Position numbers and translations under genes: made by a program. From the NCBI GenBank assembly GCA_026390795.1, contig JAPLFG010000001.1:186001-250000 (forward strand): DNA of 64,000 nt, read 5' to 3'. The DNA is from Ignavibacteriales bacterium. GTDB taxonomy: Bacteria > Bacteroidota > Ignavibacteria > Ignavibacteriales > Melioribacteraceae. The notes beneath the pieces are model-generated. The model was not told where the DNA came from and ran no database searches. It was given only the letters and a program-made list of their open reading frames with translations. Positions within the stretch are counted from its first letter, which is position 1; every line of letters starts with the position of its first letter. Positions 1 through 64,000 of this stretch are shown here, piece after piece.

Positions 1-1752
1 ACAAAAGAAAACCTAAAATTCCTCTCAAATGAAAAAAGAACCAAAGCCGGAATTTTGTATTCAAAATATACCGAGAATATGCTAAACCCGGGAAGTACAT
101 GGCTAAAGGATAATGTTGATACATGGAAACAAAAAATAAAAGATGCAAAATTAGATTATGATATAATTACCGATCAAACAATTGAACTCGGCGAACATTT
201 CGAATATAAATTGATTGTTTTACCGGGTTCTAAGTCTTTGAGCGATAAAGAAATAATGCAGCTGAAACGTTATGTTGAAAACGGTGGTAGTATTTTCGTT
301 ACCGGCGGTCCTGCTACTTATTCGGATGAAGGAAAATGGAGAGGGTGGGATTTCTTTAAAGAAGTATTTGGAATGAATTTTAACCGTGAAATTAAACCGG
401 AAGAATATTATAAAGTACATACATTGCGCGGTAATCTTCCCATTACAGCCCAGATTCCTACTGGTTACGCTTTAAAAGTTGCAACATGGGATCGCCCAAT
501 TTATGCCGAGGTGGTTGAACCAAGAACAACACAAGTAAGTTTCTGGTATGACTTCAGGAGAGAAGCCGGACTAGTAAGAGAAGAGATTCAAAAGAGTGCA
601 GGTATTTCATACGGTACATATGGTAAGGGCAGATTTGTTTGGTACGGATTTGAAATTAATTCGGTAATTGGGGTTCAAAAAGATTACATCTTTTTTGAAA
701 GACTCTTTAATAATTCAGTTAACTGGTTAATATATCAACCGACAGCATTTGTAAAAGATTGGCCGGCGCAGTATGACGCGGCTTTAGTTATAGTGCCTTC
801 AATTAAAGAACAGCCAGGTAATATTTATAATCTCACAAAGATTTTAAATACCTCTAAAACACCAGTAACATATTTTATTGATCCATCGGTCGCAACTCAA
901 AATCATGGGTTTGTTAGATCGTTAGCCAAAAACGGCGAATTAGGTGCTATAATTGATTTAGGATATATTGAATCGCCTCTAGATACAGTCAATAAATTAT
1001 TTAGTAAGGAAGTACAGTTTTCAACATTTAAGTTTGTGACGGATACATTAAGGAAGATTAGTGGGAAACCTATTAGAGCAATAATGCCGTTAAACGGGTA
1101 TTACGATGATAATACACTTCAAGCGATGGCATCTCTGAATTATGAATTTTTGGTTACTGATTCATTAACAGACCGCTCGGTGCCGGAAATTAGAGTTAGA
1201 AATAATAAACCGATAATGATTATTACAAAAACCGCACGCGATGATTATGAAGTAGTTCGTAATTATGGTTTAGTTAATACATCCTTTCAACGGTATACTT
1301 ATGAAGAAGATGTTGACCGTGTGTTATTTGAGGGAGGGCTTTATGTTTTCAAGGTACATACAGATTACCAGCTGCAGCCGCAATATTCTTCTGTAATCAG
1401 TGACATATTAAAGTACGCAGCTAGCAAAAAGATGTGGATTACTTCTTTAAAGGAATTACAAACTTGGTGGATGAAACGTCAAGGTGTTGAAGTTAGGTAT
1501 GAAACAAGAAGTAAGCGAAGGATTGCTGTTGAGTTTACAAATCCAAGAAATGAAAAAATTGATTCATTGGTTATCCAAGTGAACCTTAATAAGAAAGTAA
1601 AAAATGTAGAGGTCTCTTCAGACATTATTAATACTAAAATTCCAAAATATAAATTGACAAGTGAAGGTCAAACCATCTATTTCTACTTAGAAAAAATGGA
1701 TGCGCATGAATCTCGCTCTTTACTTGTAGATTTTGATAATGTCGAAAATTGA
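1..1752 (+). CDS. Protein with degenerate amidotransferase-like and polysaccharide deacetylase-like domains (5' end cut by window)
   Basis: The reading frame is open back to base 1, so the start lies outside the window; the TTG at 55 is internal. Around bases 190-480 there is a class I glutamine amidotransferase-like fold (KLIVLPGSKSLSD, then VENGGSIFVTGGP), as in beta-galactosidase trimerisation domains, but the nucleophile-elbow cysteine is absent. From about base 760 the protein resembles NodB-type polysaccharide deacetylases (WPAQYDAAL, TYFIDPS, ELGAIIDLGY), but the Asp-Asp and His-x-x-x-His metal ligands of active enzymes are not there. The C-terminal 100 residues look like a beta-sandwich. 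I infer a carbohydrate-binding or scaffold protein acting outside the cytoplasm. The signal peptide cannot be seen. A 209-base gap separates it from the next gene. Function unknown; domain reading is moderately sure. Confidence 0.6.
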   Translation, partial: TKENLKFLSNEKRTKAGILYSKYTENMLNPGSTWLKDNVDTWKQKIKDAKLDYDIITDQTIELGEHFEYKLIVLPGSKSLSDKEIMQLKRYVENGGSIFVTGGPATYSDEGKWRGWDFFKEVFGMNFNREIKPEEYYKVHTLRGNLPITAQIPTGYALKVATWDRPIYAEVVEPRTTQVSFWYDFRREAGLVREEIQKSAGISYGTYGKGRFVWYGFEINSVIGVQKDYIFFERLFNNSVNWLIYQPTAFVKDWPAQYDAALVIVPSIKEQPGNIYNLTKILNTSKTPVTYFIDPSVATQNHGFVRSLAKNGELGAIIDLGYIESPLDTVNKLFSKEVQFSTFKFVTDTLRKISGKPIRAIMPLNGYYDDNTLQAMASLNYEFLVTDSLTDRSVPEIRVRNNKPIMIITKTARDDYEVVRNYGLVNTSFQRYTYEEDVDRVLFEGGLYVFKVHTDYQLQPQYSSVISDILKYAASKKMWITSLKELQTWWMKRQGVEVRYETRSKRRIAVEFTNPRNEKIDSLVIQVNLNKKVKNVEVSSDIINTKIPKYKLTSEGQTIYFYLEKMDAHESRSLLVDFDNVEN

Positions 1753-1932
1753 TTTGGTCTCCAATATTGAATATTCTCAGTTATCGACCGAGAATTATAT
1801 ACGATAGAAGAAATATGAAACGCACGTCAGAAATCTTTTAGTTGTGGATAAATATTTAATTATATGCTTTAGATATAGTAATTCTATGAAAAATTGAGTT
1901 TATTATTGCTGTAAAAACTGTTTCTCATTCAT

Positions 1933-1940
1933 TAAATTTG
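1933..1940 (+). promoter_or_regulatory. Candidate -7 element (TAnnTTTG type) upstream of the FnIII lipoprotein
   Basis: TAAATTTG matches the TAnnTTTG consensus of the FCB-group primary sigma factor and lies 22 bases before the ATG. A TTG at 1906-1908 is 24 bases upstream, further than the usual 19-21, so the -33 element is weak. The rest of the 1753-1961 gap shows no other structure. Confidence 0.35.
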
Positions 1941-1961
1941 GATCATAAAAAAAATAAATAG

Positions 1962-3209
1962 ATGAACCACCCAAAGAAAAAAATATTTACTTATTTAATT
2001 GCAGCATTATTCCTCGTCTTTTTCCTATTCGGATGTGTGGAATCTGTAACTGACACTCAAACATCTACTACTCCGTCAATTGATGTGTTTAGTCCAAAGA
2101 CAGGTGATACTGTAAAGGTTGGACAAAATGTAATTAACTATCAGGCTGCAGATGGCGCCAGCGGGCAGGGATTGTCATACTTCGAACTTTATGTCAATAA
2201 CACTCTCAAAAAAAAATATTCGCAACCTACAGACGGCAATCCAACAATTTATCTGGAAGTTGATTCTGCTTTAATTCATACAAGAATAAGTTATAGTCTT
2301 AAAGTGTATAACTTAGGCGGTAAGTGGAAAGAAAGTAAATTGCAAGAGAACATTTATGTTAAAGATAAAGTACCGTTAGCTCCAACAAATTTGGTTCTCT
2401 CTCGTTATGGAAATAATTCGGTAATTCTCAAATGGGATCCTTATTTACCGAAAAACGCAGATGGTTTTGAATTGTGGAGAAGAGATGTCATCAACGGTGT
2501 AGAAATTCCTTATAGGAAAATCAAAAGTCTTCCCGTGAGCAATTTAAGTTATACAGACGGAAACTTGTCCCAGTATCAGGAGTATTCCTATTATTTAAAA
2601 GCTTATAATGAATCTGGCTCCTCCGCCAGCAATATTGTTAGTACCAGTTCTTTACCTGACGGTCCTTGGAATTTACAAGCTGAAGCTATTGGAGCAAGTT
2701 CAGTCCATCTAAAGTGGGTTGATTTTGCCTTAAATGAAACAGCTTTTCAAATCGAAAGAACCGACCCCGCAACGAACGAATTTAAAATCATTAAAATTAC
2801 TGAGGGTCCTAACATAACCGAATATTATGATAATTCTGTTTCAGCTAGTACTGCGTATAGTTACCGTGTAGCATATTTTACTCAAACAACTATGAGTTCT
2901 TATTCCAACATTGTAACTTTAACAACATTCCATGCAGATGTAACGGCTCCGTCAGAATTAGCCTCGACATTTGTTGCAGAAGGTTTGCAAATATCGTGGA
3001 AAGATAATAGTCAAAGTCTTTCTAAAGGAACAATAATTGAACGCCAGATCGGTTCTAATGAATTTGTTGAGATTGGAAATGTAAGTTCAGATAAAACTTC
3101 ATTCATTGATCGAGCTCCGGTGAGTGGAGTTTCTTACTATAGAGTTAGACAAATATTAGGAACAAAAACATATACTCCATATTCGAATAGTCTAAGGGTA
3201 ATATTCTAA
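1962..3209 (+). CDS. Fibronectin type III repeat lipoprotein
   Basis: The N-terminus is a lipoprotein signal: basic MNHPKKK, a hydrophobic run, then the lipobox LFGC with Cys at about residue 25, so the mature protein is lipid-anchored in the envelope. After a first bacterial Ig-like unit (residues about 40-130, SIDVFSPKTGDTV) come three fibronectin type III repeats at about 135-230, 232-325 and 328-415, each with the typical LKWDPY / LKWVDF / ISWKDN strand and a YSYRV- or YYRVR-type strand. No catalytic domain is visible, which suggests ligand or glycan binding or a spacer role. The stop lies only 5 bases before the PAS hybrid kinase, so the two are probably co-transcribed; a role as an external partner of that pathway is speculation. 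The ATG start is the only one that gives a full signal peptide. Confidence 0.8.
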   Translation: MNHPKKKIFTYLIAALFLVFFLFGCVESVTDTQTSTTPSIDVFSPKTGDTVKVGQNVINYQAADGASGQGLSYFELYVNNTLKKKYSQPTDGNPTIYLEVDSALIHTRISYSLKVYNLGGKWKESKLQENIYVKDKVPLAPTNLVLSRYGNNSVILKWDPYLPKNADGFELWRRDVINGVEIPYRKIKSLPVSNLSYTDGNLSQYQEYSYYLKAYNESGSSASNIVSTSSLPDGPWNLQAEAIGASSVHLKWVDFALNETAFQIERTDPATNEFKIIKITEGPNITEYYDNSVSASTAYSYRVAYFTQTTMSSYSNIVTLTTFHADVTAPSELASTFVAEGLQISWKDNSQSLSKGTIIERQIGSNEFVEIGNVSSDKTSFIDRAPVSGVSYYRVRQILGTKTYTPYSNSLRVIF

Positions 3210-3214
3210 CAGAT

Positions 3215-6200
3215 ATGACTAGCAACGTTAAAACAAATACTTTGCAGCAGAGTTTGACCGGAACGCCTTCGGTCATCATTGATAAAGGTGGAAAAATAAT
3301 TGCACTTAGTCCGGAATTTAAAAATCTCATTCCTGCATCAAATGCTCAAGTAAACTTTTTCGAACTATTTGATGAAGATAGATTACTCACTCTTCAGCGA
3401 ATATTTATTGATGTAAGAAAATTTGAGACGATTTCTAAAGATATCATACAATTAGAAACAACACTCGGTCAAACTAGTTTTGAAATTGTTATCTCACCTT
3501 TGCGAAGTGAGAATAATATTTATTTCCTCGTAAATTTTAACGAAGCGAATCAAAATAGAATTAGTTCTGAAACAAATAAATTGTGGATCGCATCTACTGA
3601 GTTGGAAAAAATTGTTGATGACAAAAGGATTATATCTGTTATCAATAAGATAAAATTAACATTTCCTTTTACATTCATAGAAAAAGCTAAAATTCAAAAA
3701 GAAATTAATGAATTGAGTGAATATTTTTGGATCAAAGACAACGAGAGCAACTATCAACTTGTCAATGATAAATATGCTGATTCCCTTGGTTTTAAAGCAA
3801 ACCAGCTTGAGAACAAAAAAGAAGAAGAATTCCTTCCAAAATATTTAACCAATCTTTACAAAACTGTTGATTCATACATTATGAGTTCGACAAATTCAGT
3901 TATTATTGATAGTATCTCATCTCCAATTGCAGCAGGTGCTTTGCGGAATCTCTCTGTAGTTCAGTTTCCACTTTGTGATTTGGATAATAATGTGGTTGCA
4001 ATAATTGGTTTTTCTCAAAAGAGCGAGCAATCTTTAACCTGTAAAAACCAAACAAATATTCAGTTTTATCTTAGAGAGATTCCCTCACCGGTCATTTTCT
4101 TTGATAAGGAATTTAAAATCTCTGCCTATACCTATGAGTTTTTACGATTCATGAGTATTAGCGAAAAAATGGATTTAATCGGACAGGAGATAACGAAGAT
4201 ATTTGAAAAAGGATTAATACCTTTTATAGAAAATTATTTGAAAGATGAAAAATTAACCGGTGATCAAGTATTTGATTATGTCCTCATGGAGAAAAAACAG
4301 TTAAACGTCGAAGTCCATTTAAAAAAAATATTTGACGAGAACTTTGAATACACGGGCACAAGGATTTCCTTAGTACAAAATGTAGAGAAAAATTCCGAAA
4401 CTGAAGCTAAAGCAAAAATGTATGATGCGATTATTCAATACTCGCATCAAGCAATGTTTGTTTACGATATAGAAAACCTCAAGTTTCTTGAAGTGAATGA
4501 AGAGGCGTTAAAATTATATGGATACAAGCGTGGCGAGTTTTTAAATATGGATTTAACAGATCTATATGCACCGGAGGACATACAAACGATTATTCAATCT
4601 GGTGAGAGCAAGTTGGTACCGGGAAGTTATAGCGGGCCTTGGCGCCATAAAAAAAATGACGGCACTTCAGTTCTGGTTGAAATTAATAGATCATCTATTG
4701 AATTCAATGATAAAAAATGTCATCTAAATATTGTCCGTAATGTATCTGAACAGGCGGAGCTTAAAAAACGAAGTCAAATTCTCGAGACAGCCTTTGAATA
4801 TTCCGGTGATGCAATATTTAACACAGATAAAGATGGATTTATTACTGAGATAAATGACTCAGTATCTAAGCGGTTGGGCTACTCAAAAAAAGATCTACAG
4901 ACGCGCCCTTTTATAACTCTAGTTTCGGATGAAGATCGTGCTAAGGTTAATAAAAATATTTTTCATTCTGGGCTTCTTAAAACAATCACTCTGGAAGTCG
5001 GGTTTAAAAAACCATCGGGAACTTTTCAAAAAGCTACAGTTATAGCGGCTCCAATAAAAGATTACAACGGAGATATCGATTCATTTATTCTAATAATAAA
5101 ACTTATAGATGAACCAGTGAATTCTAAAGATGTAAAACATTTGCAGGAAGATTCCGCGAGTAAAGCGGATCCGCCGTTCCTATCGAATGTTTTCCACGAA
5201 ATACTTACACCAATAAATGTAATCCTCGGATTTACACAAGAATTGGGAGATAGTATACCAGATCCGAACGGAGAGCAAAAAGAAGCTATCGATATAATTA
5301 AAGAGAATCAAAAACTTTTGCTACAGGTTATGGATAATGCTGTTGAGTATTCTACGCTTGAACAGAAAGTCATTAAGTTTAAACCGGAAGAGATAAAGTT
5401 TATTGATGTTATTAATGAACTGAAAGAAAATACTCGTAAAACTGCAGAAGATAAAAAAGTTGAAATGGCTTACGGGAAAATATCTACTTCTTTGATGCTG
5501 GAGACGGATCGATCAAAGTTTTTATCATTGTTAAGCTTATTTATAAAATTTGCAATTCAGATAACAAAAGAAAATTCCATTTATCTTTCTGCCGGAATCT
5601 ACGATTCCAATTTTTGTGCTGTCCGTATAAAAGATACACGTAATGCAATAACTCCTTATTTGGTGAAAGCGTTTACCGAAATATTTTCCGAAGATGAAAA
5701 TATGAGTAGAAGGAATTACGGCTTCTCTCGATTTTCTGTTAAACTTGCAAAAAAAATAATTGAGTTATTATCTGTTCGTAAAGAAATAATTATGAAAGAA
5801 GGGGAACCGCAAGAGTATGCTCTCATCTTTCCTCTAAAATTTGTTATTGGTGACAAAGAAAAAATGGAAGTTGAGAGTGTTGTTGCTTCTAAAAAAACTG
5901 AGACAAAGCAGCATACACAACCATCGATAAAACAATTTGCTGAAGATCTTGCCGGTGAAAAAATAATGGTTTCGGAGAAAAAACAGTTGGATCTTTCTCA
6001 ACTCTCTTGTTTATATCTGGAAGATCAGGTCGACTCGCAAATGCTTTTTAAAGTTCAATTGAAGGATCTAAAGAGCATTGAATTTGCACCTAGTTTCGAA
6101 AGCGCATTGCCGTTGCTTAAAACTAAGAAATTTGATTTCATTGTAATGGATATTAATCTACAAGGTGAGTATAACGGACTTGATGCATTAAGAATTATTC

Positions 6201-6361
6201 GTAAAATGCCCGGTTATAAAGATATTCCGATAATAGCTTCAACTGCATATGTCCAACCCGGGGCACGAGATAATTTTATATCTGCTGGTTTTACGGAATT
6301 TGTTTCTAAACCATTATTGCGCGAAAAGCTTTTAGACGTAATTAGAATTTTATTCTCATAG
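3215..6361 (+). CDS. Soluble PAS-domain hybrid histidine kinase/response regulator with degenerate ATPase domain
   Basis: A 1048-residue signalling protein without a membrane segment, hence cytoplasmic. Four PAS-like units can be placed at about 170-270, 285-395, 405-510 and 520-640. A dimerisation/phosphoacceptor helix follows with His661 in FHEILTPINVILGF. The HATPase region (about 760-900) is badly eroded: the N-box asparagine, the DxGxG loop and the second Gly-rich loop are not recognisable, although the length and order fit. The C-terminus (about 935-1048) is a receiver domain with an acidic pair (LEDQVD), phosphoacceptor Asp979 (IVMDINL), a Thr switch (ASTAY) and Lys in SKP. I infer a phosphorelay component or scaffold that may receive rather than generate phosphoryl groups. 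It sits 5 bases after the FnIII lipoprotein gene and has no DNA-binding output domain of its own. Confidence 0.85.
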   Translation: MTSNVKTNTLQQSLTGTPSVIIDKGGKIIALSPEFKNLIPASNAQVNFFELFDEDRLLTLQRIFIDVRKFETISKDIIQLETTLGQTSFEIVISPLRSENNIYFLVNFNEANQNRISSETNKLWIASTELEKIVDDKRIISVINKIKLTFPFTFIEKAKIQKEINELSEYFWIKDNESNYQLVNDKYADSLGFKANQLENKKEEEFLPKYLTNLYKTVDSYIMSSTNSVIIDSISSPIAAGALRNLSVVQFPLCDLDNNVVAIIGFSQKSEQSLTCKNQTNIQFYLREIPSPVIFFDKEFKISAYTYEFLRFMSISEKMDLIGQEITKIFEKGLIPFIENYLKDEKLTGDQVFDYVLMEKKQLNVEVHLKKIFDENFEYTGTRISLVQNVEKNSETEAKAKMYDAIIQYSHQAMFVYDIENLKFLEVNEEALKLYGYKRGEFLNMDLTDLYAPEDIQTIIQSGESKLVPGSYSGPWRHKKNDGTSVLVEINRSSIEFNDKKCHLNIVRNVSEQAELKKRSQILETAFEYSGDAIFNTDKDGFITEINDSVSKRLGYSKKDLQTRPFITLVSDEDRAKVNKNIFHSGLLKTITLEVGFKKPSGTFQKATVIAAPIKDYNGDIDSFILIIKLIDEPVNSKDVKHLQEDSASKADPPFLSNVFHEILTPINVILGFTQELGDSIPDPNGEQKEAIDIIKENQKLLLQVMDNAVEYSTLEQKVIKFKPEEIKFIDVINELKENTRKTAEDKKVEMAYGKISTSLMLETDRSKFLSLLSLFIKFAIQITKENSIYLSAGIYDSNFCAVRIKDTRNAITPYLVKAFTEIFSEDENMSRRNYGFSRFSVKLAKKIIELLSVRKEIIMKEGEPQEYALIFPLKFVIGDKEKMEVESVVASKKTETKQHTQPSIKQFAEDLAGEKIMVSEKKQLDLSQLSCLYLEDQVDSQMLFKVQLKDLKSIEFAPSFESALPLLKTKKFDFIVMDINLQGEYNGLDALRIIRKMPGYKDIPIIASTAYVQPGARDNFISAGFTEFVSKPLLREKLLDVIRILFS

Positions 6362-6412
6362 ATTGAATTTCATTCTACAACTTTTTTCTTATGCTTTTCC
6401 GGTTTTAAAAAT

Positions 6413-7711
6413 TTAATCAACATCATTTACAAATACCACAAGCATAGCAGCAATAAACATTGAAACGCCCCCTACAAGCAGTGCATAGATTGCTTCATTT
6501 CCCATAAGATGGCTTACCAAAAAGCCAAGGATGGCTGCCGCTGTTATCTGTGGAATTACAATAAAGAAGTTAAAAATCCCCATATAAACCCCCATTTTAT
6601 CCGATGGGAGTGAACCTGCTAAAATTGCATATGGCATAGAGAGAATTGAGGCCCAAGCCAAGCCGATTCCAAGTTCTGAAATTAGTAGTAGATTTGGATC
6701 TTTTATAAAGTAAAAAGAGATAAGACCAATTCCTCCTGCGACTAAACTTATCATATGAACAGTCTTCCGGGAGGTTCTTTTGGCAATCCAAGGAAGTAAA
6801 AATGCAGTTAGAGCTGCAAAGCCGTTATACACTGCAAACAAAATTCCAACCCAATTAGCTCCTTCATTATATAAAGTACTGGTCGGATCACTTGCACCAT
6901 ATATGTGATGAGTTACTGCGGGCGTTGAATAAATCCACATTGCAAATAAGGCAAACCAAGAGAAAAATTGAACGAAAGCTAGTTGAATCATCGTTTTTGG
7001 CATTCCAGTAAAAGCTCTAAAAATTTCCAGAACTCCTTTGAGTAAACCCTTATTCTCTAATTTGTTACGCTCGAATAGTTCAACATTTTCCGGGGGATAT
7101 TCCTTTGTTCTAAAGACAGTCCATCCTACTGCTGATATGAATGCAAAAGCGCCGACATAAAATGAATATCTGACTGATGGTGGAATTTCTCCATGCGGTG
7201 CAGTATTACTGATTCCAAGCCAATTAGTAAAAATATATGGTAAAGCCGATGCAATTATTGCTCCGGTCCCAATGAAAAAACTTTGAACGGCAAAACCGGT
7301 TGTGCGCTGTTCTGATGGTAGAATATCTGCCACTAATGCACGGAAAGGTTCCATAGAAATATTAATAGAAGCGTCCATCATCCAGAGCATGCCGGCAGCA
7401 ATCCATAAAGCAGGTGAGTTTGGCATTATAACCAGCCCGAGTGAAGCCAGTATCGCACCAAATAAAAAATAAGGGCGACGTCTGCCAAGTTTACCCCATG
7501 TTCTATCACTTAAATATCCAATAATCGGTTGGACAATCAACCCGGTCGCAGGTGCTGCAATCCAGAGGATCGGAATTTCATCAATACTGGCGCCTAAAGT
7601 TTCAAATATGCGACTAACATTTGCATTTTGAAGTGCAAATCCAAATTGAATTCCTAAAAATCCAAAGCTCATATTCCAAACTTGCCAAAAGTTTAATCGA
7701 TTCTTCAACAT
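6413..7711 (-). CDS. MFS transporter, SLC45/glycoside-type sugar permease
   Basis: A 432-residue polytopic inner-membrane protein with about 12 hydrophobic segments. The loop after helix 2 carries the MFS motif in the form YLSDRTWGKLGRRRPYF, and helix 1 has FGIQFGFALQ-like residues; together these are typical of the SLC45/sucrose-maltose type permeases that FCB bacteria place beside glucan-degradation genes. The substrate is therefore probably a disaccharide or oligosaccharide, taken up with protons, but this is inferred from family only. I start at the ATG at 7711; a TTG at 7723 would add four residues and neither has a clear Shine-Dalgarno. The gene is divergent from the small ORF and fni to its right. 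A second member of the same family lies at 56572-57840, about 50 kb away. Confidence 0.8.
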   Translation of the reverse strand: MLKNRLNFWQVWNMSFGFLGIQFGFALQNANVSRIFETLGASIDEIPILWIAAPATGLIVQPIIGYLSDRTWGKLGRRRPYFLFGAILASLGLVIMPNSPALWIAAGMLWMMDASINISMEPFRALVADILPSEQRTTGFAVQSFFIGTGAIIASALPYIFTNWLGISNTAPHGEIPPSVRYSFYVGAFAFISAVGWTVFRTKEYPPENVELFERNKLENKGLLKGVLEIFRAFTGMPKTMIQLAFVQFFSWFALFAMWIYSTPAVTHHIYGASDPTSTLYNEGANWVGILFAVYNGFAALTAFLLPWIAKRTSRKTVHMISLVAGGIGLISFYFIKDPNLLLISELGIGLAWASILSMPYAILAGSLPSDKMGVYMGIFNFFIVIPQITAAAILGFLVSHLMGNEAIYALLVGGVSMFIAAMLVVFVNDVD

Positions 7712-7801
7712 AATTTTGCCCAAGTGATTAGTTTATAATTTGATGAACAATTTAACCGAATGCTGTTTAAAAATCTTTATAAAAATTAGAAGATGTTATA
7801 A

Positions 7802-7936
7802 TTGAAAAAAAATAGATCTTCTTTTTACAAATCAAATTGGTTAAATGCTTCTCATTTTGATGAAAATGTCGAAAATCAAATCAGAGAATCTGAGTTAAAA
7901 AATTTTTATTTTGTCACCGAAATTAATTCTTGCTAA
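7802..7936 (+). CDS. Possible small protein upstream of fni (44 residues)
   Basis: A TTG-initiated frame of 44 codons fills most of the 7712-7938 gap and ends 2 bases before the fni ATG. The stop TAA directly before the TTG means the frame begins exactly there. The translation begins MKKNRSSFYKSNW and ends FYFVTEINSC. It has no hydrophobic segment and no motif I recognise, and there is no clear Shine-Dalgarno. In DNA this AT-rich an open frame of this size can arise by chance, so it may be a leader peptide, a gene remnant or nothing. Confidence 0.2.
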   Translation: MKKNRSSFYKSNWLNASHFDENVENQIRESELKNFYFVTEINSC

Positions 7937-7938
7937 AA

Positions 7939-8979
7939 ATGGCTGAAAGTAAAATATCACAAAGGAAAAAAGACCATATTCAACTCTGTCTAACAGATGA
8001 AGTTGGTTTTAAAGCCAAAACAAATGGTTTTGAGAATTACGAATTCGAACATAATGCGCTAACCGAAGTCGAATTTAACAAAATAGATCTTTCCACAAAG
8101 TTTATTGGCAAGAAAATAAACTATCCGTTTTTAATTTCATGCATGACCGGCGGGACGAAAGAAGCTGAAAAAATAAATGAACAATTAGCTTTGACCGCCA
8201 AAATACTTAATATTCCAATTGGTATCGGCAGTCAGCGGCAGGCACTTGAAAATAAGAAGCATCACTCTTCATATAGAGTAGTTAGACGTAACGCCGGAAA
8301 AGTTCCAGTACTCGGAAATATTGGCGCATCTCAAATTGCAAAATCAAAAAATGGAATCGATGAAATAAAATCGCTTATTGACCTTGCTGAAGCGGATGCA
8401 ATGGTAATCCATCTGAACCCGCTGCAAGAATTATTACAATTGGATGGGGAACCGGACTTAAAAGGACTTTTGAAGAATCTTGAAAGAATTTGTTCTAAAA
8501 TTCAAACTCCAATTATAGTCAAAGAAGTTGGATCTGGAATTTCCAATTCTGTTGCCAAAAAGTTATTAGAGATTGGAGTGAAAGGAATTGATATCGCCGG
8601 AGCGGGTGGTACAAGTTGGGCCGCGGTAGAATTATTGAGAAAAAATGAAGAGGATAGCTATTTTAGAGATTGGGGTCTGCCAACTTCTTATTGTGTTAGA
8701 ACTGTAAAAGAACTGAAAAGTAATTTTCGATTTACTTTGATCGCTTCCGGCGGTATTTACAATGGAGTTGATATTGCCAAATCGATTGCATTGGGTGCTG
8801 ATCTAAGTGCTTCAGCAAGAATCATTCTTCAAGATGTAATGAAAAGTAATGTTGAAGGAGTTGTCAAATTAATTGAATCTTGGTTTTTGACAGTGAAGAA
8901 AATTATGTTTTTAACTAACTGTGATAGTATTAAAAAACTAACCAATGTTGGGTTGATTAAAAAAAAGGATTTGTTTTGA
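7939..8979 (+). CDS. fni: Type 2 isopentenyl-diphosphate delta-isomerase (FMN-dependent)
   Basis: This enzyme interconverts isopentenyl and dimethylallyl diphosphate in the cytoplasm using reduced FMN, supplying the starter for polyprenyl synthesis. Visible family marks are RKKDHIQLCL at the N-terminus, FLISCMTGGT, GIGSQRQAL, VLGNIGASQ, IVKEVGSGIS and the FMN phosphate-binding GIDIAGAGGTSWAAVE, then ASGGI and GADLSASAR near the end. The 346-residue length is normal. I start at the ATG at 7939 (MAESKISQRKKDH); a TTG three codons earlier is possible. The stop overlaps the TTG start of the polyprenyl synthase by 4 bases, so the substrate-forming and substrate-using enzymes are translationally coupled at the head of a long operon. 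Confidence 0.93.
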   Translation: MAESKISQRKKDHIQLCLTDEVGFKAKTNGFENYEFEHNALTEVEFNKIDLSTKFIGKKINYPFLISCMTGGTKEAEKINEQLALTAKILNIPIGIGSQRQALENKKHHSSYRVVRRNAGKVPVLGNIGASQIAKSKNGIDEIKSLIDLAEADAMVIHLNPLQELLQLDGEPDLKGLLKNLERICSKIQTPIIVKEVGSGISNSVAKKLLEIGVKGIDIAGAGGTSWAAVELLRKNEEDSYFRDWGLPTSYCVRTVKELKSNFRFTLIASGGIYNGVDIAKSIALGADLSASARIILQDVMKSNVEGVVKLIESWFLTVKKIMFLTNCDSIKKLTNVGLIKKKDLF

Positions 8980-9968
8980 ATACCGAGTCAGTGCGATACG
9001 GAAAAATTTATAATAGAGAAATAGTAAAAATCGAAAAACGATTGAGTGCGTTAATCTTAAATAAAGAACCAAAATCTTTATATGAACCGTGCTCTTACAT
9101 TTTAAACGGAGGTGGAAAGCGATTGCGTCCATTTCTTGTTCTAATTTCTGCAAAAGCAGTTGGCGGAAATTTTAAAAATGTATATAATGCTGCTACAGCA
9201 GTTGAAGTCCTTCATAATTTTACACTTGTTCACGATGACATTATGGATAACTCAACTAAGAGACGCGGACACCCAACGCTTCATCATAAATATGATTTGA
9301 GTACAGCTATTCTCGCGGGAGACAGTTTGATTGCTCTTGCATATGAAAGTCTTCTCAAAGATTCAAAACATCATACCGCAGAAATTGTTTCAACTTTTAC
9401 CCGTGGTGTAATAGAAGTATGCGAGGGACAAAGTTTGGACAAGGAATTCGAGATTCGTCAAAGTGTAACGATCAATGAATATGAAAAGATGATTTACAAG
9501 AAGACAGCAGCGCTTGTTCGAATGTGCTGTTCTGTTGGTGCACAATTATGTAATGCAACTAAAGAGCAAATTAAAATTGTTTCTGAGTATGGAAAAAATC
9601 TAGGTATGGCATTTCAGATTCAAGACGATCTTCTTGATATAATGGCGGAAGAGAATCAATTTGGAAAAACTGTTGGAAGCGATCTTCTTGAAGGGAAGAA
9701 AACTTACCTTTTTTTGCTTGCTTTGGAAAAAGCAAAAGGAAAGGAAAAATATGATCTGCTGAAAGTGATACAGAAAAAGGGAATTGAACGATCAGAAATC
9801 GAAAAATATCGCAATCTTTATATTAAGTTAGGTGTGTTAAAAGATGCCGAGCGAGAGATAATGAAATACACTAAATTAGCTTTGAAAAATTTATCACTAT
9901 TGCCAAATGATGAAGGAAAATCTCTGATGTATTGGTTGGCGAACATCCTAATTAATCGAGACAAATGA
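8976..9968 (+). CDS. All-trans polyprenyl diphosphate synthase
   Basis: A 330-residue head-to-tail prenyltransferase that condenses isopentenyl diphosphate onto an allylic primer. The first aspartate-rich motif is VHDDIMD, without the two-residue insertion of bacterial FPP synthases, and the second is QDDLLD followed by KTVGSDLLEGKKTYL; the GGGKRLRP motif binds substrate diphosphate. Phe-Thr sits at -5/-4 before the first motif, which in this family tends to limit the chain to short or medium length, but the product (GGPP versus a quinone side chain) cannot be settled from sequence alone. The start is TTG inside a TTGA overlap with the fni stop, and the stop overlaps the ptsH ATG (ATGA), so it is coupled on both sides. 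Confidence 0.9.
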   Translation: MNTESVRYGKIYNREIVKIEKRLSALILNKEPKSLYEPCSYILNGGGKRLRPFLVLISAKAVGGNFKNVYNAATAVEVLHNFTLVHDDIMDNSTKRRGHPTLHHKYDLSTAILAGDSLIALAYESLLKDSKHHTAEIVSTFTRGVIEVCEGQSLDKEFEIRQSVTINEYEKMIYKKTAALVRMCCSVGAQLCNATKEQIKIVSEYGKNLGMAFQIQDDLLDIMAEENQFGKTVGSDLLEGKKTYLFLLALEKAKGKEKYDLLKVIQKKGIERSEIEKYRNLYIKLGVLKDAEREIMKYTKLALKNLSLLPNDEGKSLMYWLANILINRDK

Positions 9969-10228
9969 TTGAACGCAAAATTAAAATAATAAATAATGCA
10001 GGCTTGCATACGCGACCTGCTGCTAATATTGTTAAATTAGCATCGAAATATAAATGCGAATTTTTCTTAATCAAAGACGGCTTGAACATCAACGGAAAGA
10101 GTATAATTGGAGTTATGACTCTTGCAGCTGAAAAAGGGTCTGAAATTACTTTGATATTCGATGGTGTTGATGAAGAGCAGGCTTCAAACGAAATAGTCGA
10201 TTATTTCAATAGAGGATTTGACGAGTAA
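9965..10228 (+). CDS. ptsH: HPr family phosphocarrier protein
   Basis: An 87-residue HPr that passes phosphate from enzyme I to downstream PTS acceptors. The catalytic His15 lies in AGLHTRPAA and the regulatory Ser46 in NGKSIIGVMTLAA, so both the PEP-dependent site and the HPr-kinase site are intact. This matters because an HPr kinase gene is present at 49387-50397. The ATG overlaps the previous stop (ATGA) and enzyme I follows 4 bases after the stop. No enzyme IIA, IIB or IIC is found in the window, so the likely role is regulatory (metabolic sensing through Ser46 and His15) rather than sugar import; that last step is inference. Confidence 0.95.
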   Translation: MIERKIKIINNAGLHTRPAANIVKLASKYKCEFFLIKDGLNINGKSIIGVMTLAAEKGSEITLIFDGVDEEQASNEIVDYFNRGFDE

Positions 10229-10232
10229 TAAA

Positions 10233-11981
10233 ATGAAATCTGATAGTGAAAATATTATGAAGGGGATTGGCGCCGCTCCCGGTATAGCAATATCTCAAGC
10301 TTTCATTTACAAGAAAGAAAAAGAAGAAATTACAAATGAAGCGATTACAGATATTGATGAAGCACTTGAAAACCTCGATACAGCTCTCGAAAAATCCAAA
10401 AAAGAATTAAGAAAAATATTTTCACTTGCTGTTGATAAGCTGGGCGAGAAACGTGCGGCAATTTTCGATGCGCAGATTATGATCCTTGACGATCCGATCT
10501 TAGTATCAACTTTGCAAAATAGAATTAAAAAAGAAATGCGTATTCCTGAATACATTGTTAACGATGAAATTTCCAAATATACCGACTTGATGAATCGATC
10601 TCATGAACCATATATGAAAGAACGCTCGCATGATATCGAAGATATCAAAAATAGAATCATCCGCAATCTCAAAAAGAAAAAATGGAAATCAAAAATAACA
10701 AGTGACGTTGTTGTTGTTACCTCATTTGTTTCGCCTTCAGATACAGTTCTTTTCTCGCGTGTAAACGTTAAGGGTTACGTGACTGATTTTGGTGGTTTGA
10801 CTTCACATGCAGCGATTGTTGCCCGTTCACTTAACATTCCCGCCGTTGTAGGATTGCATGATGCTTCCAACAGAATAAAAGAAGGGGATTTGCTAATTAT
10901 TGACGGGTTCAAAGGAGAAGTTTTAATTAATCCGGATGAAAAACAACTTCACTACTATCAGAAGAAAATTAATCAGTTACAAAAGCAGGATACCGAATTA
11001 AATAAACTTCGAGAACTGCCCGCAATTACGCTTGATGGAAAAGAGATTCAACTCTATGCAAATCTTGAACTGATTGACGAAATCGAATTAATCAATCAGA
11101 ATGGTGCAAAGGGTATTGGACTTGTTCGAACCGAACAATTGTTCGAAGAATATGAAGCATTCCCGGATGAAGATGAACAATACAAAGTTTACCAGACTAT
11201 TGCCGAAAGGATCTATCCGGAAACTGTCATTATCCGTACTTTTGATATTGGAGGAGACAAAGTTTTACCGGTTGATTTTAAAGAACCTAATCCGTTTCTC
11301 GGATGGCGCGGAATCAGACTTCTTCTTGATAGTCCCCAGCTCTTCAAGTCGCAGATTCGTGCAATTTTAAGAGCGAGCTCACATAAAAATTTGAAATTAA
11401 TGTTACCAATGATCACATCAATGCTTGAAATTAAAAAATCAAAAGAAATTATTAATTCGTGTAAAGAAGAGTTAAGAAAGGAAGGTAAAGGTTTCGATAA
11501 ACATATCGGTGTTGGTATAATGATCGAGGTTCCTTCTGCAGCTGTTTTAATTAATGATTTTGCAGAAGAAGTAGATTTTGTTAGTATCGGCACGAATGAT
11601 CTAATCCAATATATTCTTGCGGTTGACCGTGGGAATGAAATTGTTTCGAGTCTTTATCAAGAATTTCATCCGGCAGTTGTTAGAACATTACACCACATTA
11701 TTAGCGAAGGTAAAAAAGCCGGAACTATGGTCAGTATGTGCGGAGAGATGGCTGCTGATCCGTTTGCAGTCCCATTACTAATCGGTCTTGGATTGGACTC
11801 GATTAGTATTTCAGCTTCGGCGGTGCCGTTAATAAAAAAAATTATTAGAAATCTTAATTTTAAAGAACTGCAAATGCTTGCGGCTGAATGTCTGGTCTTC
11901 AAAACTGAAAAAGAAATTAATAATCGTATGCGCCATTTCTTTAATGAAAAAGAAAAAGACCATATTAAAAACTTATATTGA
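10233..11981 (+). CDS. ptsI: PTS enzyme I (phosphoenolpyruvate-protein phosphotransferase)
   Basis: A 582-residue cytoplasmic enzyme that autophosphorylates from PEP and transfers phosphate to HPr. Order of parts: N-terminal GIGAAPGIAI strand, HPr-binding helices, the swivelling phosphohistidine domain with His192 in GGLTSHAAIVAR, then the PEP-binding barrel with GLVRTEQLF, TFDIGGDK, NPFLGWRGIR, EVPSA, GTNDLIQYILAVDR and catalytic Cys503 in VSMCGEMA. Length is normal. I take the ATG at 10233; a TTG at 10218 would overlap ptsH by 11 bases. The stop TGA is part of the TTGAGGT sequence that serves as the ribosome binding site of the next gene. Confidence 0.95.
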   Translation: MKSDSENIMKGIGAAPGIAISQAFIYKKEKEEITNEAITDIDEALENLDTALEKSKKELRKIFSLAVDKLGEKRAAIFDAQIMILDDPILVSTLQNRIKKEMRIPEYIVNDEISKYTDLMNRSHEPYMKERSHDIEDIKNRIIRNLKKKKWKSKITSDVVVVTSFVSPSDTVLFSRVNVKGYVTDFGGLTSHAAIVARSLNIPAVVGLHDASNRIKEGDLLIIDGFKGEVLINPDEKQLHYYQKKINQLQKQDTELNKLRELPAITLDGKEIQLYANLELIDEIELINQNGAKGIGLVRTEQLFEEYEAFPDEDEQYKVYQTIAERIYPETVIIRTFDIGGDKVLPVDFKEPNPFLGWRGIRLLLDSPQLFKSQIRAILRASSHKNLKLMLPMITSMLEIKKSKEIINSCKEELRKEGKGFDKHIGVGIMIEVPSAAVLINDFAEEVDFVSIGTNDLIQYILAVDRGNEIVSSLYQEFHPAVVRTLHHIISEGKKAGTMVSMCGEMAADPFAVPLLIGLGLDSISISASAVPLIKKIIRNLNFKELQMLAAECLVFKTEKEINNRMRHFFNEKEKDHIKNLY

Positions 11982-11988
11982 GGTAAAA

Positions 11989-13017
11989 ATGAATTTGCAA
12001 GAAATGATGTCGAAATTGGATACTGAAAATCAGTTCAAAGTATTAACTAATTCGTATCAACAAATAGAATATGCGTGGAATAATGATTTCGATGTTTCAA
12101 CAATAGATAAGTCGAAAATTAAAAATATTATTGTCACTGGCCTTGGCGGTTCAGCAATCGGCGGGGAACTCCTTCAAAACTTTTTTAGATCGGAGCTGAA
12201 CTATCCTTACCTTGTTAATCGAAATTATGAATTACCTCCTTACGCTAACGAAGAAACTTTGGTTATAGCTTCTTCATATTCCGGCAACACGGAAGAAACA
12301 ATCGCCGCACTGAACCAGGCAATTAGTAAAAAATGTAAGATCGTTTGCGTCTCAACAGGAGGAAAGATAGAAGAGATAGCAAAAAAAAATAATATCCCTT
12401 TTGCCAAATTGTTGAAAGGATTTCAACCGAGGTTCGCACTTTGGATAAATTTTTTTACATTGCTAAAGACACTTCATTCGTTGAAATTAGTACCGGATCA
12501 AACAGAAAATGTACGACAAGCAATTGAGCTGTTAAAGCGAAAAGGAACCGAATATTCAAAACCGACCAATGAAGCTTTAGAAATTGCCGAAAAAATATTG
12601 GGCTTTACACCATTGGTTTATGCTGTAAGTGATTATACATCAGCAGTTGGAACTCGCTGGAAAGGTCAATTCAATGAAAATGCTAAACAGCATGCGTTCT
12701 TTGGTTATTTGCCGGAACTTGATCATAATGAAATTTTAGGTTGGGAAGGTTATAAACCAACAATGAATTTTAAATTGATCAACATTATTGACAACGCTTA
12801 TCATCAACAAGTTAAGAAAAGATATGAATTGACATCCGAAATGGTTCGGAAAGCCGGCGGAGAAATAATCGAGGTTAAAAGCACAGAAGCTAATGCGAAA
12901 TTACGTCTGATTGATTCAATTTATCTTGGCGATTGGGCAACATATTATTTGGCATTGATGCGCGGATTTGATCCGTCGTCAATTAATAGTATAAACTATC
13001 TAAAGGCACATCTTTGA
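11989..13017 (+). CDS. Bifunctional phosphoglucose/phosphomannose isomerase
   Basis: A 342-residue SIS-domain isomerase of the bifunctional type first known from archaea. It should interconvert glucose-6-phosphate, fructose-6-phosphate and mannose-6-phosphate. Sugar-phosphate binding motifs are visible: VTGLGGSAIGGE, ASSYSGNTEE, and the C-terminal catalytic stretch FGYLPELDHNEILGWEG. The open frame extends further upstream inside ptsI, but the ATG at 11989 is preceded by the Shine-Dalgarno TGAGGT that overlaps the ptsI stop, which decides the start. Placement straight after enzyme I links PTS carriers to hexose-phosphate supply. The stop overlaps the next TTG start by 4 bases. Confidence 0.88.
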   Translation: MNLQEMMSKLDTENQFKVLTNSYQQIEYAWNNDFDVSTIDKSKIKNIIVTGLGGSAIGGELLQNFFRSELNYPYLVNRNYELPPYANEETLVIASSYSGNTEETIAALNQAISKKCKIVCVSTGGKIEEIAKKNNIPFAKLLKGFQPRFALWINFFTLLKTLHSLKLVPDQTENVRQAIELLKRKGTEYSKPTNEALEIAEKILGFTPLVYAVSDYTSAVGTRWKGQFNENAKQHAFFGYLPELDHNEILGWEGYKPTMNFKLINIIDNAYHQQVKKRYELTSEMVRKAGGEIIEVKSTEANAKLRLIDSIYLGDWATYYLALMRGFDPSSINSINYLKAHL

Positions 13018-15818
13018 TAAAAAATTGGCGGAAATATATTTGGGTATTTATTCTTATACCTCAAATTATTCCCGCCCAGTTTTACTTCTTCGGTCGCAAT
13101 AAAGTTCAATATGAAAAATTTAACTGGAAGATTCTAAAAACCGAGCATTTTAATATTTACTATTACGATGATTTCGGTGAGCTCGCTGAAATTGGAGCTA
13201 AGTTTGCAGAAGAAGCATTCGATGAACACAAGGTTAAATTCAATCATTATGTTTTAAACAAAATCCCACTCATTTTTTATAATACACATACTCATTTCCA
13301 GCAGACAAATACAATTCCCGGTTTCTTACCCGAAGGGATCGGCGGTTTTTTTGAATTTATGAAGGGAAGAGTTGTAATACCATATCTCGGAAATCTTGCC
13401 CAATTCAAACATGTTATACGCCATGAGCTGGTACATGTTTTTATGACTAACAAGGTTTATAATGTTCTTAATGATCATAGAATTACAACCGACCGAGTAC
13501 CGCCCCTATGGTTCACTGAAGGGCTTGCCGAATTTTGGTCAAGCGATTGGGACACGCAAGGCGAAATGGTGATGCGAGATGTTGTGCTTAATGGAAATTT
13601 TGTTCCTTTATCTGAGCTTGACTATTTAGGAGGATATTTAGTTTATAAAGAAGGTCAAGATTTTTTACACTTTGTAAGCAAAAATTACGGAGAAGATAAA
13701 ATTCTTTCTCTTATGGAAAATATCTGGCGGTTCAATAAATTTTCTGATGATCTTGAATTTACGCTCGGTGAAAAGATCTCTGAAATAGATGCTAAATGGA
13801 TTTACGAAACACGTCAAAGATATTTTCCTCTATATAAAGAGAACTATCCACATTTTATTAAATCAAAAAAAATCACAAATTCCGGTTTCAACTTTGGTCC
13901 AAGATTTCTTCAGCGAGGCGATAAAAAAGAGATCTATTTCATTGGGAATCACAGCGGTTACACTTCATTGATGAAAATGAATTACGTTGCAGATACAACC
14001 GAATTTGCTGAACCGGAAGTATTGATCCAAGGTGAGAAGGATGCAATTTTTGAAGCATTCCATCTTTTAGAAAACACAATTGCAGTTTCTTCCACCGGAC
14101 TAATTTCATTTGTAACTAAAAGTCAGGCGACGGATGTTCTTCATATTTATTCGATAGATGAAAAAGAAATTATTAACACTTTGAGGTTTGATGGATTAAT
14201 TAGAATTAAAGCACCAAGTTTTTCTGCAAATGGTAATCTTCTTGTTTTCTCGGCTACCGATACAAAAGGGTTTAGTGATTTATACATTTATGATTTTCCA
14301 GAAAAACATCTTACACGAATTACCGACGATTATTACGAGGATATTGATCCAACTTTCAATAAGGATGCAAGCAAAATTATTTTTTCTTCTGACCGTACCG
14401 ACGGCATCTTCAAACAAAAGTACAATCTTTTTGAGTACGATATTTCATCAAAAGAAATATCGTATATAACAAATGTGAACGCGAATATCTCCACACCGCA
14501 TTTTTCACCCGATTACAAAGAACTTTATTTCACTTGTGATTATAACGGCACTTATAATATCTGGAAAATTCCGTACGGAGAGAAGAAAGCTCAAGGTATG
14601 ATTCAAGTGACCAATTTTTTAACTAGCGTTTATGATTTTTCATTTGTTGATTCACATACTATGATAACCTCGGCATTCGAAAATTTTTCGTTTCAATTCT
14701 ACTCGCTTGATTTAAACAATACTACAGTTGGAAAATATGCTTCATTTGCTTTCGATGATATTGGCTCCAAATGGACAGTCGACAGAATTAACATTGCATC
14801 CGAAACAGATCGTCTGAAGTACGATAAAGAATACACATTGGATTATGCAGTAAGTCAGTTGATAACCGATCCCGTCTATGGAACACGCGGTGGTGCACTA
14901 TTAACCTTGAGTGATATGCTTGGTGATGATAGATATATTTTTTACATCTCGAACTCGGCAGAAATTCAGAGTGAAATCTTAGAGAACTTCAATATTGCCA
15001 TTTCGCGTGTTAACCTTAAAGATAGATCGAATTACGGTTACGGATTATTTAATTATTCCGGTCGGCGATATGACATCAGAGAGTCCGATGAATTCTTTTA
15101 TGAACATGTTTACGGCGGTTACATTTCTCTCTATTATCCTTTCTCTTCATTTGATAGGTTGGAAACCGAACTTGATATTGCTAATTCCACTAAAGATCTT
15201 GAGGCAAATTTAATTACTAGAAAATCTTTGTTAGTTACCAATACGCTTTCATATGTTCATGATAATTCGATATGGGCTTTTACAGGTCCTATCGATGGTT
15301 CACGTTTCAGACTTCTACTAGGATATACAAGCGATGTAAAATTCAGCAATGTAAATTTTTATTCGTTCATTGTAGATTACAGAAAATATTTCCGCCTTGG
15401 ACTTCGCAGCAGTGTTGCAGCACGGGCTGCACTATTTATTAATAATGGAAAAGAAGCAAGGAGATATTTTGCCGGCGGAAGTTGGGATTTACGCGGATGG
15501 AACCGCTGGTCAATCCGCGGTGAAAAATTGTGGTTGACTTCAATTGAACTGCGCTTTCCGTTGATAGACCAGTTCTCGATTAATTTTCCATTATTCGGTC
15601 TCTCATTATTCCAGATAAGGGGAGCGGCGTTTTTTGATGCTGGTTCTGCATGGGACACTAAATACAAAGAAACATTAGGAAGTATAGGGGCTGGGATTCG
15701 TATTAATTTTTTCAATGCGATTGCTCTACGCTATGATATCGGCAAAAAAATTGAAAATGATTTTTCGCAATTTCAAGCCGGATTGTTTTATCAATTTTTC
15801 TTCGGATGGGATTTTTGA
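13014..15818 (+). CDS. Exported zinc metalloprotease-like / TolB propeller / outer-membrane barrel fusion
   Basis: A 934-residue envelope protein. An N-terminal signal peptide ends near residue 22 (IIPAQF). Residues about 30-260 form a gluzincin-type peptidase MA-like domain with HELVH at 137-141 and WFTEGLAE with Glu169 as the likely third zinc ligand. Residues about 285-560 contain beta-propeller repeats of the TolB/WD40-like type (FSANGNLLVFSATD, FNKDASKIIFSSDRTDG, FSPDYKELYFTCDYNG). The last 300 residues are strand-rich with aromatic alternation and end in FYQFFFGWDF, like a BamA/D15 surface-antigen barrel with the RGWNRW signature-like stretch. I infer an outer-membrane protein with periplasmic protease and propeller; its substrate is unknown. 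The start is TTG in a TTGA overlap with the isomerase stop. Confidence 0.8.
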   Translation: MIKNWRKYIWVFILIPQIIPAQFYFFGRNKVQYEKFNWKILKTEHFNIYYYDDFGELAEIGAKFAEEAFDEHKVKFNHYVLNKIPLIFYNTHTHFQQTNTIPGFLPEGIGGFFEFMKGRVVIPYLGNLAQFKHVIRHELVHVFMTNKVYNVLNDHRITTDRVPPLWFTEGLAEFWSSDWDTQGEMVMRDVVLNGNFVPLSELDYLGGYLVYKEGQDFLHFVSKNYGEDKILSLMENIWRFNKFSDDLEFTLGEKISEIDAKWIYETRQRYFPLYKENYPHFIKSKKITNSGFNFGPRFLQRGDKKEIYFIGNHSGYTSLMKMNYVADTTEFAEPEVLIQGEKDAIFEAFHLLENTIAVSSTGLISFVTKSQATDVLHIYSIDEKEIINTLRFDGLIRIKAPSFSANGNLLVFSATDTKGFSDLYIYDFPEKHLTRITDDYYEDIDPTFNKDASKIIFSSDRTDGIFKQKYNLFEYDISSKEISYITNVNANISTPHFSPDYKELYFTCDYNGTYNIWKIPYGEKKAQGMIQVTNFLTSVYDFSFVDSHTMITSAFENFSFQFYSLDLNNTTVGKYASFAFDDIGSKWTVDRINIASETDRLKYDKEYTLDYAVSQLITDPVYGTRGGALLTLSDMLGDDRYIFYISNSAEIQSEILENFNIAISRVNLKDRSNYGYGLFNYSGRRYDIRESDEFFYEHVYGGYISLYYPFSSFDRLETELDIANSTKDLEANLITRKSLLVTNTLSYVHDNSIWAFTGPIDGSRFRLLLGYTSDVKFSNVNFYSFIVDYRKYFRLGLRSSVAARAALFINNGKEARRYFAGGSWDLRGWNRWSIRGEKLWLTSIELRFPLIDQFSINFPLFGLSLFQIRGAAFFDAGSAWDTKYKETLGSIGAGIRINFFNAIALRYDIGKKIENDFSQFQAGLFYQFFFGWDF

Positions 15819-16969
15819 AATACAGGCAAACTAAAATATTCATTCTTCTTTCGGTCTCAGTTTGGTTGATAAGTTGCACACAACCAATTGCATTTAAATA
15901 TATGTCACCAAGTGAACCCGGTTATTTTATGTTTGGAAAAAATCCCGAAAGATCATTTTATGAGAATATATCAATTAACGAAGAGTTGCAGTCAAAATGG
16001 TCTGAAGAAACGAGCGGAAGTCAAAGCAACACTTCAATAGTTATCTATAAGAATATTTTATTTGTTACCGATCTTTCCGGAAAAGTTTATGCTTTTGATA
16101 GCGAAAATGGGAAGCAGCTTGGTTATGAAAAATATTCTGGAGCCATTCCAGTTGCGCCTGTAATTAATAATCTTAGGATGTTTCTAATTCTGAACAATCT
16201 GAATGAAAGATATTCTACATTAAAAATATTCGATTTTATAAACGGGAAAATATTGAATGAGTTCAAAATTAACGGAAGTGTGCAGAATGAAATGCTGAAA
16301 ATGAAGGACGGGATTATTGTTCTTACAGATTTGGGCGAACTAATTAAATATAATTTGGTCGGAACTAAAGAGTGGAGTACTGCGACAAAAGTAAATTCAA
16401 AATCTTCACCATCGTCAAATGGGGAAGTGATACTTTTCGGAAATGAAAACGGTGAGCTGGTAGCCGCTTCCGCGAAAAATGGTGAGATTAAATATCGTTC
16501 TAAGTTAAGTGACGGTATCGAAGGCGATATTTGTATTGATGGCAACAATTCATATTTCGGTGATAATAAAGGCAGATTATTTTCAATAAATATAAATGAT
16601 GGAACTATTAATTGGCAGTTCGATTCAAAAAATAAAATCATGGTTACACCGGTTCATGATAATTCTAAAATTATCTTTGGAAATCTTGCCGGAGATATTT
16701 TCTGCCTGAATAAAATAGATGGTAAACTGATCTGGAAAACAAGAACCAGCGGTGTTATTAATACAACTCCTTTACTATTTAAAAATTTTCTGGTTCAGCC
16801 CGATGTCAATAAAAAGGTTTATTTAATTAGTACAGTAACCGGGAAAATAGAAAAGACGTATGATTTTGAAAGAAGAGTCAAACTATCACCTGTATACTAC
16901 AACGGCATTCTATATCTCGGTTCTGATAAAGGAATGATCAATGCTTATAAAACGTCGCTCAATGATTAA
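15806..16969 (+). CDS. PQQ-type beta-propeller lipoprotein (BamB-like)
   Basis: The N-terminus KIFILLSVSVWLISC is a lipoprotein signal with the lipobox LISC. The mature part holds about seven propeller blades of the PQQ-binding-like family: GKVYAFDSENGKQLG, GELVAASAKNGEIKY, GRLFSININDGTINW, GDIFCLNKIDGKLIW, VYLISTVTGKIEK and GMINAYKT. Propellers of this kind, such as BamB, act as scaffolds in outer-membrane protein assembly; a link to the barrel protein encoded immediately upstream is plausible but inferred. The ATG at 15806 overlaps the previous gene by 13 bases; a TTG at 15815 (TTGA overlap, as elsewhere in this operon) is an equally good start. Confidence 0.8.
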   Translation: MGFLKYRQTKIFILLSVSVWLISCTQPIAFKYMSPSEPGYFMFGKNPERSFYENISINEELQSKWSEETSGSQSNTSIVIYKNILFVTDLSGKVYAFDSENGKQLGYEKYSGAIPVAPVINNLRMFLILNNLNERYSTLKIFDFINGKILNEFKINGSVQNEMLKMKDGIIVLTDLGELIKYNLVGTKEWSTATKVNSKSSPSSNGEVILFGNENGELVAASAKNGEIKYRSKLSDGIEGDICIDGNNSYFGDNKGRLFSININDGTINWQFDSKNKIMVTPVHDNSKIIFGNLAGDIFCLNKIDGKLIWKTRTSGVINTTPLLFKNFLVQPDVNKKVYLISTVTGKIEKTYDFERRVKLSPVYYNGILYLGSDKGMINAYKTSLND

Positions 16970-17546
16970 GAAAGAATCGGCAATATTGTTCCTTTCGGTG
17001 TTCCTCTTGTGCAGTAGCACTTACTCACAAGAATGCAGAGCAAAAGTTGAAATCATATCTAATAAAGATAATGCGCTGGTTTTTGTCGACAGCGTCTTAA
17101 TTGGGAAAGGCAATGTTAAAACTGAATTGACAAAGGGAAGTCACTATCTTAGGATGAATGAATCATCGCTCCAATGGGGAAAATCAGAAATTAATGACAC
17201 ATTAATTATTACTGACTGCACACGGAATTATTTATTCAATTATGAGTTCAAACCCGAAAATGTTCCTACAATTAATCAGTCAAATTTTGAATTCGGAAAA
17301 TTAAAAAAGGTTGATACTTTTTTCAGCTCGGCAACTTTTAAGATCTTACTTGGCAGTGCTGCTGTACTTGGAGGCATAGCTGCATATTACAAGATCCGTG
17401 CTGATAAAAAATATGATGATTATGTCATTTCAAAGAATCAATCAACTCTTGATGAAGTTAACCGGCTGGATCTATACAGCGGAATCTCCTTTGGCCTTCT
17501 TCAAATTAACTTTGGTTATTTGATTTATAAATTTTTGTCGGATTAA
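16941..17546 (+). CDS. PEGA-domain-like exported/membrane protein
   Basis: A 201-residue protein with an N-terminal hydrophobic signal (ILFLSVFLLCSSTYSQ), then a PEGA-like surface domain (residues about 40-80: NALVFVDSVLIGKGNVKTEL, GSHYLRM) and two hydrophobic segments at about 130-148 and 178-198, with the short charged stretch RADKKYDDYV after the first. It is the last gene of the operon that begins at fni. I take the ATG at 16941, preceded by AAAGGA at a good distance; the ATG at 16962 is an alternative with a shorter overlap. PEGA domains are thought to contact the cell surface or peptidoglycan. No enzymatic motif is visible; precise role unknown. Confidence 0.65.
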   Translation: MLIKRRSMIKKESAILFLSVFLLCSSTYSQECRAKVEIISNKDNALVFVDSVLIGKGNVKTELTKGSHYLRMNESSLQWGKSEINDTLIITDCTRNYLFNYEFKPENVPTINQSNFEFGKLKKVDTFFSSATFKILLGSAAVLGGIAAYYKIRADKKYDDYVISKNQSTLDEVNRLDLYSGISFGLLQINFGYLIYKFLSD

Positions 17547-17589
17547 CATTTGCAGATACTGGAATTGTCTTTGATCTACAGTAGAAATG

Positions 17590-20430
17590 TTAATGCGCAT
17601 CCAACCAATTCTCGCCAACACCGGTTTCCGCAACGACTGGAACATTCAATGGAAGTGCATTTTCCATCATCTCTTTGATCATTGGCTGCAGATCATCAAT
17701 TTCATCTTTGTGGGCATCAAAAACCAATTCATCATGAACTTGCAATACCATTTTTGTTTTGGCTTTTCGCTTCTCCAGTTCCGAATAAATTTTTATCATC
17801 GCAATCTTAATCATATCCGCGGCAGTCCCTTGTATCGGCATGTTGATGGCAACACGCGCTTCAAATTGTTGAACCACACGGTTCTTACTATTAATATTCT
17901 TTAAATATCTTCTTCTTCCGTAAATAGTTTCGGCATACTCTTTCTTTTTGGCACTTGCAACGCAATCATCCATAAATTTGCGCACACTCTTGAACGAAGT
18001 GAAATAGTCTTCAATTATTTTTTTTGCTTCACCTTGAGTAATTCCCAATCGGGATTTTAATCCAAATGGACCAAGACCATAAAGTATTCCAAAATTTACT
18101 TCTTTTGCTTTACGGCGCATATCAGGAGTAACATCCCTCGGATCAACTTTAAAAACAAGTGCGGCAGTTCTTCTATGAATATCTTCACCGTCTTTAAATG
18201 CTTTGGTAAGTGTTACATCTCCGCATATACTTGCCATTATGCGCAATTCAATTTGACTGTAATCGGCTGAAAGTATAAGATAGTCTTTATCGCGCGGAAC
18301 GAATGCTTTCCGGATTTCTTTACCAAGTTCCGTTCGAATTGGAATATTCTGAAGATTCGGATCGTTGCTTGATAGACGTCCCGTTGACACTGCAGCTTGA
18401 TTATATGATGTGTGCAATCTGCCGGAAGAAGGATGTATTAGCAGCGGCAGCGAATCGGCATAAGTAGATTTTAGTTTTGAAACTTGTCTGTAGTCAGATA
18501 TCACATCAATAATAGGATGCATACCTTTTAACAATTCAAGTGTTTTTGCATCAGTCGAAAATCCGGTTTTGGTTTTTGAAGGAGGAACAAGTTTCAATTT
18601 TTCATAAAGAATTTTCTGTAACTGCTGAGTAGAATTAATATTAAAATTCTCGCCGGCATGTTTAATAATCTCAGTTGAATAGTCGTCAAGTTTATTTTGT
18701 AAAAAATTACTGAATACTTTTAAACTTTTCGTATCGATTTTAATTCCAGTGCGCTCCATATCTTCAAGAACAGGCGCTAGTGGAAACTCAATTTCGTAGG
18801 CAATTTTTTCAAGGTTTTCCTTTTTTAATTCCTTCCGGAGTAATTCATAAAGTCTGAATGTTATATCTGCATCTTCGCCGGAATAATCGGAAAGTAAATT
18901 TGGATCAACATCAAAAATTTTTTTTGGTTCTTTTTTCGCACCAATCAATTCAGTAAGCGGAATTGGGCTATAGCCTAAATATTTTTTTGATAATTCATCC
19001 ATACCGTGTTTTTCGTCGGCATCTATTACATAACTCGCAAGCATTGTATCGAAATAAAAATTATTCACGTCAATTCCGATATGCCTCATCACACCGATAT
19101 CAAATTTTCCGTTCTGGCAGACTTTTTTTATTTTTTTATTTTCAAATACCGGTTTGAAAATTTTTACGAAATCGTCCATCGGCAAACGGTCGCTAAGATC
19201 AGACTCAAAAAATGAAGTTGAGAGTGTAGCTGGGTTAGTCGCAACAAAAAATGCCTCTTTCGGTTTCATCGCAAATGCGCAGCCTGCAAGATTTAAGCTA
19301 AGTGTGTCCAGTCCATCTGTCTCAGTATCGAAAACAAATAACTCACATTCGGAAAGTTTTTGCGATAGCCCCTTGGCTTCTTTGAACGATAAGATCAGTT
19401 TGTATTTAACCTTGTTCTTTTCAAATACTCCCATTTCAGTACTTATTTGTTCTGTTTCATTTTTAGGAGTGGTCGGTTCTTCAATCTTCTCTTGCGGTTT
19501 TTCAATTTCTGATTCGATAAAAAGTTTTTTCAACTTATTGGAGAATTGTTTGAATTCAAGATCAGCAAAAATTTTAAACAATTTTTCTAAATCGGGATTG
19601 TGAAACTTCGCCTCATCAAAATTCATGTGGAATGGTGTATCGGTTTTAATTGTTGCTAATTCTTTTGAAAGGAAAGCATTCTCTTTATTCTCTGTTAATT
19701 TATTTACAATTCCAGCTTTATCAATATTATCAAGGTTCTTATAAATATTTTCTAGTGATTTAAATTTCTGAATAAGAGGCACTGCAGTCTTGGGTCCAAT
19801 TCCTGCAACTCCCGGAATGTCATCGCTTGAATCTCCAACCAAGGCTAAATAATCAATCATCTGAATTGGATCGAATCCCATTTCTTCACGGACTTTATCT
19901 TCATCTAAAATCACGATCTCATCTGTTGATTTGCCAGGTTTTACAACTCTTATATTTGGTGAAATGAGTTGTATATAATCTTTATCGGGGGTAATTGCGT
20001 AGCAGTCAAATCCTTGTTGTTCCGCTTCTTTAACAGCGGTTCCAATCAAATCATCTGCTTCGTAACCAGGCAAAATGTAGAGCGGAATATTAAATGCCTT
20101 AATGATTTCTTGAATCCTCTTTATTTGAGGAATCATGTCTTCCGGCATGGCTTGCCGTGATGATTTATAATTTTCATACCTCTCATGCCTAAAAGTTTTT
20201 TCTTTTGAATCAAAACCGACTGCAAGGTAATCCGGTTTTGTATCCTCAATGATTTTAAAAAGCTGATTGAGGAACCCGAATACTGCAGATGTTGGTTCAC
20301 CGGATGAGGATGTTAGCGGACGCGATATAAATGCGTAATAACCCTTATATGCTAACGCCATTGCATCAATAATTACAAATTTAGGGCGTAGGAGCGGATT
20401 GCTTTTGTATGATTTTTCCATCAAACTCAT
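17590..20430 (-). CDS. polA: DNA polymerase I
   Basis: A full-length 946-residue family A polymerase for gap filling and primer removal. The N-terminal 5'-3' exonuclease (about 1-310) has the metal-binding AVGFDSKEKTFRHE and GYEADDLIG. The 3'-5' exonuclease region (about 345-535) keeps FDTETDGLD, so proofreading is probably active. The polymerase domain has ADYSQIELRIMA (motif A), the O-helix RRKAKEVNFGILYGLGPFG (motif B) and LQVHDELVFDAH (motif C). It converges with the PEGA-protein gene at 17546 with 43 bases between, and is divergent from the endonuclease gene at 20515 across an 84-base shared upstream region. No promoter could be assigned there with confidence. Confidence 0.97.
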   Translation of the reverse strand: MSLMEKSYKSNPLLRPKFVIIDAMALAYKGYYAFISRPLTSSSGEPTSAVFGFLNQLFKIIEDTKPDYLAVGFDSKEKTFRHERYENYKSSRQAMPEDMIPQIKRIQEIIKAFNIPLYILPGYEADDLIGTAVKEAEQQGFDCYAITPDKDYIQLISPNIRVVKPGKSTDEIVILDEDKVREEMGFDPIQMIDYLALVGDSSDDIPGVAGIGPKTAVPLIQKFKSLENIYKNLDNIDKAGIVNKLTENKENAFLSKELATIKTDTPFHMNFDEAKFHNPDLEKLFKIFADLEFKQFSNKLKKLFIESEIEKPQEKIEEPTTPKNETEQISTEMGVFEKNKVKYKLILSFKEAKGLSQKLSECELFVFDTETDGLDTLSLNLAGCAFAMKPKEAFFVATNPATLSTSFFESDLSDRLPMDDFVKIFKPVFENKKIKKVCQNGKFDIGVMRHIGIDVNNFYFDTMLASYVIDADEKHGMDELSKKYLGYSPIPLTELIGAKKEPKKIFDVDPNLLSDYSGEDADITFRLYELLRKELKKENLEKIAYEIEFPLAPVLEDMERTGIKIDTKSLKVFSNFLQNKLDDYSTEIIKHAGENFNINSTQQLQKILYEKLKLVPPSKTKTGFSTDAKTLELLKGMHPIIDVISDYRQVSKLKSTYADSLPLLIHPSSGRLHTSYNQAAVSTGRLSSNDPNLQNIPIRTELGKEIRKAFVPRDKDYLILSADYSQIELRIMASICGDVTLTKAFKDGEDIHRRTAALVFKVDPRDVTPDMRRKAKEVNFGILYGLGPFGLKSRLGITQGEAKKIIEDYFTSFKSVRKFMDDCVASAKKKEYAETIYGRRRYLKNINSKNRVVQQFEARVAINMPIQGTAADMIKIAMIKIYSELEKRKAKTKMVLQVHDELVFDAHKDEIDDLQPMIKEMMENALPLNVPVVAETGVGENWLDAH

Positions 20431-20514
20431 CTTATCTCGTTAGTTTATTTTAATTATATTTTCAGGTGAGAATATAAATAGATTCATACAACAACTACAA
20501 AACTAGAGGAACAA

Positions 20515-21540
20515 ATGATTCGCCGAATAGTCTTCATTTTGGTATTGCTTATCTCTTTGACAGTGAACGGTCAAATTGTAAAAAAAGATTCGTTTTATGT
20601 TGCAAACTGGAATCTAGAAAATCTTTATGATACGGAAGATGATACACTTAAAAATGATGAAGAATTTCTGCCCGGGTCAGATAAACGCTGGAACAATGAA
20701 AGATATGATCATAAAATTAATAACATTACTAGAGTTCTAAATTATATGAATCACGGATGCGGTCCGGATATTATAGCTATGGAAGAAGTCGAAAATATAA
20801 ATGTTGTTAAAAAGTTGATCTATAATATGAGAGACCACGATTACATTGTTGCTCATCGAGATTCTCCCGATAGAAGAGGAATAGATGTTGCATTGATGTA
20901 TGATAGAAATGTATTCAAAATTGATAGTCTCGCGGCTCTTCATGTTGAACTGCCTAACGGCAACCCTACACGCGATATTCTTCATGTTGTATTAATTCAT
21001 AAAAAGGATAAAGAAAAATTTCATATTTATGTAAATCACTGGCCTTCAAGAACTGGAGGTGTAGAGAAATCCAATATTAACCGCCTTGCTGCCGCAAGTG
21101 TACTGAAAAAAAGTTTAGATACTCTTGCCCAAACATCTCCGAAAAGTAAAGTGATCATATTAGGGGATTTTAACGATGAACCGAATAATGAGTCGGTAGA
21201 GAAAATATTGGGGGCAGAAGATTTTGACTGCAAAAAACAATCTAAAAATGCTTTTCTAAATCTTGCCTATAAAAAATTTTCGAATGAGGAAGGCTCATAT
21301 TTATACAAAGGTAAATTTGATATGATTGACCAGATAATTATTTCATCTACATTGATAGACGGAAAAAAATTTAAATACGATTGTAATTCATTTGAAATTA
21401 TTAAACCGCCGTTTATTGTCTTTGAAGAAGGGAATCGAAAGGGCGGGGCAATTCCAACTTATGAAGGGAACAAATATATTGGCGGTTACAGCGATCATTT
21501 TCCTATAGGCGCTAAATTTATTTATAGAAAGAATAAATGA
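20515..21540 (+). CDS. Exported endonuclease/exonuclease/phosphatase family protein
   Basis: A 341-residue protein with an N-terminal signal peptide (IVFILVLLISLTVNGQ), so it is periplasmic or secreted. The EEP fold is marked by ANWNLENLYD, AMEEVEN (metal-binding Glu), RRGIDVALMYD, VNHWPSRTGG (catalytic His region), ILGDFNDEPN and the terminal GYSDHFPIG with the catalytic Asp-His pair. All catalytic positions look intact. The family includes nucleases and phosphodiesterases, so the substrate is not certain; extracellular DNA degradation is one possibility. The Shine-Dalgarno AGAGGA sits 6 bases before the ATG. The stop overlaps the next ATG by 4 bases. Confidence 0.85.
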   Translation: MIRRIVFILVLLISLTVNGQIVKKDSFYVANWNLENLYDTEDDTLKNDEEFLPGSDKRWNNERYDHKINNITRVLNYMNHGCGPDIIAMEEVENINVVKKLIYNMRDHDYIVAHRDSPDRRGIDVALMYDRNVFKIDSLAALHVELPNGNPTRDILHVVLIHKKDKEKFHIYVNHWPSRTGGVEKSNINRLAAASVLKKSLDTLAQTSPKSKVIILGDFNDEPNNESVEKILGAEDFDCKKQSKNAFLNLAYKKFSNEEGSYLYKGKFDMIDQIIISSTLIDGKKFKYDCNSFEIIKPPFIVFEEGNRKGGAIPTYEGNKYIGGYSDHFPIGAKFIYRKNK

Positions 21541-22226
21541 AAACTGAAAAAATATTTTTATTATTTGGTTCAACCGGGGATCTTGGAAAAGTTGCTGTAG
21601 AATATTTCTTAAATCAAGATTATGATTATTGTTATTTCTTTGCCCGCCGTCAATACAAATTGGGAAATGCAAAAAATAATTTTGTAATTATAAACGCAGA
21701 TGATTTTACTAATGAAGAGAATGTTATTGATGCTTTTTCCAAAGTTCGAAAAGATAGTAACGCCACTTATTTTTTGTTTAATACAATCGGAGGTTTTACA
21801 GGAGGGAATGCAATTTCTGAAACTATCTATAACGATTTCTTAAAAATGATCAATATAAATCTTGGAACGTCATTCTTAATTGCCAAGCATTTCACAAAAT
21901 TGGTGTATGGAACAAAAGGCGGATCAATCTGTTTTACGAGTGCTCTTTCGAGTCTAAAACCGGAAGCTAATAAAGCAGCATATAACATTTCCAAGAATGG
22001 GTTAAATATGCTTGTTAAATCACTTGCTCTTGAGTGCTCAAACATTGGTCTTAGCGCTAATGCAGTAGCTCCATTCATTATTGATACTAAATCGAACCGT
22101 GAATGGGTAAAAGATATTACACAATTAGTTAGCCCAGTTGATATATGCAGCGTTGTGAACTCATTATTCGAAAATTACAAAGTGTCATCCGGAAATATTG
22201 TTGAATTGCCATTTTCCCTACGATAA
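21537..22226 (+). CDS. Short-chain dehydrogenase/reductase family protein
   Basis: A 229-residue Rossmann-fold protein. The nucleotide-binding loop is GSTGDLG, a variant of TGxxxGxG. Later SDR marks are NTIGGF (in place of NAG), the catalytic Ser in CFTSALSS, and the YNISK form of the YxxxK motif at AAYNISKNGL, so catalysis is plausible. The substrate cannot be told. It is coupled to the preceding nuclease gene by an ATGA overlap, though no functional link between the two is obvious. A 64-base gap follows before yqeY. Confidence 0.82.
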   Translation: MKTEKIFLLFGSTGDLGKVAVEYFLNQDYDYCYFFARRQYKLGNAKNNFVIINADDFTNEENVIDAFSKVRKDSNATYFLFNTIGGFTGGNAISETIYNDFLKMININLGTSFLIAKHFTKLVYGTKGGSICFTSALSSLKPEANKAAYNISKNGLNMLVKSLALECSNIGLSANAVAPFIIDTKSNREWVKDITQLVSPVDICSVVNSLFENYKVSSGNIVELPFSLR

Positions 22227-22290
22227 AAATTTATGGATCTAATTAGTTATTTTGGCGCAAGTAAAAACACGATTTAATAGTGGAGGAATT

Positions 22291-22743
22291 ATGAACTTAA
22301 CTGAAAAGATAAATCAAGATATGAAGCAAGCGATGAAATCGGGTGATAAAATACGGCTCGAAACGATCCGATCAATACGCGCACTAATATTAGAATTTGA
22401 AAAAAGCGGTTCGGGAAAAGAACTTACACCGGAAGAAGAGATTAAAATGCTTACAACCGCCGCAAAGAAAAGAAAAGAATCGATTGAACAATTCCGTAAC
22501 GGTGGAAGAAATGAATTGGCTGAAAAAGAGGAAGCCGAGTTGAAAATAATTGAAGAGTATTTACCCAAACAACTTTCCTTGGAAGAGATCCTAACTGAGG
22601 TAAAAAAAATTGCCGTAGAAGTTGGGGCTAAAACAAAAGAAGATTTTCCAAAACTGATGCCTGTTGCCGCAAAATTACTAAAGGGAAAAGCTGATGGGAA
22701 AGTCGTGAAGGAAATCGTCGAAAAAGTCTTGAGCGGTAATTGA
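22291..22743 (+). CDS. GatB/YqeY domain protein
   Basis: A 150-residue helical protein of the YqeY family, related to the tail domain of the GatB subunit of the tRNA amidotransferase. Visible marks: the charged N-terminal helices (RLETIRSIRALI), AAKKRKESIEQF and EEYLPKQLS. The start is the ATG at 22291 with the strong Shine-Dalgarno TGGAGG; a longer frame from 22252 passes through that site and is unlikely. Exact function is not established for the family; binding of tRNA or a translation partner is generally suspected. It is coupled to cvpA by a TTGA overlap. Confidence 0.88.
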   Translation: MNLTEKINQDMKQAMKSGDKIRLETIRSIRALILEFEKSGSGKELTPEEEIKMLTTAAKKRKESIEQFRNGGRNELAEKEEAELKIIEEYLPKQLSLEEILTEVKKIAVEVGAKTKEDFPKLMPVAAKLLKGKADGKVVKEIVEKVLSGN

Positions 22744-23294
22744 ACTATCTCGATTACATAATCTTTATTGTCATCATCATCGGCTTTCTGCTGGGATTCA
22801 AAGATGGGTTGGTTAGAAAAATAATCGGTCTTATCGGTCTAATACTTGGAGTATTCCTGGCATTCCAATTCTCTCACAAAGTCGGCAAATTATTAATACC
22901 TTTTTTTAATAATGATGAGTACTTATCAAGTGTCATTGCCGGTATAACAATATTTTTGGTAATAATTTTAATTGCCTCATTACTAAAGCGAGTAATTCAC
23001 CCATTTGATAAAGTAAACCGGTTTCTTAACCAATTCCTCGGCGGTGTAATCGGCGTAGTCCAAATTTCTTTTTTTCTTAGTGCCTTATTCCTGTTCTTAA
23101 ATATTTTCAGTTTTCCAAATAGCACACAAAGAGAAAATTCTTGGAGCTACAATTTTGTTTTGAATCTTATTCCCAAATCAATTGATATAGTAATCGGGAA
23201 AAATGTAAATGCATCAGATTATTTAAAAAAATATATTGAAAAGAAAGATGAAGACTCTAATTCGCAAATTGACTCACTTCAGATAAAAAAATGA
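22740..23294 (+). CDS. CvpA family membrane protein
   Basis: A 184-residue inner-membrane protein with four hydrophobic segments at about 3-20, 25-43, 62-83 and 100-122 and a charged C-terminal tail. The opening NYLDYIIFIVIIIGFLLGFK followed by RKIIGLIGLI is the CvpA (colicin V production) signature. Members are linked to envelope stability and, in some bacteria, to bile-salt tolerance; the molecular role is unclear. It starts at TTG within a TTGA overlap with yqeY and ends in an ATGA overlap with mutS2; a cvpA-mutS2 neighbourhood is common in bacteria. Confidence 0.85.
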   Translation: MNYLDYIIFIVIIIGFLLGFKDGLVRKIIGLIGLILGVFLAFQFSHKVGKLLIPFFNNDEYLSSVIAGITIFLVIILIASLLKRVIHPFDKVNRFLNQFLGGVIGVVQISFFLSALFLFLNIFSFPNSTQRENSWSYNFVLNLIPKSIDIVIGKNVNASDYLKKYIEKKDEDSNSQIDSLQIKK

Positions 23295-25639
23295 TCATTC
23301 AAGAGATACTCGAAAAATTAGAATACAAAAAAGTTATTGCCTTAATTGCCAAATATTGTATCACCGAGAATGGTAAAAATGTTGTAAATAGTTTACAACC
23401 GCTGACTGATATTGATCTTTTAAAAATAAACTGCAGCCGGGTCAATGAAGCTAAAGAAATTCTAATTAAAAATGATGTTCCCCCGATTGAATACCTGCCG
23501 GATTTAAACGAAGTCATTTCCCGGAGTAGAATTGAAGGAACAGTTCTTCAGGCGAAACAAATTATTGATATCCTTAAACTTGCCGAAGTATCGCGTAAAC
23601 TTTTTCAATTTTTGAAACCTAAAGACGGCGGACACACTTTCCTGCATGAGTTAACTGAAAAACTCTTTGTTGATAAAGTATTCGAGCACTTCATTGGAAA
23701 AGTCTTTACAGAGAATGGTGAAATACGTGACGATGCGAGTCCAAAACTCCGTGAAATCAGAATTGAAATTCGAGACAAAGAAACGTCGCTCCGTAAACAA
23801 GTACAAAAACTTTTAAAGCAATTGAGCGATTCTTATCTTGTCCAGGAAGAATATATAACTCAACGCGACGGAAGAATTGTTCTTCCCGTGAAAGCGGAAC
23901 ATAAACGCCACGTAAGAGGATTCGTCCATTCAGAATCGTCTACGGGGCAGACTGTTTATATTGAGCCTGAAGAGACCCTTGAACTTAATAATGAGATCCT
24001 TTCACTCAGCTTTGCGGAGAAACGGGAAATAGAAAAAATATTAAGAGGATTGACCGAGCGGATCGGTTTAGTAAATTCAGAATTGAAAAATTCTCTTGCT
24101 GCAGTTGCTGAAATTGATTCCATCTTTGCGCGTGGTAAATACTCAATTGAAATAATCGGTTCTCACCCTGCTTTTGATCAGGAAAAGCCATTTAAATTAA
24201 TTGATGCACGACATCCATTACTTATCAAACGGATTGGTTATTCGAAAACAGTGCCGATGGATTTGGAAATGGATAATATAAATATCGTTCTTATCACCGG
24301 ACCAAATGCCGGCGGCAAAACTGTTACTTTGAAAACAACCGGGTTGTTGGTTATTCTTGCTCTGGCGGGTATCCCAATTCCGGCACATCCCGATTCAAAT
24401 TTTCTCGTGTTCGAAAAAGTATTGGTTGATATCGGTGACGCGCAATCAATTGAAGACGATCTGAGTACATTTAGTTCACATCTGAAAAACATAAAACATA
24501 TTATTGATGAAGCCGATGAAAAAACTCTAGTGGTTCTTGATGAAATTGGAACGGGTACAGATCCGGCGGAGGGTGCGGCAATTGCATCCGGAATGCTTAT
24601 TACTCTTCGTGATAAAGGTGCCAAAGTTCTTGCAACAACTCACCACGGTAGTTTAAAACTAATTGCAAACCAGCTTGAGAAATTTCAAAACGCTTCTATG
24701 GAATTTGATACAGAACATCTTCAGCCGACTTACAAATTTAATCAAGGTACGCCAGGCTCAAGTTATGCTTTTGAGGTTGCTAATAGAATCGGTTTCGATG
24801 AGGAATTTATAACTCTAGCAAAGGAATATCTGGATACTGATAAAACGAAGATCGAAGATTTTCTAGTTTCTTTGGAAAAGAAATCCCAGCGTCTAAAAGA
24901 ACAACTTAACAAGTTGGAACGTGAAAATTCCCGGTTAAAAGGTTTGACAAATCTTTATCATGGTAAGATTGAACAACTGGAAATTCAAAAGAAAGAAATT
25001 TTAGCCGATACGAAAGAAAAAGCAGAAACATATCTGAGTGATGTAAATAAGAAAGTTGAAAATGCGATTAAAAAAATCCGGGAGTCTCAGGCAGATAAGT
25101 TAGTTGTCAAAGAGGAGAAAAAGAAAATTGAAGAGATAAAAAATGAAAGTCAGGTCGTTTTCAAAAAAGAAAAAAAATCTGTTTCCGAAAAAAGTGAATT
25201 AAAAGTAGGGGATTATGTAAAAATAAAAGAAACTGATTCTATTGGTGTTATTGAAGAAATTGATAAGCAGAAAAATAAAGCTGTGCTAAGTGTCGGTACC
25301 CTAAAAATGAAAACAAAATATTCCGATTTACTGCCTTCAAAAAAATCGGAAATTGAAAAACCTTCGGCAAAATCATTTACTCTTGATCAAAGTGAAATCA
25401 GTTACCGCTTAGATTTACGCGGTCAAAGAGCAGACGAAGCGGAATTTGAAATCATTAAATTTATAGATAACGCTTATATGGCCGGTGTTGATCGTGTGGA
25501 AATTCTACATGGAAAAGGGACCGGTGCACTAAAACAACTTGTACATGGATTGCTCAGAAACAACGGTTCAGTAAAAAATTACTATTTTGCAAATATCGAA
25601 TACGGCGGAGAAGGAATTACCGTCGTTGAATTAAAGTAG
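23291..25639 (+). CDS. mutS2: Endonuclease MutS2
   Basis: A 782-residue MutS-related ATPase. The Walker A loop is GPNAGGKT at residues 337-344, Walker B is LVVLDEIGTGTDPAEGAA, and the LSTFSSHL stretch is the signature loop. A long coiled-coil region (about 510-630) is followed by a KOW-like segment and a C-terminal Smr nuclease domain (about 705-782) with LDLRGQRADEAE and HGKGTGAL. The N-terminal mismatch-recognition domain of MutS1 is absent, as expected for MutS2. The protein suppresses recombination intermediates and, in some bacteria, acts on collided ribosomes. ATGA overlap with cvpA; five bases to the biotin carboxylase. Confidence 0.95.
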   Translation: MIIQEILEKLEYKKVIALIAKYCITENGKNVVNSLQPLTDIDLLKINCSRVNEAKEILIKNDVPPIEYLPDLNEVISRSRIEGTVLQAKQIIDILKLAEVSRKLFQFLKPKDGGHTFLHELTEKLFVDKVFEHFIGKVFTENGEIRDDASPKLREIRIEIRDKETSLRKQVQKLLKQLSDSYLVQEEYITQRDGRIVLPVKAEHKRHVRGFVHSESSTGQTVYIEPEETLELNNEILSLSFAEKREIEKILRGLTERIGLVNSELKNSLAAVAEIDSIFARGKYSIEIIGSHPAFDQEKPFKLIDARHPLLIKRIGYSKTVPMDLEMDNINIVLITGPNAGGKTVTLKTTGLLVILALAGIPIPAHPDSNFLVFEKVLVDIGDAQSIEDDLSTFSSHLKNIKHIIDEADEKTLVVLDEIGTGTDPAEGAAIASGMLITLRDKGAKVLATTHHGSLKLIANQLEKFQNASMEFDTEHLQPTYKFNQGTPGSSYAFEVANRIGFDEEFITLAKEYLDTDKTKIEDFLVSLEKKSQRLKEQLNKLERENSRLKGLTNLYHGKIEQLEIQKKEILADTKEKAETYLSDVNKKVENAIKKIRESQADKLVVKEEKKKIEEIKNESQVVFKKEKKSVSEKSELKVGDYVKIKETDSIGVIEEIDKQKNKAVLSVGTLKMKTKYSDLLPSKKSEIEKPSAKSFTLDQSEISYRLDLRGQRADEAEFEIIKFIDNAYMAGVDRVEILHGKGTGALKQLVHGLLRNNGSVKNYYFANIEYGGEGITVVELK

Positions 25640-25644
25640 GATGA

Positions 25645-27141
25645 ATGATAAAAAAAATTTTAATAGCAAACCGCGGTGAAATTGCTCACAGAATAATTAA
25701 AGCATGCCGCGAGTTGGGGATAACCTCGGTAGCAATTTATTCTGAGGCAGACAAAAATGCACTTCATGTTAGAAGAGCGGACGAGGCATACTTAATCGGT
25801 CCTTCTCCCGCAAATGAATCATATCTCAACAAAGAAAAAATTATAAAACTTGCAAAAGAAATTGGAGCAGATGCTATTCATCCCGGTTACGGATTTATAT
25901 CAGAAAATCCGGAATTTATCCGAATGGTTGAACAGTCCGGAATTATTTTCATAGGACCATCTTCAAAATCTGTTGAGATGATGGGAGAAAAAACCTCCGC
26001 TAGAAGATTGATGAAACTTAATAACGTTCCAATTGTACCCGGAACGACTGAACCGATAAAAAATATTAATGATGGGAAAAAAATATCAGCGGAAATTGGT
26101 TACCCGGTAATGTTAAAAGCAGCGGCAGGCGGCGGCGGTAAAGGAATGCGTAAGATTGACCGCGAGGAAGATTTTGAGGAATCTTACAACCGGGCAAAGA
26201 ATGAGGCTCTTAAAGCATTCGGCAATGACTATGTTTATATCGAAAAATTTATTGAGCATCCAAAACATATTGAAGTTCAGATATTAGCAGACAAGTTTGG
26301 TAATTACATTCATTTATTCGAAAGAGAATGCTCGGTGCAGCGCCGGCATCAAAAAGTAATTGAGGAAGCACCGTCCATTGCAGTAGATGGACAGACACGT
26401 GAAAAAATTACTCAAGCTGCGGTGAAAGCAGCTAAAGCATGTAATTATTACAATGCCGGAACTATAGAATTTTTAATGGATAAGAATAAAAATTTTTATT
26501 TCCTCGAAATGAATACAAGACTCCAGGTTGAACATCCTGTTACCGAGATGATCACCGGCATTGATCTGGTTAAACAGCAGATTAAAATTGCCAATGGAGA
26601 GAAGCTTACTCTAAAACAAGAGGACTTGAAAATTCACGGGCACGCAATAGAATGTAGGATTTATGCCGAAGATGTTGATAATAATTTTGCACCATCAACT
26701 GGAAAAATAATTCATCACAGGCTTACTTCAGGTCCGGGAATTAGAATTGACCGCGGTATTGATGTTCTCAGCGAAGTGCCGATTTATTACGATCCAATGC
26801 TTTCGAAAGTTATTGCTTGGGGAATTGATAGAGAAGAAGCACTGGCAAGAATGAAACGTGCTCTGGGTGAATATCAAATTAGCGGTGTGATCACAAATAT
26901 TCCGGCATTCAATTGGGTTCTAAAACAAAAAACTTTTCTCGACGGAACATTCGATATTAATTTTCTTGAAAATGAATTTATGCCCTTGGTTCCGGACAAA
27001 TGGAAAGATGAATCATCAAAGGATTATGAAGAAATTGCCGCAATACTTGGGGCGCTCCTTAAACAAAGAGAAATTCAGAATACTCTTTCTAATAATAATA
27101 TTTCCGACAACAATTCATGGCGATCGCAATTATATGAATGA
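25645..27141 (+). CDS. accC: Biotin carboxylase subunit of an acyl-CoA or pyruvate carboxylase
   Basis: An ATP-grasp enzyme of 498 residues that carboxylates the biotin of a carrier protein with bicarbonate. It has ILIANRGEIA, HPGYGFISENPEF, the Gly-rich ATP loop AAAGGGGKGM, ECSVQRRHQK, FLEMNTRLQVEHPVTEMITG and the C-terminal PIYYDPMLSKV. It is about 50 residues longer than E. coli AccC; the C-terminal extension ending in SWRSQLYE resembles the linker of fused propionyl-/acyl-CoA carboxylase alpha chains. The carrier protein gene overlaps by 8 bases. No carboxyltransferase is nearby, so whether the complex makes malonyl-CoA, methylmalonyl-CoA or oxaloacetate cannot be decided here. Confidence 0.9.
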   Translation: MIKKILIANRGEIAHRIIKACRELGITSVAIYSEADKNALHVRRADEAYLIGPSPANESYLNKEKIIKLAKEIGADAIHPGYGFISENPEFIRMVEQSGIIFIGPSSKSVEMMGEKTSARRLMKLNNVPIVPGTTEPIKNINDGKKISAEIGYPVMLKAAAGGGGKGMRKIDREEDFEESYNRAKNEALKAFGNDYVYIEKFIEHPKHIEVQILADKFGNYIHLFERECSVQRRHQKVIEEAPSIAVDGQTREKITQAAVKAAKACNYYNAGTIEFLMDKNKNFYFLEMNTRLQVEHPVTEMITGIDLVKQQIKIANGEKLTLKQEDLKIHGHAIECRIYAEDVDNNFAPSTGKIIHHRLTSGPGIRIDRGIDVLSEVPIYYDPMLSKVIAWGIDREEALARMKRALGEYQISGVITNIPAFNWVLKQKTFLDGTFDINFLENEFMPLVPDKWKDESSKDYEEIAAILGALLKQREIQNTLSNNNISDNNSWRSQLYE

Positions 27142-27634
27142 ATTTATTGTTACGATTAATAATCGTAAACATTTAGTAAAGATTCTCGGCGATGGCAAAG
27201 TTCAGGTTGGCAATCGGGAAGTGAAAACGGATCTTTCTCAAATATCAAACAATTCTTATGTAATTAGAATAGATAATAGTGTTTTTGAAATTACTTCAAA
27301 TAAATTAAACAGCGACAGATTCGGAATCGTTATTGATGCTTGTTATTTCGATACTGTAGTTAGGACACAACTTCAAGAGACTGCCAATGATCTTCAGAAA
27401 AAACAGAGCAAATTAAAACATCATTCGGATGTTAAGGCGCCTATGCCGGGACTCATATTGAAATTTAAAAAGAAAGTTGGAGAAGAAATAAGAATAGGGG
27501 AGTCGATATTGATCCTGGAAGCAATGAAAATGGAGAATGAATTACGCTCTCCCGCGAGCGGGATCTTGAAACAAATATTCTTTAATGAAGGACAGTCTGT
27601 TGAGAAGGATTCAATTATCCTGACAATTGAATAA
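27134..27634 (+). CDS. Biotin carboxyl carrier protein
   Basis: A 166-residue carrier with an N-terminal beta-rich domain (about 1-85) and a C-terminal biotinyl domain (about 95-166). The biotinylated lysine is Lys132 in EAMKMEN; the domain opens with VKAPMPGLI and closes with GQSVEKDSIILTIE. The N-terminal half resembles the BT/linker domain of acyl-CoA carboxylase alpha chains rather than E. coli AccB. The ATG at 27134 overlaps the biotin carboxylase stop by 8 bases, consistent with coupled translation in fixed ratio. A frame open further upstream (from 26966) lies inside the carboxylase gene and is a shadow. Confidence 0.9.
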   Translation: MNEFIVTINNRKHLVKILGDGKVQVGNREVKTDLSQISNNSYVIRIDNSVFEITSNKLNSDRFGIVIDACYFDTVVRTQLQETANDLQKKQSKLKHHSDVKAPMPGLILKFKKKVGEEIRIGESILILEAMKMENELRSPASGILKQIFFNEGQSVEKDSIILTIE

Positions 27635-27644
27635 GAAATCTTAT

Positions 27645-27674
27645 TTGCTTTTCAAATACAATTACTTATATTTT
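27645..27674 (+). promoter_or_regulatory. Promoter for the FadL-type porin gene
   Basis: TTG at 27645-27647, a 19-base spacer, and TATATTTT at 27667-27674 fit the FCB-type TTG-N19-TAnnTTTG promoter with one mismatch. It lies 32 bases before the GTG start, in the gap after the biotin carrier gene, so the porin is probably transcribed on its own. Confidence 0.5.
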
Positions 27675-27705
27675 CGCCGAAATTTCAAAAACAAGAGGAG
27701 GTTGT

Positions 27706-28983
27706 GTGAAGAAATTATTTACCCTTATTATCATCTGTGGGTTATTTGCTAATAGTGTTTACGGAAGCGGTTTCCAGCTGAATGAACACGGTGCCCGCGC
27801 TATGGCTATGGCTGGTGCATTTACAGGTTTAGCAAACGATCCATCGGCAATTTATTTTAATCCGGCTGGTATAACTCAATTAAAAGGAACACAATTTTTA
27901 GCCGGTGCAACATTAATTCTCCCTATTTCATCTTATACAGCCCCAAAACCACAAAATACGCTGACAGATATGAACGGTCAGGTCTTCAATCCAATTAATT
28001 TTTATATAACACAGCAGATTGGAGATAAATTAGCTATCGGACTGGGAATTAACAATCAATACGGTCTTGGTACAAAATGGGATCAGAATTGGGTTGGTCG
28101 CAGTTTGGCTGTTGAAACAAAAGTTGAAACTTACTTTTTTACACCTGTTATAGCTTACAAATTATTTGAAAATTTATCAGTAAGCGCCGGACCTGCAATT
28201 GCAGTTGGAAATGTGACAATTTCAAAGAAGAGCGTAAATGCTGTTAATCCACTTGGTCCAGAATTTTTAACACTTATGGAAGGAACATCTGATGTTGCAA
28301 TCGGTTTTACAGCTGGTATTCTGTATAAGGCATCAGATAAATTGCAATTTGGTTTAACTTACAGAAGTGAAATGACATTTGATTTTTCCGGAACAGCAAC
28401 AAGCACACCGGCTAGCTTCACCTTTGTACATCCTATTCTAAAAGTACCGGTTACTGTTCCGTGGCCGAATGGCGACATCACCGCATCACTAACCACACCA
28501 CAAAATCTTACTTTCGGTCTTGCATATATGGCTAGCGATAATTTCACAACAACATTTGATTTTCAATATGTCGGTTGGTCAAGTTATGATAAACTAGCTG
28601 TTACTTTTGCAAATTATAATCCTGCAAGCCCAACCTTTAGCGGCACATACACAAACTCAGTTGATAGAAATTACGAAAATACTTTTATCGTCCGTTGGGG
28701 TTTCGAATATAAACCAACAGACAGTTTTGCATTAAGAGGCGGATTGCTTTATGATAGAAATCCAATTCCTGACGGATATGTTGACCCAACTTTACCGGAT
28801 GCAAATCGTGTTGGTATTAATCTCGGTTTCGGAGGAAAGTTAACAGATCATTTAGGTCTTGATATTTCCTATATGTATCTAATATTTGCAGATCGAACCA
28901 TTGGAAATTCCAAATTTGGATTTAATGGCACGTACAGTAATTCTGCACACTTATTCGGTCTTGACTTTTCATATAGTCTCTAA
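27706..28983 (+). CDS. Outer-membrane transport protein, OMPP1/FadL/TodX family
   Basis: A 425-residue beta-barrel with a signal peptide (LFTLIIICGLFANSVYGSG). Right after cleavage comes the family hallmark: GFQLNEHGARAMAMAGAF, LANDPSAIYFNPAG, which forms the hatch and N-terminal plug. The rest alternates polar and hydrophobic residues in strands and ends in FGLDFSYSL with a hydrophobic final residue suited to BAM insertion. Family members carry long-chain fatty acids or other hydrophobic compounds across the outer membrane. The start is GTG with a near-perfect Shine-Dalgarno AGAGGAGGT, suggesting strong translation. It is flanked by its own promoter and a strong terminator, so it is monocistronic. 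Confidence 0.9.
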   Translation: MKKLFTLIIICGLFANSVYGSGFQLNEHGARAMAMAGAFTGLANDPSAIYFNPAGITQLKGTQFLAGATLILPISSYTAPKPQNTLTDMNGQVFNPINFYITQQIGDKLAIGLGINNQYGLGTKWDQNWVGRSLAVETKVETYFFTPVIAYKLFENLSVSAGPAIAVGNVTISKKSVNAVNPLGPEFLTLMEGTSDVAIGFTAGILYKASDKLQFGLTYRSEMTFDFSGTATSTPASFTFVHPILKVPVTVPWPNGDITASLTTPQNLTFGLAYMASDNFTTTFDFQYVGWSSYDKLAVTFANYNPASPTFSGTYTNSVDRNYENTFIVRWGFEYKPTDSFALRGGLLYDRNPIPDGYVDPTLPDANRVGINLGFGGKLTDHLGLDISYMYLIFADRTIGNSKFGFNGTYSNSAHLFGLDFSYSL

Positions 28984-28994
28984 GAATATTCAAA

Positions 28995-29031
28995 ACAAAG
29001 GGATGGTTTATTCCATCCCTTTGTAATTTTT
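28995..29031 (+). terminator. Rho-independent terminator after the FadL-type porin
   Basis: A perfect 12-base-pair stem (ACAAAGGGATGG at 28995-29006 pairing with 29013-29024) with a 6-base loop, followed by AATTTTT. It lies 11 bases after the porin stop codon. It is the clearest intergenic terminator in the window. Confidence 0.88.
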
Positions 29032-29045
29032 AAATGTGTAGGCGT

Positions 29046-29513
29046 ATGAGACAAACTAATTATTTTTTGATGTTCATTTCTGCCATTCTTTTTGCCTGCT
29101 CTGCTTCTCAAGAAACTACTCAGCAGCAGAAAAAAGATCCGGAAGTTTATCTATTCGATGATGTAACTAAAAAAGATACAACAAAAGTAGAAACCCCAAA
29201 GCAGCAATTACCGAAAAATGTAGATTCTAGCAAAGTAGAGAATAAAGTAAATGTAAAAAACGAACCTGTCACATCAGTCAAAAAATTTTATGTTCAGGTA
29301 GGTGTTTTCTCTTCTCAAGATCGTGCACAATCATTTGTACAAGAAAATCAAGCTAAGATTGATTACGTAATGAGTATAACATTGCGCGACAGTGATAAAC
29401 GCTTCGTGGTTCGTTTGCAGCCGTTTGCCACTCATGAAGAAGCGGAAAAAGTTAAAAATAATATTTGGCAAATTCCTTCATTCAAAGATGCTTTCGTTAT
29501 AACTCTTGAATAG
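29046..29513 (+). CDS. SPOR-domain lipoprotein
   Basis: A 155-residue lipoprotein: signal YFLMFISAILFAC with lipobox LFAC, then a low-complexity, Gln/Lys/Pro-rich linker (about 22-80) and a C-terminal SPOR domain (about 82-155, KFYVQVGVFSSQDRAQSF, RFVVRLQPFATHEEAEKV). SPOR domains bind denuded septal peptidoglycan, so the protein probably acts at division sites or in peptidoglycan-associated envelope assembly. I chose the ATG at 29046, which gives a compact signal peptide; an in-frame ATG at 29034 would start just after the terminator U-run. Stands alone, with a 171-base gap before ssb in which I see no other feature. Confidence 0.82.
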   Translation: MRQTNYFLMFISAILFACSASQETTQQQKKDPEVYLFDDVTKKDTTKVETPKQQLPKNVDSSKVENKVNVKNEPVTSVKKFYVQVGVFSSQDRAQSFVQENQAKIDYVMSITLRDSDKRFVVRLQPFATHEEAEKVKNNIWQIPSFKDAFVITLE

Positions 29514-29684
29514 GATACTATTCAGCAAGTAAAATTTGTGTTGAAAATTGGTATAGATGAACGTATCGACTTTCTGAATTAGAATCTGGTATATTATCCC
29601 GCATCGTTATTCGGTATTTGTAATTTCAACTAATAATGATAAATTTAGAGCAAGAAACATTTCTAACAAATAAAGGTGAATAAT

Positions 29685-30122
29685 TTGGCATTCTCATTAA
29701 ACAAAGTGATGCTGATAGGTAATCTTGGAAATGATGCAGAGACTCGCTTCACTACAAATAATTTGTCTGTCACATCTTTCTCAATTGCCACATCGAATAG
29801 CTATAAAGGTAAAGACGGCAATTGGGTAAACGAAACTACTTGGCACAACGTTGTTTCTTTCAACATACCCGATTTCTACAAAGAATCTCTTAAAAAAGGT
29901 AAAAAGTTTTACGTTGAAGGTCGTATTCAAAAAAGAGATTACACTGATAAAGAAGGGGTCAAACGGTACATAACGGAAATTATATCGGAAAAACTTATTC
30001 CGTTGGAAGGTAGAGAAGGCGGAGGTGTGGAATATAACAGCACTGAAAGAACCGGCAGTTTTGCAGCTCAAAGTGATCCGGATGCTTCTACAACCGGACC
30101 AGATGACGATCTTCCATTTTAA
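29685..30122 (+). CDS. ssb: Single-stranded DNA-binding protein
   Basis: A 145-residue OB-fold protein that coats single-stranded DNA. Marks: AFSLNKVMLIGNLGNDAETR at the N-terminus, SIATSNSYKGKDG, ETTWHNVVSF, KGKKFYVEGRIQKRDYTD, and the acidic C-terminal tip DDDLPF that docks partner proteins. The start is decided by the Shine-Dalgarno AAAGGTGA 5-10 bases before the TTG at 29685; the GTG at 29676 lies within that Shine-Dalgarno and would give an atypical N-terminus. The linker is short for an SSB. It stands 35 bases before the CorC-type gene. Confidence 0.94.
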   Translation: MAFSLNKVMLIGNLGNDAETRFTTNNLSVTSFSIATSNSYKGKDGNWVNETTWHNVVSFNIPDFYKESLKKGKKFYVEGRIQKRDYTDKEGVKRYITEIISEKLIPLEGREGGGVEYNSTERTGSFAAQSDPDASTTGPDDDLPF

Positions 30123-30156
30123 TATGAATGTTGAACTGTGTAGGATAAAATATTAG

Positions 30157-31437
30157 TTGGACTATAGTTTATATTCTAAAATTCTGCTTTTACTAATCTG
30201 CTTTTTATTCTCTGCTTTTTTTTCCGGATCAGAAGTTGCTCTTTTTTCTTTTAATAAAAAGAAAATTAGAGAATTTAAAAAGGAGCATAGAATAATCGGC
30301 GGGTATATTCAACTGCTTTTAGATCATCCCAAAAGACTGCTCGTTACAATACTTCTTGGGAATACAATTGTAAACGTTGCGGCATCTATAATTTCAGTTG
30401 TAATTGCTTTAGAGATTGCAAGTACATTTAAAATTTCCGTCGGGATTGCTCTATTTGTTCAAATAACATTACTGACAATATTAATTTTATTGTTAGGTGA
30501 AACTACTCCTAAACTATGGGCACAAAAATATCCTCTTCAATTTGCAAAGTTGGTTGCTATTCCTCTCTATTGGATCAGCATAATATTCTATCCAGTTTCA
30601 AAGATATTGACCGATCTTTTAGTTTTCGTAACATCACGTTTTAATTTTGATAAATCTAAATCTGTTCTTCAAGGAACAGAAATAACCGATCTTGCCGATT
30701 TAAGTATTGAGAAAGGAACCATCGAAGAGGGAGAACACGAACTTATCCATGGAATAGTTTCTTTCAAAACGGTTACAGCACGTGAAATAATGACTCCGAG
30801 AGTTGATATCACTGCTATATCTATAGATGAAAGCTTTGATGAATTAATGAAAATTATAAATGAATCTGGACACAGCAGAATTCCATTGTATGAAAATAGT
30901 TTGGATAAAATAAGCGGTATCATCTACGCAAAAGATATACTGCCTTTTTTAAAGAATCCCGAATCAAGAAAAACACTATCTTTCAGAAACATTGCAAGGG
31001 AAGCTCTATTTGTTCCGGAAACAAAATTGATTAACGAACTGCTTCATGAATTTCAAGAAAAGAATATGCATTTGGGAATTGTTGTTGATGAATACGGAGG
31101 TACTTCCGGACTAATATCTCTTGAAGATATTCTGGAAGAAGTAGTAGGCGAAATACGTGATGAGTACGACAAAGAAGAAAATGAAATTTCTAAATTGAGC
31201 GATACCAGTTATATGATTTTAGGAAAAGTTTCGATTGATGAACTTAATGATTTGCTGGGTAAAGATTATTCATCTGAGAATGACGACTACGATACTATTG
31301 GCGGATTTATATTTAACCATGCGGGAAGTATTCCCAAGCAAGGTTTTCATTTCATTCACAATAACTATAAATTTACTGTAACGGAAGTTGTAAACAACCG
31401 AATCAATAAAGTACTTGTTGAAAAAATCACATACTAA
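30157..31437 (+). CDS. CNNM/CorC-type membrane protein (DUF21-CBS-CBS-CorC_HlyC)
   Basis: A 426-residue inner-membrane protein. Four hydrophobic segments form the DUF21 domain (about 1-185), opening with FSAFFSGSEVALFSF and including LLGNTIVNVAAS and LLLGETTPKLWA. Two CBS domains follow (about 205-330; VTAREIMTPRVDITAI, VVDEYGGTSGLISLEDILEEVVGEI) and a C-terminal CorC_HlyC domain with DYDTIGGFIF. The family is tied to magnesium or cobalt efflux and ATP sensing through CBS domains; older databases call it a hemolysin, which is misleading. It begins with TTG. It appears to head the group that runs through the MCE protein, ggt and acpS. Confidence 0.88.
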   Translation: MDYSLYSKILLLLICFLFSAFFSGSEVALFSFNKKKIREFKKEHRIIGGYIQLLLDHPKRLLVTILLGNTIVNVAASIISVVIALEIASTFKISVGIALFVQITLLTILILLLGETTPKLWAQKYPLQFAKLVAIPLYWISIIFYPVSKILTDLLVFVTSRFNFDKSKSVLQGTEITDLADLSIEKGTIEEGEHELIHGIVSFKTVTAREIMTPRVDITAISIDESFDELMKIINESGHSRIPLYENSLDKISGIIYAKDILPFLKNPESRKTLSFRNIAREALFVPETKLINELLHEFQEKNMHLGIVVDEYGGTSGLISLEDILEEVVGEIRDEYDKEENEISKLSDTSYMILGKVSIDELNDLLGKDYSSENDDYDTIGGFIFNHAGSIPKQGFHFIHNNYKFTVTEVVNNRINKVLVEKITY

Positions 31438-31446
31438 TTATTGCTA

Positions 31447-31824
31447 ATGAAAAAAGGATGCTTCATAACATCGGTGGTCTTGTTTACATTATTTGTGATG
31501 GTTGTTGTTTATTTTGTTAAGTATAAAAAAGATTTCTTGAAAGAATTCTCGAAAAACAAAGTAATTAATATGGCAAGAGATGAATTTGATAAGAAACTTA
31601 CGGATGTTAAGGCATCAGTTTATAAGGATTCGCTGCAAATTGAGATTCATAAATTCTTTAAGCAAAATGAACATATTCCTTTTGATTCAGCAATGGAAAG
31701 AGTCCAAAGTGTTATGAGTGAAGCACAGCATATTTTCCGCTATAAAAAAATAGACTCTCTCGATTTCAACAATTTCAAAAACTATTTGACGCGATATGAA
31801 AGATCAGAGAAAAACAGAAATTAA
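31447..31824 (+). CDS. Small membrane-anchored protein of unknown function
   Basis: A 125-residue protein that I do not recognise. One N-terminal hydrophobic segment (about residues 5-22, CFITSVVLFTLFVMVVVYFV) is followed by a highly charged, probably helical region without cysteines or catalytic-looking motifs, so it is likely a single-pass inner-membrane protein with its bulk on one side. The ATG at 31447 is preferred over a TTG at 31441. It begins 9 bases after the CorC-type gene and its last 29 bases overlap the MCE protein gene, so it is very likely expressed with them; that position suggests an accessory role in lipid or envelope transport, but this is only context. Confidence 0.6.
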   Translation: MKKGCFITSVVLFTLFVMVVVYFVKYKKDFLKEFSKNKVINMARDEFDKKLTDVKASVYKDSLQIEIHKFFKQNEHIPFDSAMERVQSVMSEAQHIFRYKKIDSLDFNNFKNYLTRYERSEKNRN

Positions 31825-32704
31825 AGTTGGTATTACCGTATTCTTCGGATTGCTCATATTCCTTTGGGTTCTAGGATGGGCAAAAAATTGGACCATCAAT
31901 GCACAAAGGAAAGAAGTGAATGTTGAATTCCCTTCGGTCGCGGGACTTGAAGTTGGTGATCCGGTCACTATTAACGGTGTTAGGAAAGGTTACGTTGACG
32001 AGATTACTATCAAAAGTAATAAAGTTAACACATTGTTAAATTTACCTCTTGATGTTATCTTAAAAGAAGATGCTAAATTTTCTGTAATGATGTTGGATCT
32101 TATGGGTGGTAAAAAAGTTGAGATTAATCCCGGGGTTTCCGAAACTGATATGAATCTTAATAAATTGCAGCAAGGAGTTTTTGATGGTGATATTGCATCT
32201 GCTATGGCAATGCTGGGAACAGTTCAGAATGATCTCGTAGATGTAATTAAGGAAGTCAAAATATCACTTACGGCACTTAACAAAACGTTATTAGATAAAG
32301 AGTTTAATTCGGATTTGAAAACTTCGGTATCTAATCTCGTCACTCTTACGGAGAATCTTAACAAATTAGTTCTCAATAATAAAGAGGAAATAAATCAACT
32401 TTTGAAATCGGGAACTGAATTAACAAAAAATGCGAATGACTTTTTAAAAACTAACCGCGATTCAATCTCGCTAACAATATCCTCAATCAACAGTGTATTA
32501 ATGGTTTCTAAAAATCTCTTAGTAAAAGTAAATGATTTTATGGATAAGACAGATAAGAACCAGAATAATCTTGGCAAAATGTTGAATGATCCGGATTTGA
32601 TGAACGATCTAAAAACAACAATACAACAAGCCAGAGAACTTATAAAAGTACTTATGGAACAGTTGAAATCAAAAGGTGTAGAAGTAAATGCTCACATCTT
32701 CTAA
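31796..32704 (+). CDS. MlaD/MCE domain protein
   Basis: A 302-residue single-pass membrane protein: N-terminal cytoplasmic tip, one membrane helix (about 12-28, ITVFFGLLIFLWVLGWAK), then an MCE domain (about 35-115; VNVEFPSVAGLEVGDPVTI, GVRKGYVDEI). The C-terminal 150 residues are predicted helical and coiled-coil-like, with repeated Leu-Asn-Lys patterns, which may form the tunnel seen in MCE assemblies. MCE proteins carry lipids between inner and outer membrane. The matching permease (MlaE) and ATPase (MlaF) are not in the window. The gene overlaps both the unknown membrane protein (29 bases) and ggt (17 bases). Confidence 0.88.
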   Translation: MKDQRKTEIKVGITVFFGLLIFLWVLGWAKNWTINAQRKEVNVEFPSVAGLEVGDPVTINGVRKGYVDEITIKSNKVNTLLNLPLDVILKEDAKFSVMMLDLMGGKKVEINPGVSETDMNLNKLQQGVFDGDIASAMAMLGTVQNDLVDVIKEVKISLTALNKTLLDKEFNSDLKTSVSNLVTLTENLNKLVLNNKEEINQLLKSGTELTKNANDFLKTNRDSISLTISSINSVLMVSKNLLVKVNDFMDKTDKNQNNLGKMLNDPDLMNDLKTTIQQARELIKVLMEQLKSKGVEVNAHIF

Positions 32705-34385
32705 ATTCATGCTGGTTTTGTTTTTTATCCTTTCACTTTTCTCCACAACTTATTCTTTTAAAGTAATTGCCGCACATTCAAAACATGGGATGGTTGTAAC
32801 CGCAAATGATATTGCGACCGATATAGGCGTTTCAATTCTAAAGAAGGGTGGCAATGCGGTTGACGCTTCAGTTGCAGTCGGATTTGCACTGGCAGTAACA
32901 TTTCCAAGCGCAGGAAATATTGGCGGCGGCGGATTTATGGTTATTCATCTTTCAAATGGTAAGAATACAACAATCGATTTTAGAGAAGTTGCCCCTCTTG
33001 CAGCATATGAAAAAATGTACCTAGATAGCATTGGAAATTTTATTCCAGAACTTAGCCAAACCGGGTGGAGTTCAACCGGTGTTCCGGGGACAGTCGCGGG
33101 ATTAATTTACGCTCTTCAGAAATACGGTACAATGAATATTAAAGAAGTTATTCAGCCCGCGATTGATCTTGCAGAAAAAGGATTTGTCCTTAATGCAGAT
33201 ATGGCTGAATCAATTAATTTTTATTATGAAGATTTTTTGAAAATAGAAACTTCAAAAAAAATATTTACTAAGAACGGAATAAAGTATGTGGAAGGTGACA
33301 CTCTGATTCAAAAAGAATTGGCAAATACTTTGAAATTGATTAGAGATAATGGCGAAGATGCTTTTTACAGAGGCGAAATCGCTGCTAAATTTGTTGCTGA
33401 ATCGAAGAAGAATAATGGTTTATTTTCATTAAAAGATTTGGAAGACTACAAAGTTATTGAACGCTTTCCGGTAGAGGGATTTTATCGCGGATATAAAATT
33501 ATTTCGATGCCTCCGCCATCTTCAGGCGGAATATGTTTGATCGAAGCGTTAAATGTTCTGGAAAATTTTTCTTTCAATAAGGAAAGTTGGAATAGTGCAA
33601 AATATATTCACACACTTGCAGAGGTTATGAAACATATTTATGCCGACCGTTCTGAACATATGGGCGATCCGGATTTTTATGATGTGCCAACAAATTATCT
33701 GACCTCTAAACAATATGCAGCTGAATTAAAAGACGAAATAGGAAATTACGCAGTTCCATCAAATAAAATCTCAGCCGCAAAAATTCCTCAGCATCGAGAA
33801 AAAGAAGAAACTACTCACTACTCAGTTGCAGATGAATTTGGGAATGCGGTTAGTACAACATATACGCTAAACGGCGGCTTTGGGAATAAATTTGTTGTAG
33901 ATGGTCTTGGTTTTTTGTTGAACAATGAGATGGATGATTTTAGCGCCAAACCGGGAGCGCCAAATCAATATGGTTTGATTGGAAGTAAAGCTAACTCGAT
34001 TCAGCCTAAGAAAAGAATGTTGAGTTCAATGACGCCGACAATAATTCTGCAAGATGATAAACCGTTTATGGTTATCGGTACACCGGGCGGTTCAACAATT
34101 ATTACCGCGGTGCTTCAAACAGTTATGAATGTAATTAACTTCAATATGAGCATTTATGATGCAATTGCCGCTCCGAAGATTCACCATCAATGGTTTCCAG
34201 ATCAAATTGATTTTGAGAAGCCGGCTTTATCTGATGAAACTTACAAGGATCTTGTCTCTCTGGGATATAAATTGAATGAAGTAAAATCTTTGGGACGTTT
34301 GGAAGGAATTATAATCGATTCAAGTACTAAAACATTTTATGGTGCATCAGATCCACGTGGATTTGGGAAAGCAGCTGGATGGTAA
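32688..34385 (+). CDS. ggt: Gamma-glutamyltransferase
   Basis: A 565-residue proenzyme, exported through the signal peptide FMLVLFFILSLFSTTYS. It cleaves and transfers gamma-glutamyl groups of glutathione-like compounds in the periplasm. Autoprocessing should occur before Thr375 in TTHYSVADEFGNAV, giving large and small subunits. Other marks: KKGGNAVDASVAVGFALAV, NIGGGGFMVIH, FREVAP, MPPPSSGG and the oxyanion/Gly-Gly stretch LSSMTPTI, GTPGGSTIITAVLQ. All are intact. Length and order are normal. It overlaps the MCE gene by 17 bases and stops 1 base before acpS. Confidence 0.94.
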   Translation: MLTSSKFMLVLFFILSLFSTTYSFKVIAAHSKHGMVVTANDIATDIGVSILKKGGNAVDASVAVGFALAVTFPSAGNIGGGGFMVIHLSNGKNTTIDFREVAPLAAYEKMYLDSIGNFIPELSQTGWSSTGVPGTVAGLIYALQKYGTMNIKEVIQPAIDLAEKGFVLNADMAESINFYYEDFLKIETSKKIFTKNGIKYVEGDTLIQKELANTLKLIRDNGEDAFYRGEIAAKFVAESKKNNGLFSLKDLEDYKVIERFPVEGFYRGYKIISMPPPSSGGICLIEALNVLENFSFNKESWNSAKYIHTLAEVMKHIYADRSEHMGDPDFYDVPTNYLTSKQYAAELKDEIGNYAVPSNKISAAKIPQHREKEETTHYSVADEFGNAVSTTYTLNGGFGNKFVVDGLGFLLNNEMDDFSAKPGAPNQYGLIGSKANSIQPKKRMLSSMTPTIILQDDKPFMVIGTPGGSTIITAVLQTVMNVINFNMSIYDAIAAPKIHHQWFPDQIDFEKPALSDETYKDLVSLGYKLNEVKSLGRLEGIIIDSSTKTFYGASDPRGFGKAAGW

Positions 34386-34386
34386 T

Positions 34387-34773
34387 ATGGTTCTTGGAAT
34401 TGGAATTGATATAATAGAAATTGAGCGCATTCAAAAGAGTATTGATGAGTACGGTGATGCTTTCTTAAAAAAAATATACACTAAAACTGAAATAGATTAT
34501 TCACTTTCCCGACCGAATAAATATCAGCATCTCGCCGCACGCTTCGCTGCCAAAGAAGCTATCTACAAAGCACTTTCGAATGATACAGATACAGTTTACA
34601 GCTGGCAGGATGTAGAGATCTATAACGAAGTAAACGGACTTCCTAAAGTAAAATTTTACGGATCACTTAAGGATTATCTTAATCATGGTAAAGAATTGAA
34701 AATCTCAATGAGCCATTCCGAGAACTATGTTACATGTGTAGCAATTCTTTATTCTACCAAAAATTCAGAATAA
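34387..34773 (+). CDS. acpS: Holo-[acyl-carrier-protein] synthase
   Basis: A 128-residue enzyme that attaches 4'-phosphopantetheine from CoA to apo-ACP. The catalytic Asp lies in LGIGIDIIEIERI and the second metal site in HLAARFAAKEAIYKAL; the C-terminal SMSHSENYV is also typical. The ATG at 34387 starts one base after the ggt stop and gives the standard N-terminus; a longer frame from 34339 is within ggt. An 88-base gap with a promoter-like element follows before mnmA. Confidence 0.94.
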   Translation: MVLGIGIDIIEIERIQKSIDEYGDAFLKKIYTKTEIDYSLSRPNKYQHLAARFAAKEAIYKALSNDTDTVYSWQDVEIYNEVNGLPKVKFYGSLKDYLNHGKELKISMSHSENYVTCVAILYSTKNSE

Positions 34774-34814
34774 GATGCATTTTCTTCTCACATCATCAAA
34801 CTAAACTATTTCTT

Positions 34815-34822
34815 TATATTTG
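34815..34822 (+). promoter_or_regulatory. Candidate -7 element upstream of mnmA
   Basis: TATATTTG is an exact TAnnTTTG match, 40 bases before the GTG start of mnmA. No TTG lies 19-21 bases upstream, so the -33 part is missing or weak. Confidence 0.35.
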
Positions 34823-34861
34823 TTGTTAAGGTTAATAGAAATATTCTCAGAAAGGGAATAA

Positions 34862-35965
34862 GTGAACGAAAAACGAGTTATAGTAGCAATGAGCGGCGGT
34901 GTTGATTCATCTGTTGCTGCAGCGCTTTTACACAAACAAGGTTACGAAGTTATTGGTGTAACTATGAAAACGTGGGGATTCATGGAAGTCGGCGGTGCGC
35001 CGAAACATGAATCCGGATGTTGCTCATTAGACGCAATATTTGATGCAAAGAATGTTGCAACTTCATTCGGTATACCGCATTATACGGTTGACTTCACAAA
35101 AGCATTCGAAGAAGCTGTGATAGATAATTTTGTTGATGAATATGTCAACGGCAGAACTCCTAATCCATGTGTGGTTTGTAATAGAAAAATTAAATGGGAG
35201 GAACTTCTAAAGAAAGCAGATTCGCTTGATGCAAAGTATGTCGCAACCGGTCATTATGCATGTGTGGAGCATAACGTTTCATTGAATCGTTTTTCATTGA
35301 AATATTCTACGGATCAGAGGAAAGATCAGACATATGCACTTTGGGGTTTAACACAGGAAAGTTTGAGCAGGACGCTATTTCCATTGGGTGGCTACACAAA
35401 AGAAGAGGTACGCAGGCTCGCAACTGAATTCGGTTTAAAAACTGCTAACAAACCGGACAGTCAAGAAATTTGTTTTGTTGCGGATGATAATTATGAAAGA
35501 TTTTTGAGAGAAAGAGCACCGGAAGTTGTTGAAAAAATTCAAGGCGGCAATCTTGTCTATCATGGAGAGACGGTCGGAAAGCATCGCGGAATTCCATTTT
35601 ATACAGTAGGTCAAAGAAAAGGACTTGGAGTGACTCTTGGTAAACCAGTCTATGTGAAGAGTATCGATCAAGAGACTAATACGGTTGAAATTGCCGACAA
35701 GGATGAACTGCTTGAAGATGTTTGTGTTGCAAATGAAATCAACTACGTCAGCAAATCCGAATTAAAAAAAGATGAAATTGTTTTTGGAAAGATTAGGTAT
35801 AGTGATAAAGCATCATTGGCAGTAGTTATTGATGCTAACGAAAAAGAAATCAAAATAAAATTTAATGAACCTAAAAATGCAGTTACTCCTGGGCAATCGC
35901 TTGTTTTGTACGATGAACAAGGGTATGTGCTGGCGGGAGGTATAATTCAGAAAAAAACTGATTAG
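34862..35965 (+). CDS. mnmA: tRNA-specific 2-thiouridylase MnmA
   Basis: A 367-residue ATP-dependent enzyme that puts sulfur on U34 of the tRNAs for Lys, Glu and Gln. It has the PP-loop MSGGVDSSVAA, the catalytic cysteine pair in NPCVVCNRKIKWEEL and SQEICFVADD, ATGHYA, and DQTYALWGL. The C-terminal domain starts with GKHRGIPFYTVGQRKGLG. It begins with GTG after the Shine-Dalgarno AAAGGGA. A GCC insert after the PP-loop (ESGCC near residue 55) is common in the family. It stands alone, 127 bases before the remains of the HNH protein frame. Confidence 0.95.
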   Translation: MNEKRVIVAMSGGVDSSVAAALLHKQGYEVIGVTMKTWGFMEVGGAPKHESGCCSLDAIFDAKNVATSFGIPHYTVDFTKAFEEAVIDNFVDEYVNGRTPNPCVVCNRKIKWEELLKKADSLDAKYVATGHYACVEHNVSLNRFSLKYSTDQRKDQTYALWGLTQESLSRTLFPLGGYTKEEVRRLATEFGLKTANKPDSQEICFVADDNYERFLRERAPEVVEKIQGGNLVYHGETVGKHRGIPFYTVGQRKGLGVTLGKPVYVKSIDQETNTVEIADKDELLEDVCVANEINYVSKSELKKDEIVFGKIRYSDKASLAVVIDANEKEIKIKFNEPKNAVTPGQSLVLYDEQGYVLAGGIIQKKTD

Positions 35966-36100
35966 GCTTTCATTATTCTAATCTAATTACGATATTTGCA
36001 ATGTTTAAGGAAGGGTAATTATCAAAAATCCGGCTTTAAATAGAAATTATAAAACTTACGGAGGTAAGTCTTCGAAAGAAAACTTGGAACAAATGGATCA

Positions 36101-36604
36101 CTTAACGCAAGAGTTCTTCTCCTTAATCAAAGCTACGAACCCCTCACTATCTGCAATGTCAAAAAGGCAGTCGTACTTATTTTTCTTGGTAAAGCTGAAT
36201 TAGTTGTTAATAATGAAAAAAAAGAAATTCATTCAGTCTCAAAGTCATATCCATGGCCAAGTGTTGTCCGTTTGAACGATTACATTAAAGTTCCTTACAA
36301 AAAAATTATTCTAACAAGAAGAAACATTTTAAAACGCGACGGACATAAATGTGCTTATTGCGGAAGAGCGGATTTACCTTTAACTATAGATCACATTATT
36401 CCGAGATCGAAAGGCGGGGATGATAGCTGGGAAAATTTAGTAGCCGCTTGTCTGCCTTGCAATAACCGCAAAGGAAGCAGAACACCCGAAGAAGCAAAAC
36501 TTAAAATGAAAATCAAACCTTATGCACCGAATCATATCATGTTTATCCGTAATAATGCAGGCCGTTTGGAAGACACTTGGAAACAGTACTTATTCCAATC
36601 GTAA
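36101..36604 (+). CDS. HNH endonuclease family protein with its 5' end apparently frameshifted
   Basis: The HNH domain is clear: zinc-ligand pairs CAYCG and CLPCNNRKG around DHIIPRSKGGDDSWENL. The frame stays open upstream of the first usable start (TTG at 36272) back to a stop at 36065, and reads residues typical of this family's N-terminus: RVLLLNQSYEPLTICNV, then VLIFLGKAELV and SVSKSYPWPSVVRLNDYIKVP. Yet no ATG, GTG or TTG exists in that frame before 36272. An ATG at 36093 lies in another frame and would join it if one base were restored between 36096 and 36101. So either a one-base deletion destroyed the start, or the sequence has an error, or only the short 110-residue product is made. 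I place the left border at the first codon of family-like sequence. The role of this family in vivo is not established. Confidence 0.75.
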   Translation, partial: LNARVLLLNQSYEPLTICNVKKAVVLIFLGKAELVVNNEKKEIHSVSKSYPWPSVVRLNDYIKVPYKKIILTRRNILKRDGHKCAYCGRADLPLTIDHIIPRSKGGDDSWENLVAACLPCNNRKGSRTPEEAKLKMKIKPYAPNHIMFIRNNAGRLEDTWKQYLFQS

Positions 36605-36622
36605 TCTCAATTAATTTTTCAT

Positions 36623-36630
36623 TATTTTTG
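36623..36630 (+). promoter_or_regulatory. Candidate -7 element upstream of trpS
   Basis: TATTTTTG is an exact TAnnTTTG match, 36 bases before the trpS ATG and just after the HNH stop. It would drive the trpS-scpA-scpB-rlu-dacB-lysS-ctp run. No TTG at the proper distance upstream. Confidence 0.4.
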
Positions 36631-36666
36631 CACATCAAATTAGTTACTCAATAAAATTCTCGGCTT

Positions 36667-37653
36667 ATGGCAAAGAAAAGAATACTTAGCGGTATGCGTC
36701 CCACCGGCAAAATGCATTTAGGCAATTATGTAGGCGCACTCGAAAATTGGATTAAATTACAGGATGAATATCAAAATTATCATCTTGTAGCAGATTACCA
36801 TGTTTTAACAACAGATCTTTCAACCGAAGATATTTATTCCAACACAATCGAAATGGTGACGGATTGGTTGGCTGCCGGGCTCGATCCAGAAAAATCGCCC
36901 ATATTCCGTCAATCTCAAATAAAAGAACATACAGAGTTGTTTCTAATATTTTCTATGTTAATAACCAAAGCCAGGCTCGAACGGAATCCAACATTGAAAG
37001 AGCAAGTGCGTGATTTGAATATTGAAAATTTGGTTTACGGTCACCTTGGTTATCCCGTACTACAAGCCGCAGATATATTGCTGTACAAAGGTGAAGTAGT
37101 TCCGGTTGGTGAAGATCAATTACCTCATATAGAAATTACACGTGAGATTGCTAGAAAATTTAATACACAGTACGCAATTGATAATCCTGTGTTTCCTGAG
37201 CCTGAAGGAATGATAACAAATTTTGCGCGTTTACCTGGACTCGATGGTCAGCGTATGAGCAAATCAGCTGGCAATACAATCCTTCTTTCAGATGAACCCG
37301 ATGTGGTTATTCAAAAACTACGAAAAGCTGTGACCGATCCTCAAAAATTAAGAAAGAACGATCCCGGCAGACCCGAAGTTTGTTTGGTATTCACTTATCA
37401 TAAAAAATTTAATCTGGGTGAAATTCCGGAAATAGATACAAATTGCAGAAGCGGTGCTCTTGGATGTGTAGATTGCAAAATGAGATGTGCTTCCAAAATA
37501 AATGAAGTGCTTGCGCCTATTCTTGAAAAAAGAAAATATTATATAAATGATATTAATAAAATAAAAGAAATCTTGAACGATGGCGAATCCAAAGCAAAAG
37601 TAATAGCAAAACAGACGATGGAAGAAGTTCATCAGAAAATGAAGTTAGGTTGA
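36667..37653 (+). CDS. trpS: Tryptophanyl-tRNA synthetase
   Basis: A 328-residue class I synthetase charging tRNA-Trp. The HIGH-like motif is SGMRPTGKMHLGNYVGAL and the KMSKS motif is GQRMSKSAGNT. The AMP/tryptophan site includes QAADILLYKGE and VPVGEDQLPHIE. Near residues 258-280 there are four cysteines (NCRSGALGCVDCKMRC) in a pattern found in many bacterial TrpRS proteins, which may bind metal or a cluster. It heads a tight seven-gene run; scpA starts one base after its stop. Confidence 0.96.
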   Translation: MAKKRILSGMRPTGKMHLGNYVGALENWIKLQDEYQNYHLVADYHVLTTDLSTEDIYSNTIEMVTDWLAAGLDPEKSPIFRQSQIKEHTELFLIFSMLITKARLERNPTLKEQVRDLNIENLVYGHLGYPVLQAADILLYKGEVVPVGEDQLPHIEITREIARKFNTQYAIDNPVFPEPEGMITNFARLPGLDGQRMSKSAGNTILLSDEPDVVIQKLRKAVTDPQKLRKNDPGRPEVCLVFTYHKKFNLGEIPEIDTNCRSGALGCVDCKMRCASKINEVLAPILEKRKYYINDINKIKEILNDGESKAKVIAKQTMEEVHQKMKLG

Positions 37654-37654
37654 T

Positions 37655-38374
37655 GTGTACAAGATAAGATTACATGAATTCGAAGGTCCTCTTGATTTGC
37701 TTCTCTTTTTCCTAAAGAGAGATGAATTGGATATTTATGATATTCCAATTTCTAAGATCACCAAAGAATTTATGGATTACCTTCACCTTCTCGAACAATT
37801 AGATCTTGAAGTTGCCGGAGATTTTATTTTGATGGCAGCTACGTTGATGCAAATAAAAGTTAAAATGCTTCTTCCGAAAGAAATTGATGAGAAAGGAGAA
37901 GAGATTGATCCGCGTGCGGATTTAGTAAGAGCTCTAATCGAATATAAACGTTACAAAGAGATGTCCGAAGAGATGAGCTTCATGGAATCGAATATGCGTA
38001 AATTCAATTACCGTGGAAATTATGAAGAAGATGCCAAGCAGGCACCAAATGATTATGAAGTTCTCTTAAAAAACATAACAATCTATGATTTGATTAAAGC
38101 ATTTAAGAAAGCATTGTTAGATCGTCCTCCAGAACCAGTTCATCAAATTAAAAAATGGAATGTTTCAATTGATGAGCAGATGACTTACATAAATTCTAAA
38201 CTCAAAGAGAATAATAATGTTAGCTTTCTTGAATTGATGATTGAGATGCATGATAAGATCCGGATTGTCGTTACATTCATTGCAATGCTTGAAATGGTGA
38301 AAGCGGGAACTATTGGATTAAGAGAATCAATAAACCTAAACGACTTTATTATCTACGGATTATCAAATGGATAA
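37655..38374 (+). CDS. scpA: Segregation and condensation protein A
   Basis: The kleisin subunit of the SMC-ScpAB complex that compacts and helps separate chromosomes. A 239-residue protein with the N-terminal signature YKIRLHEFEGPLDLLLFFL, DIYDIPISKITKEF and the helix MAATLMQIKVKMLLP, then a flexible middle and a C-terminal winged helix (LELMIEMHDKIRIVVTFIAM). It starts at GTG one base after trpS and overlaps scpB by 8 bases. The smc gene itself is not in the window. Confidence 0.93.
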   Translation: MYKIRLHEFEGPLDLLLFFLKRDELDIYDIPISKITKEFMDYLHLLEQLDLEVAGDFILMAATLMQIKVKMLLPKEIDEKGEEIDPRADLVRALIEYKRYKEMSEEMSFMESNMRKFNYRGNYEEDAKQAPNDYEVLLKNITIYDLIKAFKKALLDRPPEPVHQIKKWNVSIDEQMTYINSKLKENNNVSFLELMIEMHDKIRIVVTFIAMLEMVKAGTIGLRESINLNDFIIYGLSNG

Positions 38375-39059
38375 AATTTATAACTCAGTTATAGAAGCCT
38401 TAATTTTTGCATCAGACGATCCAATAACTCCGACGGAGATTACAACTGCAATAAAAGCATTGGACGGATCCGACACAGAGATTACTGATGATGAAATTGA
38501 AGAGACAATAGATGAACTAAATATTAAGTATGAACAGAACGGGAATGCTTTTACTATATTAAAAATTGCACATGGATTTGTACATGCTACGAAACCAGAT
38601 CATGCAAAGTATGTCGGCTATTTGTCTACAGAAAAAACAAAAAGAAGATTAAGTCAAGCAGCACTTGAGACACTTGCAATTATTGCTTATAAACAGCCAC
38701 TAACAAAACCGGAGCTTGAATCAATTCGGGGTGTTAACTCAGATTATACTCTTAATACATTGCTGGAAAAAAATCTTATAACAATTCAAGGGCGGGCTGA
38801 GACGGTTGGTCGTCCTCTTCTTTATATTACAACAGAAGAGTTTTTAAAATATTTTGGATTAAGAACCGTAAGCGATCTTCCTAAACCGCGCGAGATTGAA
38901 GAGATAATGAAAGATGAAGATTTCCTCGAACAGAAGCGTAGAATTATGATGAGTGGTATTGAAGAAAAAGCCGAAGAAGAAGAACTTCAATCGGAACTTG
39001 AACAGGAAAATGAATTAGAACCGGAGTCTGACTTAGAAAATGAAAATACGACTGAATAG
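38367..39059 (+). CDS. scpB: Segregation and condensation protein B
   Basis: A 230-residue partner of ScpA with two winged-helix domains: IEALIFASDDPITPTEI and the central AALETLAIIAYKQPLTKPEL / GVNSDYTLNTLLEKNLI, followed by GRPLLYITTEEFLKYFGL. The C-terminal 35 residues are an acidic low-complexity tail rich in Glu. It overlaps scpA by 8 bases and the pseudouridine synthase gene by 20 bases; the scpA-scpB-rlu order is widely conserved in bacteria. Confidence 0.93.
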   Translation: MDKIYNSVIEALIFASDDPITPTEITTAIKALDGSDTEITDDEIEETIDELNIKYEQNGNAFTILKIAHGFVHATKPDHAKYVGYLSTEKTKRRLSQAALETLAIIAYKQPLTKPELESIRGVNSDYTLNTLLEKNLITIQGRAETVGRPLLYITTEEFLKYFGLRTVSDLPKPREIEEIMKDEDFLEQKRRIMMSGIEEKAEEEELQSELEQENELEPESDLENENTTE

Positions 39060-39753
39060 ATATCTCTCCGAATGCGGAATTGCATCACGCCGTAAATCGG
39101 AAGAGTTCATTAAAGATGGGCGCGTTGATATAAATGGGAAAACTGTAATAGACCTTGCATTTACAGTTGATCCAGATAAAGATATTATTCAGCTAGACGG
39201 AGAAAGAATTAAACCTGAGAAAAAAGTTTATTACCTCTTAAATAAACCGAAAGGTTATATCACATCCACGGATGATGAAAAGGGCAGAAAAACAGTTCTC
39301 GATCTCATTGAAACAAAGCAAAAAATTTTTCCGGTTGGTAGATTGGACTACGATACCACAGGCGTTCTTCTTTTGACGAATGATGGAGATTTTACAAATT
39401 ATTTAACGCATCCGGGTAATAAAATTCCCCGCGAATATAAGGTTACACTTCATAAACCTCTCGAAGAAGAAGACCGATTGAAATTAATAAAAGGAATTCT
39501 TCTTGATAGAAGAAAAAGCCGTTTCATTGAAATTAAATTTATTAATAAAGAAGACCGTAACAAGGTTTTGGTAGTTGCCGTAGAAGGCAGAAATCATTTT
39601 GTCAAAAATATGTTCATTGCTCTTGGATATTTTGTTGACCGCCTGGAGAGAACAAACTACGGTGGTCTGGAGGTTAAAGGAATTCCGGTAGGCAGTTATA
39701 GAATTTTATCTCATCGTGAAATTGAAAAAATTTATGAAGTTTACGGTAAGTAA
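39040..39753 (+). CDS. rRNA pseudouridine synthase, RluB/RsuA family
   Basis: A 237-residue enzyme that isomerises a uridine in ribosomal RNA. An N-terminal S4 domain (about 1-60: RLNRYLSECGIASRRKSEE) precedes the catalytic domain with VYYLLNKPKGYITS, the catalytic Asp in GRLDYDTTGVLLLTNDG, and REYKVTL. RluB (23S position 2605 in E. coli) is the most likely type because of the scpB neighbourhood, but RluE or RsuA-type specificity cannot be excluded. Overlaps scpB by 20 bases and dacB by 20 bases. Confidence 0.9.
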   Translation: MKIRLNRYLSECGIASRRKSEEFIKDGRVDINGKTVIDLAFTVDPDKDIIQLDGERIKPEKKVYYLLNKPKGYITSTDDEKGRKTVLDLIETKQKIFPVGRLDYDTTGVLLLTNDGDFTNYLTHPGNKIPREYKVTLHKPLEEEDRLKLIKGILLDRRKSRFIEIKFINKEDRNKVLVVAVEGRNHFVKNMFIALGYFVDRLERTNYGGLEVKGIPVGSYRILSHREIEKIYEVYGK

Positions 39754-41242
39754 GCTAATTATTATTTTTTTTGTTTCGTTGTCGGTTTTATCCGCTCAAC
39801 AAAAAGATTCGTTGAACGAAAAAAAATCCGTTCAAATATTAAATCCGTTGGTAGAATTGCGTGATCAACTGGATGATTATTTCAACGATCCAAATTTTAG
39901 CAGTGCCACCTGGGGCGTTCTTGTTAAATCTTTGAAAACAGGTGAAATAATTTATAAGCGGAATGCTGATAAATTATTTATACCGGCATCCAATATGAAA
40001 TTATTTACAAGTGCCGCAGCGCTTTTGCTTTTAGGTCCAAATTATATTTATGAAACCGATTTTTATGTTAACGGAGGGCTGGAAAAAGGTGTATTAAAAG
40101 GGGACCTTATAATTCAAGGTTCTGGAGACCCTACAATCTCAAGCCGGTTCTTTCCCAGCAATCAAATTAAAATTTTTGAAAATTGGGCTGACACACTCAA
40201 ATCAAAGGGAATTTGGGTTATAAGCGGAAACATTTTCGGTGATGATACTTTTTTTGATAACGTCGGACTTGGAAACGGCTGGACCTGGGATTATGAATCA
40301 AGCTGGTTTGAAGCTCCTTCTGGTGCTCTGAGTTTTAATGATAATAGTATTGAAGTAAAAATTGAACCAACTGAAGTCAATTTTCCGGCAAAAATCATCA
40401 TAACACCTTATACTAAATATGTTTCACTTGTTTCAAAAGTTATTACGGTTGATGAACTAGGTGAATCATCAGTATCAGTTCAACGTCAGCGCGGAACAAA
40501 TCAAATTAATGTAACAGGAAATATCAAAAAAGATTCTCAACCAATTATCGAGCACGTTTCAATTTCCAATCCAACTATGTTTTTCTTGACTGTTCTACGT
40601 GAAGTTTTTGAAAGAAAGGGAATTGTTATTCAAGGACGAATAGGAACTATCGACAGTTCAAAGAAGAATATTTTACCCAATGATCTAACTCCTCTTTATA
40701 CTTATAGATCAGTTCCATTAAAAATAATTATCAAGGAATTGAATAAGAACAGTAATAATTTTTATGCCGAGCAGTTATTAAAAACAATCGGTCTTGAAAT
40801 CTATAACTACGGAACAATCGAGAATGGTGTTAAGGCGTGTAAAGAAATATTTAATACTATGGGTATCAATCCAGAAAATATGATGATGGCAGACGGTTCG
40901 GGATTGTCCCGTTTAGACTTGGTAACACCTAGACAAATAATTAACCTTTTGTCATTTATGTATAAGAGTGATGAATTCCCAAATTTTTACGAGTCACTTC
41001 CTATTGGCGGTATCGATGGGACATTAATTAACCGGATGAAAAAAACAGCAGCAGAAAATAACGTCCATGCTAAAGCAGGTTATAATAATAATGTATCTGC
41101 ATTATCTGGATACTTAAAAACCATTTCAGGTGAACCGTTAGCTTTTTCGATCATTGTAAATAATTATTTAACCCCGTCAACACTCGCAAATTATATACAA
41201 GATAATGTATGCAATCGCCTCGTAAATTTTATTAGAAATTAA
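39734..41242 (+). CDS. dacB: D-alanyl-D-alanine carboxypeptidase/endopeptidase (PBP4 type) with variant KAG box
   Basis: A 502-residue class C low-molecular-weight penicillin-binding protein, exported via [17 protein letters not shown]. The active-site SxxK is Ser86-Asn-Met-Lys89 in [17 protein letters not shown] and the SxN box is Ser340-Asn-Asn342 in [11 protein letters not shown]. The third box, usually KTG, reads KAG at Lys447-Ala448-Gly449 in [16 protein letters not shown]. The large insert between SxxK and SxN is typical of PBP4. It should trim or cut peptide cross-links in peptidoglycan, perhaps with altered kinetics. I start at the ATG at 39734, which gives a clean signal peptide; a GTG at 39716 is possible. 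Confidence 0.9.
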
Positions 41243-41274
41243 CTTTCACGTACCCAGATAAATATGGAGGAAAA

Positions 41275-42783
41275 TTGGAAAACATAAGTCAAGAGCAGGA
41301 ATATAATTCGTTGGTTCAGCGCAGACACGAAGAGCTAAAAGCACTTATTGAAAAAGGGATTCAGCCTTTTGCATATAATTTTGATATTAACAGCTACTCA
41401 GAGAAAATTAAAAATAATTTTGAGCAGTTAGAAAATAAAGATGTGAAAATTGCCGGCAGATTAATGGCAATACGACGAATGGGGAAGGCATCCTTTGCCC
41501 ATATTCAAGATAATGAAGGAAAGATACAAATCTATTTAAAGAAGGATGACATCGGAGATTATTACGATGTATTTAAGCTTCTTGATATCGGTGATATTAT
41601 TGGAGTAGAAGGATTTGTATTCAAGACCAAAACCGGAGAAATATCGGTACATGGAAAATCATTTGTTGTACTCTCAAAATCGATAAGGCCAATTCCAATT
41701 CCAAAAGAAACTTTAGATGAACAAGGGAACAAAGTAATTCATGATCAATTTTCCGATAAAGAACTTCGATATCGTCAGCGTTACCTGGATCTTATCCTGA
41801 ATTCTGATGTAAAGGAAGTTTTTAGAATGCGTTCTAAAGTTGTGACTGAAATTAGAAAATATCTTGATGAGAATGGACTTCTCGAAGTAGAAACACCGGT
41901 TCTTCAACCATTATATGGAGGCGCAACGGCACGTCCGTTTGTAACCCATCATAATGCTTTGGATATTGATCTTTACTTGAGAATTGCCGATGAACTTTAC
42001 CTCAAACGATTGATTGTTGGTGGATTTGACGGCGTTTATGAAATCTCAAAAGATTTTAGAAATGAAGGAATGGACAAAACCCACAATCCGGAATTTACAA
42101 TGCTTGAGCTGTATGTTGCCTACAAAGATTATTTCTGGATGATGGAATTTGTTGAGAACATGGTTGCCAAGTTGTGCAAAAATGTTTTTGGAAAAACCAA
42201 ATTTGAAATCGAAGGAAATAAAATCAATTTTAATCCGCCCTGGCAAAGAATTTCTATGGTTGATGAATTAAAAAATAAAGTGGGTGTTGATGTTTTGGCG
42301 GCTTCGAATGAAGAATTGATTAAACTATTGAAGACAAAAAATGTTGATATGGAAGGGGGAGAAAGTAAAGGTAAATTGATTGACCTCTTGTTCGAAGTAA
42401 CTATACAGCCAAATTTAATTCAACCAACGTTCATAACTGATTATCCGGTTGAGTTATCTCCGCTGGCAAAGAAGCATAGAAGTCGAGAAGGTTTGGTTGA
42501 GCGTTTTGAAGGCTTTATCCTTGGCAGAGAAATTTGCAATGCATTTAGTGAATTGAATGATCCGATCGACCAGCGCAGCCGGTTTGAAGATCAAGCAAAG
42601 ATGAAAGAAGCAGGTGATGAGGAAGCTCATCAGATTGATGAAGATTTTGTCCGGGCTTTAGAGTATGGAATGCCGCCAACTGCCGGACTTGGAATCGGAA
42701 TCGATCGATTAATTATGCTCTTTACAAATCAATCATCTATACGCGATGTAATTTTGTTCCCGCAAATGCGTCCGCAGAAATAA
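41275..42783 (+). CDS. lysS: Lysyl-tRNA synthetase, class II
   Basis: A 502-residue class IIb synthetase. The N-terminal OB-fold anticodon domain covers about 55-160 ([19 protein letters not shown]). The catalytic domain contains motif 1 ([14 protein letters not shown]), motif 2 ([20 protein letters not shown]) and motif 3 ([20 protein letters not shown]). The TTG start at 41275 is fixed by the Shine-Dalgarno TGGAGG five bases before it; the ATG at 41264 leads to an early stop in another frame. Eight bases separate its stop from the protease gene. Confidence 0.96.
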
Positions 42784-42791
42784 GGATAATA

Positions 42792-44399
42792 ATGAAAAAT
42801 ATTTTGAAACAACTGCCATATTTATTGCTCTTTTTGATTCTCGGAACGTATATCGGGATTCAGTTAAATAAACATTTTTCTTTTTCCGGCAATAAAAAAC
42901 AAATTGATAAATTTAGCGAGATACTAAGCTATACCGAAGATTATTATGTCGATACCGTCAATTCAAATCGATTAGTAGAAGATGCAATCAAGGGGATGTT
43001 TAGTGAACTTGATCCGCACACTATTTATATAGACAAGGAAGAACAATCTGCCGAAGAAGAAACTTTTAGAGGAAATTTTGACGGAATTGGAGTTGAATTT
43101 CAAATTGTGAATGATACGATAACTGTTGTAAGTGCTATAACTGGTGGACCAAGTGAAGCAATTGGCATAATATCCGGTGATCGAATTGTGAAAATAGAAG
43201 GAAAGGCAAGTGTTGGATGGAAAAATTTAGACGTAATAAAAAAACTACGCGGCAAGAAAGGAACATCTGTCGAGTTGACTATTTTCCGTCCGTCGTCAAA
43301 ACTTGTAACTAATTATAATGTAATCCGCGATAAAATTAATTTGTATTCGGTAGATGCATCAGTAATGGTTGATAACGAAACTGGTTATGTTAATTTGACT
43401 CGGTTTTCGGAAACTACTACAGATGAAATGAAAAATGCACTTCAAGAGTTATCTGCAAAAGGCATGAAAAGACTGATATTGGATTTGCGTAACAATCCCG
43501 GCGGATACGAATTTCAAGCTTCCAATGTAGCCGATCTTTTTATAGATGGCGACAAAATGATCGTATACAATAAAAGTAGAGTAAACAAATTTAACGAAGA
43601 ATTCCACGCGGAGAAAAGTTATCCGTATGAAAAAATCCCTTTGATATTATTGGTTAATCGCGGAAGCGCTTCTGCAAGTGAAATTGTTTCCGGTGCTATT
43701 CAAGATTGGGATAGGGGACTGATAGTAGGAGAAACAACATTTGGAAAAGGATTGGTACAGAGACCAATCCAACTTTCTGATGGATCTGCTGTTAGAATCA
43801 CAATTGCAAAATATTATACACCTTCCGGCAGACAGATTCAAAGAGATTATAAAGACAAACAAAAATATTATCAAGATGTACTCGCACGTAAAGAAGCGGA
43901 TGGTGAAAATATCGATCATAAAACTGAAAAGGATTCCGCAAAGCCAAAATTCAAAACCAAAAATGGACGCACCGTTTACGGCGGCGGCGGTATAACTCCA
44001 GATTATTTAGTTGAATCTGGTACTATTTCAAATTACTCGGTTGAGCTGAGAAAAAATAATATTTATTACCAGTTTGTCCGTAACTATTTAGATAAAAACA
44101 GCAAACAGTTGAAAGAAAAATTTAAAAACAATCTTCATCAATTTGTTGATGAATTTCAGTTTAACGAAGAACAAATGCAAAGTTTTATCAAATTTGCAGA
44201 ATCTCAAAAAGTGAAATATGATGCTAAAGGATATTCGACTGATAAAGAAATGATCCGTGCATGGCTTAAAGCTTATGTTGCTCGTGATATGTTCAAGAAC
44301 AACGGCTGGTATTTGACTTTACTTCGGTCTGACCGGCAATTTAAAAAAGCAATTACACTTTTTGGAGAAGCAGAAAAATTAGAAGGTCTATCTAAATAA
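42792..44399 (+). CDS. C-terminal processing peptidase, S41 family
   Basis: A 535-residue periplasmic serine protease anchored by an N-terminal hydrophobic segment (LPYLLLFLILGTYIGIQL). A PDZ domain lies at about 95-180 (GGPSEAIGIISGDRIVKIEG) and the catalytic domain at about 185-385. The Ser-Lys dyad is Ser294 within RGSASASEIVSGAI and Lys319 in TFGKGLVQ, with the usual 25-residue spacing. The C-terminal 140 residues are helical and charged. Such enzymes cut non-polar C-termini of envelope proteins and control peptidoglycan hydrolases. The cluster with dacB supports a role in wall remodelling; substrate unknown. Confidence 0.92.
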   Translation: MKNILKQLPYLLLFLILGTYIGIQLNKHFSFSGNKKQIDKFSEILSYTEDYYVDTVNSNRLVEDAIKGMFSELDPHTIYIDKEEQSAEEETFRGNFDGIGVEFQIVNDTITVVSAITGGPSEAIGIISGDRIVKIEGKASVGWKNLDVIKKLRGKKGTSVELTIFRPSSKLVTNYNVIRDKINLYSVDASVMVDNETGYVNLTRFSETTTDEMKNALQELSAKGMKRLILDLRNNPGGYEFQASNVADLFIDGDKMIVYNKSRVNKFNEEFHAEKSYPYEKIPLILLVNRGSASASEIVSGAIQDWDRGLIVGETTFGKGLVQRPIQLSDGSAVRITIAKYYTPSGRQIQRDYKDKQKYYQDVLARKEADGENIDHKTEKDSAKPKFKTKNGRTVYGGGGITPDYLVESGTISNYSVELRKNNIYYQFVRNYLDKNSKQLKEKFKNNLHQFVDEFQFNEEQMQSFIKFAESQKVKYDAKGYSTDKEMIRAWLKAYVARDMFKNNGWYLTLLRSDRQFKKAITLFGEAEKLEGLSK

Positions 44400-44444
44400 A
44401 TATTTTAAAAATAGAACTGTTAGATCACGTTGAAAAATTAATCG

Positions 44445-45002
44445 ATGAATATAGAAACTAAACTTTTTCCATATAACGACACATTTCCAAAACTGCACAG
44501 TTCGGTTTTTTTGGCACCGGGATCAAAAATTATTGGCGATGTTGAAATACTCGAATACTCATCTGTGTGGTACAATACAGTAATTCGTGGTGATGTTAAT
44601 TACATTAAGATTGGTGCTATGACGAACATTCAGGATAGCTCGATGCTTCATGTTACAAATCAAAAATACCCGCTTGTAATTGGGAACAAAGTTACTATCG
44701 GACACAGTGTAACTCTGCACGGATCAATCCTAAAGGATTTATGTTTGGTAGGGATGAATGCGACTGTATTAGATGGTGCTGTTGTTGAAGAAAACGCAAT
44801 GGTCGCAGCCGGCGCAGTGGTAACCCCAGGATTTGTTGTTCCTTCGGGCAAGTTAGCAGCAGGTGTACCGGCAAAAATCGTACGAGATTTAACTGAAGAA
44901 GAAATTGCTGAATTTGAAATTTCTGCCGGACGATATCTTCAATACACCAAAAATACAATTGAATCTTTTGTGAAAAATAATTATTCAATTGATTGGCTAT
45001 AA
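44445..45002 (+). CDS. Gamma-carbonic anhydrase-like left-handed beta-helix protein
   Basis: A 185-residue hexapeptide-repeat protein of the gamma-CA/YrdA group. Turns of the helix are seen from SVFLAPGSKIIGDV through AGAVVTPGFVVPSGKLAAGV. The zinc histidines are present in SSMLHV and in GHSVTLHG, so metal binding is likely. The C-terminal helix (DLTEEEIAEFEISAGRYLQY) packs along the trimer. Carbonic anhydrase activity has been shown only for some family members; an acyl-CoA-linked role is also possible. One base separates its stop from the ybeY ATG. Confidence 0.87.
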   Translation: MNIETKLFPYNDTFPKLHSSVFLAPGSKIIGDVEILEYSSVWYNTVIRGDVNYIKIGAMTNIQDSSMLHVTNQKYPLVIGNKVTIGHSVTLHGSILKDLCLVGMNATVLDGAVVEENAMVAAGAVVTPGFVVPSGKLAAGVPAKIVRDLTEEEIAEFEISAGRYLQYTKNTIESFVKNNYSIDWL

Positions 45003-45003
45003 A

Positions 45004-45450
45004 ATGAAGAATGTTTTTGTCTCATGTGAAAAAGGAATTAGAGTTGATAAAAAAACAGTTCAGAATATTGTAAATATGGTTACCAAGGAACTGGAATTAG
45101 ATATTAATTCGTTAGAATATAATTTCATCTCCTCAAAGACAATGATCGAAATAAATAATTCTTATTTGGGACACAATTACGCTACGGATATTATAACCTT
45201 TGATTATTCGGTTGAAAAAAATATTTTAGACGGCGAAATTTTTATTTCTTTGGAGGATGCGGTTGAAAACAGTAAAATATATCGCGTTTCAGCCGATAAT
45301 GAATTACTAAGATTAATTATACATGGTATTTTGCATTTAATTGGATTGGATGATACAACTATTGCAAAGAAAAAGAAGATGAAAAAAGTTGAAGATGAGA
45401 TGGTACTAAAATTTCTGAAATTCTCTAAAGGTTTATTAATTAAGAAATGA
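45004..45450 (+). CDS. ybeY: Endoribonuclease YbeY (rRNA maturation)
   Basis: A 148-residue metal-dependent RNase needed for 16S rRNA 3'-end maturation and ribosome quality control. The zinc-binding motif HGILHLIGLDD matches HGxxHxxGxDH-type signatures with Asp in the last position. ATDIITFDY and DGEIFISLEDA are also family marks. The ATG at 45004 is preferred to a TTG at 44989, which would overlap the upstream gene. ATGA overlap with the smg-like gene. Confidence 0.92.
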   Translation: MKNVFVSCEKGIRVDKKTVQNIVNMVTKELELDINSLEYNFISSKTMIEINNSYLGHNYATDIITFDYSVEKNILDGEIFISLEDAVENSKIYRVSADNELLRLIIHGILHLIGLDDTTIAKKKKMKKVEDEMVLKFLKFSKGLLIKK

Positions 45451-45905
45451 CTTCAAAAATAGTAGAAGTATTGGCAAAAATATTAGAAGGATTGGGGAAC
45501 AATTTTTCAATTGAGGAAGTAAATCGTTCTTTAATGAAGACTAAACTTTTTGATACACAAACTTTAGGCATCGCGTTCAGCCTGATTTATGATAAAGTGC
45601 TTACAAAAAAAAATCGTTCGGAACCTATAGAACACAAAAAGAAAATCGGGATTAGATTTTTGTCTGATCAAGAAAAAGAATCTCTTGGAACCGATAATTA
45701 TAACTATCTTCTTCATCTAATAAATGTGGGTTTATTGGAAGTTGAAAATTTGGAAATTATTTTGGACCAGATAACAATCTTTCCGGAAAGCAGAGTAACA
45801 AGACGGGAAATCAATTGGATCATTCTTCTCTCGCTAGTAGAGTTTGATGCCGAAATTCTGCCGGGGAGCAGAATGTTGTTATACTCTTCAGATACTGTCA
45901 ATTAA
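45447..45905 (+). CDS. smg: Smg/DUF494 family protein
   Basis: A 152-residue helical protein of the Smg (DUF494) family. Marks: an N-terminal helix pair (IVEVLAKILEGLGNNFS), RFLSDQEKESL, YLLHLINVGLLEVENLEIILDQ and RREINWIILLSLVEF. The biochemical function is unknown. In Proteobacteria smg is encoded beside topA-related or DNA-processing genes, and here topA follows after 12 bases, so the neighbourhood supports the call. It overlaps ybeY by 4 bases. Confidence 0.8.
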   Translation: MTSKIVEVLAKILEGLGNNFSIEEVNRSLMKTKLFDTQTLGIAFSLIYDKVLTKKNRSEPIEHKKKIGIRFLSDQEKESLGTDNYNYLLHLINVGLLEVENLEIILDQITIFPESRVTRREINWIILLSLVEFDAEILPGSRMLLYSSDTVN

Positions 45906-45917
45906 AAGGTAATTACA

Positions 45918-48149
45918 ATGGGTAAAGATCTTATTCTTGTGGAGTCACCCTCCAAAGCAAAGACTATTAATAAATATGTTGGTAAAAATTATATTGTAGA
46001 AGCCACAGTCGGTCATATCAGAAATTTACCAAAGACCAAACTCGGTATCGATATAGAAAATGGTTTTGAGCCAAAATTTATGAATATACGCGGTAAAGGT
46101 GATGTAATAAAAAAAATCAAATCGCTTGCCGGCAAATCTAACAGAATATTCATCGCGACCGATCCGGACCGCGAAGGTGAAGCAATTGCTCAGGATGTAT
46201 TGGATATCTTAACTGATGCTCAAAAAGAAAAAATAGAACGTGTACTTTTCAACGAGATAACTAAGAAAGCCGTTAACGAAGCGTTGAAAAATACAATCAA
46301 GATTGATGACCATCTTGTTACTTCACAGCGAGCAAGACGTGTGATGGATAGGATTATTGGCTATCAAGTAAGTCCTTTCCTTTGGCGTGCCGTCATAGAA
46401 GCATATGGAAGTTCTCTTTCAGCTGGACGAGTGCAGTCGGTTGCTTTAAGACTCATATGCGAGCGCGAAGATGATATTGAAAAATTTATCCCAACAGAAT
46501 ATTGGTCTATTGTTGCCGTTTTCACAACTGAGAAAGGCGATGAGATACGGGCTAAGTTATACGAGGTAAATGGAAAACAGATCAAAGTTCCTCCAAAACC
46601 TAACATGACTGATGAAGATTGGGAAGAATTTCTAAAAACAAATTTTGCTATTACAAAAACTGAGTTGGCAAATCAGATTGCTGAAACTCTTCGATCGAAG
46701 AATGATTATTTTATCTCGGATCTTACCAAAAAGGAAAGCAGAAAGAATCCTTATCCCCCATTTATTACAAGCAGTCTTCAGGTGGAAGCTTCTCGTAAAC
46801 TCAGATTCCGTCCGCGTAGAACTATGATGCTTGCACAGCAATTGTATGAAGGAATTGATCTTGGCACGGAAGGAACTACAGGTTTGATTACTTATATGCG
46901 AACCGACTCAACCCGCTTGAGTGAAGATGTTGTTTCAGAAGCCAGAAATTTTATTAATGAGAAATACGGCGAAAAATATCTGCCTGAAAAAGCAAAGATA
47001 TACGATCAGAAGAATAAAAAAAATGTTCAGGATGCTCATGAAGCCGTCCGCCCAACATCATTAAAATACACGCCGGAATTTGTCAAAGAATTTTTAGATG
47101 AACCACAGTTCAAACTTTATGAATTAATTTGGAAACGATTTATTGCTTGCCAAATGGATTCTGCGCGGCTTGAAACAACTACGGTTAGCATTTCATCCGA
47201 TGAATTTGTGTTCAGGAGTTCCGGTACAACAATTTTATTTGACGGATATATGACTTTATATGATGAGGACCTTGAGGATAAAGATGATCAAAATGGAAAT
47301 GGCTTATTAATTCCGGCTGGATTGGAAATAAATCAAAAGATGGGATTAAAAGAACTAAATCCCAATCAACATTTCACAAAACCACCTCCACGTTTTACTG
47401 AAAGTTCTTTAATCAAAGAATTGGAAAGTAATGGTATCGGTCGACCAAGTACATATGCAATGATAATGGGAACGATCATAGACAGAAAATATGTTGAGCA
47501 GGTAGATCGTAAAATGATTCCGACTGAACTTGGCAGAAAGGTAAACACAATACTGGTTAAAAACTTTTCCAATATCTTTAATGTAAACTTCACAGCACAG
47601 ATGGAAGAAGAACTCGATTCGATTGCCGAAGGAGAAATTGGTTATTTAAAAGTACTAAATGATTTTTATGAACCATTCTCCAAAACATTAAAAGAAGTTG
47701 AAGCGAATCTTGAGAAGATAAAATGTGAAAAATGTGGTTCGGATATGGATATTAAGATGGGACGATTTGGAAAATATTTAGCGTGTACAAATTACCCCGA
47801 ATGCAAAAACATTAAATCTCTCAAAGACTTTGCGCCGAACGGAGGCGCACCGGAGCCGACAGGTGATATTTGTCCAAAGTGCGGATCTAAAACAGTTTAT
47901 AGAGAAGGAAAATTTGGAAGATTTATCGGTTGCGAAAAATATCCTGATTGCGATTTTACTAAAATTGTTACTCTAGGATTGAAGTGCCCGAAATGCAGCG
48001 ATGGAGAAGTAATTACAAGAAGAACCAAACGAGGAAAGATATTCTACGGTTGTAACCGTTACCCGGATTGCGATTTTGCAAGCTGGACAATGCCAAAGCC
48101 GAAAGAAGAGGAAGAAGAAGTCGCTCTTGCTTCGGACGATGAGATCTAA
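45918..48149 (+). CDS. topA: DNA topoisomerase I
   Basis: A 743-residue type IA topoisomerase that relaxes negative supercoils. The Toprim domain (about 3-115) has LVESPSKAKTINKYVG and the acidic triad in ATDPDREGEAIAQ. The catalytic tyrosine is Tyr326 in GLITYMRTDSTRLS. Three C4 zinc-ribbon domains at the C-terminus are visible: CEKCGSDMDIKMGRFGKYLACTN-like units beginning near residues 597, 650 and 690, each with CxxC pairs. The acidic tail ends in LASDDEI. Thirty-one bases to the recombinase gene. Confidence 0.96.
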   Translation: MGKDLILVESPSKAKTINKYVGKNYIVEATVGHIRNLPKTKLGIDIENGFEPKFMNIRGKGDVIKKIKSLAGKSNRIFIATDPDREGEAIAQDVLDILTDAQKEKIERVLFNEITKKAVNEALKNTIKIDDHLVTSQRARRVMDRIIGYQVSPFLWRAVIEAYGSSLSAGRVQSVALRLICEREDDIEKFIPTEYWSIVAVFTTEKGDEIRAKLYEVNGKQIKVPPKPNMTDEDWEEFLKTNFAITKTELANQIAETLRSKNDYFISDLTKKESRKNPYPPFITSSLQVEASRKLRFRPRRTMMLAQQLYEGIDLGTEGTTGLITYMRTDSTRLSEDVVSEARNFINEKYGEKYLPEKAKIYDQKNKKNVQDAHEAVRPTSLKYTPEFVKEFLDEPQFKLYELIWKRFIACQMDSARLETTTVSISSDEFVFRSSGTTILFDGYMTLYDEDLEDKDDQNGNGLLIPAGLEINQKMGLKELNPNQHFTKPPPRFTESSLIKELESNGIGRPSTYAMIMGTIIDRKYVEQVDRKMIPTELGRKVNTILVKNFSNIFNVNFTAQMEEELDSIAEGEIGYLKVLNDFYEPFSKTLKEVEANLEKIKCEKCGSDMDIKMGRFGKYLACTNYPECKNIKSLKDFAPNGGAPEPTGDICPKCGSKTVYREGKFGRFIGCEKYPDCDFTKIVTLGLKCPKCSDGEVITRRTKRGKIFYGCNRYPDCDFASWTMPKPKEEEEEVALASDDEI

Positions 48150-48180
48150 AAAATAATTTCTCAATTTTAATGGCAATTAA

Positions 48181-49074
48181 ATGACGCAGTTCGATCTAGA
48201 GAACGTCTTAAATCGAATGCTTGCCGAACTTTCTGGTATAAGCCGCGCATCTCAAAACACAATTGATGCTTATACACGCGACCTCAATGAATTCATTTCT
48301 TTCTGTTGCGATAAAGAAATTAATTTAATACAAAAGATTACAGACAAAACGATCCGTCATTTTATTATTCATCTTAGTGAAAGTGGTGTTTCAAAAAGCA
48401 CGATTTCCAGAAAGCTTTCAGCAATTAGAAGACTTCTTAATTTTGCTATTCGAAATGACTTAATAGAAAAAAATCCAATATCAAGAATTCCAAATCCAAA
48501 AGTTAAACGCGGTTTGCCGGAAACAATTAATGTTGATTCTTATTCAGAAATTTTTAGTTTGGTTGATAAAGAAAATGACCTTGCTAATGCAGTCAGGATT
48601 AAATCGATTTTTGAGTTATTATATGGCTCAGCTCTGCGTGTTTCGGAATTATGTTCGCTAAATGTTGGTGATATTGATTTTGATACTAATAGCATCAAAG
48701 TTCTAGGGAAAGGTTCTAAGTTTAGAATTGTGCCAATGGGATCAAAATCGAGAGAGGTATTAAAAATATATATTAGTTCACTAATGCCGTATCAGCATTC
48801 ACAAGCGCTTTTTGTAGACGGTGATAATAAAAGACTATCACGGCACACTATTTATAGAATTGTGAATCATTATTTGAAATATCAAAAAATTGATAAAAAA
48901 AGTCCTCATATATTGCGTCACAGTGCAGCAACCCATATGTTAGATAGAGAAGCTGACCTAATGGCAGTCAAAGAAATTCTTGGTCATGAAAATCTTTCCA
49001 CAACTCAAATTTATACGCATGTTAGCATAGAACGATTAAAAAAATCATATAAAAAGGCTCATCCAAAATCATGA
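48181..49074 (+). CDS. Tyrosine recombinase XerC/XerD
   Basis: A 297-residue site-specific recombinase that resolves chromosome dimers at dif. The N-terminal SAM-like core-binding domain spans about 5-95 (SQNTIDAYTRDLNEF). The catalytic residues are present: Arg in YGSALRVSELCSL, Lys in GKGSKFRIVP, His-x-x-Arg in PHILRHSAATHML, His in LGHENLSTTQIYTH and nucleophile Tyr278. The length matches housekeeping Xer proteins and the housekeeping neighbours (topA, hpf) argue against an integron or phage integrase. XerC versus XerD, or a single XerH-like enzyme, cannot be decided. Confidence 0.9.
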   Translation: MTQFDLENVLNRMLAELSGISRASQNTIDAYTRDLNEFISFCCDKEINLIQKITDKTIRHFIIHLSESGVSKSTISRKLSAIRRLLNFAIRNDLIEKNPISRIPNPKVKRGLPETINVDSYSEIFSLVDKENDLANAVRIKSIFELLYGSALRVSELCSLNVGDIDFDTNSIKVLGKGSKFRIVPMGSKSREVLKIYISSLMPYQHSQALFVDGDNKRLSRHTIYRIVNHYLKYQKIDKKSPHILRHSAATHMLDREADLMAVKEILGHENLSTTQIYTHVSIERLKKSYKKAHPKS

Positions 49075-49084
49075 AGGAGTAACT

Positions 49085-49390
49085 ATGAACATTAATATCA
49101 CTTCTCGCAAATTTAGAGCGAAAGAATCGCTAAAAGAATTCATTCGTGGGGAAGTAAGCGTTCTAGAAAAATATAACGATGAAATTATTTCGGCTGGTGT
49201 AATTTTGAGTTTTACTCATCTGAAAGACAGTATTAAAACTGCTGAAATTAATCTCACAGTTCCTAAAAAAATTATTACTGTTGAGACTTCAAGTGAAGAA
49301 TTTGAAAAATCGGTTACTCTTTCTATAGAAAAAATTAAAAAACAGCTTACAAAACTTAAAACAAAACGGTTGGTCAGGCCTAAAAAATGA
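49085..49390 (+). CDS. hpf: Ribosome hibernation promoting factor, short form
   Basis: A 101-residue RaiA/HPF-type protein that binds the 30S decoding centre in starvation. Opening NINITSRKFRAKESLKEFI and VILSFTHLKDSIKTAEINL match the family; the C-terminal dimerisation domain of long HPF is absent, and the end is basic (KLKTKRLVRPKK). Shine-Dalgarno GAAGGAG before the ATG. The next gene is the HPr kinase, in ATGA overlap; hpf and hprK are also neighbours in the proteobacterial rpoN cluster. Confidence 0.88.
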   Translation: MNINITSRKFRAKESLKEFIRGEVSVLEKYNDEIISAGVILSFTHLKDSIKTAEINLTVPKKIITVETSSEEFEKSVTLSIEKIKKQLTKLKTKRLVRPKK

Positions 49391-50397
49391 AAATCAATGA
49401 AGGTGCAATTTCACAAAGAGAAAGTATTACTGTAGAATCTTTTTATAACAGCATAGTAGACAGATTCAAAATACGTCTCCTAAATGACAGAGTTGGATTT
49501 GATCGTCTAATAAAAGATCCAAACTTGCATAGACCGGGTTTACCATTAGCCGGCTTTTTGGAATTATTTTCTTACAGCCGAGTTCAAGTATTTGGCAATA
49601 CGGAGATGCGTTATTTACTAAATCTATCAATTGAAGAAAGGACCCGATCCCTCGAAAATATTTTTAAATATGCTATTCCTTGTTTAATAATTTCCAACGA
49701 ACACGAACCCACACCGGAAATGCTTGAACTTGGTAATAAATATAAAATTCCGATTTTCGGATCGGCCTTCTCTACAACCAAAGCAATTTTTTTAATTTCA
49801 GATTTTCTTGATGATCAGTTTGCACCGCGCCTTTCCCTTCATGGTTCTCTTGTTGATGTGTACGGAGTAGGAATGTTGTTTGTTGGCAAATCCGGAATTG
49901 GTAAAAGTGAGGTTGCACTAGACTTAGTTGAGAGGGGACATCGATTAGTAGCCGATGATGTTGTAATTATAACCAAGAAAGGTGAAGGAATCCTTATGGG
50001 TGCCGGAACCGATATTGTAAAACATTTTATGGAACTCCGTGGAATCGGCATCATTGACATAAGAAGCATGTTCGGCATTAGAGCCATAAGATTTCAGAAG
50101 CGTCTTGAAGTAGTTATAGAACTCGAAGTTTGGAATGAACAAAATGAGTATACCCGTACAGGTCTCGATAATTCTACCACTCCCATTATGGACGTCGAAA
50201 TACCATTTGTTAAGTTACCGATCCTACCTGGAAAAAATATTACGGTGGTTTCGGAGATAATTGCTTTAAACTATCTTCTTAAACATTACGGTTATGATGC
50301 AGCAAAAGTGCTGCAAGATCGAATAACATCCAAAATTCGTCAAAAAAATGAAGAAATGAACCGTGCCGTTGATTATTTTGAACATGATTTTGAGTAA
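49387..50397 (+). CDS. hprK: HPr kinase/phosphorylase
   Basis: A 336-residue bifunctional enzyme that phosphorylates HPr on Ser46 and removes the phosphate. The Walker A loop is GKSGIGKS at residues 167-174; the catalytic Asp is in LVADDVV; the HPrK signature is MELRGIGIIDIRSMFG; the C-terminal helix carries NEEMNRAVDYFEHD. The N-terminal domain (about 1-140) is normal for the family. Its substrate is presumably the HPr encoded at 9965-10228, which has Ser46. No PTS permease is in the window. It ends the ybeY-hprK gene run. Confidence 0.94.
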   Translation: MKINEGAISQRESITVESFYNSIVDRFKIRLLNDRVGFDRLIKDPNLHRPGLPLAGFLELFSYSRVQVFGNTEMRYLLNLSIEERTRSLENIFKYAIPCLIISNEHEPTPEMLELGNKYKIPIFGSAFSTTKAIFLISDFLDDQFAPRLSLHGSLVDVYGVGMLFVGKSGIGKSEVALDLVERGHRLVADDVVIITKKGEGILMGAGTDIVKHFMELRGIGIIDIRSMFGIRAIRFQKRLEVVIELEVWNEQNEYTRTGLDNSTTPIMDVEIPFVKLPILPGKNITVVSEIIALNYLLKHYGYDAAKVLQDRITSKIRQKNEEMNRAVDYFEHDFE

Positions 50398-50416
50398 TAT
50401 TTGCTCTCTTTATTGC

Positions 50417-50447
50417 TTGACTACAGAGGGATGATTTGCTATCTTCG
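50417..50447 (+). promoter_or_regulatory. Promoter for the M23 peptidase gene group
   Basis: TTG at 50417-50419, a 20-base spacer, and TATCTTCG at 50440-50447 match the FCB-type TTG-N20-TAnnTTTG promoter with one mismatch. Transcription starting about seven bases downstream would leave a leader of only around 8 bases before the ATG at 50462. Confidence 0.5.
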
Positions 50448-50461
50448 CAACCGAAAATACT

Positions 50462-51385
50462 ATGAAAAAATTTTACTACTTTTCAAAATCTAAATTGAAA
50501 TTTGTGGAGATACGCAATTTCTATAAGAAATTCGTATTCCTCATTTTATTCTTTGCGGTACTTGTATCGTTCTTTGTGTTTGGCACTTTCCTTGTTTTCA
50601 ATGAATTTATTAATCCAGACTCAGAAGTAAAATCATTAAAAACTACTAACACACTTCTTAAAGAAAAACTTGACCACTACAAAAATTTATTTGATCAGCT
50701 TGATAATAGACTCACTTCCTTGACCACGCAGAGCCACGATTTAAGACTTAAAGCTAATCTAGAACCTGCTAATCCTGATGAAACACTCGGAACGGGCGGT
50801 AACGTATTTGAACCTATTAGAACTTCCAGTCTTGGCGGTTATGAAAATTATATTGATCAACTTGATTCCTATGTACATAATATTTCACTTAAAGTTAAAC
50901 TTGAAAAAAATAATTACGATGAGATTAATAAAGCCTTTCAGAATAACGAAAAGCTCTTTGAAGTGATTCCGGCAATTCGACCGTGTGAAGGAAGAATTGC
51001 AGACGATTTTGGCATGAGATTTCATCCGATTCTTAAAATTATGAGAATGCACAATGGTGTTGATATTATTACTGATACCGGTACAAAAGTATACGCTCCG
51101 GGTGCCGGCACTGTTGCGTTCATAGGACGTCGCAGCGGTTATGGAATTACAGTAGAGATAGATCACGGATTTGGCTACAGAACAATATTTGCACATTTAC
51201 AAAGTATTAAAGTTAAAGAAGGACAGCATCTTCAAAGAGGTGATTTTATAGCACTGAGCGGAAATTCAGGAGAACTTTCAACAGGTCCACATTTACACTA
51301 CGAAGTCAGACATGACGGAATACCTTTGGATCCAAGAAATTTTATCTATGATGATGTAAGCATTTTTGAAGTTGTCAAAAAATAG
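50462..51385 (+). CDS. M23 family murein metallopeptidase
   Basis: A 307-residue zinc endopeptidase acting on peptidoglycan in the periplasm. A short basic cytoplasmic part is followed by a membrane anchor (about 23-48, FLILFFAVLVSFFVFGTFLV), a coiled coil (about 55-95) and a C-terminal LytM domain. Zinc ligands: His in RMHNGVDI with its Asp, and His-x-His in GPHLHYE; RIADDFGMRFHPI opens the domain. The layout matches MepM/DipM-type membrane-anchored endopeptidases or activators. Because the ligands are intact, an active enzyme is more likely than an EnvC-like activator. Confidence 0.9.
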   Translation: MKKFYYFSKSKLKFVEIRNFYKKFVFLILFFAVLVSFFVFGTFLVFNEFINPDSEVKSLKTTNTLLKEKLDHYKNLFDQLDNRLTSLTTQSHDLRLKANLEPANPDETLGTGGNVFEPIRTSSLGGYENYIDQLDSYVHNISLKVKLEKNNYDEINKAFQNNEKLFEVIPAIRPCEGRIADDFGMRFHPILKIMRMHNGVDIITDTGTKVYAPGAGTVAFIGRRSGYGITVEIDHGFGYRTIFAHLQSIKVKEGQHLQRGDFIALSGNSGELSTGPHLHYEVRHDGIPLDPRNFIYDDVSIFEVVKK

Positions 51386-51408
51386 AAAACATTTCAGGAG
51401 ACTTGACA

Positions 51409-51639
51409 ATGATTTGGACCGTCGAATTAGCATCTTATCTTGATGACGCTCCGTGGCCAGCCACTAAAGAAGAATTAATAGATTATGCCGAACGTATCGG
51501 TGCACCACTCGAAGTTGTGGAAAATCTTTTAGAATTAGAGGATTCCGACGAACCTTATGAGACAATTGAAGATATTTGGCCAGATTATCCAAGTGACGAA
51601 GATTTCTTTTATAATGATGATGATGAGTTTAAGTCGTAA
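51409..51639 (+). CDS. DUF2795-type small acidic protein
   Basis: A 76-residue protein beginning MIWTVELASYLDDAPW, followed by ATKEELIDYAERIGAPLEV and the acidic tail SDEDFFYNDDDEF. The N-terminal half fits DUF2795, a small helical domain of unknown function common in FCB bacteria. The Shine-Dalgarno CAGGAG selects the ATG at 51409 over a TTG at 51403. It lies 23 bases after the peptidase and 14 before holB, so it is probably co-transcribed with both. Confidence 0.75.
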   Translation: MIWTVELASYLDDAPWPATKEELIDYAERIGAPLEVVENLLELEDSDEPYETIEDIWPDYPSDEDFFYNDDDEFKS

Positions 51640-51653
51640 TAATTGGTTAAAGA

Positions 51654-52769
51654 ATGAATGAAATATGGGATATTGTATTTGAACAGGTAAAAGCCAAAGA
51701 AATTCTAAATAATATTTATGAAGGAAGGCGTGTTCCACACGCCTTCCTTTTTTTTGGTCCCGAAGGAGTTGGTAAATTTTTTACTACACTGCAATTTGCA
51801 AAGTTAATCAACTCATCAAATGACAGCTCAAAGCAACATCTTATCCAAAAAAAAATATCGTCCTTGCAAGAACCATACATTAAGTTAATTATACCATTAC
51901 CGCGTGGAAAAGGAGAGGGGGCTGAAGATTCGGCTACTGAAAAACTTTCGAAAGAGATTATTGATGAGATAAATGAAGAAATAAAATTGAAAATTGAAAA
52001 CCCTTATCACCGGATTTCTGTTGAAAATGCAAATACGATTAAAATAAATAGCGTTAGAGAAATTAGAAAATATATCACTACAACAACAGATGATATTAAA
52101 TATAGGTTTATTGTGATTCTCGACGCTCATAAAATGAACGAAACTGCCCAAAATGCATTATTAAAAAGTTTGGAAGAACCACCAGAAGGAATCATTTTCG
52201 TTTTTATTACATCCGATAAAGAAAAATTGTTGCCTACGATACAATCAAGATGTTGGCATGTGAGCTTTGAACCACTCTCATTTAGTTCTGTTTCTACAAT
52301 TCTGAAAAATAACTTTTCGATTGATAATGAATTAGCCGAGAAAGTTTCTAAGTTTTCAGAAGGTTCTCCGCTTACCGCTCTTGACTTAATAAATAATCAA
52401 TTTGAAAATATTTTGGAAAGAACCATTTCAATCCTTCGATATTCATTAGCTAAAAAATATCATTCCGCTTATAAGGAATTAACAGAATTTTTCAAGAATA
52501 ATTCAGATCAATCCATCAACATTCTTGCAAGAATGATAAAAACATGGTTAAATGACGTTATAAAAAATCGGCATTCGATATTCGATTATTATTTCAGTGA
52601 ATATTCGGAGACTCTATCCAAATTTAATTCTAGATATACTAATGCTGATATTAATAAAATATTTTATTCTATTGATAATTTGGAAAGACTACAAACTAAA
52701 AATGTAAACTTGAATGTCGTTAGTCTGAATCTTATATTTGAAATAGCTTCTCTCTCAATAAGGAAATAA
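51654..52769 (+). CDS. holB: DNA polymerase III delta' subunit
   Basis: A 371-residue clamp-loader subunit. The N-terminal AAA+ domain has VPHAFLFFGPEGVGKF in the Walker A position (GPEGVGKF ends in Phe rather than Thr/Ser, so ATP use is doubtful, as usual for delta'), ILDAHKMNETAQNALLKSLEEPP and ITSDKEKLLPTIQSRC with the SRC motif. The zinc-binding cysteines of gamma/tau are not seen. The C-terminal 150 residues are helical. A perfect hairpin with a T run lies within the coding sequence at 51721-51755. ricT follows after 3 bases, a neighbourhood also known from Firmicutes. Confidence 0.88.
   Translation: MNEIWDIVFEQVKAKEILNNIYEGRRVPHAFLFFGPEGVGKFFTTLQFAKLINSSNDSSKQHLIQKKISSLQEPYIKLIIPLPRGKGEGAEDSATEKLSKEIIDEINEEIKLKIENPYHRISVENANTIKINSVREIRKYITTTTDDIKYRFIVILDAHKMNETAQNALLKSLEEPPEGIIFVFITSDKEKLLPTIQSRCWHVSFEPLSFSSVSTILKNNFSIDNELAEKVSKFSEGSPLTALDLINNQFENILERTISILRYSLAKKYHSAYKELTEFFKNNSDQSINILARMIKTWLNDVIKNRHSIFDYYFSEYSETLSKFNSRYTNADINKIFYSIDNLERLQTKNVNLNVVSLNLIFEIASLSIRK
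51721..51755 (+). terminator. Terminator-like hairpin inside the holB coding sequence
   Basis: A perfect 12-base-pair stem (AAGGAAGGCGTG at 51721-51732 pairing with 51738-51749), loop TTCCA, then six further T bases. It has every feature of an intrinsic terminator, but sits in codons 23-34 of holB, encoding RRVPHAFLFF, a conserved protein segment. It may act as an attenuator when translation lags, or be a by-product of protein constraint. Confidence 0.45.
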
Positions 52770-52772
52770 GCT

Positions 52773-53618
52773 TTGTACCATATAGATCTCTCCCTTACTA
52801 AGTGTGTCCAAGAAAATGGATGCGCAGAGCATTCGAATGAAAACCATAATGCTAATAATCTTTTCGAGTCAATAATAATAAGAAATATTCAGGATAAGCA
52901 TAATAACATCAGTGGTTGTTTTGCTTGTTCATCCTGTGTTTCTCACACAAACCCGGTTGATAAACGGAAAATTATCGAAATAAATTGTAACGGCTTATTA
53001 AATTGTGACTACTGCGAAATTAATGATAAATGTGAAACAGAATTATTCCCAGACGACTTTATAATAGTTCAGTTGGATGAATCGTTGGAAGTAGCACAAG
53101 TAAAATTAATAGGCGAGATTGTTAGGTTAAAGAGACAATCCATTGGGTTCTACGGGGAAAATCTTCCTCTTGTTATAAGAAAAGCAAGTGTGGAAGATTT
53201 AGATCGTGTCAGGAAAAATCTACATGATGAGGAAAAGGCAGTCAAAATATTTAGAGATGCAATTAACAAATTAAACTTAAGTATGAAATTGGTGAGTATT
53301 CATTATCAATTTGACCGCAAGAAGTTATTTTTTTTCTATACATCAGAAAGTAGGGTTGATTTTAGAGAATTAGCAAAAGGATTAGCAGCCGAATTTAAAA
53401 CCAGGATTGAATTGCGTCAAATAGGTGTTCGTGATGAAGCTAAAAAATTAGGCGGAATGGGAACATGCGGTAGAGAGTTTTGTTGTATTTCATTTCTTGC
53501 AGGTTTCAGAAGGATTACCACTCATTTGGCAAATGAACAAAATCTCCTTTCAAGTATGGGCAAACTTAGCGGTCCATGCGGCAAATTAAAATGTTGTTTA
53601 TCTTTCGAAGTTGAATAA
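52773..53618 (+). CDS. ricT: RicT/PSP1 family protein with a cysteine-rich N-terminus
   Basis: A 281-residue protein of the PSP1/RicT (YaaT) family. The PSP1 domain (about 90-280) holds the hallmark cysteines in MGGMGTCGREFCC and SGPCGKLKCCLSFE. In Bacillus RicT belongs to the iron-sulfur Ric complex that affects RNA processing by RNase Y. Here the first 87 residues hold nine further cysteines (11, 17, 49, 52, 55, 72, 78, 81, 87), including CFACSSC and CDYC, which could bind a cluster or zinc. The TTG start lies 3 bases after holB. No RicA or RicF partner is present in the window. Family call sure; N-terminal role inferred. Confidence 0.85.
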   Translation: MYHIDLSLTKCVQENGCAEHSNENHNANNLFESIIIRNIQDKHNNISGCFACSSCVSHTNPVDKRKIIEINCNGLLNCDYCEINDKCETELFPDDFIIVQLDESLEVAQVKLIGEIVRLKRQSIGFYGENLPLVIRKASVEDLDRVRKNLHDEEKAVKIFRDAINKLNLSMKLVSIHYQFDRKKLFFFYTSESRVDFRELAKGLAAEFKTRIELRQIGVRDEAKKLGGMGTCGREFCCISFLAGFRRITTHLANEQNLLSSMGKLSGPCGKLKCCLSFEVE

Positions 53619-53704
53619 AATTTTACCTTTCTGCATCAATTGACTAAATAGGGAAGTGGTAGGTCGAAGTTAGTGATCACACGAAAAACTGGTTGGATCT
53701 TATT

Positions 53705-54556
53705 ATGGAAATTAAAAATGTAGCAGTAATTGGTGCCGGAACGATGGGCAGTGGCATTGCGCAAGTATTTGCTTCGAAAGATTTTAATGTATCATTAATT
53801 GATACGGAGCAGATTTATTTAGATAAAGGGATCAAAACTATAAGCTCAAGTTTAGACCGCCAGATTAAAAAAAATATTATTACAATTGATCAGAAAGAAT
53901 CAACACTATCTAAAATCCAACCAGGAACACAAATAGAAGCGATTCCTAAAGATACAATGTTAATTATCGAAGCTATCATTGAGAAAAAATCGGCTAAACT
54001 ATCTATTTATAATACTTTAAATAGTATAGTTAATCAAGATTGTATTTTCGCATCGAATACTTCATCAATATCAATTACTGAATTAGGAGTTTCTAATCGA
54101 CCAGATAGATTCATCGGAATGCATTTTATGAATCCGGTACCAATGATGCAGTTAGTCGAAATTATACGTGGATATGCTACGAGTGATTCTACGTTCGGAA
54201 TTGTTAAACAATTAGCTATTGATCTAGGCAAAACACCGGTTGAGGTATTCGATTATCCTGGATTTATTGCTAATAGAATTCTAATGCCGATGATCAATGA
54301 AGCAATTTTTGCACTATTTGAAGGAGTTGCTTCTGCACAAGATATTGATACTGTTATGAAACTCGGTATGAATCATCCAATGGGGCCGCTCACACTAGCA
54401 GATTTTATAGGTTTGGATGTATGCTTAGCTATTATGGAAGTACTTTACGAGGGCTTCAATGATTCAAAGTACAGACCATGCCCATTACTAAAAAAGATGG
54501 TTGCAGCGGGAAAGTTTGGAAGAAAATCGAGAGAAGGATTTTTCAAGTACGAATGA
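53705..54556 (+). CDS. 3-hydroxyacyl-CoA dehydrogenase (3-hydroxybutyryl-CoA type)
   Basis: A 283-residue NAD-dependent dehydrogenase that oxidises 3-hydroxyacyl-CoA, or reduces acetoacetyl-CoA in the reverse direction. NAD-binding loop VIGAGTMGSGIAQ, ASNTSSISITEL with the catalytic Ser/Asn, the catalytic His in IGMHFMNPVPMM, GFIANRILMPMINEA and the terminal GRKSREGFFKY are all intact. Length equals that of stand-alone short-chain enzymes (Hbd/PaaH) rather than FadB fusions. The ATG at 53705 gives the standard N-terminus; a TTG at 53693 is an alternative. It is separated by 86 bases from ricT, with no other fatty-acid oxidation gene nearby. Confidence 0.9.
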   Translation: MEIKNVAVIGAGTMGSGIAQVFASKDFNVSLIDTEQIYLDKGIKTISSSLDRQIKKNIITIDQKESTLSKIQPGTQIEAIPKDTMLIIEAIIEKKSAKLSIYNTLNSIVNQDCIFASNTSSISITELGVSNRPDRFIGMHFMNPVPMMQLVEIIRGYATSDSTFGIVKQLAIDLGKTPVEVFDYPGFIANRILMPMINEAIFALFEGVASAQDIDTVMKLGMNHPMGPLTLADFIGLDVCLAIMEVLYEGFNDSKYRPCPLLKKMVAAGKFGRKSREGFFKYE

Positions 54557-54709
54557 TACCGCCCATAATGTATATTATGTAAACTATATAATTTATAAAG
54601 TTTTATTGTCTTTCTAAATTCATCACTTTTACTAATGCGCTTCTCCCTTTTCTAAATTCGAGTGCAGCATTCTAATTTTATGAGATAGAAAATTTCTCAC
54701 ATTTCAAAT

Positions 54710-55129
54710 TTAATCTCCAATAATAGTTACTACAATTTTCCGAGAATGCCCTAAATTTCGGTGTTCACATAGATAAATTCCTTGCCAGGTACCAAGGTTT
54801 AGCTTACCCTGAGTGATTGGTAAAGTTATGGAGCTTCCCAAAATTGAGCTTTTGAGATGTGAGGTCATATCATCAGTTCCTTCAAGGGTATGTTCAAAAT
54901 AGGTTTCATTTTCCGGTACAATTTTATTAAAAAACGCCTCCATATCTTTACGTACAGTGGGATCGGCATTTTCATTTATCGTCAGTGAGGCTGAAGTATG
55001 TTTAATGAAAATATGCATTATGCCGGAGCAAAATTTGTCAAGACCATCCAATTGGGAGACGATTTCTTCTGTTATCAAATGAAACCCGCGCGGTCTAGAT
55101 CTTAATATTATTTCTTTTTGTATTGTCAT
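54710..55129 (-). CDS. YjbQ/UPF0047 family protein
   Basis: A 139-residue protein of the YjbQ family with the conserved FIKHTSASLTINENADP, MTSHLKSSILGSSITLPI and GTWQGIYLCEHRN stretches; the invariant histidines and the Glu/Asn cluster form a surface pocket. Some members show weak secondary thiamine-phosphate synthase activity, but the physiological role is unclear. It is the most downstream of the minus-strand genes between 54710 and 58643, 47 bases after the ogt stop. The 54557-54709 gap to the convergent dehydrogenase contains no clear terminator. Confidence 0.88.
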   Translation of the reverse strand: MTIQKEIILRSRPRGFHLITEEIVSQLDGLDKFCSGIMHIFIKHTSASLTINENADPTVRKDMEAFFNKIVPENETYFEHTLEGTDDMTSHLKSSILGSSITLPITQGKLNLGTWQGIYLCEHRNLGHSRKIVVTIIGD

Positions 55130-55133
55130 GTTT

Positions 55134-55190
55134 TTAAAATAAATCTAATTGTTTTTCACCATTAAAATATTTTTTTTCATGGTCGAGAAG
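55134..55190 (-). other. Out-of-frame remnant of the Ogt C-terminus
   Basis: Read on the minus strand from 55190, this encodes LLDHEKKYFNGEKQLDLF followed by a TAA stop, the expected end of Ogt. It is displaced by one base from the preceding frame. Confidence 0.8.
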
Positions 55191-55629
55191 CTATTTTTTT
55201 CCTCCAAAGCCCGCCTGCATATCCCGTTAATCTGCCATCATTGCCAATAACCCTATGACATGGGATAATGATCGGTATTTTATTCTGTCCATTAGCACTC
55301 GCAACTGAACGAATTGCCAGTTGGTCCCCTATCATTTTTGATTGCCATAAGTAAGATTTTGTTTTCCCGTATGGAATTTTTAATAACTCTTTCCAAACTT
55401 TTTTTTGGAAGTCAGTTCCTTCCGGATCAAGATTGAGTTCAAATTCTTTTCTGGTGCCGGTGAAATATTCATTTATTTGAATTAGAAATTGTTCTAAGTA
55501 CTGGTTCGTTTCTTGATTTGAATGTGAGTCATCACTAATAAATGATAAAGTTTTAATAGAGTTATTGGTACCTGTTATTTCAATTTTACCGATAGGTGAA
55601 TTGTAATATGTTGAATAACTATTGGACAT
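55177..55629 (-). CDS. ogt: Methylated-DNA-protein cysteine methyltransferase, C-terminus frameshifted
   Basis: This suicide repair protein moves an alkyl group from O6-alkylguanine to its own cysteine, here in IIIPCHRVIGNDG; SVASANGQNKIP and LTGYAGGLWRKK are also present. After that the frame ends abruptly as IASRP. The next bases, read one position over, encode LLDHEKKYFNGEKQLDLF and a TAA at 55134-55136, which is a normal family C-terminus. One extra base near 55191 explains this; removing it gives a 164-residue protein. The lost tail includes the Glu of the LLxHE motif, which in human AGT (Glu172) belongs to the Cys-His-Glu catalytic network. The product as written is probably inactive, unless the base is a sequencing error. 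Confidence 0.88.
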   Translation of the reverse strand: MSNSYSTYYNSPIGKIEITGTNNSIKTLSFISDDSHSNQETNQYLEQFLIQINEYFTGTRKEFELNLDPEGTDFQKKVWKELLKIPYGKTKSYLWQSKMIGDQLAIRSVASANGQNKIPIIIPCHRVIGNDGRLTGYAGGLWRKKIASRP

Positions 55630-55674
55630 TTAATTGTTCATTAATATCTGGGGAAATGAAAAGTACTCGCTAAA

Positions 55675-56517
55675 TTATTTCCTATTGATTTCAACATCAA
55701 CAGTAAATCTATATTCAAACTTTTGCTTGGAGTCAGCATAATCGTAAAGGGTTACTTTGACATAACGCGGTTTAGTACTGTTTTTTTCTATAAATGTTTT
55801 TGATTTTTCTTTATAATCTTCCGCCTTCTGCCAATTTGTTGAGTTTAATTGCCAATTATCTCCAAGGCACAATTTAATTTTATCGAAAGTATTATTGAAC
55901 ACAGCATCTGCTCTTGTGATTTCGTTATCGTTTTCAAACGTTGCCTTATAAGATCCACTTTCTTCATCTATATACGCGTCTTTTGCTTCATTTAGTCTGA
56001 CCAATTCTTGTCTGGAAATGTTGGGATTTTCTAAAAGAAAGAAATATGCTTTTGCATGTGAAAGCAGAAAATCCAAGGTTGTGCAAAAATCTGAAGTGCT
56101 ATCTAAATAGAGTGCGTTCGGTTCAGCTATAGCTGTCTGAAGTGTATATGTTCCTAATGCTTTTTCATCTCCGATTACATATAAAACCCAATTCCCGTCT
56201 GATGGTATTTCTGAAACGATATTAGCCAAACCTTTATCATTCTTAGTGCTTTGTTTAAATATTTCACCTTTTGAATCAACAAGGGCAATACTAGGTTGAA
56301 AATTTTTCGAATATGCTACAAAGTTAACCGCCTCTCCTTTAAATAATTCAATTTTGTATCCGTCATATTTGCCAAAATCTTTTTTATAAAGATCTTTTGA
56401 ATTTAACTCCCCTTTGATCTCGTTGAAATCAACTTGGAATTTATGTTGATTTTCTTGCGCATAAGAGTTTAGAAAGAAAAATATTATCAATACAAAAATC
56501 ATTCTATTAATCTTCAT
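55675..56517 (-). CDS. Exported protein with PPC-like domain, function unknown
   Basis: A 280-residue secreted or periplasmic protein: signal peptide INRMIFVLIIFFFLNSYAQ, then a beta-rich region (about 35-130) resembling bacterial pre-peptidase C-terminal (PPC) domains (DGYKIELFKGEAVNFVAYS, SIALVDSKGEIF, GNWVLYVIGDE, GTYTLQ). The second half is mixed helix and strand without motifs I recognise. The Shine-Dalgarno GGAGGT selects the ATG at 56517; a frame from 56541 passes through that site. It lies between the second sugar transporter and ogt on the same strand. No protease domain accompanies the PPC-like part. Confidence 0.65.
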   Translation of the reverse strand: MKINRMIFVLIIFFFLNSYAQENQHKFQVDFNEIKGELNSKDLYKKDFGKYDGYKIELFKGEAVNFVAYSKNFQPSIALVDSKGEIFKQSTKNDKGLANIVSEIPSDGNWVLYVIGDEKALGTYTLQTAIAEPNALYLDSTSDFCTTLDFLLSHAKAYFFLLENPNISRQELVRLNEAKDAYIDEESGSYKATFENDNEITRADAVFNNTFDKIKLCLGDNWQLNSTNWQKAEDYKEKSKTFIEKNSTKPRYVKVTLYDYADSKQKFEYRFTVDVEINRK

Positions 56518-56571
56518 TATACCTCCATTTCGTTCTATCAAGTAATAGTAGGAATTGAAATTCTATAACCC

Positions 56572-57840
56572 TCAGTGACTTGCAACAAAGGTTTTTTCTG
56601 AAACAGTAATTGCTTTAGAATCTTTTACCATAAACCATAATACGCCTGAGATGGCCAAGGATACTCCGCTAATTATGAAGATAATATTTTTATCAGCTGC
56701 GTTTTGAACAAATGTTCCGAGGACTAAACTAACAAACAACTGTGGTAGAACAACTGATAAATTGAATATTCCCATAAAAAATCCCATTCTATTTTTATTT
56801 ACTTTTTCAGACATAATTGCAAATGGTAAGCTCACAATTGCAGCCCATCCAACTCCAGCAACTGCCATAAGTGACCAAACCAAAATAGAACTAGCTCCGA
56901 ATAAAACTATTCCAAAGTATCCTAAAGACATTACAAACAAACATGCAATATGTGTCTTAACTCTTCCAATTTTTTCAGTTATCGGCTCTAAAACAAATGC
57001 AGGTAATAAAGCACCAACAGCATTTAATATTAGAAATGAGATTGAAAGAATTTGTCCGGTTTGGTCGGAATCAGCCGGGTTTAATTTTTGTTCTACATAA
57101 CCGATCGAGTAAACAAACATTGTTTGAACTCCAATCCAAGAGAATGAATGCGCAAATAAAAGTTTGAGATACTGATTCCAATCGGTTTTTGATTCTTCCA
57201 AATTTGTTTTTTCTTCAGAGGATTTTAATTCTCTTGGTTCTTTAATGAAAAACATTGGGATAATTGAAAATGCTAAAACAAGAAGGACTCCGGAGTAAAT
57301 CAAAAAATAATTTCCAAAGATTGCACCAAGAGCATATGCAAGTACACCAAATGAGCCTGATATCGTCTGCATCCAAGTGTACCCTTTTGTCCTAGGAACT
57401 CCTTCGGGTGTTACGTCGGCAATTATGGATCGAGTTGGATTGAATGATATATTAATTGCAAGGTCTAACGTAAGTGCAACACAAACAGCAACAATAATTA
57501 TACTGCTGACTCCAAAAAATTTACTTATTCCGTCTATATTTGGAAGAGCAAATAACATTAATGCTGCTAAAGTCCCGCCGACTAAAATAAATCCTCTTCT
57601 TCGTCCGCCCCAGAACCAAATTTTATCACTAATTAATCCAACAATTGGCTGACCAATAATACCAGCTAGAGGTCCGGCAGCCCAAACAAAACCTATCTCA
57701 TGCAAATCTAGATTATATTTTGTACGCATTAACCAACTGAGCGCTGCGATTTGAATTGAAAGCGCAAAACCCATAGCTGTTGAAGGTAAACTTAGAATAG
57801 AATAAAAAGTATTTGACAGTTTCTTTTGCATTTCAAGCAT
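56572..57840 (-). CDS. MFS transporter, SLC45-like (second copy)
   Basis: A 422-residue permease with about 12 membrane segments. Family marks are GFALSIQIAALSWLM in helix 1, QPIVGLISDKIWFWGGRRRG after helix 2, and DLAINISFNPTRSIIADVTP in helices 4-5, which matches the corresponding MEPFRALVADILP stretch of the transporter at 6413-7711. The central cytoplasmic loop (KSSEEKTNLEESKTDW) is charged. It is probably a disaccharide or oligosaccharide importer. The Shine-Dalgarno GAGGCT precedes the ATG at 57840. The methyltransferase gene lies 53 bases upstream. Confidence 0.8.
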   Translation of the reverse strand: MLEMQKKLSNTFYSILSLPSTAMGFALSIQIAALSWLMRTKYNLDLHEIGFVWAAGPLAGIIGQPIVGLISDKIWFWGGRRRGFILVGGTLAALMLFALPNIDGISKFFGVSSIIIVAVCVALTLDLAINISFNPTRSIIADVTPEGVPRTKGYTWMQTISGSFGVLAYALGAIFGNYFLIYSGVLLVLAFSIIPMFFIKEPRELKSSEEKTNLEESKTDWNQYLKLLFAHSFSWIGVQTMFVYSIGYVEQKLNPADSDQTGQILSISFLILNAVGALLPAFVLEPITEKIGRVKTHIACLFVMSLGYFGIVLFGASSILVWSLMAVAGVGWAAIVSLPFAIMSEKVNKNRMGFFMGIFNLSVVLPQLFVSLVLGTFVQNAADKNIIFIISGVSLAISGVLWFMVKDSKAITVSEKTFVASH

Positions 57841-57893
57841 TATAGCCTCGACTCATTTCAATTATTGTTTGAAAATATTGCTCGCATCTTTAA

Positions 57894-58643
57894 TTAAAAA
57901 ATCTTTTTCTGAAGAAGAGTTTCGCAACCAAATGAAATGTACTCTCGTAATATAGGAATGTTAGGGAGTTTTATTGTCGGTAATCCAAATCTTTGCGCAT
58001 AGATTGGACGGAATAAATAAAAATCTTTTTTGATCGGGGTAAACCTTTTTAATTTGTACTGAGTCTCAAATTCTTTGATTGTGCAGCCTGTACTGTAATG
58101 TAATTTAATTTCATCAATATAACCGTGGCTTTCACCAAGGGATTTCGCAATTGACTTAAGAATGAAAGTTGGTAGAATATGCAAATATGGGATTGCCTTT
58201 AAAAAACTCCTGCCAATCTGTTGATGTCCGGCAAAAGGTGAAAGTTTTGGCGGGAAACTGACAAATAAATACCCGTTTTCATTTAGCAATTTATCAAGGT
58301 TATTGAATGCTGCATTTTTAGATGCAACATGTTCAATTACTTCACGCATTATGATAACATCAAATTTCTCTTTCAATAAATCTGGTAGATTTTTGTCAGT
58401 TATATCTCCAACCATTATTTTAAGAGAGCCGTCTTTTTGTTTTGTAAGATTCGCTCTTTCATGGTTTATTTCTACGCCATAAACGTCCATTCCAATTGAC
58501 TGAAGGGTTTTTAGCAGTCCTCCTTCGGCACAACCGACTTCCAGAATTTTCTTTTTATGAAATTCATTAATTAGTTTTTGAAAATAAGGAAGAAGATATT
58601 CTTTCGTATATTGTTGCTGTTCATAAAAATGTTTTTCAGGCAT
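57894..58643 (-). CDS. Class I SAM-dependent methyltransferase
   Basis: A 249-residue protein with SAM-binding motif I KILEVGCAEGGLLKTL, acidic motif GVEINHERAN, MVGDITD and DVIIMREVIEHV, followed by LLNENGYLFVSFPP. These match the Methyltransf_11/23 group. The C-terminal 100 residues contain a hydrophobic stretch and no recognisable target-binding domain. Substrate unknown; enzymes of this type often act on lipids, quinone precursors or glycans. It is the first gene of the minus-strand group and faces smpB across a 159-base gap. Confidence 0.8.
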   Translation of the reverse strand: MPEKHFYEQQQYTKEYLLPYFQKLINEFHKKKILEVGCAEGGLLKTLQSIGMDVYGVEINHERANLTKQKDGSLKIMVGDITDKNLPDLLKEKFDVIIMREVIEHVASKNAAFNNLDKLLNENGYLFVSFPPKLSPFAGHQQIGRSFLKAIPYLHILPTFILKSIAKSLGESHGYIDEIKLHYSTGCTIKEFETQYKLKRFTPIKKDFYLFRPIYAQRFGLPTIKLPNIPILREYISFGCETLLQKKIF

Positions 58644-58753
58644 AATAATTCTTTAGAAATTGTACTAAAATTTAATCAATCATTTCCAGCAAGCCAAGTA
58701 ATATGATAGAATTGAACTCGTTTCAATCTTTTTTTCTGAAAAGATATAAACTC

Positions 58754-58784
58754 TTGCTATTAACTCACAATAAAAATAAATTTT
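58754..58784 (+). promoter_or_regulatory. Candidate promoter for smpB
   Basis: TTG at 58754-58756, a 20-base spacer, and TAAATTTT at 58777-58784 fit the FCB-type promoter with one mismatch in the -7 element. The element ends 18 bases before the smpB ATG. Confidence 0.4.
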
Positions 58785-58802
58785 GCCATCAATTTTAAGA
58801 TT

Positions 58803-59258
58803 ATGATAGAGAACGCAACCGAGAAAAACATAACCGTCAATCGGAAAGCTCGACACGAGTATTTTATTCTACAGACTTACGAGGCGGGTATAGTTCTAGT
58901 TGGTTCGGAAGTTAAAGCTCTTAGGCAAAATAAAGCTAATCTTGTTGATGCCTATGCAATGTTAACGGATAACGAAGTTTGGTTAATGAACGCTAATATT
59001 TCGGTTTATGATCAAGCTAGTATGAACAATCATGATCCGATAAGAAAAAGGAAATTACTGCTTAAGAAGAGTGAAATCAGAAAATTAAATAAGGCGGTAT
59101 CTGAAAAAGGAAATACCCTAATTCCATTGAGAATGTACTTTAAAGACGGCTTGGCTAAAGTTGAATTAGCAATTGCAACTGGCAAGAAGCAGTACGATAA
59201 ACGCGAAGATATTGCCAAACGAGATTTAAATAGAGAAATGCAAAGAAAATTTAAGTAG
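58803..59258 (+). CDS. smpB: SsrA-binding protein SmpB
   Basis: A 151-residue OB-fold protein that loads tmRNA onto stalled ribosomes. Family marks: NRKARHEYFI, AGIVLVGSEVKALRQNKANL, RKRKLLLKKSEI, IPLRMYFKDGLAKVELAI, GKKQYDKREDIAKRD and the basic C-terminal tail. The tmRNA gene itself is not in the window. tyrS follows after 17 bases. Confidence 0.96.
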   Translation: MIENATEKNITVNRKARHEYFILQTYEAGIVLVGSEVKALRQNKANLVDAYAMLTDNEVWLMNANISVYDQASMNNHDPIRKRKLLLKKSEIRKLNKAVSEKGNTLIPLRMYFKDGLAKVELAIATGKKQYDKREDIAKRDLNREMQRKFK

Positions 59259-59275
59259 CTTATTCGGAGAAACTA

Positions 59276-60508
59276 TTGAATAAAAAAATGATCTTCCCCC
59301 CTCTCAAAGAACAAATGGATTTGATTAAAAGGGGTACATCTGAAATCATTCCCGAAGAAGAATTAGTTCAAAAGCTGGAAAAATCATTAAAAGAAAATAA
59401 ACCGCTTAATATAAAACTTGGCTGTGATCCCACTAGACCGGATCTTCACCTCGGTCACTCTGTAGTTCTAAGAAAACTTGCGCAATTTCAGCAGCTCGGT
59501 CATCAAGCTATTTTAATTATTGGTGATTTTACAGGAATGATCGGGGATCCATCCGGTCGTAATAGTTCTCGTCCCCCGCTTTCATTTGATGAAGCTCGCG
59601 AGAATGGAAAATCTTATTTTGAACAAGCATCAAAAATATTAGATCGAGGAAAAACAAAAATAGTACACAATTCCGAGTGGCTTGGTAAAATGACATTTGA
59701 AGAAGTCATCAAACTGGCGTCAAAATACACAATTGCGAGAATGTTAGAGCGTGATGATTTTACGAATCGGTATAAAGGTGGAATTCCGATCAGCATGCAC
59801 GAAGTCTTATATCCACTTGCACAGGCGATGGATTCCGTTGCAATTAAAAGTGATGTTGAGCTTGGCGGAACGGATCAGAAGTTCAATCTATTGGTTGGAC
59901 GTGATATTCAAAGAGAATTTGGGATGGCTCCCCAGGTGATCCTTACTATGCCATTACTTGTTGGGACAGATGGAACCGAAAAAATGAGCAAATCCCTTGA
60001 TAATTACATCGGGATCAATGAAACCCCGAAAGAAATTTATGGTAAAACTTTATCAATTCCAGATGACCTAATCTACCTTTATTATGTTCTGACCACCGAT
60101 GCTACTAATCAAGAACTTAACTTAATCCAGCAAGAACTTGCAGATGAAAAGATTAACCCAAGAAATATAAAACGTTCTTTGGCTAGAAAATTAGTTGAGA
60201 TGTATCATTCTTCTAAGGATGCGTTTGATGCCGAAACAGAGTTTGACAATATATTTGTAAAAAAAGGGCTTCCGGATGAAGTTGAAGAATTCAAATTCGA
60301 TACTTCTATTAAGGAATTAGAGATTCTGGATTTGATAGTGGCCGTTGGATTTGCTCCCTCAAAAGGTGAAGCACGAAGATTAGTAACTCAAGGTGGTGTT
60401 ACAGTTGACGGTGAAAAAGTGGATGATATTAAGGAGTTAATAAAACTTGATAAATCAAAGATTTTAAAAGTTGGTAAAAGAAAGTTTATTAAATTGATTT
60501 GTAATTAA
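59276..60508 (+). CDS. tyrS: Tyrosyl-tRNA synthetase
   Basis: A 410-residue class I synthetase of the TyrRS-Z-like long bacterial group. HIGH-type motif: [37 protein letters not shown]; the substrate pocket has [12 protein letters not shown] and [17 protein letters not shown]-terminal S4 domain (about 345-410) carries [16 protein letters not shown]. The TTG start at 59276 is backed by CGGAGA five bases upstream; the ATG at 59288 is too far from it. It sits between smpB and the arginine decarboxylase gene. Confidence 0.95.
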
Positions 60509-60521
60509 AGGAGGCACCAAA

Positions 60522-61067
60522 TTGTACGTACCATCAAAAATCTTTTTTACAAAGGGAGTAGGAAGACATAAAGAATACCTTGCTTCCTTTGAATTGGCAC
60601 TTCGCAGTGCGGGTATCGAAATTTGTAATTTAGTTTCTGTTAGCAGCATTTATCCAAACGGATGTAAAAGACTTAGCAAGGAGCAAGGGCTTAAACTTCT
60701 TAAACCCGGTTTAATAACCCATTGCGTTATGGCTCGGAACTCTACAAACGAACCTAATCGGCTAATTGCATCATCAATAGGAGTGGCAATTCCAGCTGAC
60801 AAAAATATGTACGGTTATCTCTCTGAACATCATCCTTATGGTGAGACAGAAAAAGTTGCCGGAGAGTACGCTGAAGATCTTGCTGCAACAATGTTAGCTA
60901 CAACATTAGGTGTAGATTTCGACCCGGAAAAAGCGTGGAATGAGCGCGAACAGTCTTATAAGATGTCTGGTAAGATTGTTAATTCATTTAACATAACTCA
61001 GTCAGCTCAAGGTGATAAAAAAGGACTTTGGACAACCGTAATCTCTGTAGGCATTTTGTTACCATAA
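60522..61067 (+). CDS. Pyruvoyl-dependent arginine decarboxylase
   Basis: A 181-residue proenzyme that self-cleaves to make its pyruvoyl cofactor and converts arginine to agmatine, the first step of polyamine synthesis. The cleavage site is between Ser41 and Ser42 in SVSSIYP, matching the archaeal PdaD-type proenzymes; [37 protein letters not shown] and the C-terminal ISVGILLP are further marks. The TTG start has a strong AAAGGAGG Shine-Dalgarno. Agmatine ureohydrolase and other polyamine genes are not in the window. terC follows after 9 bases. Confidence 0.92.
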
Positions 61068-61076
61068 GTAATTACT

Positions 61077-62003
61077 ATGCATAATCACTTTATATTCTGG
61101 ATTATATTTTCCGTTATTATTCTGGTGATGTTCTATATAGATCTATATGCAACGGATCATCGCAAAGGTAAGATAGGGATAAAATCAAGCTTGATGTGGA
61201 GCGCTATATGGATCACGGCAGCTCTCCTTTTCAATCTTATTATTTTATTGTTCCTTGAAGACGGAAAACAGAAGGCGATTGAATTTCTAGCCGGTTATCT
61301 TGTTGAAAAATCTCTTTCTGTAGATAATCTTTTTGTATTTCTTATGGTTTTTAATGTCTTGGGAATAAATGATGAAAATCAACCACATGTTTTGAAATGG
61401 GGAATTTTAAGTGCAATTGTGCTAAGGATTTTATTCATTCTTGCTGGCGTTACTTTAATAAAATTATTTCATCCAATCATTTATGTTTTTGGATTGATTC
61501 TTCTATTGGCAGCTTATAAAATGGCCTTTGGGAGTGAACTTAAAATTGATCTAAAAACTAATTTTGTTATAAAGTTTGTTTCAAAACACTTTAATATTCT
61601 GACTGAATACCACGGTTCCAAGTTTTTTACAAAGCGTAATTCTATTCGGTATGTTACTCCCCTTTTCCTTGCCTTACTTTTAATTGAATCTGCAGATATA
61701 GTCTTTGCTGTAGATTCAATTCCAGCAGTAATTGCAATTACTCATGATCCTTTCATTATAATAACATCGAATATATTTGCTATACTTGGGCTGCGTGCTC
61801 TCTATTTTGCTTTAGCCAATATTGTTGATCTGTTTGTTTATCTAAAGTATGGGGTTGCGGTGATTTTAGCCTTTGTTGGATTGAAGATGTTGGTAACAGA
61901 TATTTATGAAATATCAACTTTGCATTCACTGGGAGTCATAATTCTCTGCCTTGTTGTTTCTATTGTACTATCCTTGATGAAGAAAAAACACATCGCTGTT
62001 TGA
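61077..62003 (+). CDS. TerC family integral membrane protein
   Basis: A 308-residue inner-membrane protein with about nine hydrophobic segments. The family's acidic intramembrane motifs are present: EKSLSVDNLFVFLMVF and ESADIVFAVDSIPAVIAIT. TerC/Alx proteins are tied to tellurite resistance and, more recently, to manganese export, also supporting metalation of exported enzymes. The 3' end overlaps by 44 bases, antisense, with the end of the symporter gene. No other ter genes are nearby, so a manganese or general metal role is more likely than tellurite. Confidence 0.9.
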   Translation: MHNHFIFWIIFSVIILVMFYIDLYATDHRKGKIGIKSSLMWSAIWITAALLFNLIILLFLEDGKQKAIEFLAGYLVEKSLSVDNLFVFLMVFNVLGINDENQPHVLKWGILSAIVLRILFILAGVTLIKLFHPIIYVFGLILLLAAYKMAFGSELKIDLKTNFVIKFVSKHFNILTEYHGSKFFTKRNSIRYVTPLFLALLLIESADIVFAVDSIPAVIAITHDPFIIITSNIFAILGLRALYFALANIVDLFVYLKYGVAVILAFVGLKMLVTDIYEISTLHSLGVIILCLVVSIVLSLMKKKHIAV

Positions 62004-63372
62004 TCATCCCTATAGAATGAACGATGATAACGAAAAATAATCCGGCAATCATAGGTTCAATCTGATCTAAATATTCAATGTTTATCTGCTCTCGGATAAA
62101 AAACCAGAACAAACTTGCAATTGCCCCGCCGATAATTTCAACTAGTGCATAACCATTAGAGATTCTCATTCTTTCATAATATGCCCCAAAGACAACTAAA
62201 ATAATTCCGGGAATACAGATACTTCCAATAATATACCAGAGTGATATTACAGATTGTACGAAATAAGCTAATGTAACAGCAACAATTGATGAAAATAATA
62301 ACCCTACTCTTGTATAATTCGGTATCTGTTTTTCATTTGAATTCTTCCTTAATTTAAAAACAAAGTCATGACCGAAGGTTGTTGCACTTAGAAATATAAA
62401 ACTGTTAAGAGTAGAGATGATCGTCGCGAACATTGCTGCATAAAAAATTCCTTTAGTACCGCTTCCAAGAATCCTCTCTGCATATAGAGGAAATGATAAG
62501 ACTGGATTTGACAGATTTGGAAGAGTCGCCCTCGCATATAGTCCGGTCGTAGTTGTAAGAAAATCAAATAAGATCATAAAAAAAACAGAAATAATAATTC
62601 CCCACTTTGCAGTATTACCGTTCTTTGCAGCATAACAACGCTGATGAAAACCCGGATCGGCAAAAGTCCACAATGCAATAAGAAACCAAACTATGACATA
62701 TATTGGAGAGACATTGGATGTTAGCTGAAGATACGAGTGTGGAAGTGTCTCTTTCAGGTAATGATAATTACCTACATCTGAATAAGAAATGAATACGATA
62801 AGAAAGAAACCGATAAACATTACAAAGAACTGAAATACATCCGTATATAAATCCGATTTGTAACCTCCTTTCAACAGATAGATCCCCGATACAAATAGGC
62901 TAATAATTAATGCCGGAAGCAGCTTAATATTGAAAATAAGACTTAGTAGGTTTGCGGTCATCAATAGATATGGGGCAGGAGATACAAGTATGAAAATTAG
63001 TATCGCAGAAACAAGTCCTACTTTCCTTCCGTAGACCTGTTCAAGTTTGTCCGGTATTGTAAAAAGAGAAGCAATACGAATCTTTTTAGCAAAAAATAGA
63101 GCAAAGATAATTGCGAAAATGTAGTAAGGTAATCCTTGAGTAAACCAGCTCAATAATCCATAACGATAAGTAAATTCACCTACTCCCAGAATCCCTCCAT
63201 ACCAGGTAGCAACGTTTGTCATAATGAAAAGGAACAATCCCACTTTTCTACCAGAAAGTAAATAGTCGGAAGTATCGCCACTCGTTTCTTTTCGCGGTAA
63301 AAATCCTATTAATAGAAGTATAATAAAGAAAGAAACTATAATAAATAAATCTAGTTGACTAAAAGAGACCAT
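61960..63372 (-). CDS. Sodium:solute symporter (SSS family), possibly for thiamine or a precursor
   Basis: A 470-residue transporter with about 13 membrane segments. SSS marks: YLLSGRKVGLFLFIMTNVATWYGG-type region near residues 37-60, GVGEFTYRYGL, and the Na+-site stretch FATIISTLNSFIFLSATTFG (about 310-330). Its start overlaps the end of thiN by 14 bases, so the two are co-translated. SSS-type thiamine transporters (ThiV) are known from comparative genomics in other bacteria, so thiamine uptake coupled to pyrophosphorylation is a reasonable guess. No thiamine riboswitch could be seen, but the operon's upstream region lies outside the window. Confidence 0.82.
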   Translation of the reverse strand: MVSFSQLDLFIIVSFFIILLLIGFLPRKETSGDTSDYLLSGRKVGLFLFIMTNVATWYGGILGVGEFTYRYGLLSWFTQGLPYYIFAIIFALFFAKKIRIASLFTIPDKLEQVYGRKVGLVSAILIFILVSPAPYLLMTANLLSLIFNIKLLPALIISLFVSGIYLLKGGYKSDLYTDVFQFFVMFIGFFLIVFISYSDVGNYHYLKETLPHSYLQLTSNVSPIYVIVWFLIALWTFADPGFHQRCYAAKNGNTAKWGIIISVFFMILFDFLTTTTGLYARATLPNLSNPVLSFPLYAERILGSGTKGIFYAAMFATIISTLNSFIFLSATTFGHDFVFKLRKNSNEKQIPNYTRVGLLFSSIVAVTLAYFVQSVISLWYIIGSICIPGIILVVFGAYYERMRISNGYALVEIIGGAIASLFWFFIREQINIEYLDQIEPMIAGLFFVIIVHSIGMIKQRCVFSSSRIVQ

Positions 63373-64000
63373 ATTTTCTCATCGTTTCAAAATCTCGAAT
63401 TACGAAAACAATTCCGCCTCTTATATCCAACTCCACTTCATTTTGCAGTGCAACATTGCTAGTACTCTCTTTTATACCGAATGGAAGCGAAATATTCTTA
63501 AGTTCATATTTTAATCCATGTGAATAGATCTTTGTTTTAGAATCAATCCCGTAGATAGAAATTGTTTCTTTAGGGAATGTTTTTAATCTTACTTTACCGG
63601 TAAATGCTGTGAGAATTGATTTATGATGGATTATCTTTATGATAATTTTATCAAAAAATTTTAGGACTATACCTATATTACAGAATGAATGATCCAACCG
63701 GTCGCCGGTTGCACCCAGCAGGATAACCTCATCATATTTTTTCTTTATGGCAAATTTTAAACACTTTTCAACATCTGTATCGTTCTGCCGAGTAATTTTT
63801 ATAATCTCACATTTTTCATAATAATAATCGTATACACCAGGATTAATCGAGTCCAGATCACCTATTATATAGTCCGGTATAATATTCAGCTTTTCTGCGG
63901 AGTTCGCCCCGCCATCGGCGCAAATAAGCGTTTGATAATCATTCTTAATCAAGTAATCGAAATATTTTTTTCGAGGAGGTTGTCCATTCGCAAGAATAAT
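63359..64000 (-). CDS. thiN: Thiamine pyrophosphokinase (5' end cut by window)
   Basis: This enzyme converts thiamine and ATP to thiamine diphosphate. The frame runs off the right edge: reading from base 64000 gives IILANGQPPRKKYFDYLIK, then LICADGGANSAEKLNIIPD, YIIGDLDSI and LLGATGDRLDHSF, the standard catalytic motifs. The codon at 63952 (TTG) is internal and not the start. The C-terminal substrate-binding domain ends in GGIVFVIRDFETM. Only a few N-terminal residues seem to be missing. The last 14 bases overlap the symporter start. Confidence 0.93.
   Translation of the reverse strand: MILANGQPPRKKYFDYLIKNDYQTLICADGGANSAEKLNIIPDYIIGDLDSINPGVYDYYYEKCEIIKITRQNDTDVEKCLKFAIKKKYDEVILLGATGDRLDHSFCNIGIVLKFFDKIIIKIIHHKSILTAFTGKVRLKTFPKETISIYGIDSKTKIYSHGLKYELKNISLPFGIKESTSNVALQNEVELDIRGGIVFVIRDFETMRKYGLF

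What the first reader, a model, noticed from the sequence alone, without database searches (positions are those of the whole stretch)
7939..17546. One operon joining isoprenoid synthesis, PTS phosphocarriers, hexose-phosphate isomerase and outer-membrane assembly proteins
Eight genes in a row overlap or are separated by fewer than 10 bases: fni, polyprenyl synthase, ptsH, ptsI, phosphoglucose/phosphomannose isomerase, protease-propeller-barrel fusion, propeller lipoprotein, PEGA protein. Such coupling hints that PEP-dependent phosphate flow and hexose-phosphate balance are tied to making lipid carriers and envelope components. I know of no described system with this set.
Basis: partly seen in the sequence, partly recalled or inferred. 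Interest (0 to 1): 0.6.

Follow-up and report, generated by a model that had tools for sequence, protein, structure and literature searches.

The report
Conserved phosphorelay operon with envelope genes
In a large group of little-studied bacteria, the two starter proteins of a sugar-uptake phosphate relay appear to have no sugar transporter to serve and instead sit in an anciently conserved gene row with makers of membrane-lipid precursors, a sugar-phosphate enzyme and outer-membrane assembly-like proteins, which suggests but does not prove that the relay helps tune cell-envelope building.

Summary
The eight-gene row is real (window 7939-17546, +): type 2 IPP isomerase, short-chain-type prenyl synthase, HPr, enzyme I, glucose/mannose-6-phosphate isomerase, peptidase/TolB-propeller/BamA-barrel fusion, BamB-like lipoprotein, PEGA protein. 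Tight spacing alone is ordinary here (27 of 51 same-strand pairs under 10 nt). Conservation is the evidence: at class depth the prenyl synthase lies within 9 kb of enzyme I, same strand, in 14 of 20 loci, HPr in 17 of 20, the isomerase in 12 of 17, the barrel in 6 of 16; flanking MFS and polA in 0 of 19 and 0 of 15. Anchored on the barrel, enzyme I lies upstream in 54 of 57 loci with enough flank. The relay looks regulatory: HPr kinase and an EIIA_2 domain in 99 of 99 class genomes, PTS_EIIC in 1 of 99, mannose-type EIIA in 0 of 99. HPr His15 and Ser46 are invariant (90 of 90). In one family 9 of 9 genomes place a second phosphoglucose isomerase directly after enzyme I. The row is modular; parts are missing even in close relatives. 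Control of envelope synthesis remains inference. New wiring of a known kind of system.

The parts
7939..8979 (+). fni / idi2: type 2 isopentenyl-diphosphate isomerase
   Evidence: TIGR02151 387 bits, cut-off 281 (for the frame from the TTG at 7930); many homologues align from residue 4, the ATG at 7939
8976..9968 (+). pps: prenyl diphosphate synthase of short-chain (FPP/GGPP) type
   Evidence: PF00348; Phe five residues before DDxxD in 81 of 82 loci with a match, the other not aligned there; chain-length rule recalled. Best NCBIfam models are short-chain/GGPP synthases, all below their cut-offs
9965..10228 (+). ptsH: HPr with His15 and Ser46
   Evidence: PF00381, the only match in the own genome at E <= 0.001; His15 and Ser46 in 90 of 90 loci with a match (role of the residues recalled)
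10218..11981 (+). ptsI: enzyme I, 587 aa, no GAF domain found
   Evidence: three PEP-utiliser domains, TIGR01417 602 bits, cut-off 342; His197 and Cys508 in 100 of 100 loci (role recalled)
11986..13017 (+). bifunctional phosphoglucose/phosphomannose isomerase
   Evidence: PF10432, TIGR02128 and PRK08674 models over cut-off; Glu231 and His247 in 60 of 60 loci with a match
13014..15818 (+). outer-membrane fusion: HEXXH peptidase-like domain, TolB-like propeller, BamA-like barrel
   Evidence: Pfam; H137, E138, H141, E169 and E173 invariant in 17 and in 38 aligned sequences; AlphaFold2 model mean pLDDT 78.5; TolB crystal structure 1c5k Z 25.5, BamA 8xnb Z 21.7
15806..16969 (+). BamB-like PQQ-propeller lipoprotein
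   Evidence: PF13360; TIGR03300 99.6 bits, below its cut-off of 285; lipobox-like LISC read by eye; downstream of the barrel in 65 of 65 loci with enough flank
16959..17546 (+). PEGA-domain-like protein with two long C-terminal helices
   Evidence: PF08308 in 31 of 40 orthologue rows; AlphaFold2 model pLDDT 89.6, pTM 0.51
49387..50397 (+). hprK: HPr(Ser) kinase/phosphatase, likely partner of HPr, outside the operon
   Evidence: TIGR00679 358 bits, cut-off 240; PF07475 in 99 of 99 class genomes
49085..49390 (+). hpf-like gene (ribosome hibernation factor) overlapping the hprK start by 4 nt
   Evidence: ORF, name by eye, not scanned; a homologue lies beside hprK in 10 of 13 hprK loci examined

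Best explanation
This is an anciently conserved operon, in a class that I take from the record titles to be the Ignavibacteria and in some other lineages of the same phylum, in which the front end of a regulatory, apparently permease-less phosphotransferase relay (enzyme I and HPr) is encoded together with envelope-precursor enzymes (IPP isomerase, short-chain-type prenyl synthase, hexose-6-phosphate isomerase) and, as a separable block, an outer-membrane assembly-like set. Shown by sequence: the gene order and its depth; the invariant phosphorylation residues; HprK and EIIA_2 partners encoded elsewhere; no permease of the families searched. Inferred: PEP phosphorylates enzyme I, then HPr His15, then the EIIA-Ntr-like protein, while HprK acts on HPr Ser46, so that HPr's state reports PEP and glycolytic status. 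Most likely the operon scales relay and envelope-precursor supply together; HPr or EIIA may in addition bind one of the envelope enzymes, as NPr does with LpxD in E. coli. I put the co-regulated regulatory-PTS reading at 0.6 and the direct-binding step at about 0.2.
For: Depth table (same strand, expected side, within 9 kb of EI, loci with enough flank only): pps 8/8 genus, 27/27 family, 24/24 order, 14/20 class, 9/20 phylum; HPr 8/8, 27/27, 24/24, 17/20, 14/20; flanks MFS 0/19 and polA 0/15 at class depth. Barrel-anchored named loci: EI 54/57, HPr 50/54, pps 48/51, BamB-like 65/65. Pairwise distances of EI, pps, barrel and BamB-like proteins over 48 sets correlate at Spearman 0.67-0.89, as joint vertical descent would give. 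PTS inventory in 99 class genomes: HprK 99, EIIA_2 99, EIIC 1, EIIA-man 0; own genome one HPr. Residues 90/90 and 100/100. A second isomerase (PF00342) begins, by aligned ends, 263-368 nt after EI on the same strand in 9 of 9 family-f4 genomes of the search (coordinates; one confirmed by Pfam). Precedent: ptsN and ptsO lie in the rpoN operon with hpf (yhbH) and rapZ (PMC13104625 section 9), which also holds lptB (PMC4635465 passages); NPr binds LpxD; phosphorylated PtsN inhibits GlmS (PMC13104625 passages).
Against: No expression or interaction data. The barrel block is absent in 3 of 7 same-genus loci, the isomerase in 12 of 27 same-family loci, fni in 12 of 20 class loci and 20 of 20 phylum loci. 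Two of the class-depth counts include L064, where HPr and pps are 7-8 kb from EI, and the phylum barrel count includes L093 at 7.4 kb. Of 37 searched genomes without the barrel beside EI, 8 carry the operon-type barrel elsewhere (in one of them, G416, the EI contig ends about 3 kb after EI, so it cannot be judged). In divergent class lineages HPr-EI sits in other contexts, and in L084, L085 and L100 EI follows a dnaB-like gene (by eye) with no HPr found nearby. The own genome has another full-length phosphoglucose isomerase. Most of the neighbours are housekeeping genes, which can travel together without regulatory logic. EIIC families other than PF02378 and the mannose class were not searched, and such searches can miss members: the HprK control rang in only 3 of 14 named genomes and not in Bacillus subtilis, which I recall has HprK.
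Confidence: 0.6

Rival explanations
1. Housekeeping co-expression: the genes are kept together only because all are needed in proportion to growth; the relay does not act on its neighbours.
For: Most are core functions; modules are gained and lost separately; the operon-type barrel exists apart from EI in 8 of 37 searched genomes, one of them undecidable; compact runs are common in this window.
Against: Does not explain why HPr-EI in particular stays with pps across classes when flanks do not, nor the second isomerase next to EI in family f4.
Confidence: 0.3
2. A residual or cryptic sugar-transport PTS: HPr feeds an unrecognised permease.
For: EI and HPr keep their catalytic residues; one class genome, G157, does have an EIIC hit; an EIIA_2 protein sits beside a SulP-like transporter in the own genome (transporter named by eye); not all EIIC families were searched.
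Against: EIIC 1 of 99 (control: rings in 7 of 14 named genomes) and EIIA-man 0 of 99 (control: 5 of 14); the Melioribacter roseus genome paper names MFS, SSS and TonB routes for sugars, and the words phosphotransferase and PTS do not occur in its main text (PMC3534657 passages).
Confidence: 0.05
3. Two neighbouring units rather than one operon: fni-pps-ptsH-ptsI-isomerase and barrel-BamB-PEGA, with an internal promoter before the barrel. (Compatible with the best explanation, so the odds overlap.)
For: The barrel block is missing as a block in L005, L053 and L054, and in some relatives the barrel starts after a longer gap, for example 109 nt after the aligned end of EI in L014; one strict Bacteroidota-type promoter match (consensus recalled) falls at the barrel start, 13014.
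Against: In the window the junction is a 4-nt overlap; the motif is short and 3 such matches occur on the + strand of the 64 kb anyway.
Confidence: 0.35

Closest known systems
Nitrogen-type PTS (PTS-Ntr: PtsP, PtsO, PtsN) of Proteobacteria
   Same: Permease-less relay; EIIA-Ntr-like terminal protein; components encoded beside envelope and hexosamine-control genes (PMC13104625 section 9; PMC4635465 passages)
   Different: Enzyme I here shows no GAF domain (the GAF hallmark of PtsP is recalled); HprK in 99 of 99 class genomes; neighbours are isoprenoid, hexose-6-phosphate and Omp85 genes; in the own genome the EIIA-Ntr-like gene is beside a hisS-like gene (by eye), not rpoN
EI-R, the regulatory ptsI group of Comas et al. 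2008 (PMC2405797; section 9 and passages read)
   Same: Regulatory EI, thought to work with HPr and HprK, reported from Chlorobia, Chlamydiales, Planctomycetes and others, most without PTS transporters
   Different: The clusters shown there are rpoN-type ones of Proteobacteria; the paper calls the PTS absent from Bacteroidetes; the word polyprenyl does not occur in its main text. I did not place this EI on a tree
WD40-Omp85 subfamily (Heinz and Lithgow 2014, PMC4104836; passages read)
   Same: TolB-like propeller fused to an Omp85 barrel, likened there to a BamA-BamB fusion
   Different: Here an HEXXH peptidase-like domain precedes the propeller and a separate BamB-like lipoprotein gene follows; the word peptidase does not occur in that paper's main text, and its separate metalloprotease group is defined by another domain (PF00149)
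Incomplete PTS of Brucella melitensis (PMC2937029; only the abstract start in search listings seen)
   Same: PTS proteins without a permease, thought to serve regulation
   Different: Has a mannose-family EIIA, not found here in 99 class genomes

Membership tests
Regulatory (permease-less) PTS | enzyme I and HPr with intact phosphorylation sites | tested here: met
   EI His197/Cys508 100 of 100; HPr His15 90 of 90 loci with a match
Regulatory (permease-less) PTS | no EIIC permease | tested here: met
   PF02378 in 1 of 99 class genomes, none in the own genome; EIIA-man 0 of 99; other EIIC families not searched
PTS-Ntr | EIIA-Ntr-like terminal acceptor | tested here: met
   PF00359 in 99 of 99 class genomes, mostly in frames of about 155-230 aa, in some also in longer proteins or only in fragments; own 157-aa protein. 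PF00359 does not separate Ntr from fructose types
PTS-Ntr | enzyme I of PtsP type with N-terminal GAF domain | tested here: not met
   Only the three PEP-utiliser domains in the 587-aa protein; the GAF criterion is recalled
PTS-Ntr | ptsN/ptsO in the rpoN operon | tested here: not met
   HPr lies in this operon; own EIIA-Ntr-like gene is beside a hisS-like gene; one genome examined, neighbours named by eye
EI-R group (Comas 2008) | phylogenetic placement with EI-R | not tested
   No reference EI sequences were fetched for a tree
HprK-controlled HPr | HprK present and Ser46 in HPr | tested here: met
   99 of 99; 90 of 90; phosphorylation itself untested
WD40-Omp85 proteins | propeller followed by Omp85 barrel | tested here: met
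   PF07676 and PF01103; TolB 1c5k Z 25.5 and BamA 8xnb Z 21.7 on successive parts of the model
Gluzincin (MA) peptidases | HEXXH plus downstream Glu, and a match to an MA peptidase model | tested here: inconclusive
   Motif invariant in 17 and 38 aligned sequences; Peptidase_MA_2 22.7 bits, below cut-off 32.4, in the window protein but 36.8, over it, in L094; activity untested
BamB | passes the curated BamB model | tested here: not met
   TIGR03300 99.6 bits against a cut-off of 285

The most novel reading that the evidence does not exclude
HPr, through its His15 and Ser46 phosphorylation states, directly binds and sets the activity of the short-chain prenyl synthase or the hexose-6-phosphate isomerase encoded beside it, making the relay a PEP-gated valve on lipid-carrier and sugar-precursor supply for the envelope across a whole class of bacteria.
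Probability: 0.2. Interest if true: 0.85.

Novelty: new variant of a known kind. Interest (0 to 1): 0.55.

Why it matters
Permease-less PTS relays are widespread but their outputs are mostly unknown. A relay front end that has stayed with prenyl synthase, hexose-phosphate isomerase and outer-membrane assembly-like genes across classes names a small, testable set of candidate targets, and it parallels, with different genes, the proteobacterial link between PTS-Ntr and lipid A or glucosamine synthesis. The same locus also carries a conserved peptidase-like/TolB/BamA fusion of unknown role.

Tried and rejected
Compactness as evidence: rejected, 27 of 51 same-strand pairs in the window are under 10 nt apart. 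Promoter and terminator scans: 45 promoter-like sites against 39.5 (sd 7.2) expected, 8 terminator-like against 5.8 (sd 2.5), uninformative; a Bacteroidota-type motif (recalled) gave one strict match in the operon region, at the barrel start. Rfam at gathering thresholds: no match in the window. Plasmid search with HPr: 157 records, all under 60% identity, uninformative. Literature for this gene set: searches found 0 papers; no listed title or abstract start describes it (listed: 6 of 6, 6 of 6, 12 of 17, 10 of 4,205, 5 of 5, 10 of 372 papers holding the terms); the library lacks most subscription papers, so absence from print is not claimed. Annotation of record CP053447 was not available. 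No peptidase structure appears in the rows shown; the peptidase-like domain was not folded alone. In the membership of the row, fni and the isomerase are the least constant parts, so a strict eight-gene definition was dropped.
Full report
What is there. Window 7939-17546 (+) holds eight genes with gaps of -4, -4, -11, 4, -4, -13 and -11 nt: type 2 IPP isomerase, polyprenyl synthase, HPr, enzyme I, bifunctional glucose/mannose-6-phosphate isomerase, a peptidase-like/propeller/barrel fusion, a BamB-like lipoprotein and a PEGA-like protein. The HPr/EI overlap assumes a TTG start for EI; the next in-frame ATG would leave a gap of a few nt. The window lies in a 4.08-Mb genome in 5 contigs.

Is it more than chance? 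Tight spacing is common here: 27 of 51 same-strand pairs in the window are under 10 nt apart, although this is the longest such run. The stronger test is conservation. A match to enzyme I at E <= 0.001 was found in 144 of 146 relatives, 244 of 245 class genomes and 212 of 247 phylum genomes; by my reading of the rows about 135, 239 and 180 of these are below 1e-50, the rest being weak matches, probably to other PEP-utilising enzymes. A gene was counted if it matched on the expected strand and side within 9 kb of EI, among loci with enough flank. pps: 8/8, 27/27, 24/24, 14/20, 9/20. HPr: 8/8, 27/27, 24/24, 17/20, 14/20. fni: 8/8, 20/26, 23/24, 8/20, 0/20. Isomerase: 8/8, 15/27, 20/25, 12/17, 5/20. 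Barrel: 4/7, 19/27, 20/25, 6/16, 5/19. BamB-like: 4/7, 19/27, 18/24, 6/16, 3/18. PEGA: 4/7, 19/27, 18/24, 5/15, 2/18. Not all of these are adjacent: L064 has HPr and pps 7-8 kb from EI and L093 has the barrel at 7.4 kb. Neighbours outside the row serve as internal control: MFS 5/8, 17/25, 14/24, 0/19, 0/20; polA 5/5, 19/25, 0/21, 0/15, 0/16; the upstream sensor kinase 4/8, 0/24, 0/24, 1/18, 0/20. So the row, above all pps-ptsH-ptsI, outlives its surroundings.

Reverse test. Where the flank allows, EI is upstream on the same strand within 8 kb in 54 of 57, HPr in 50 of 54, pps in 48 of 51, fni in 43 of 51, the isomerase in 51 of 68; the BamB-like gene follows in 65 of 65 and PEGA in 53 of 57. 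These 80 are the closest relatives, so they say little about depth, but they were selected without reference to EI. Pairwise distances of EI, pps, barrel and BamB-like proteins over 48 sets correlate at 0.67-0.89.

Modularity, told against a fixed system. Three of seven same-genus loci (L005, L053, L054) lack barrel, BamB-like and PEGA genes as a block; in L053, whose EI is 93% identical, polA follows the isomerase directly. A profile search of 47 chosen genomes (4 with the barrel beside EI, 37 without, 6 without EI) found the operon-type barrel, above 1100 bits, elsewhere in 8 of the 37; in one of these, G416, the EI contig ends about 3 kb after EI, so seven are clear. The other 29 had no match of that strength. 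Related proteins in open frames of 1000 aa or more (over 240 bits) are in 41 of the 47, including 2 of the 6 genomes without EI; 46 of 47 have some match at E <= 1e-10, a few to the propeller alone. In divergent class lineages HPr-EI has other neighbours: a Sua5-type gene before HPr in L069 and L070, and an Omp85/POTRA protein overlapping the end of EI in L069. In L084, L085 and L100 EI follows a dnaB-like gene (by eye) and no HPr was found nearby.

What the relay is. PF07475 HprK is in 99 of 99 class genomes, the own copy in this window at 49387-50397 behind an hpf-like gene. The control for that search rang in only 3 of 14 named genomes and not in Bacillus subtilis, which I recall has HprK, so such searches can miss members. 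EIIA_2 is in 99 of 99 (control 7 of 14); the own 157-aa EIIA-Ntr-like protein is next to a hisS-like gene. EIIC (PF02378) is in 1 of 99 (control 7 of 14) and EIIA-man in 0 of 99 (control 5 of 14); other EIIC families were not searched. HPr His15 and Ser46 are present in 90 of 90 loci with a match, the EI active-site His and Cys in 100 of 100. Hence a relay that looks regulatory, with both HPr phosphorylation sites intact. It is not PTS-Ntr in the strict sense: EI shows no GAF domain and the EIIA gene is not in an rpoN operon in this genome. Comas et al. 2008 (PMC2405797, section 9 and passages) describe a regulatory EI-R group in Chlorobia and others; I did not place this EI on a tree.

What the neighbours are. 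The operon prenyl synthase has Phe five residues before DDxxD in 81 of 82 loci with a match, the last not aligned there; the other PF00348 protein of the genome has Ala there (by eye). By the recalled chain-length rule the first makes short chains, the second long ones. The isomerase keeps Glu231 and His247 in 60 of 60. The own genome also has a full-length PF00342 isomerase elsewhere. PF00342 matched in 63 of 99 class genomes; in family f4 all 9 genomes of that search carry it 263-368 nt (aligned ends) after EI on the same strand (coordinates), one checked by Pfam, with the bifunctional isomerase following in the one locus examined (L062). Other f4 genomes were not searched for it. This added isomerase at the same spot is the best hint of a functional tie. 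The fusion protein model (38 sequences, mean pLDDT 78.5) contains a TolB-like propeller (1c5k, Z 25.5, 2.4 A, 243 residues) and a BamA-like barrel (8xnb, Z 21.7, 3.4 A, 286 residues); its N-terminal domain has an invariant HEXXH and downstream Glu residues. Heinz and Lithgow 2014 (PMC4104836, passages) already define WD40-Omp85 proteins.

Mechanism. Shown: order, depth, residues, inventory. Inferred: PEP to EI to HPr to EIIA, with HprK acting on Ser46; co-expression scales relay and precursor enzymes; possible direct binding, by analogy with NPr-LpxD (PMC4635465 passages) and PtsN-GlmS (PMC13104625 passages). The plain rival, housekeeping co-expression, is not excluded. None of the literature searches listed a paper whose title or abstract start describes this gene set; the main texts of two Melioribacter roseus papers (PMC3534657, PMC5492636; term searches and passages) do not contain the words phosphotransferase or PTS.

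Noticed in passing
window 49085-50397: hpf-like gene (by eye) directly followed by hprK, downstream of topA- and xerC-like genes; a homologue of hpf lies beside hprK in 10 of 13 hprK loci examined.
   Followed up: partly
L111:3888-6491 (own genome, contig C3): A 224-aa protein with a weak helix-turn-helix match and an EIIA_2 domain lies next to a SulP-like transporter and NADH-dehydrogenase-like membrane genes (named by eye), a second possible output of the relay.
   Followed up: partly
L062:8320-9651 and family f4 genomes: A PF00342 phosphoglucose isomerase gene sits directly after enzyme I in 9 of 9 f4 genomes of the search; in L062 the bifunctional isomerase follows it.
   Followed up: yes
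L069:6961-8601: An Omp85 protein with a weak POTRA match overlaps the end of enzyme I in a lineage that lacks the usual fusion there.
   Followed up: no
L069:10625-11656 and L070:7294-8286: A Sua5-type threonylcarbamoyl-AMP synthase gene takes the place of pps before HPr-EI.
   Followed up: no
L083:6593-7240 and five other loci: In distant relatives an adenylate-kinase-like gene (by eye, not scanned; cluster of 6 loci) stands before pps where fni stands in the window.
   Followed up: no
47 genomes: Proteins of 1000 aa or more related to the operon fusion (over 240 bits) occur in 41 of 47 genomes searched, including 2 of 6 without enzyme I; a wider family whose role is unknown to me.
   Followed up: partly
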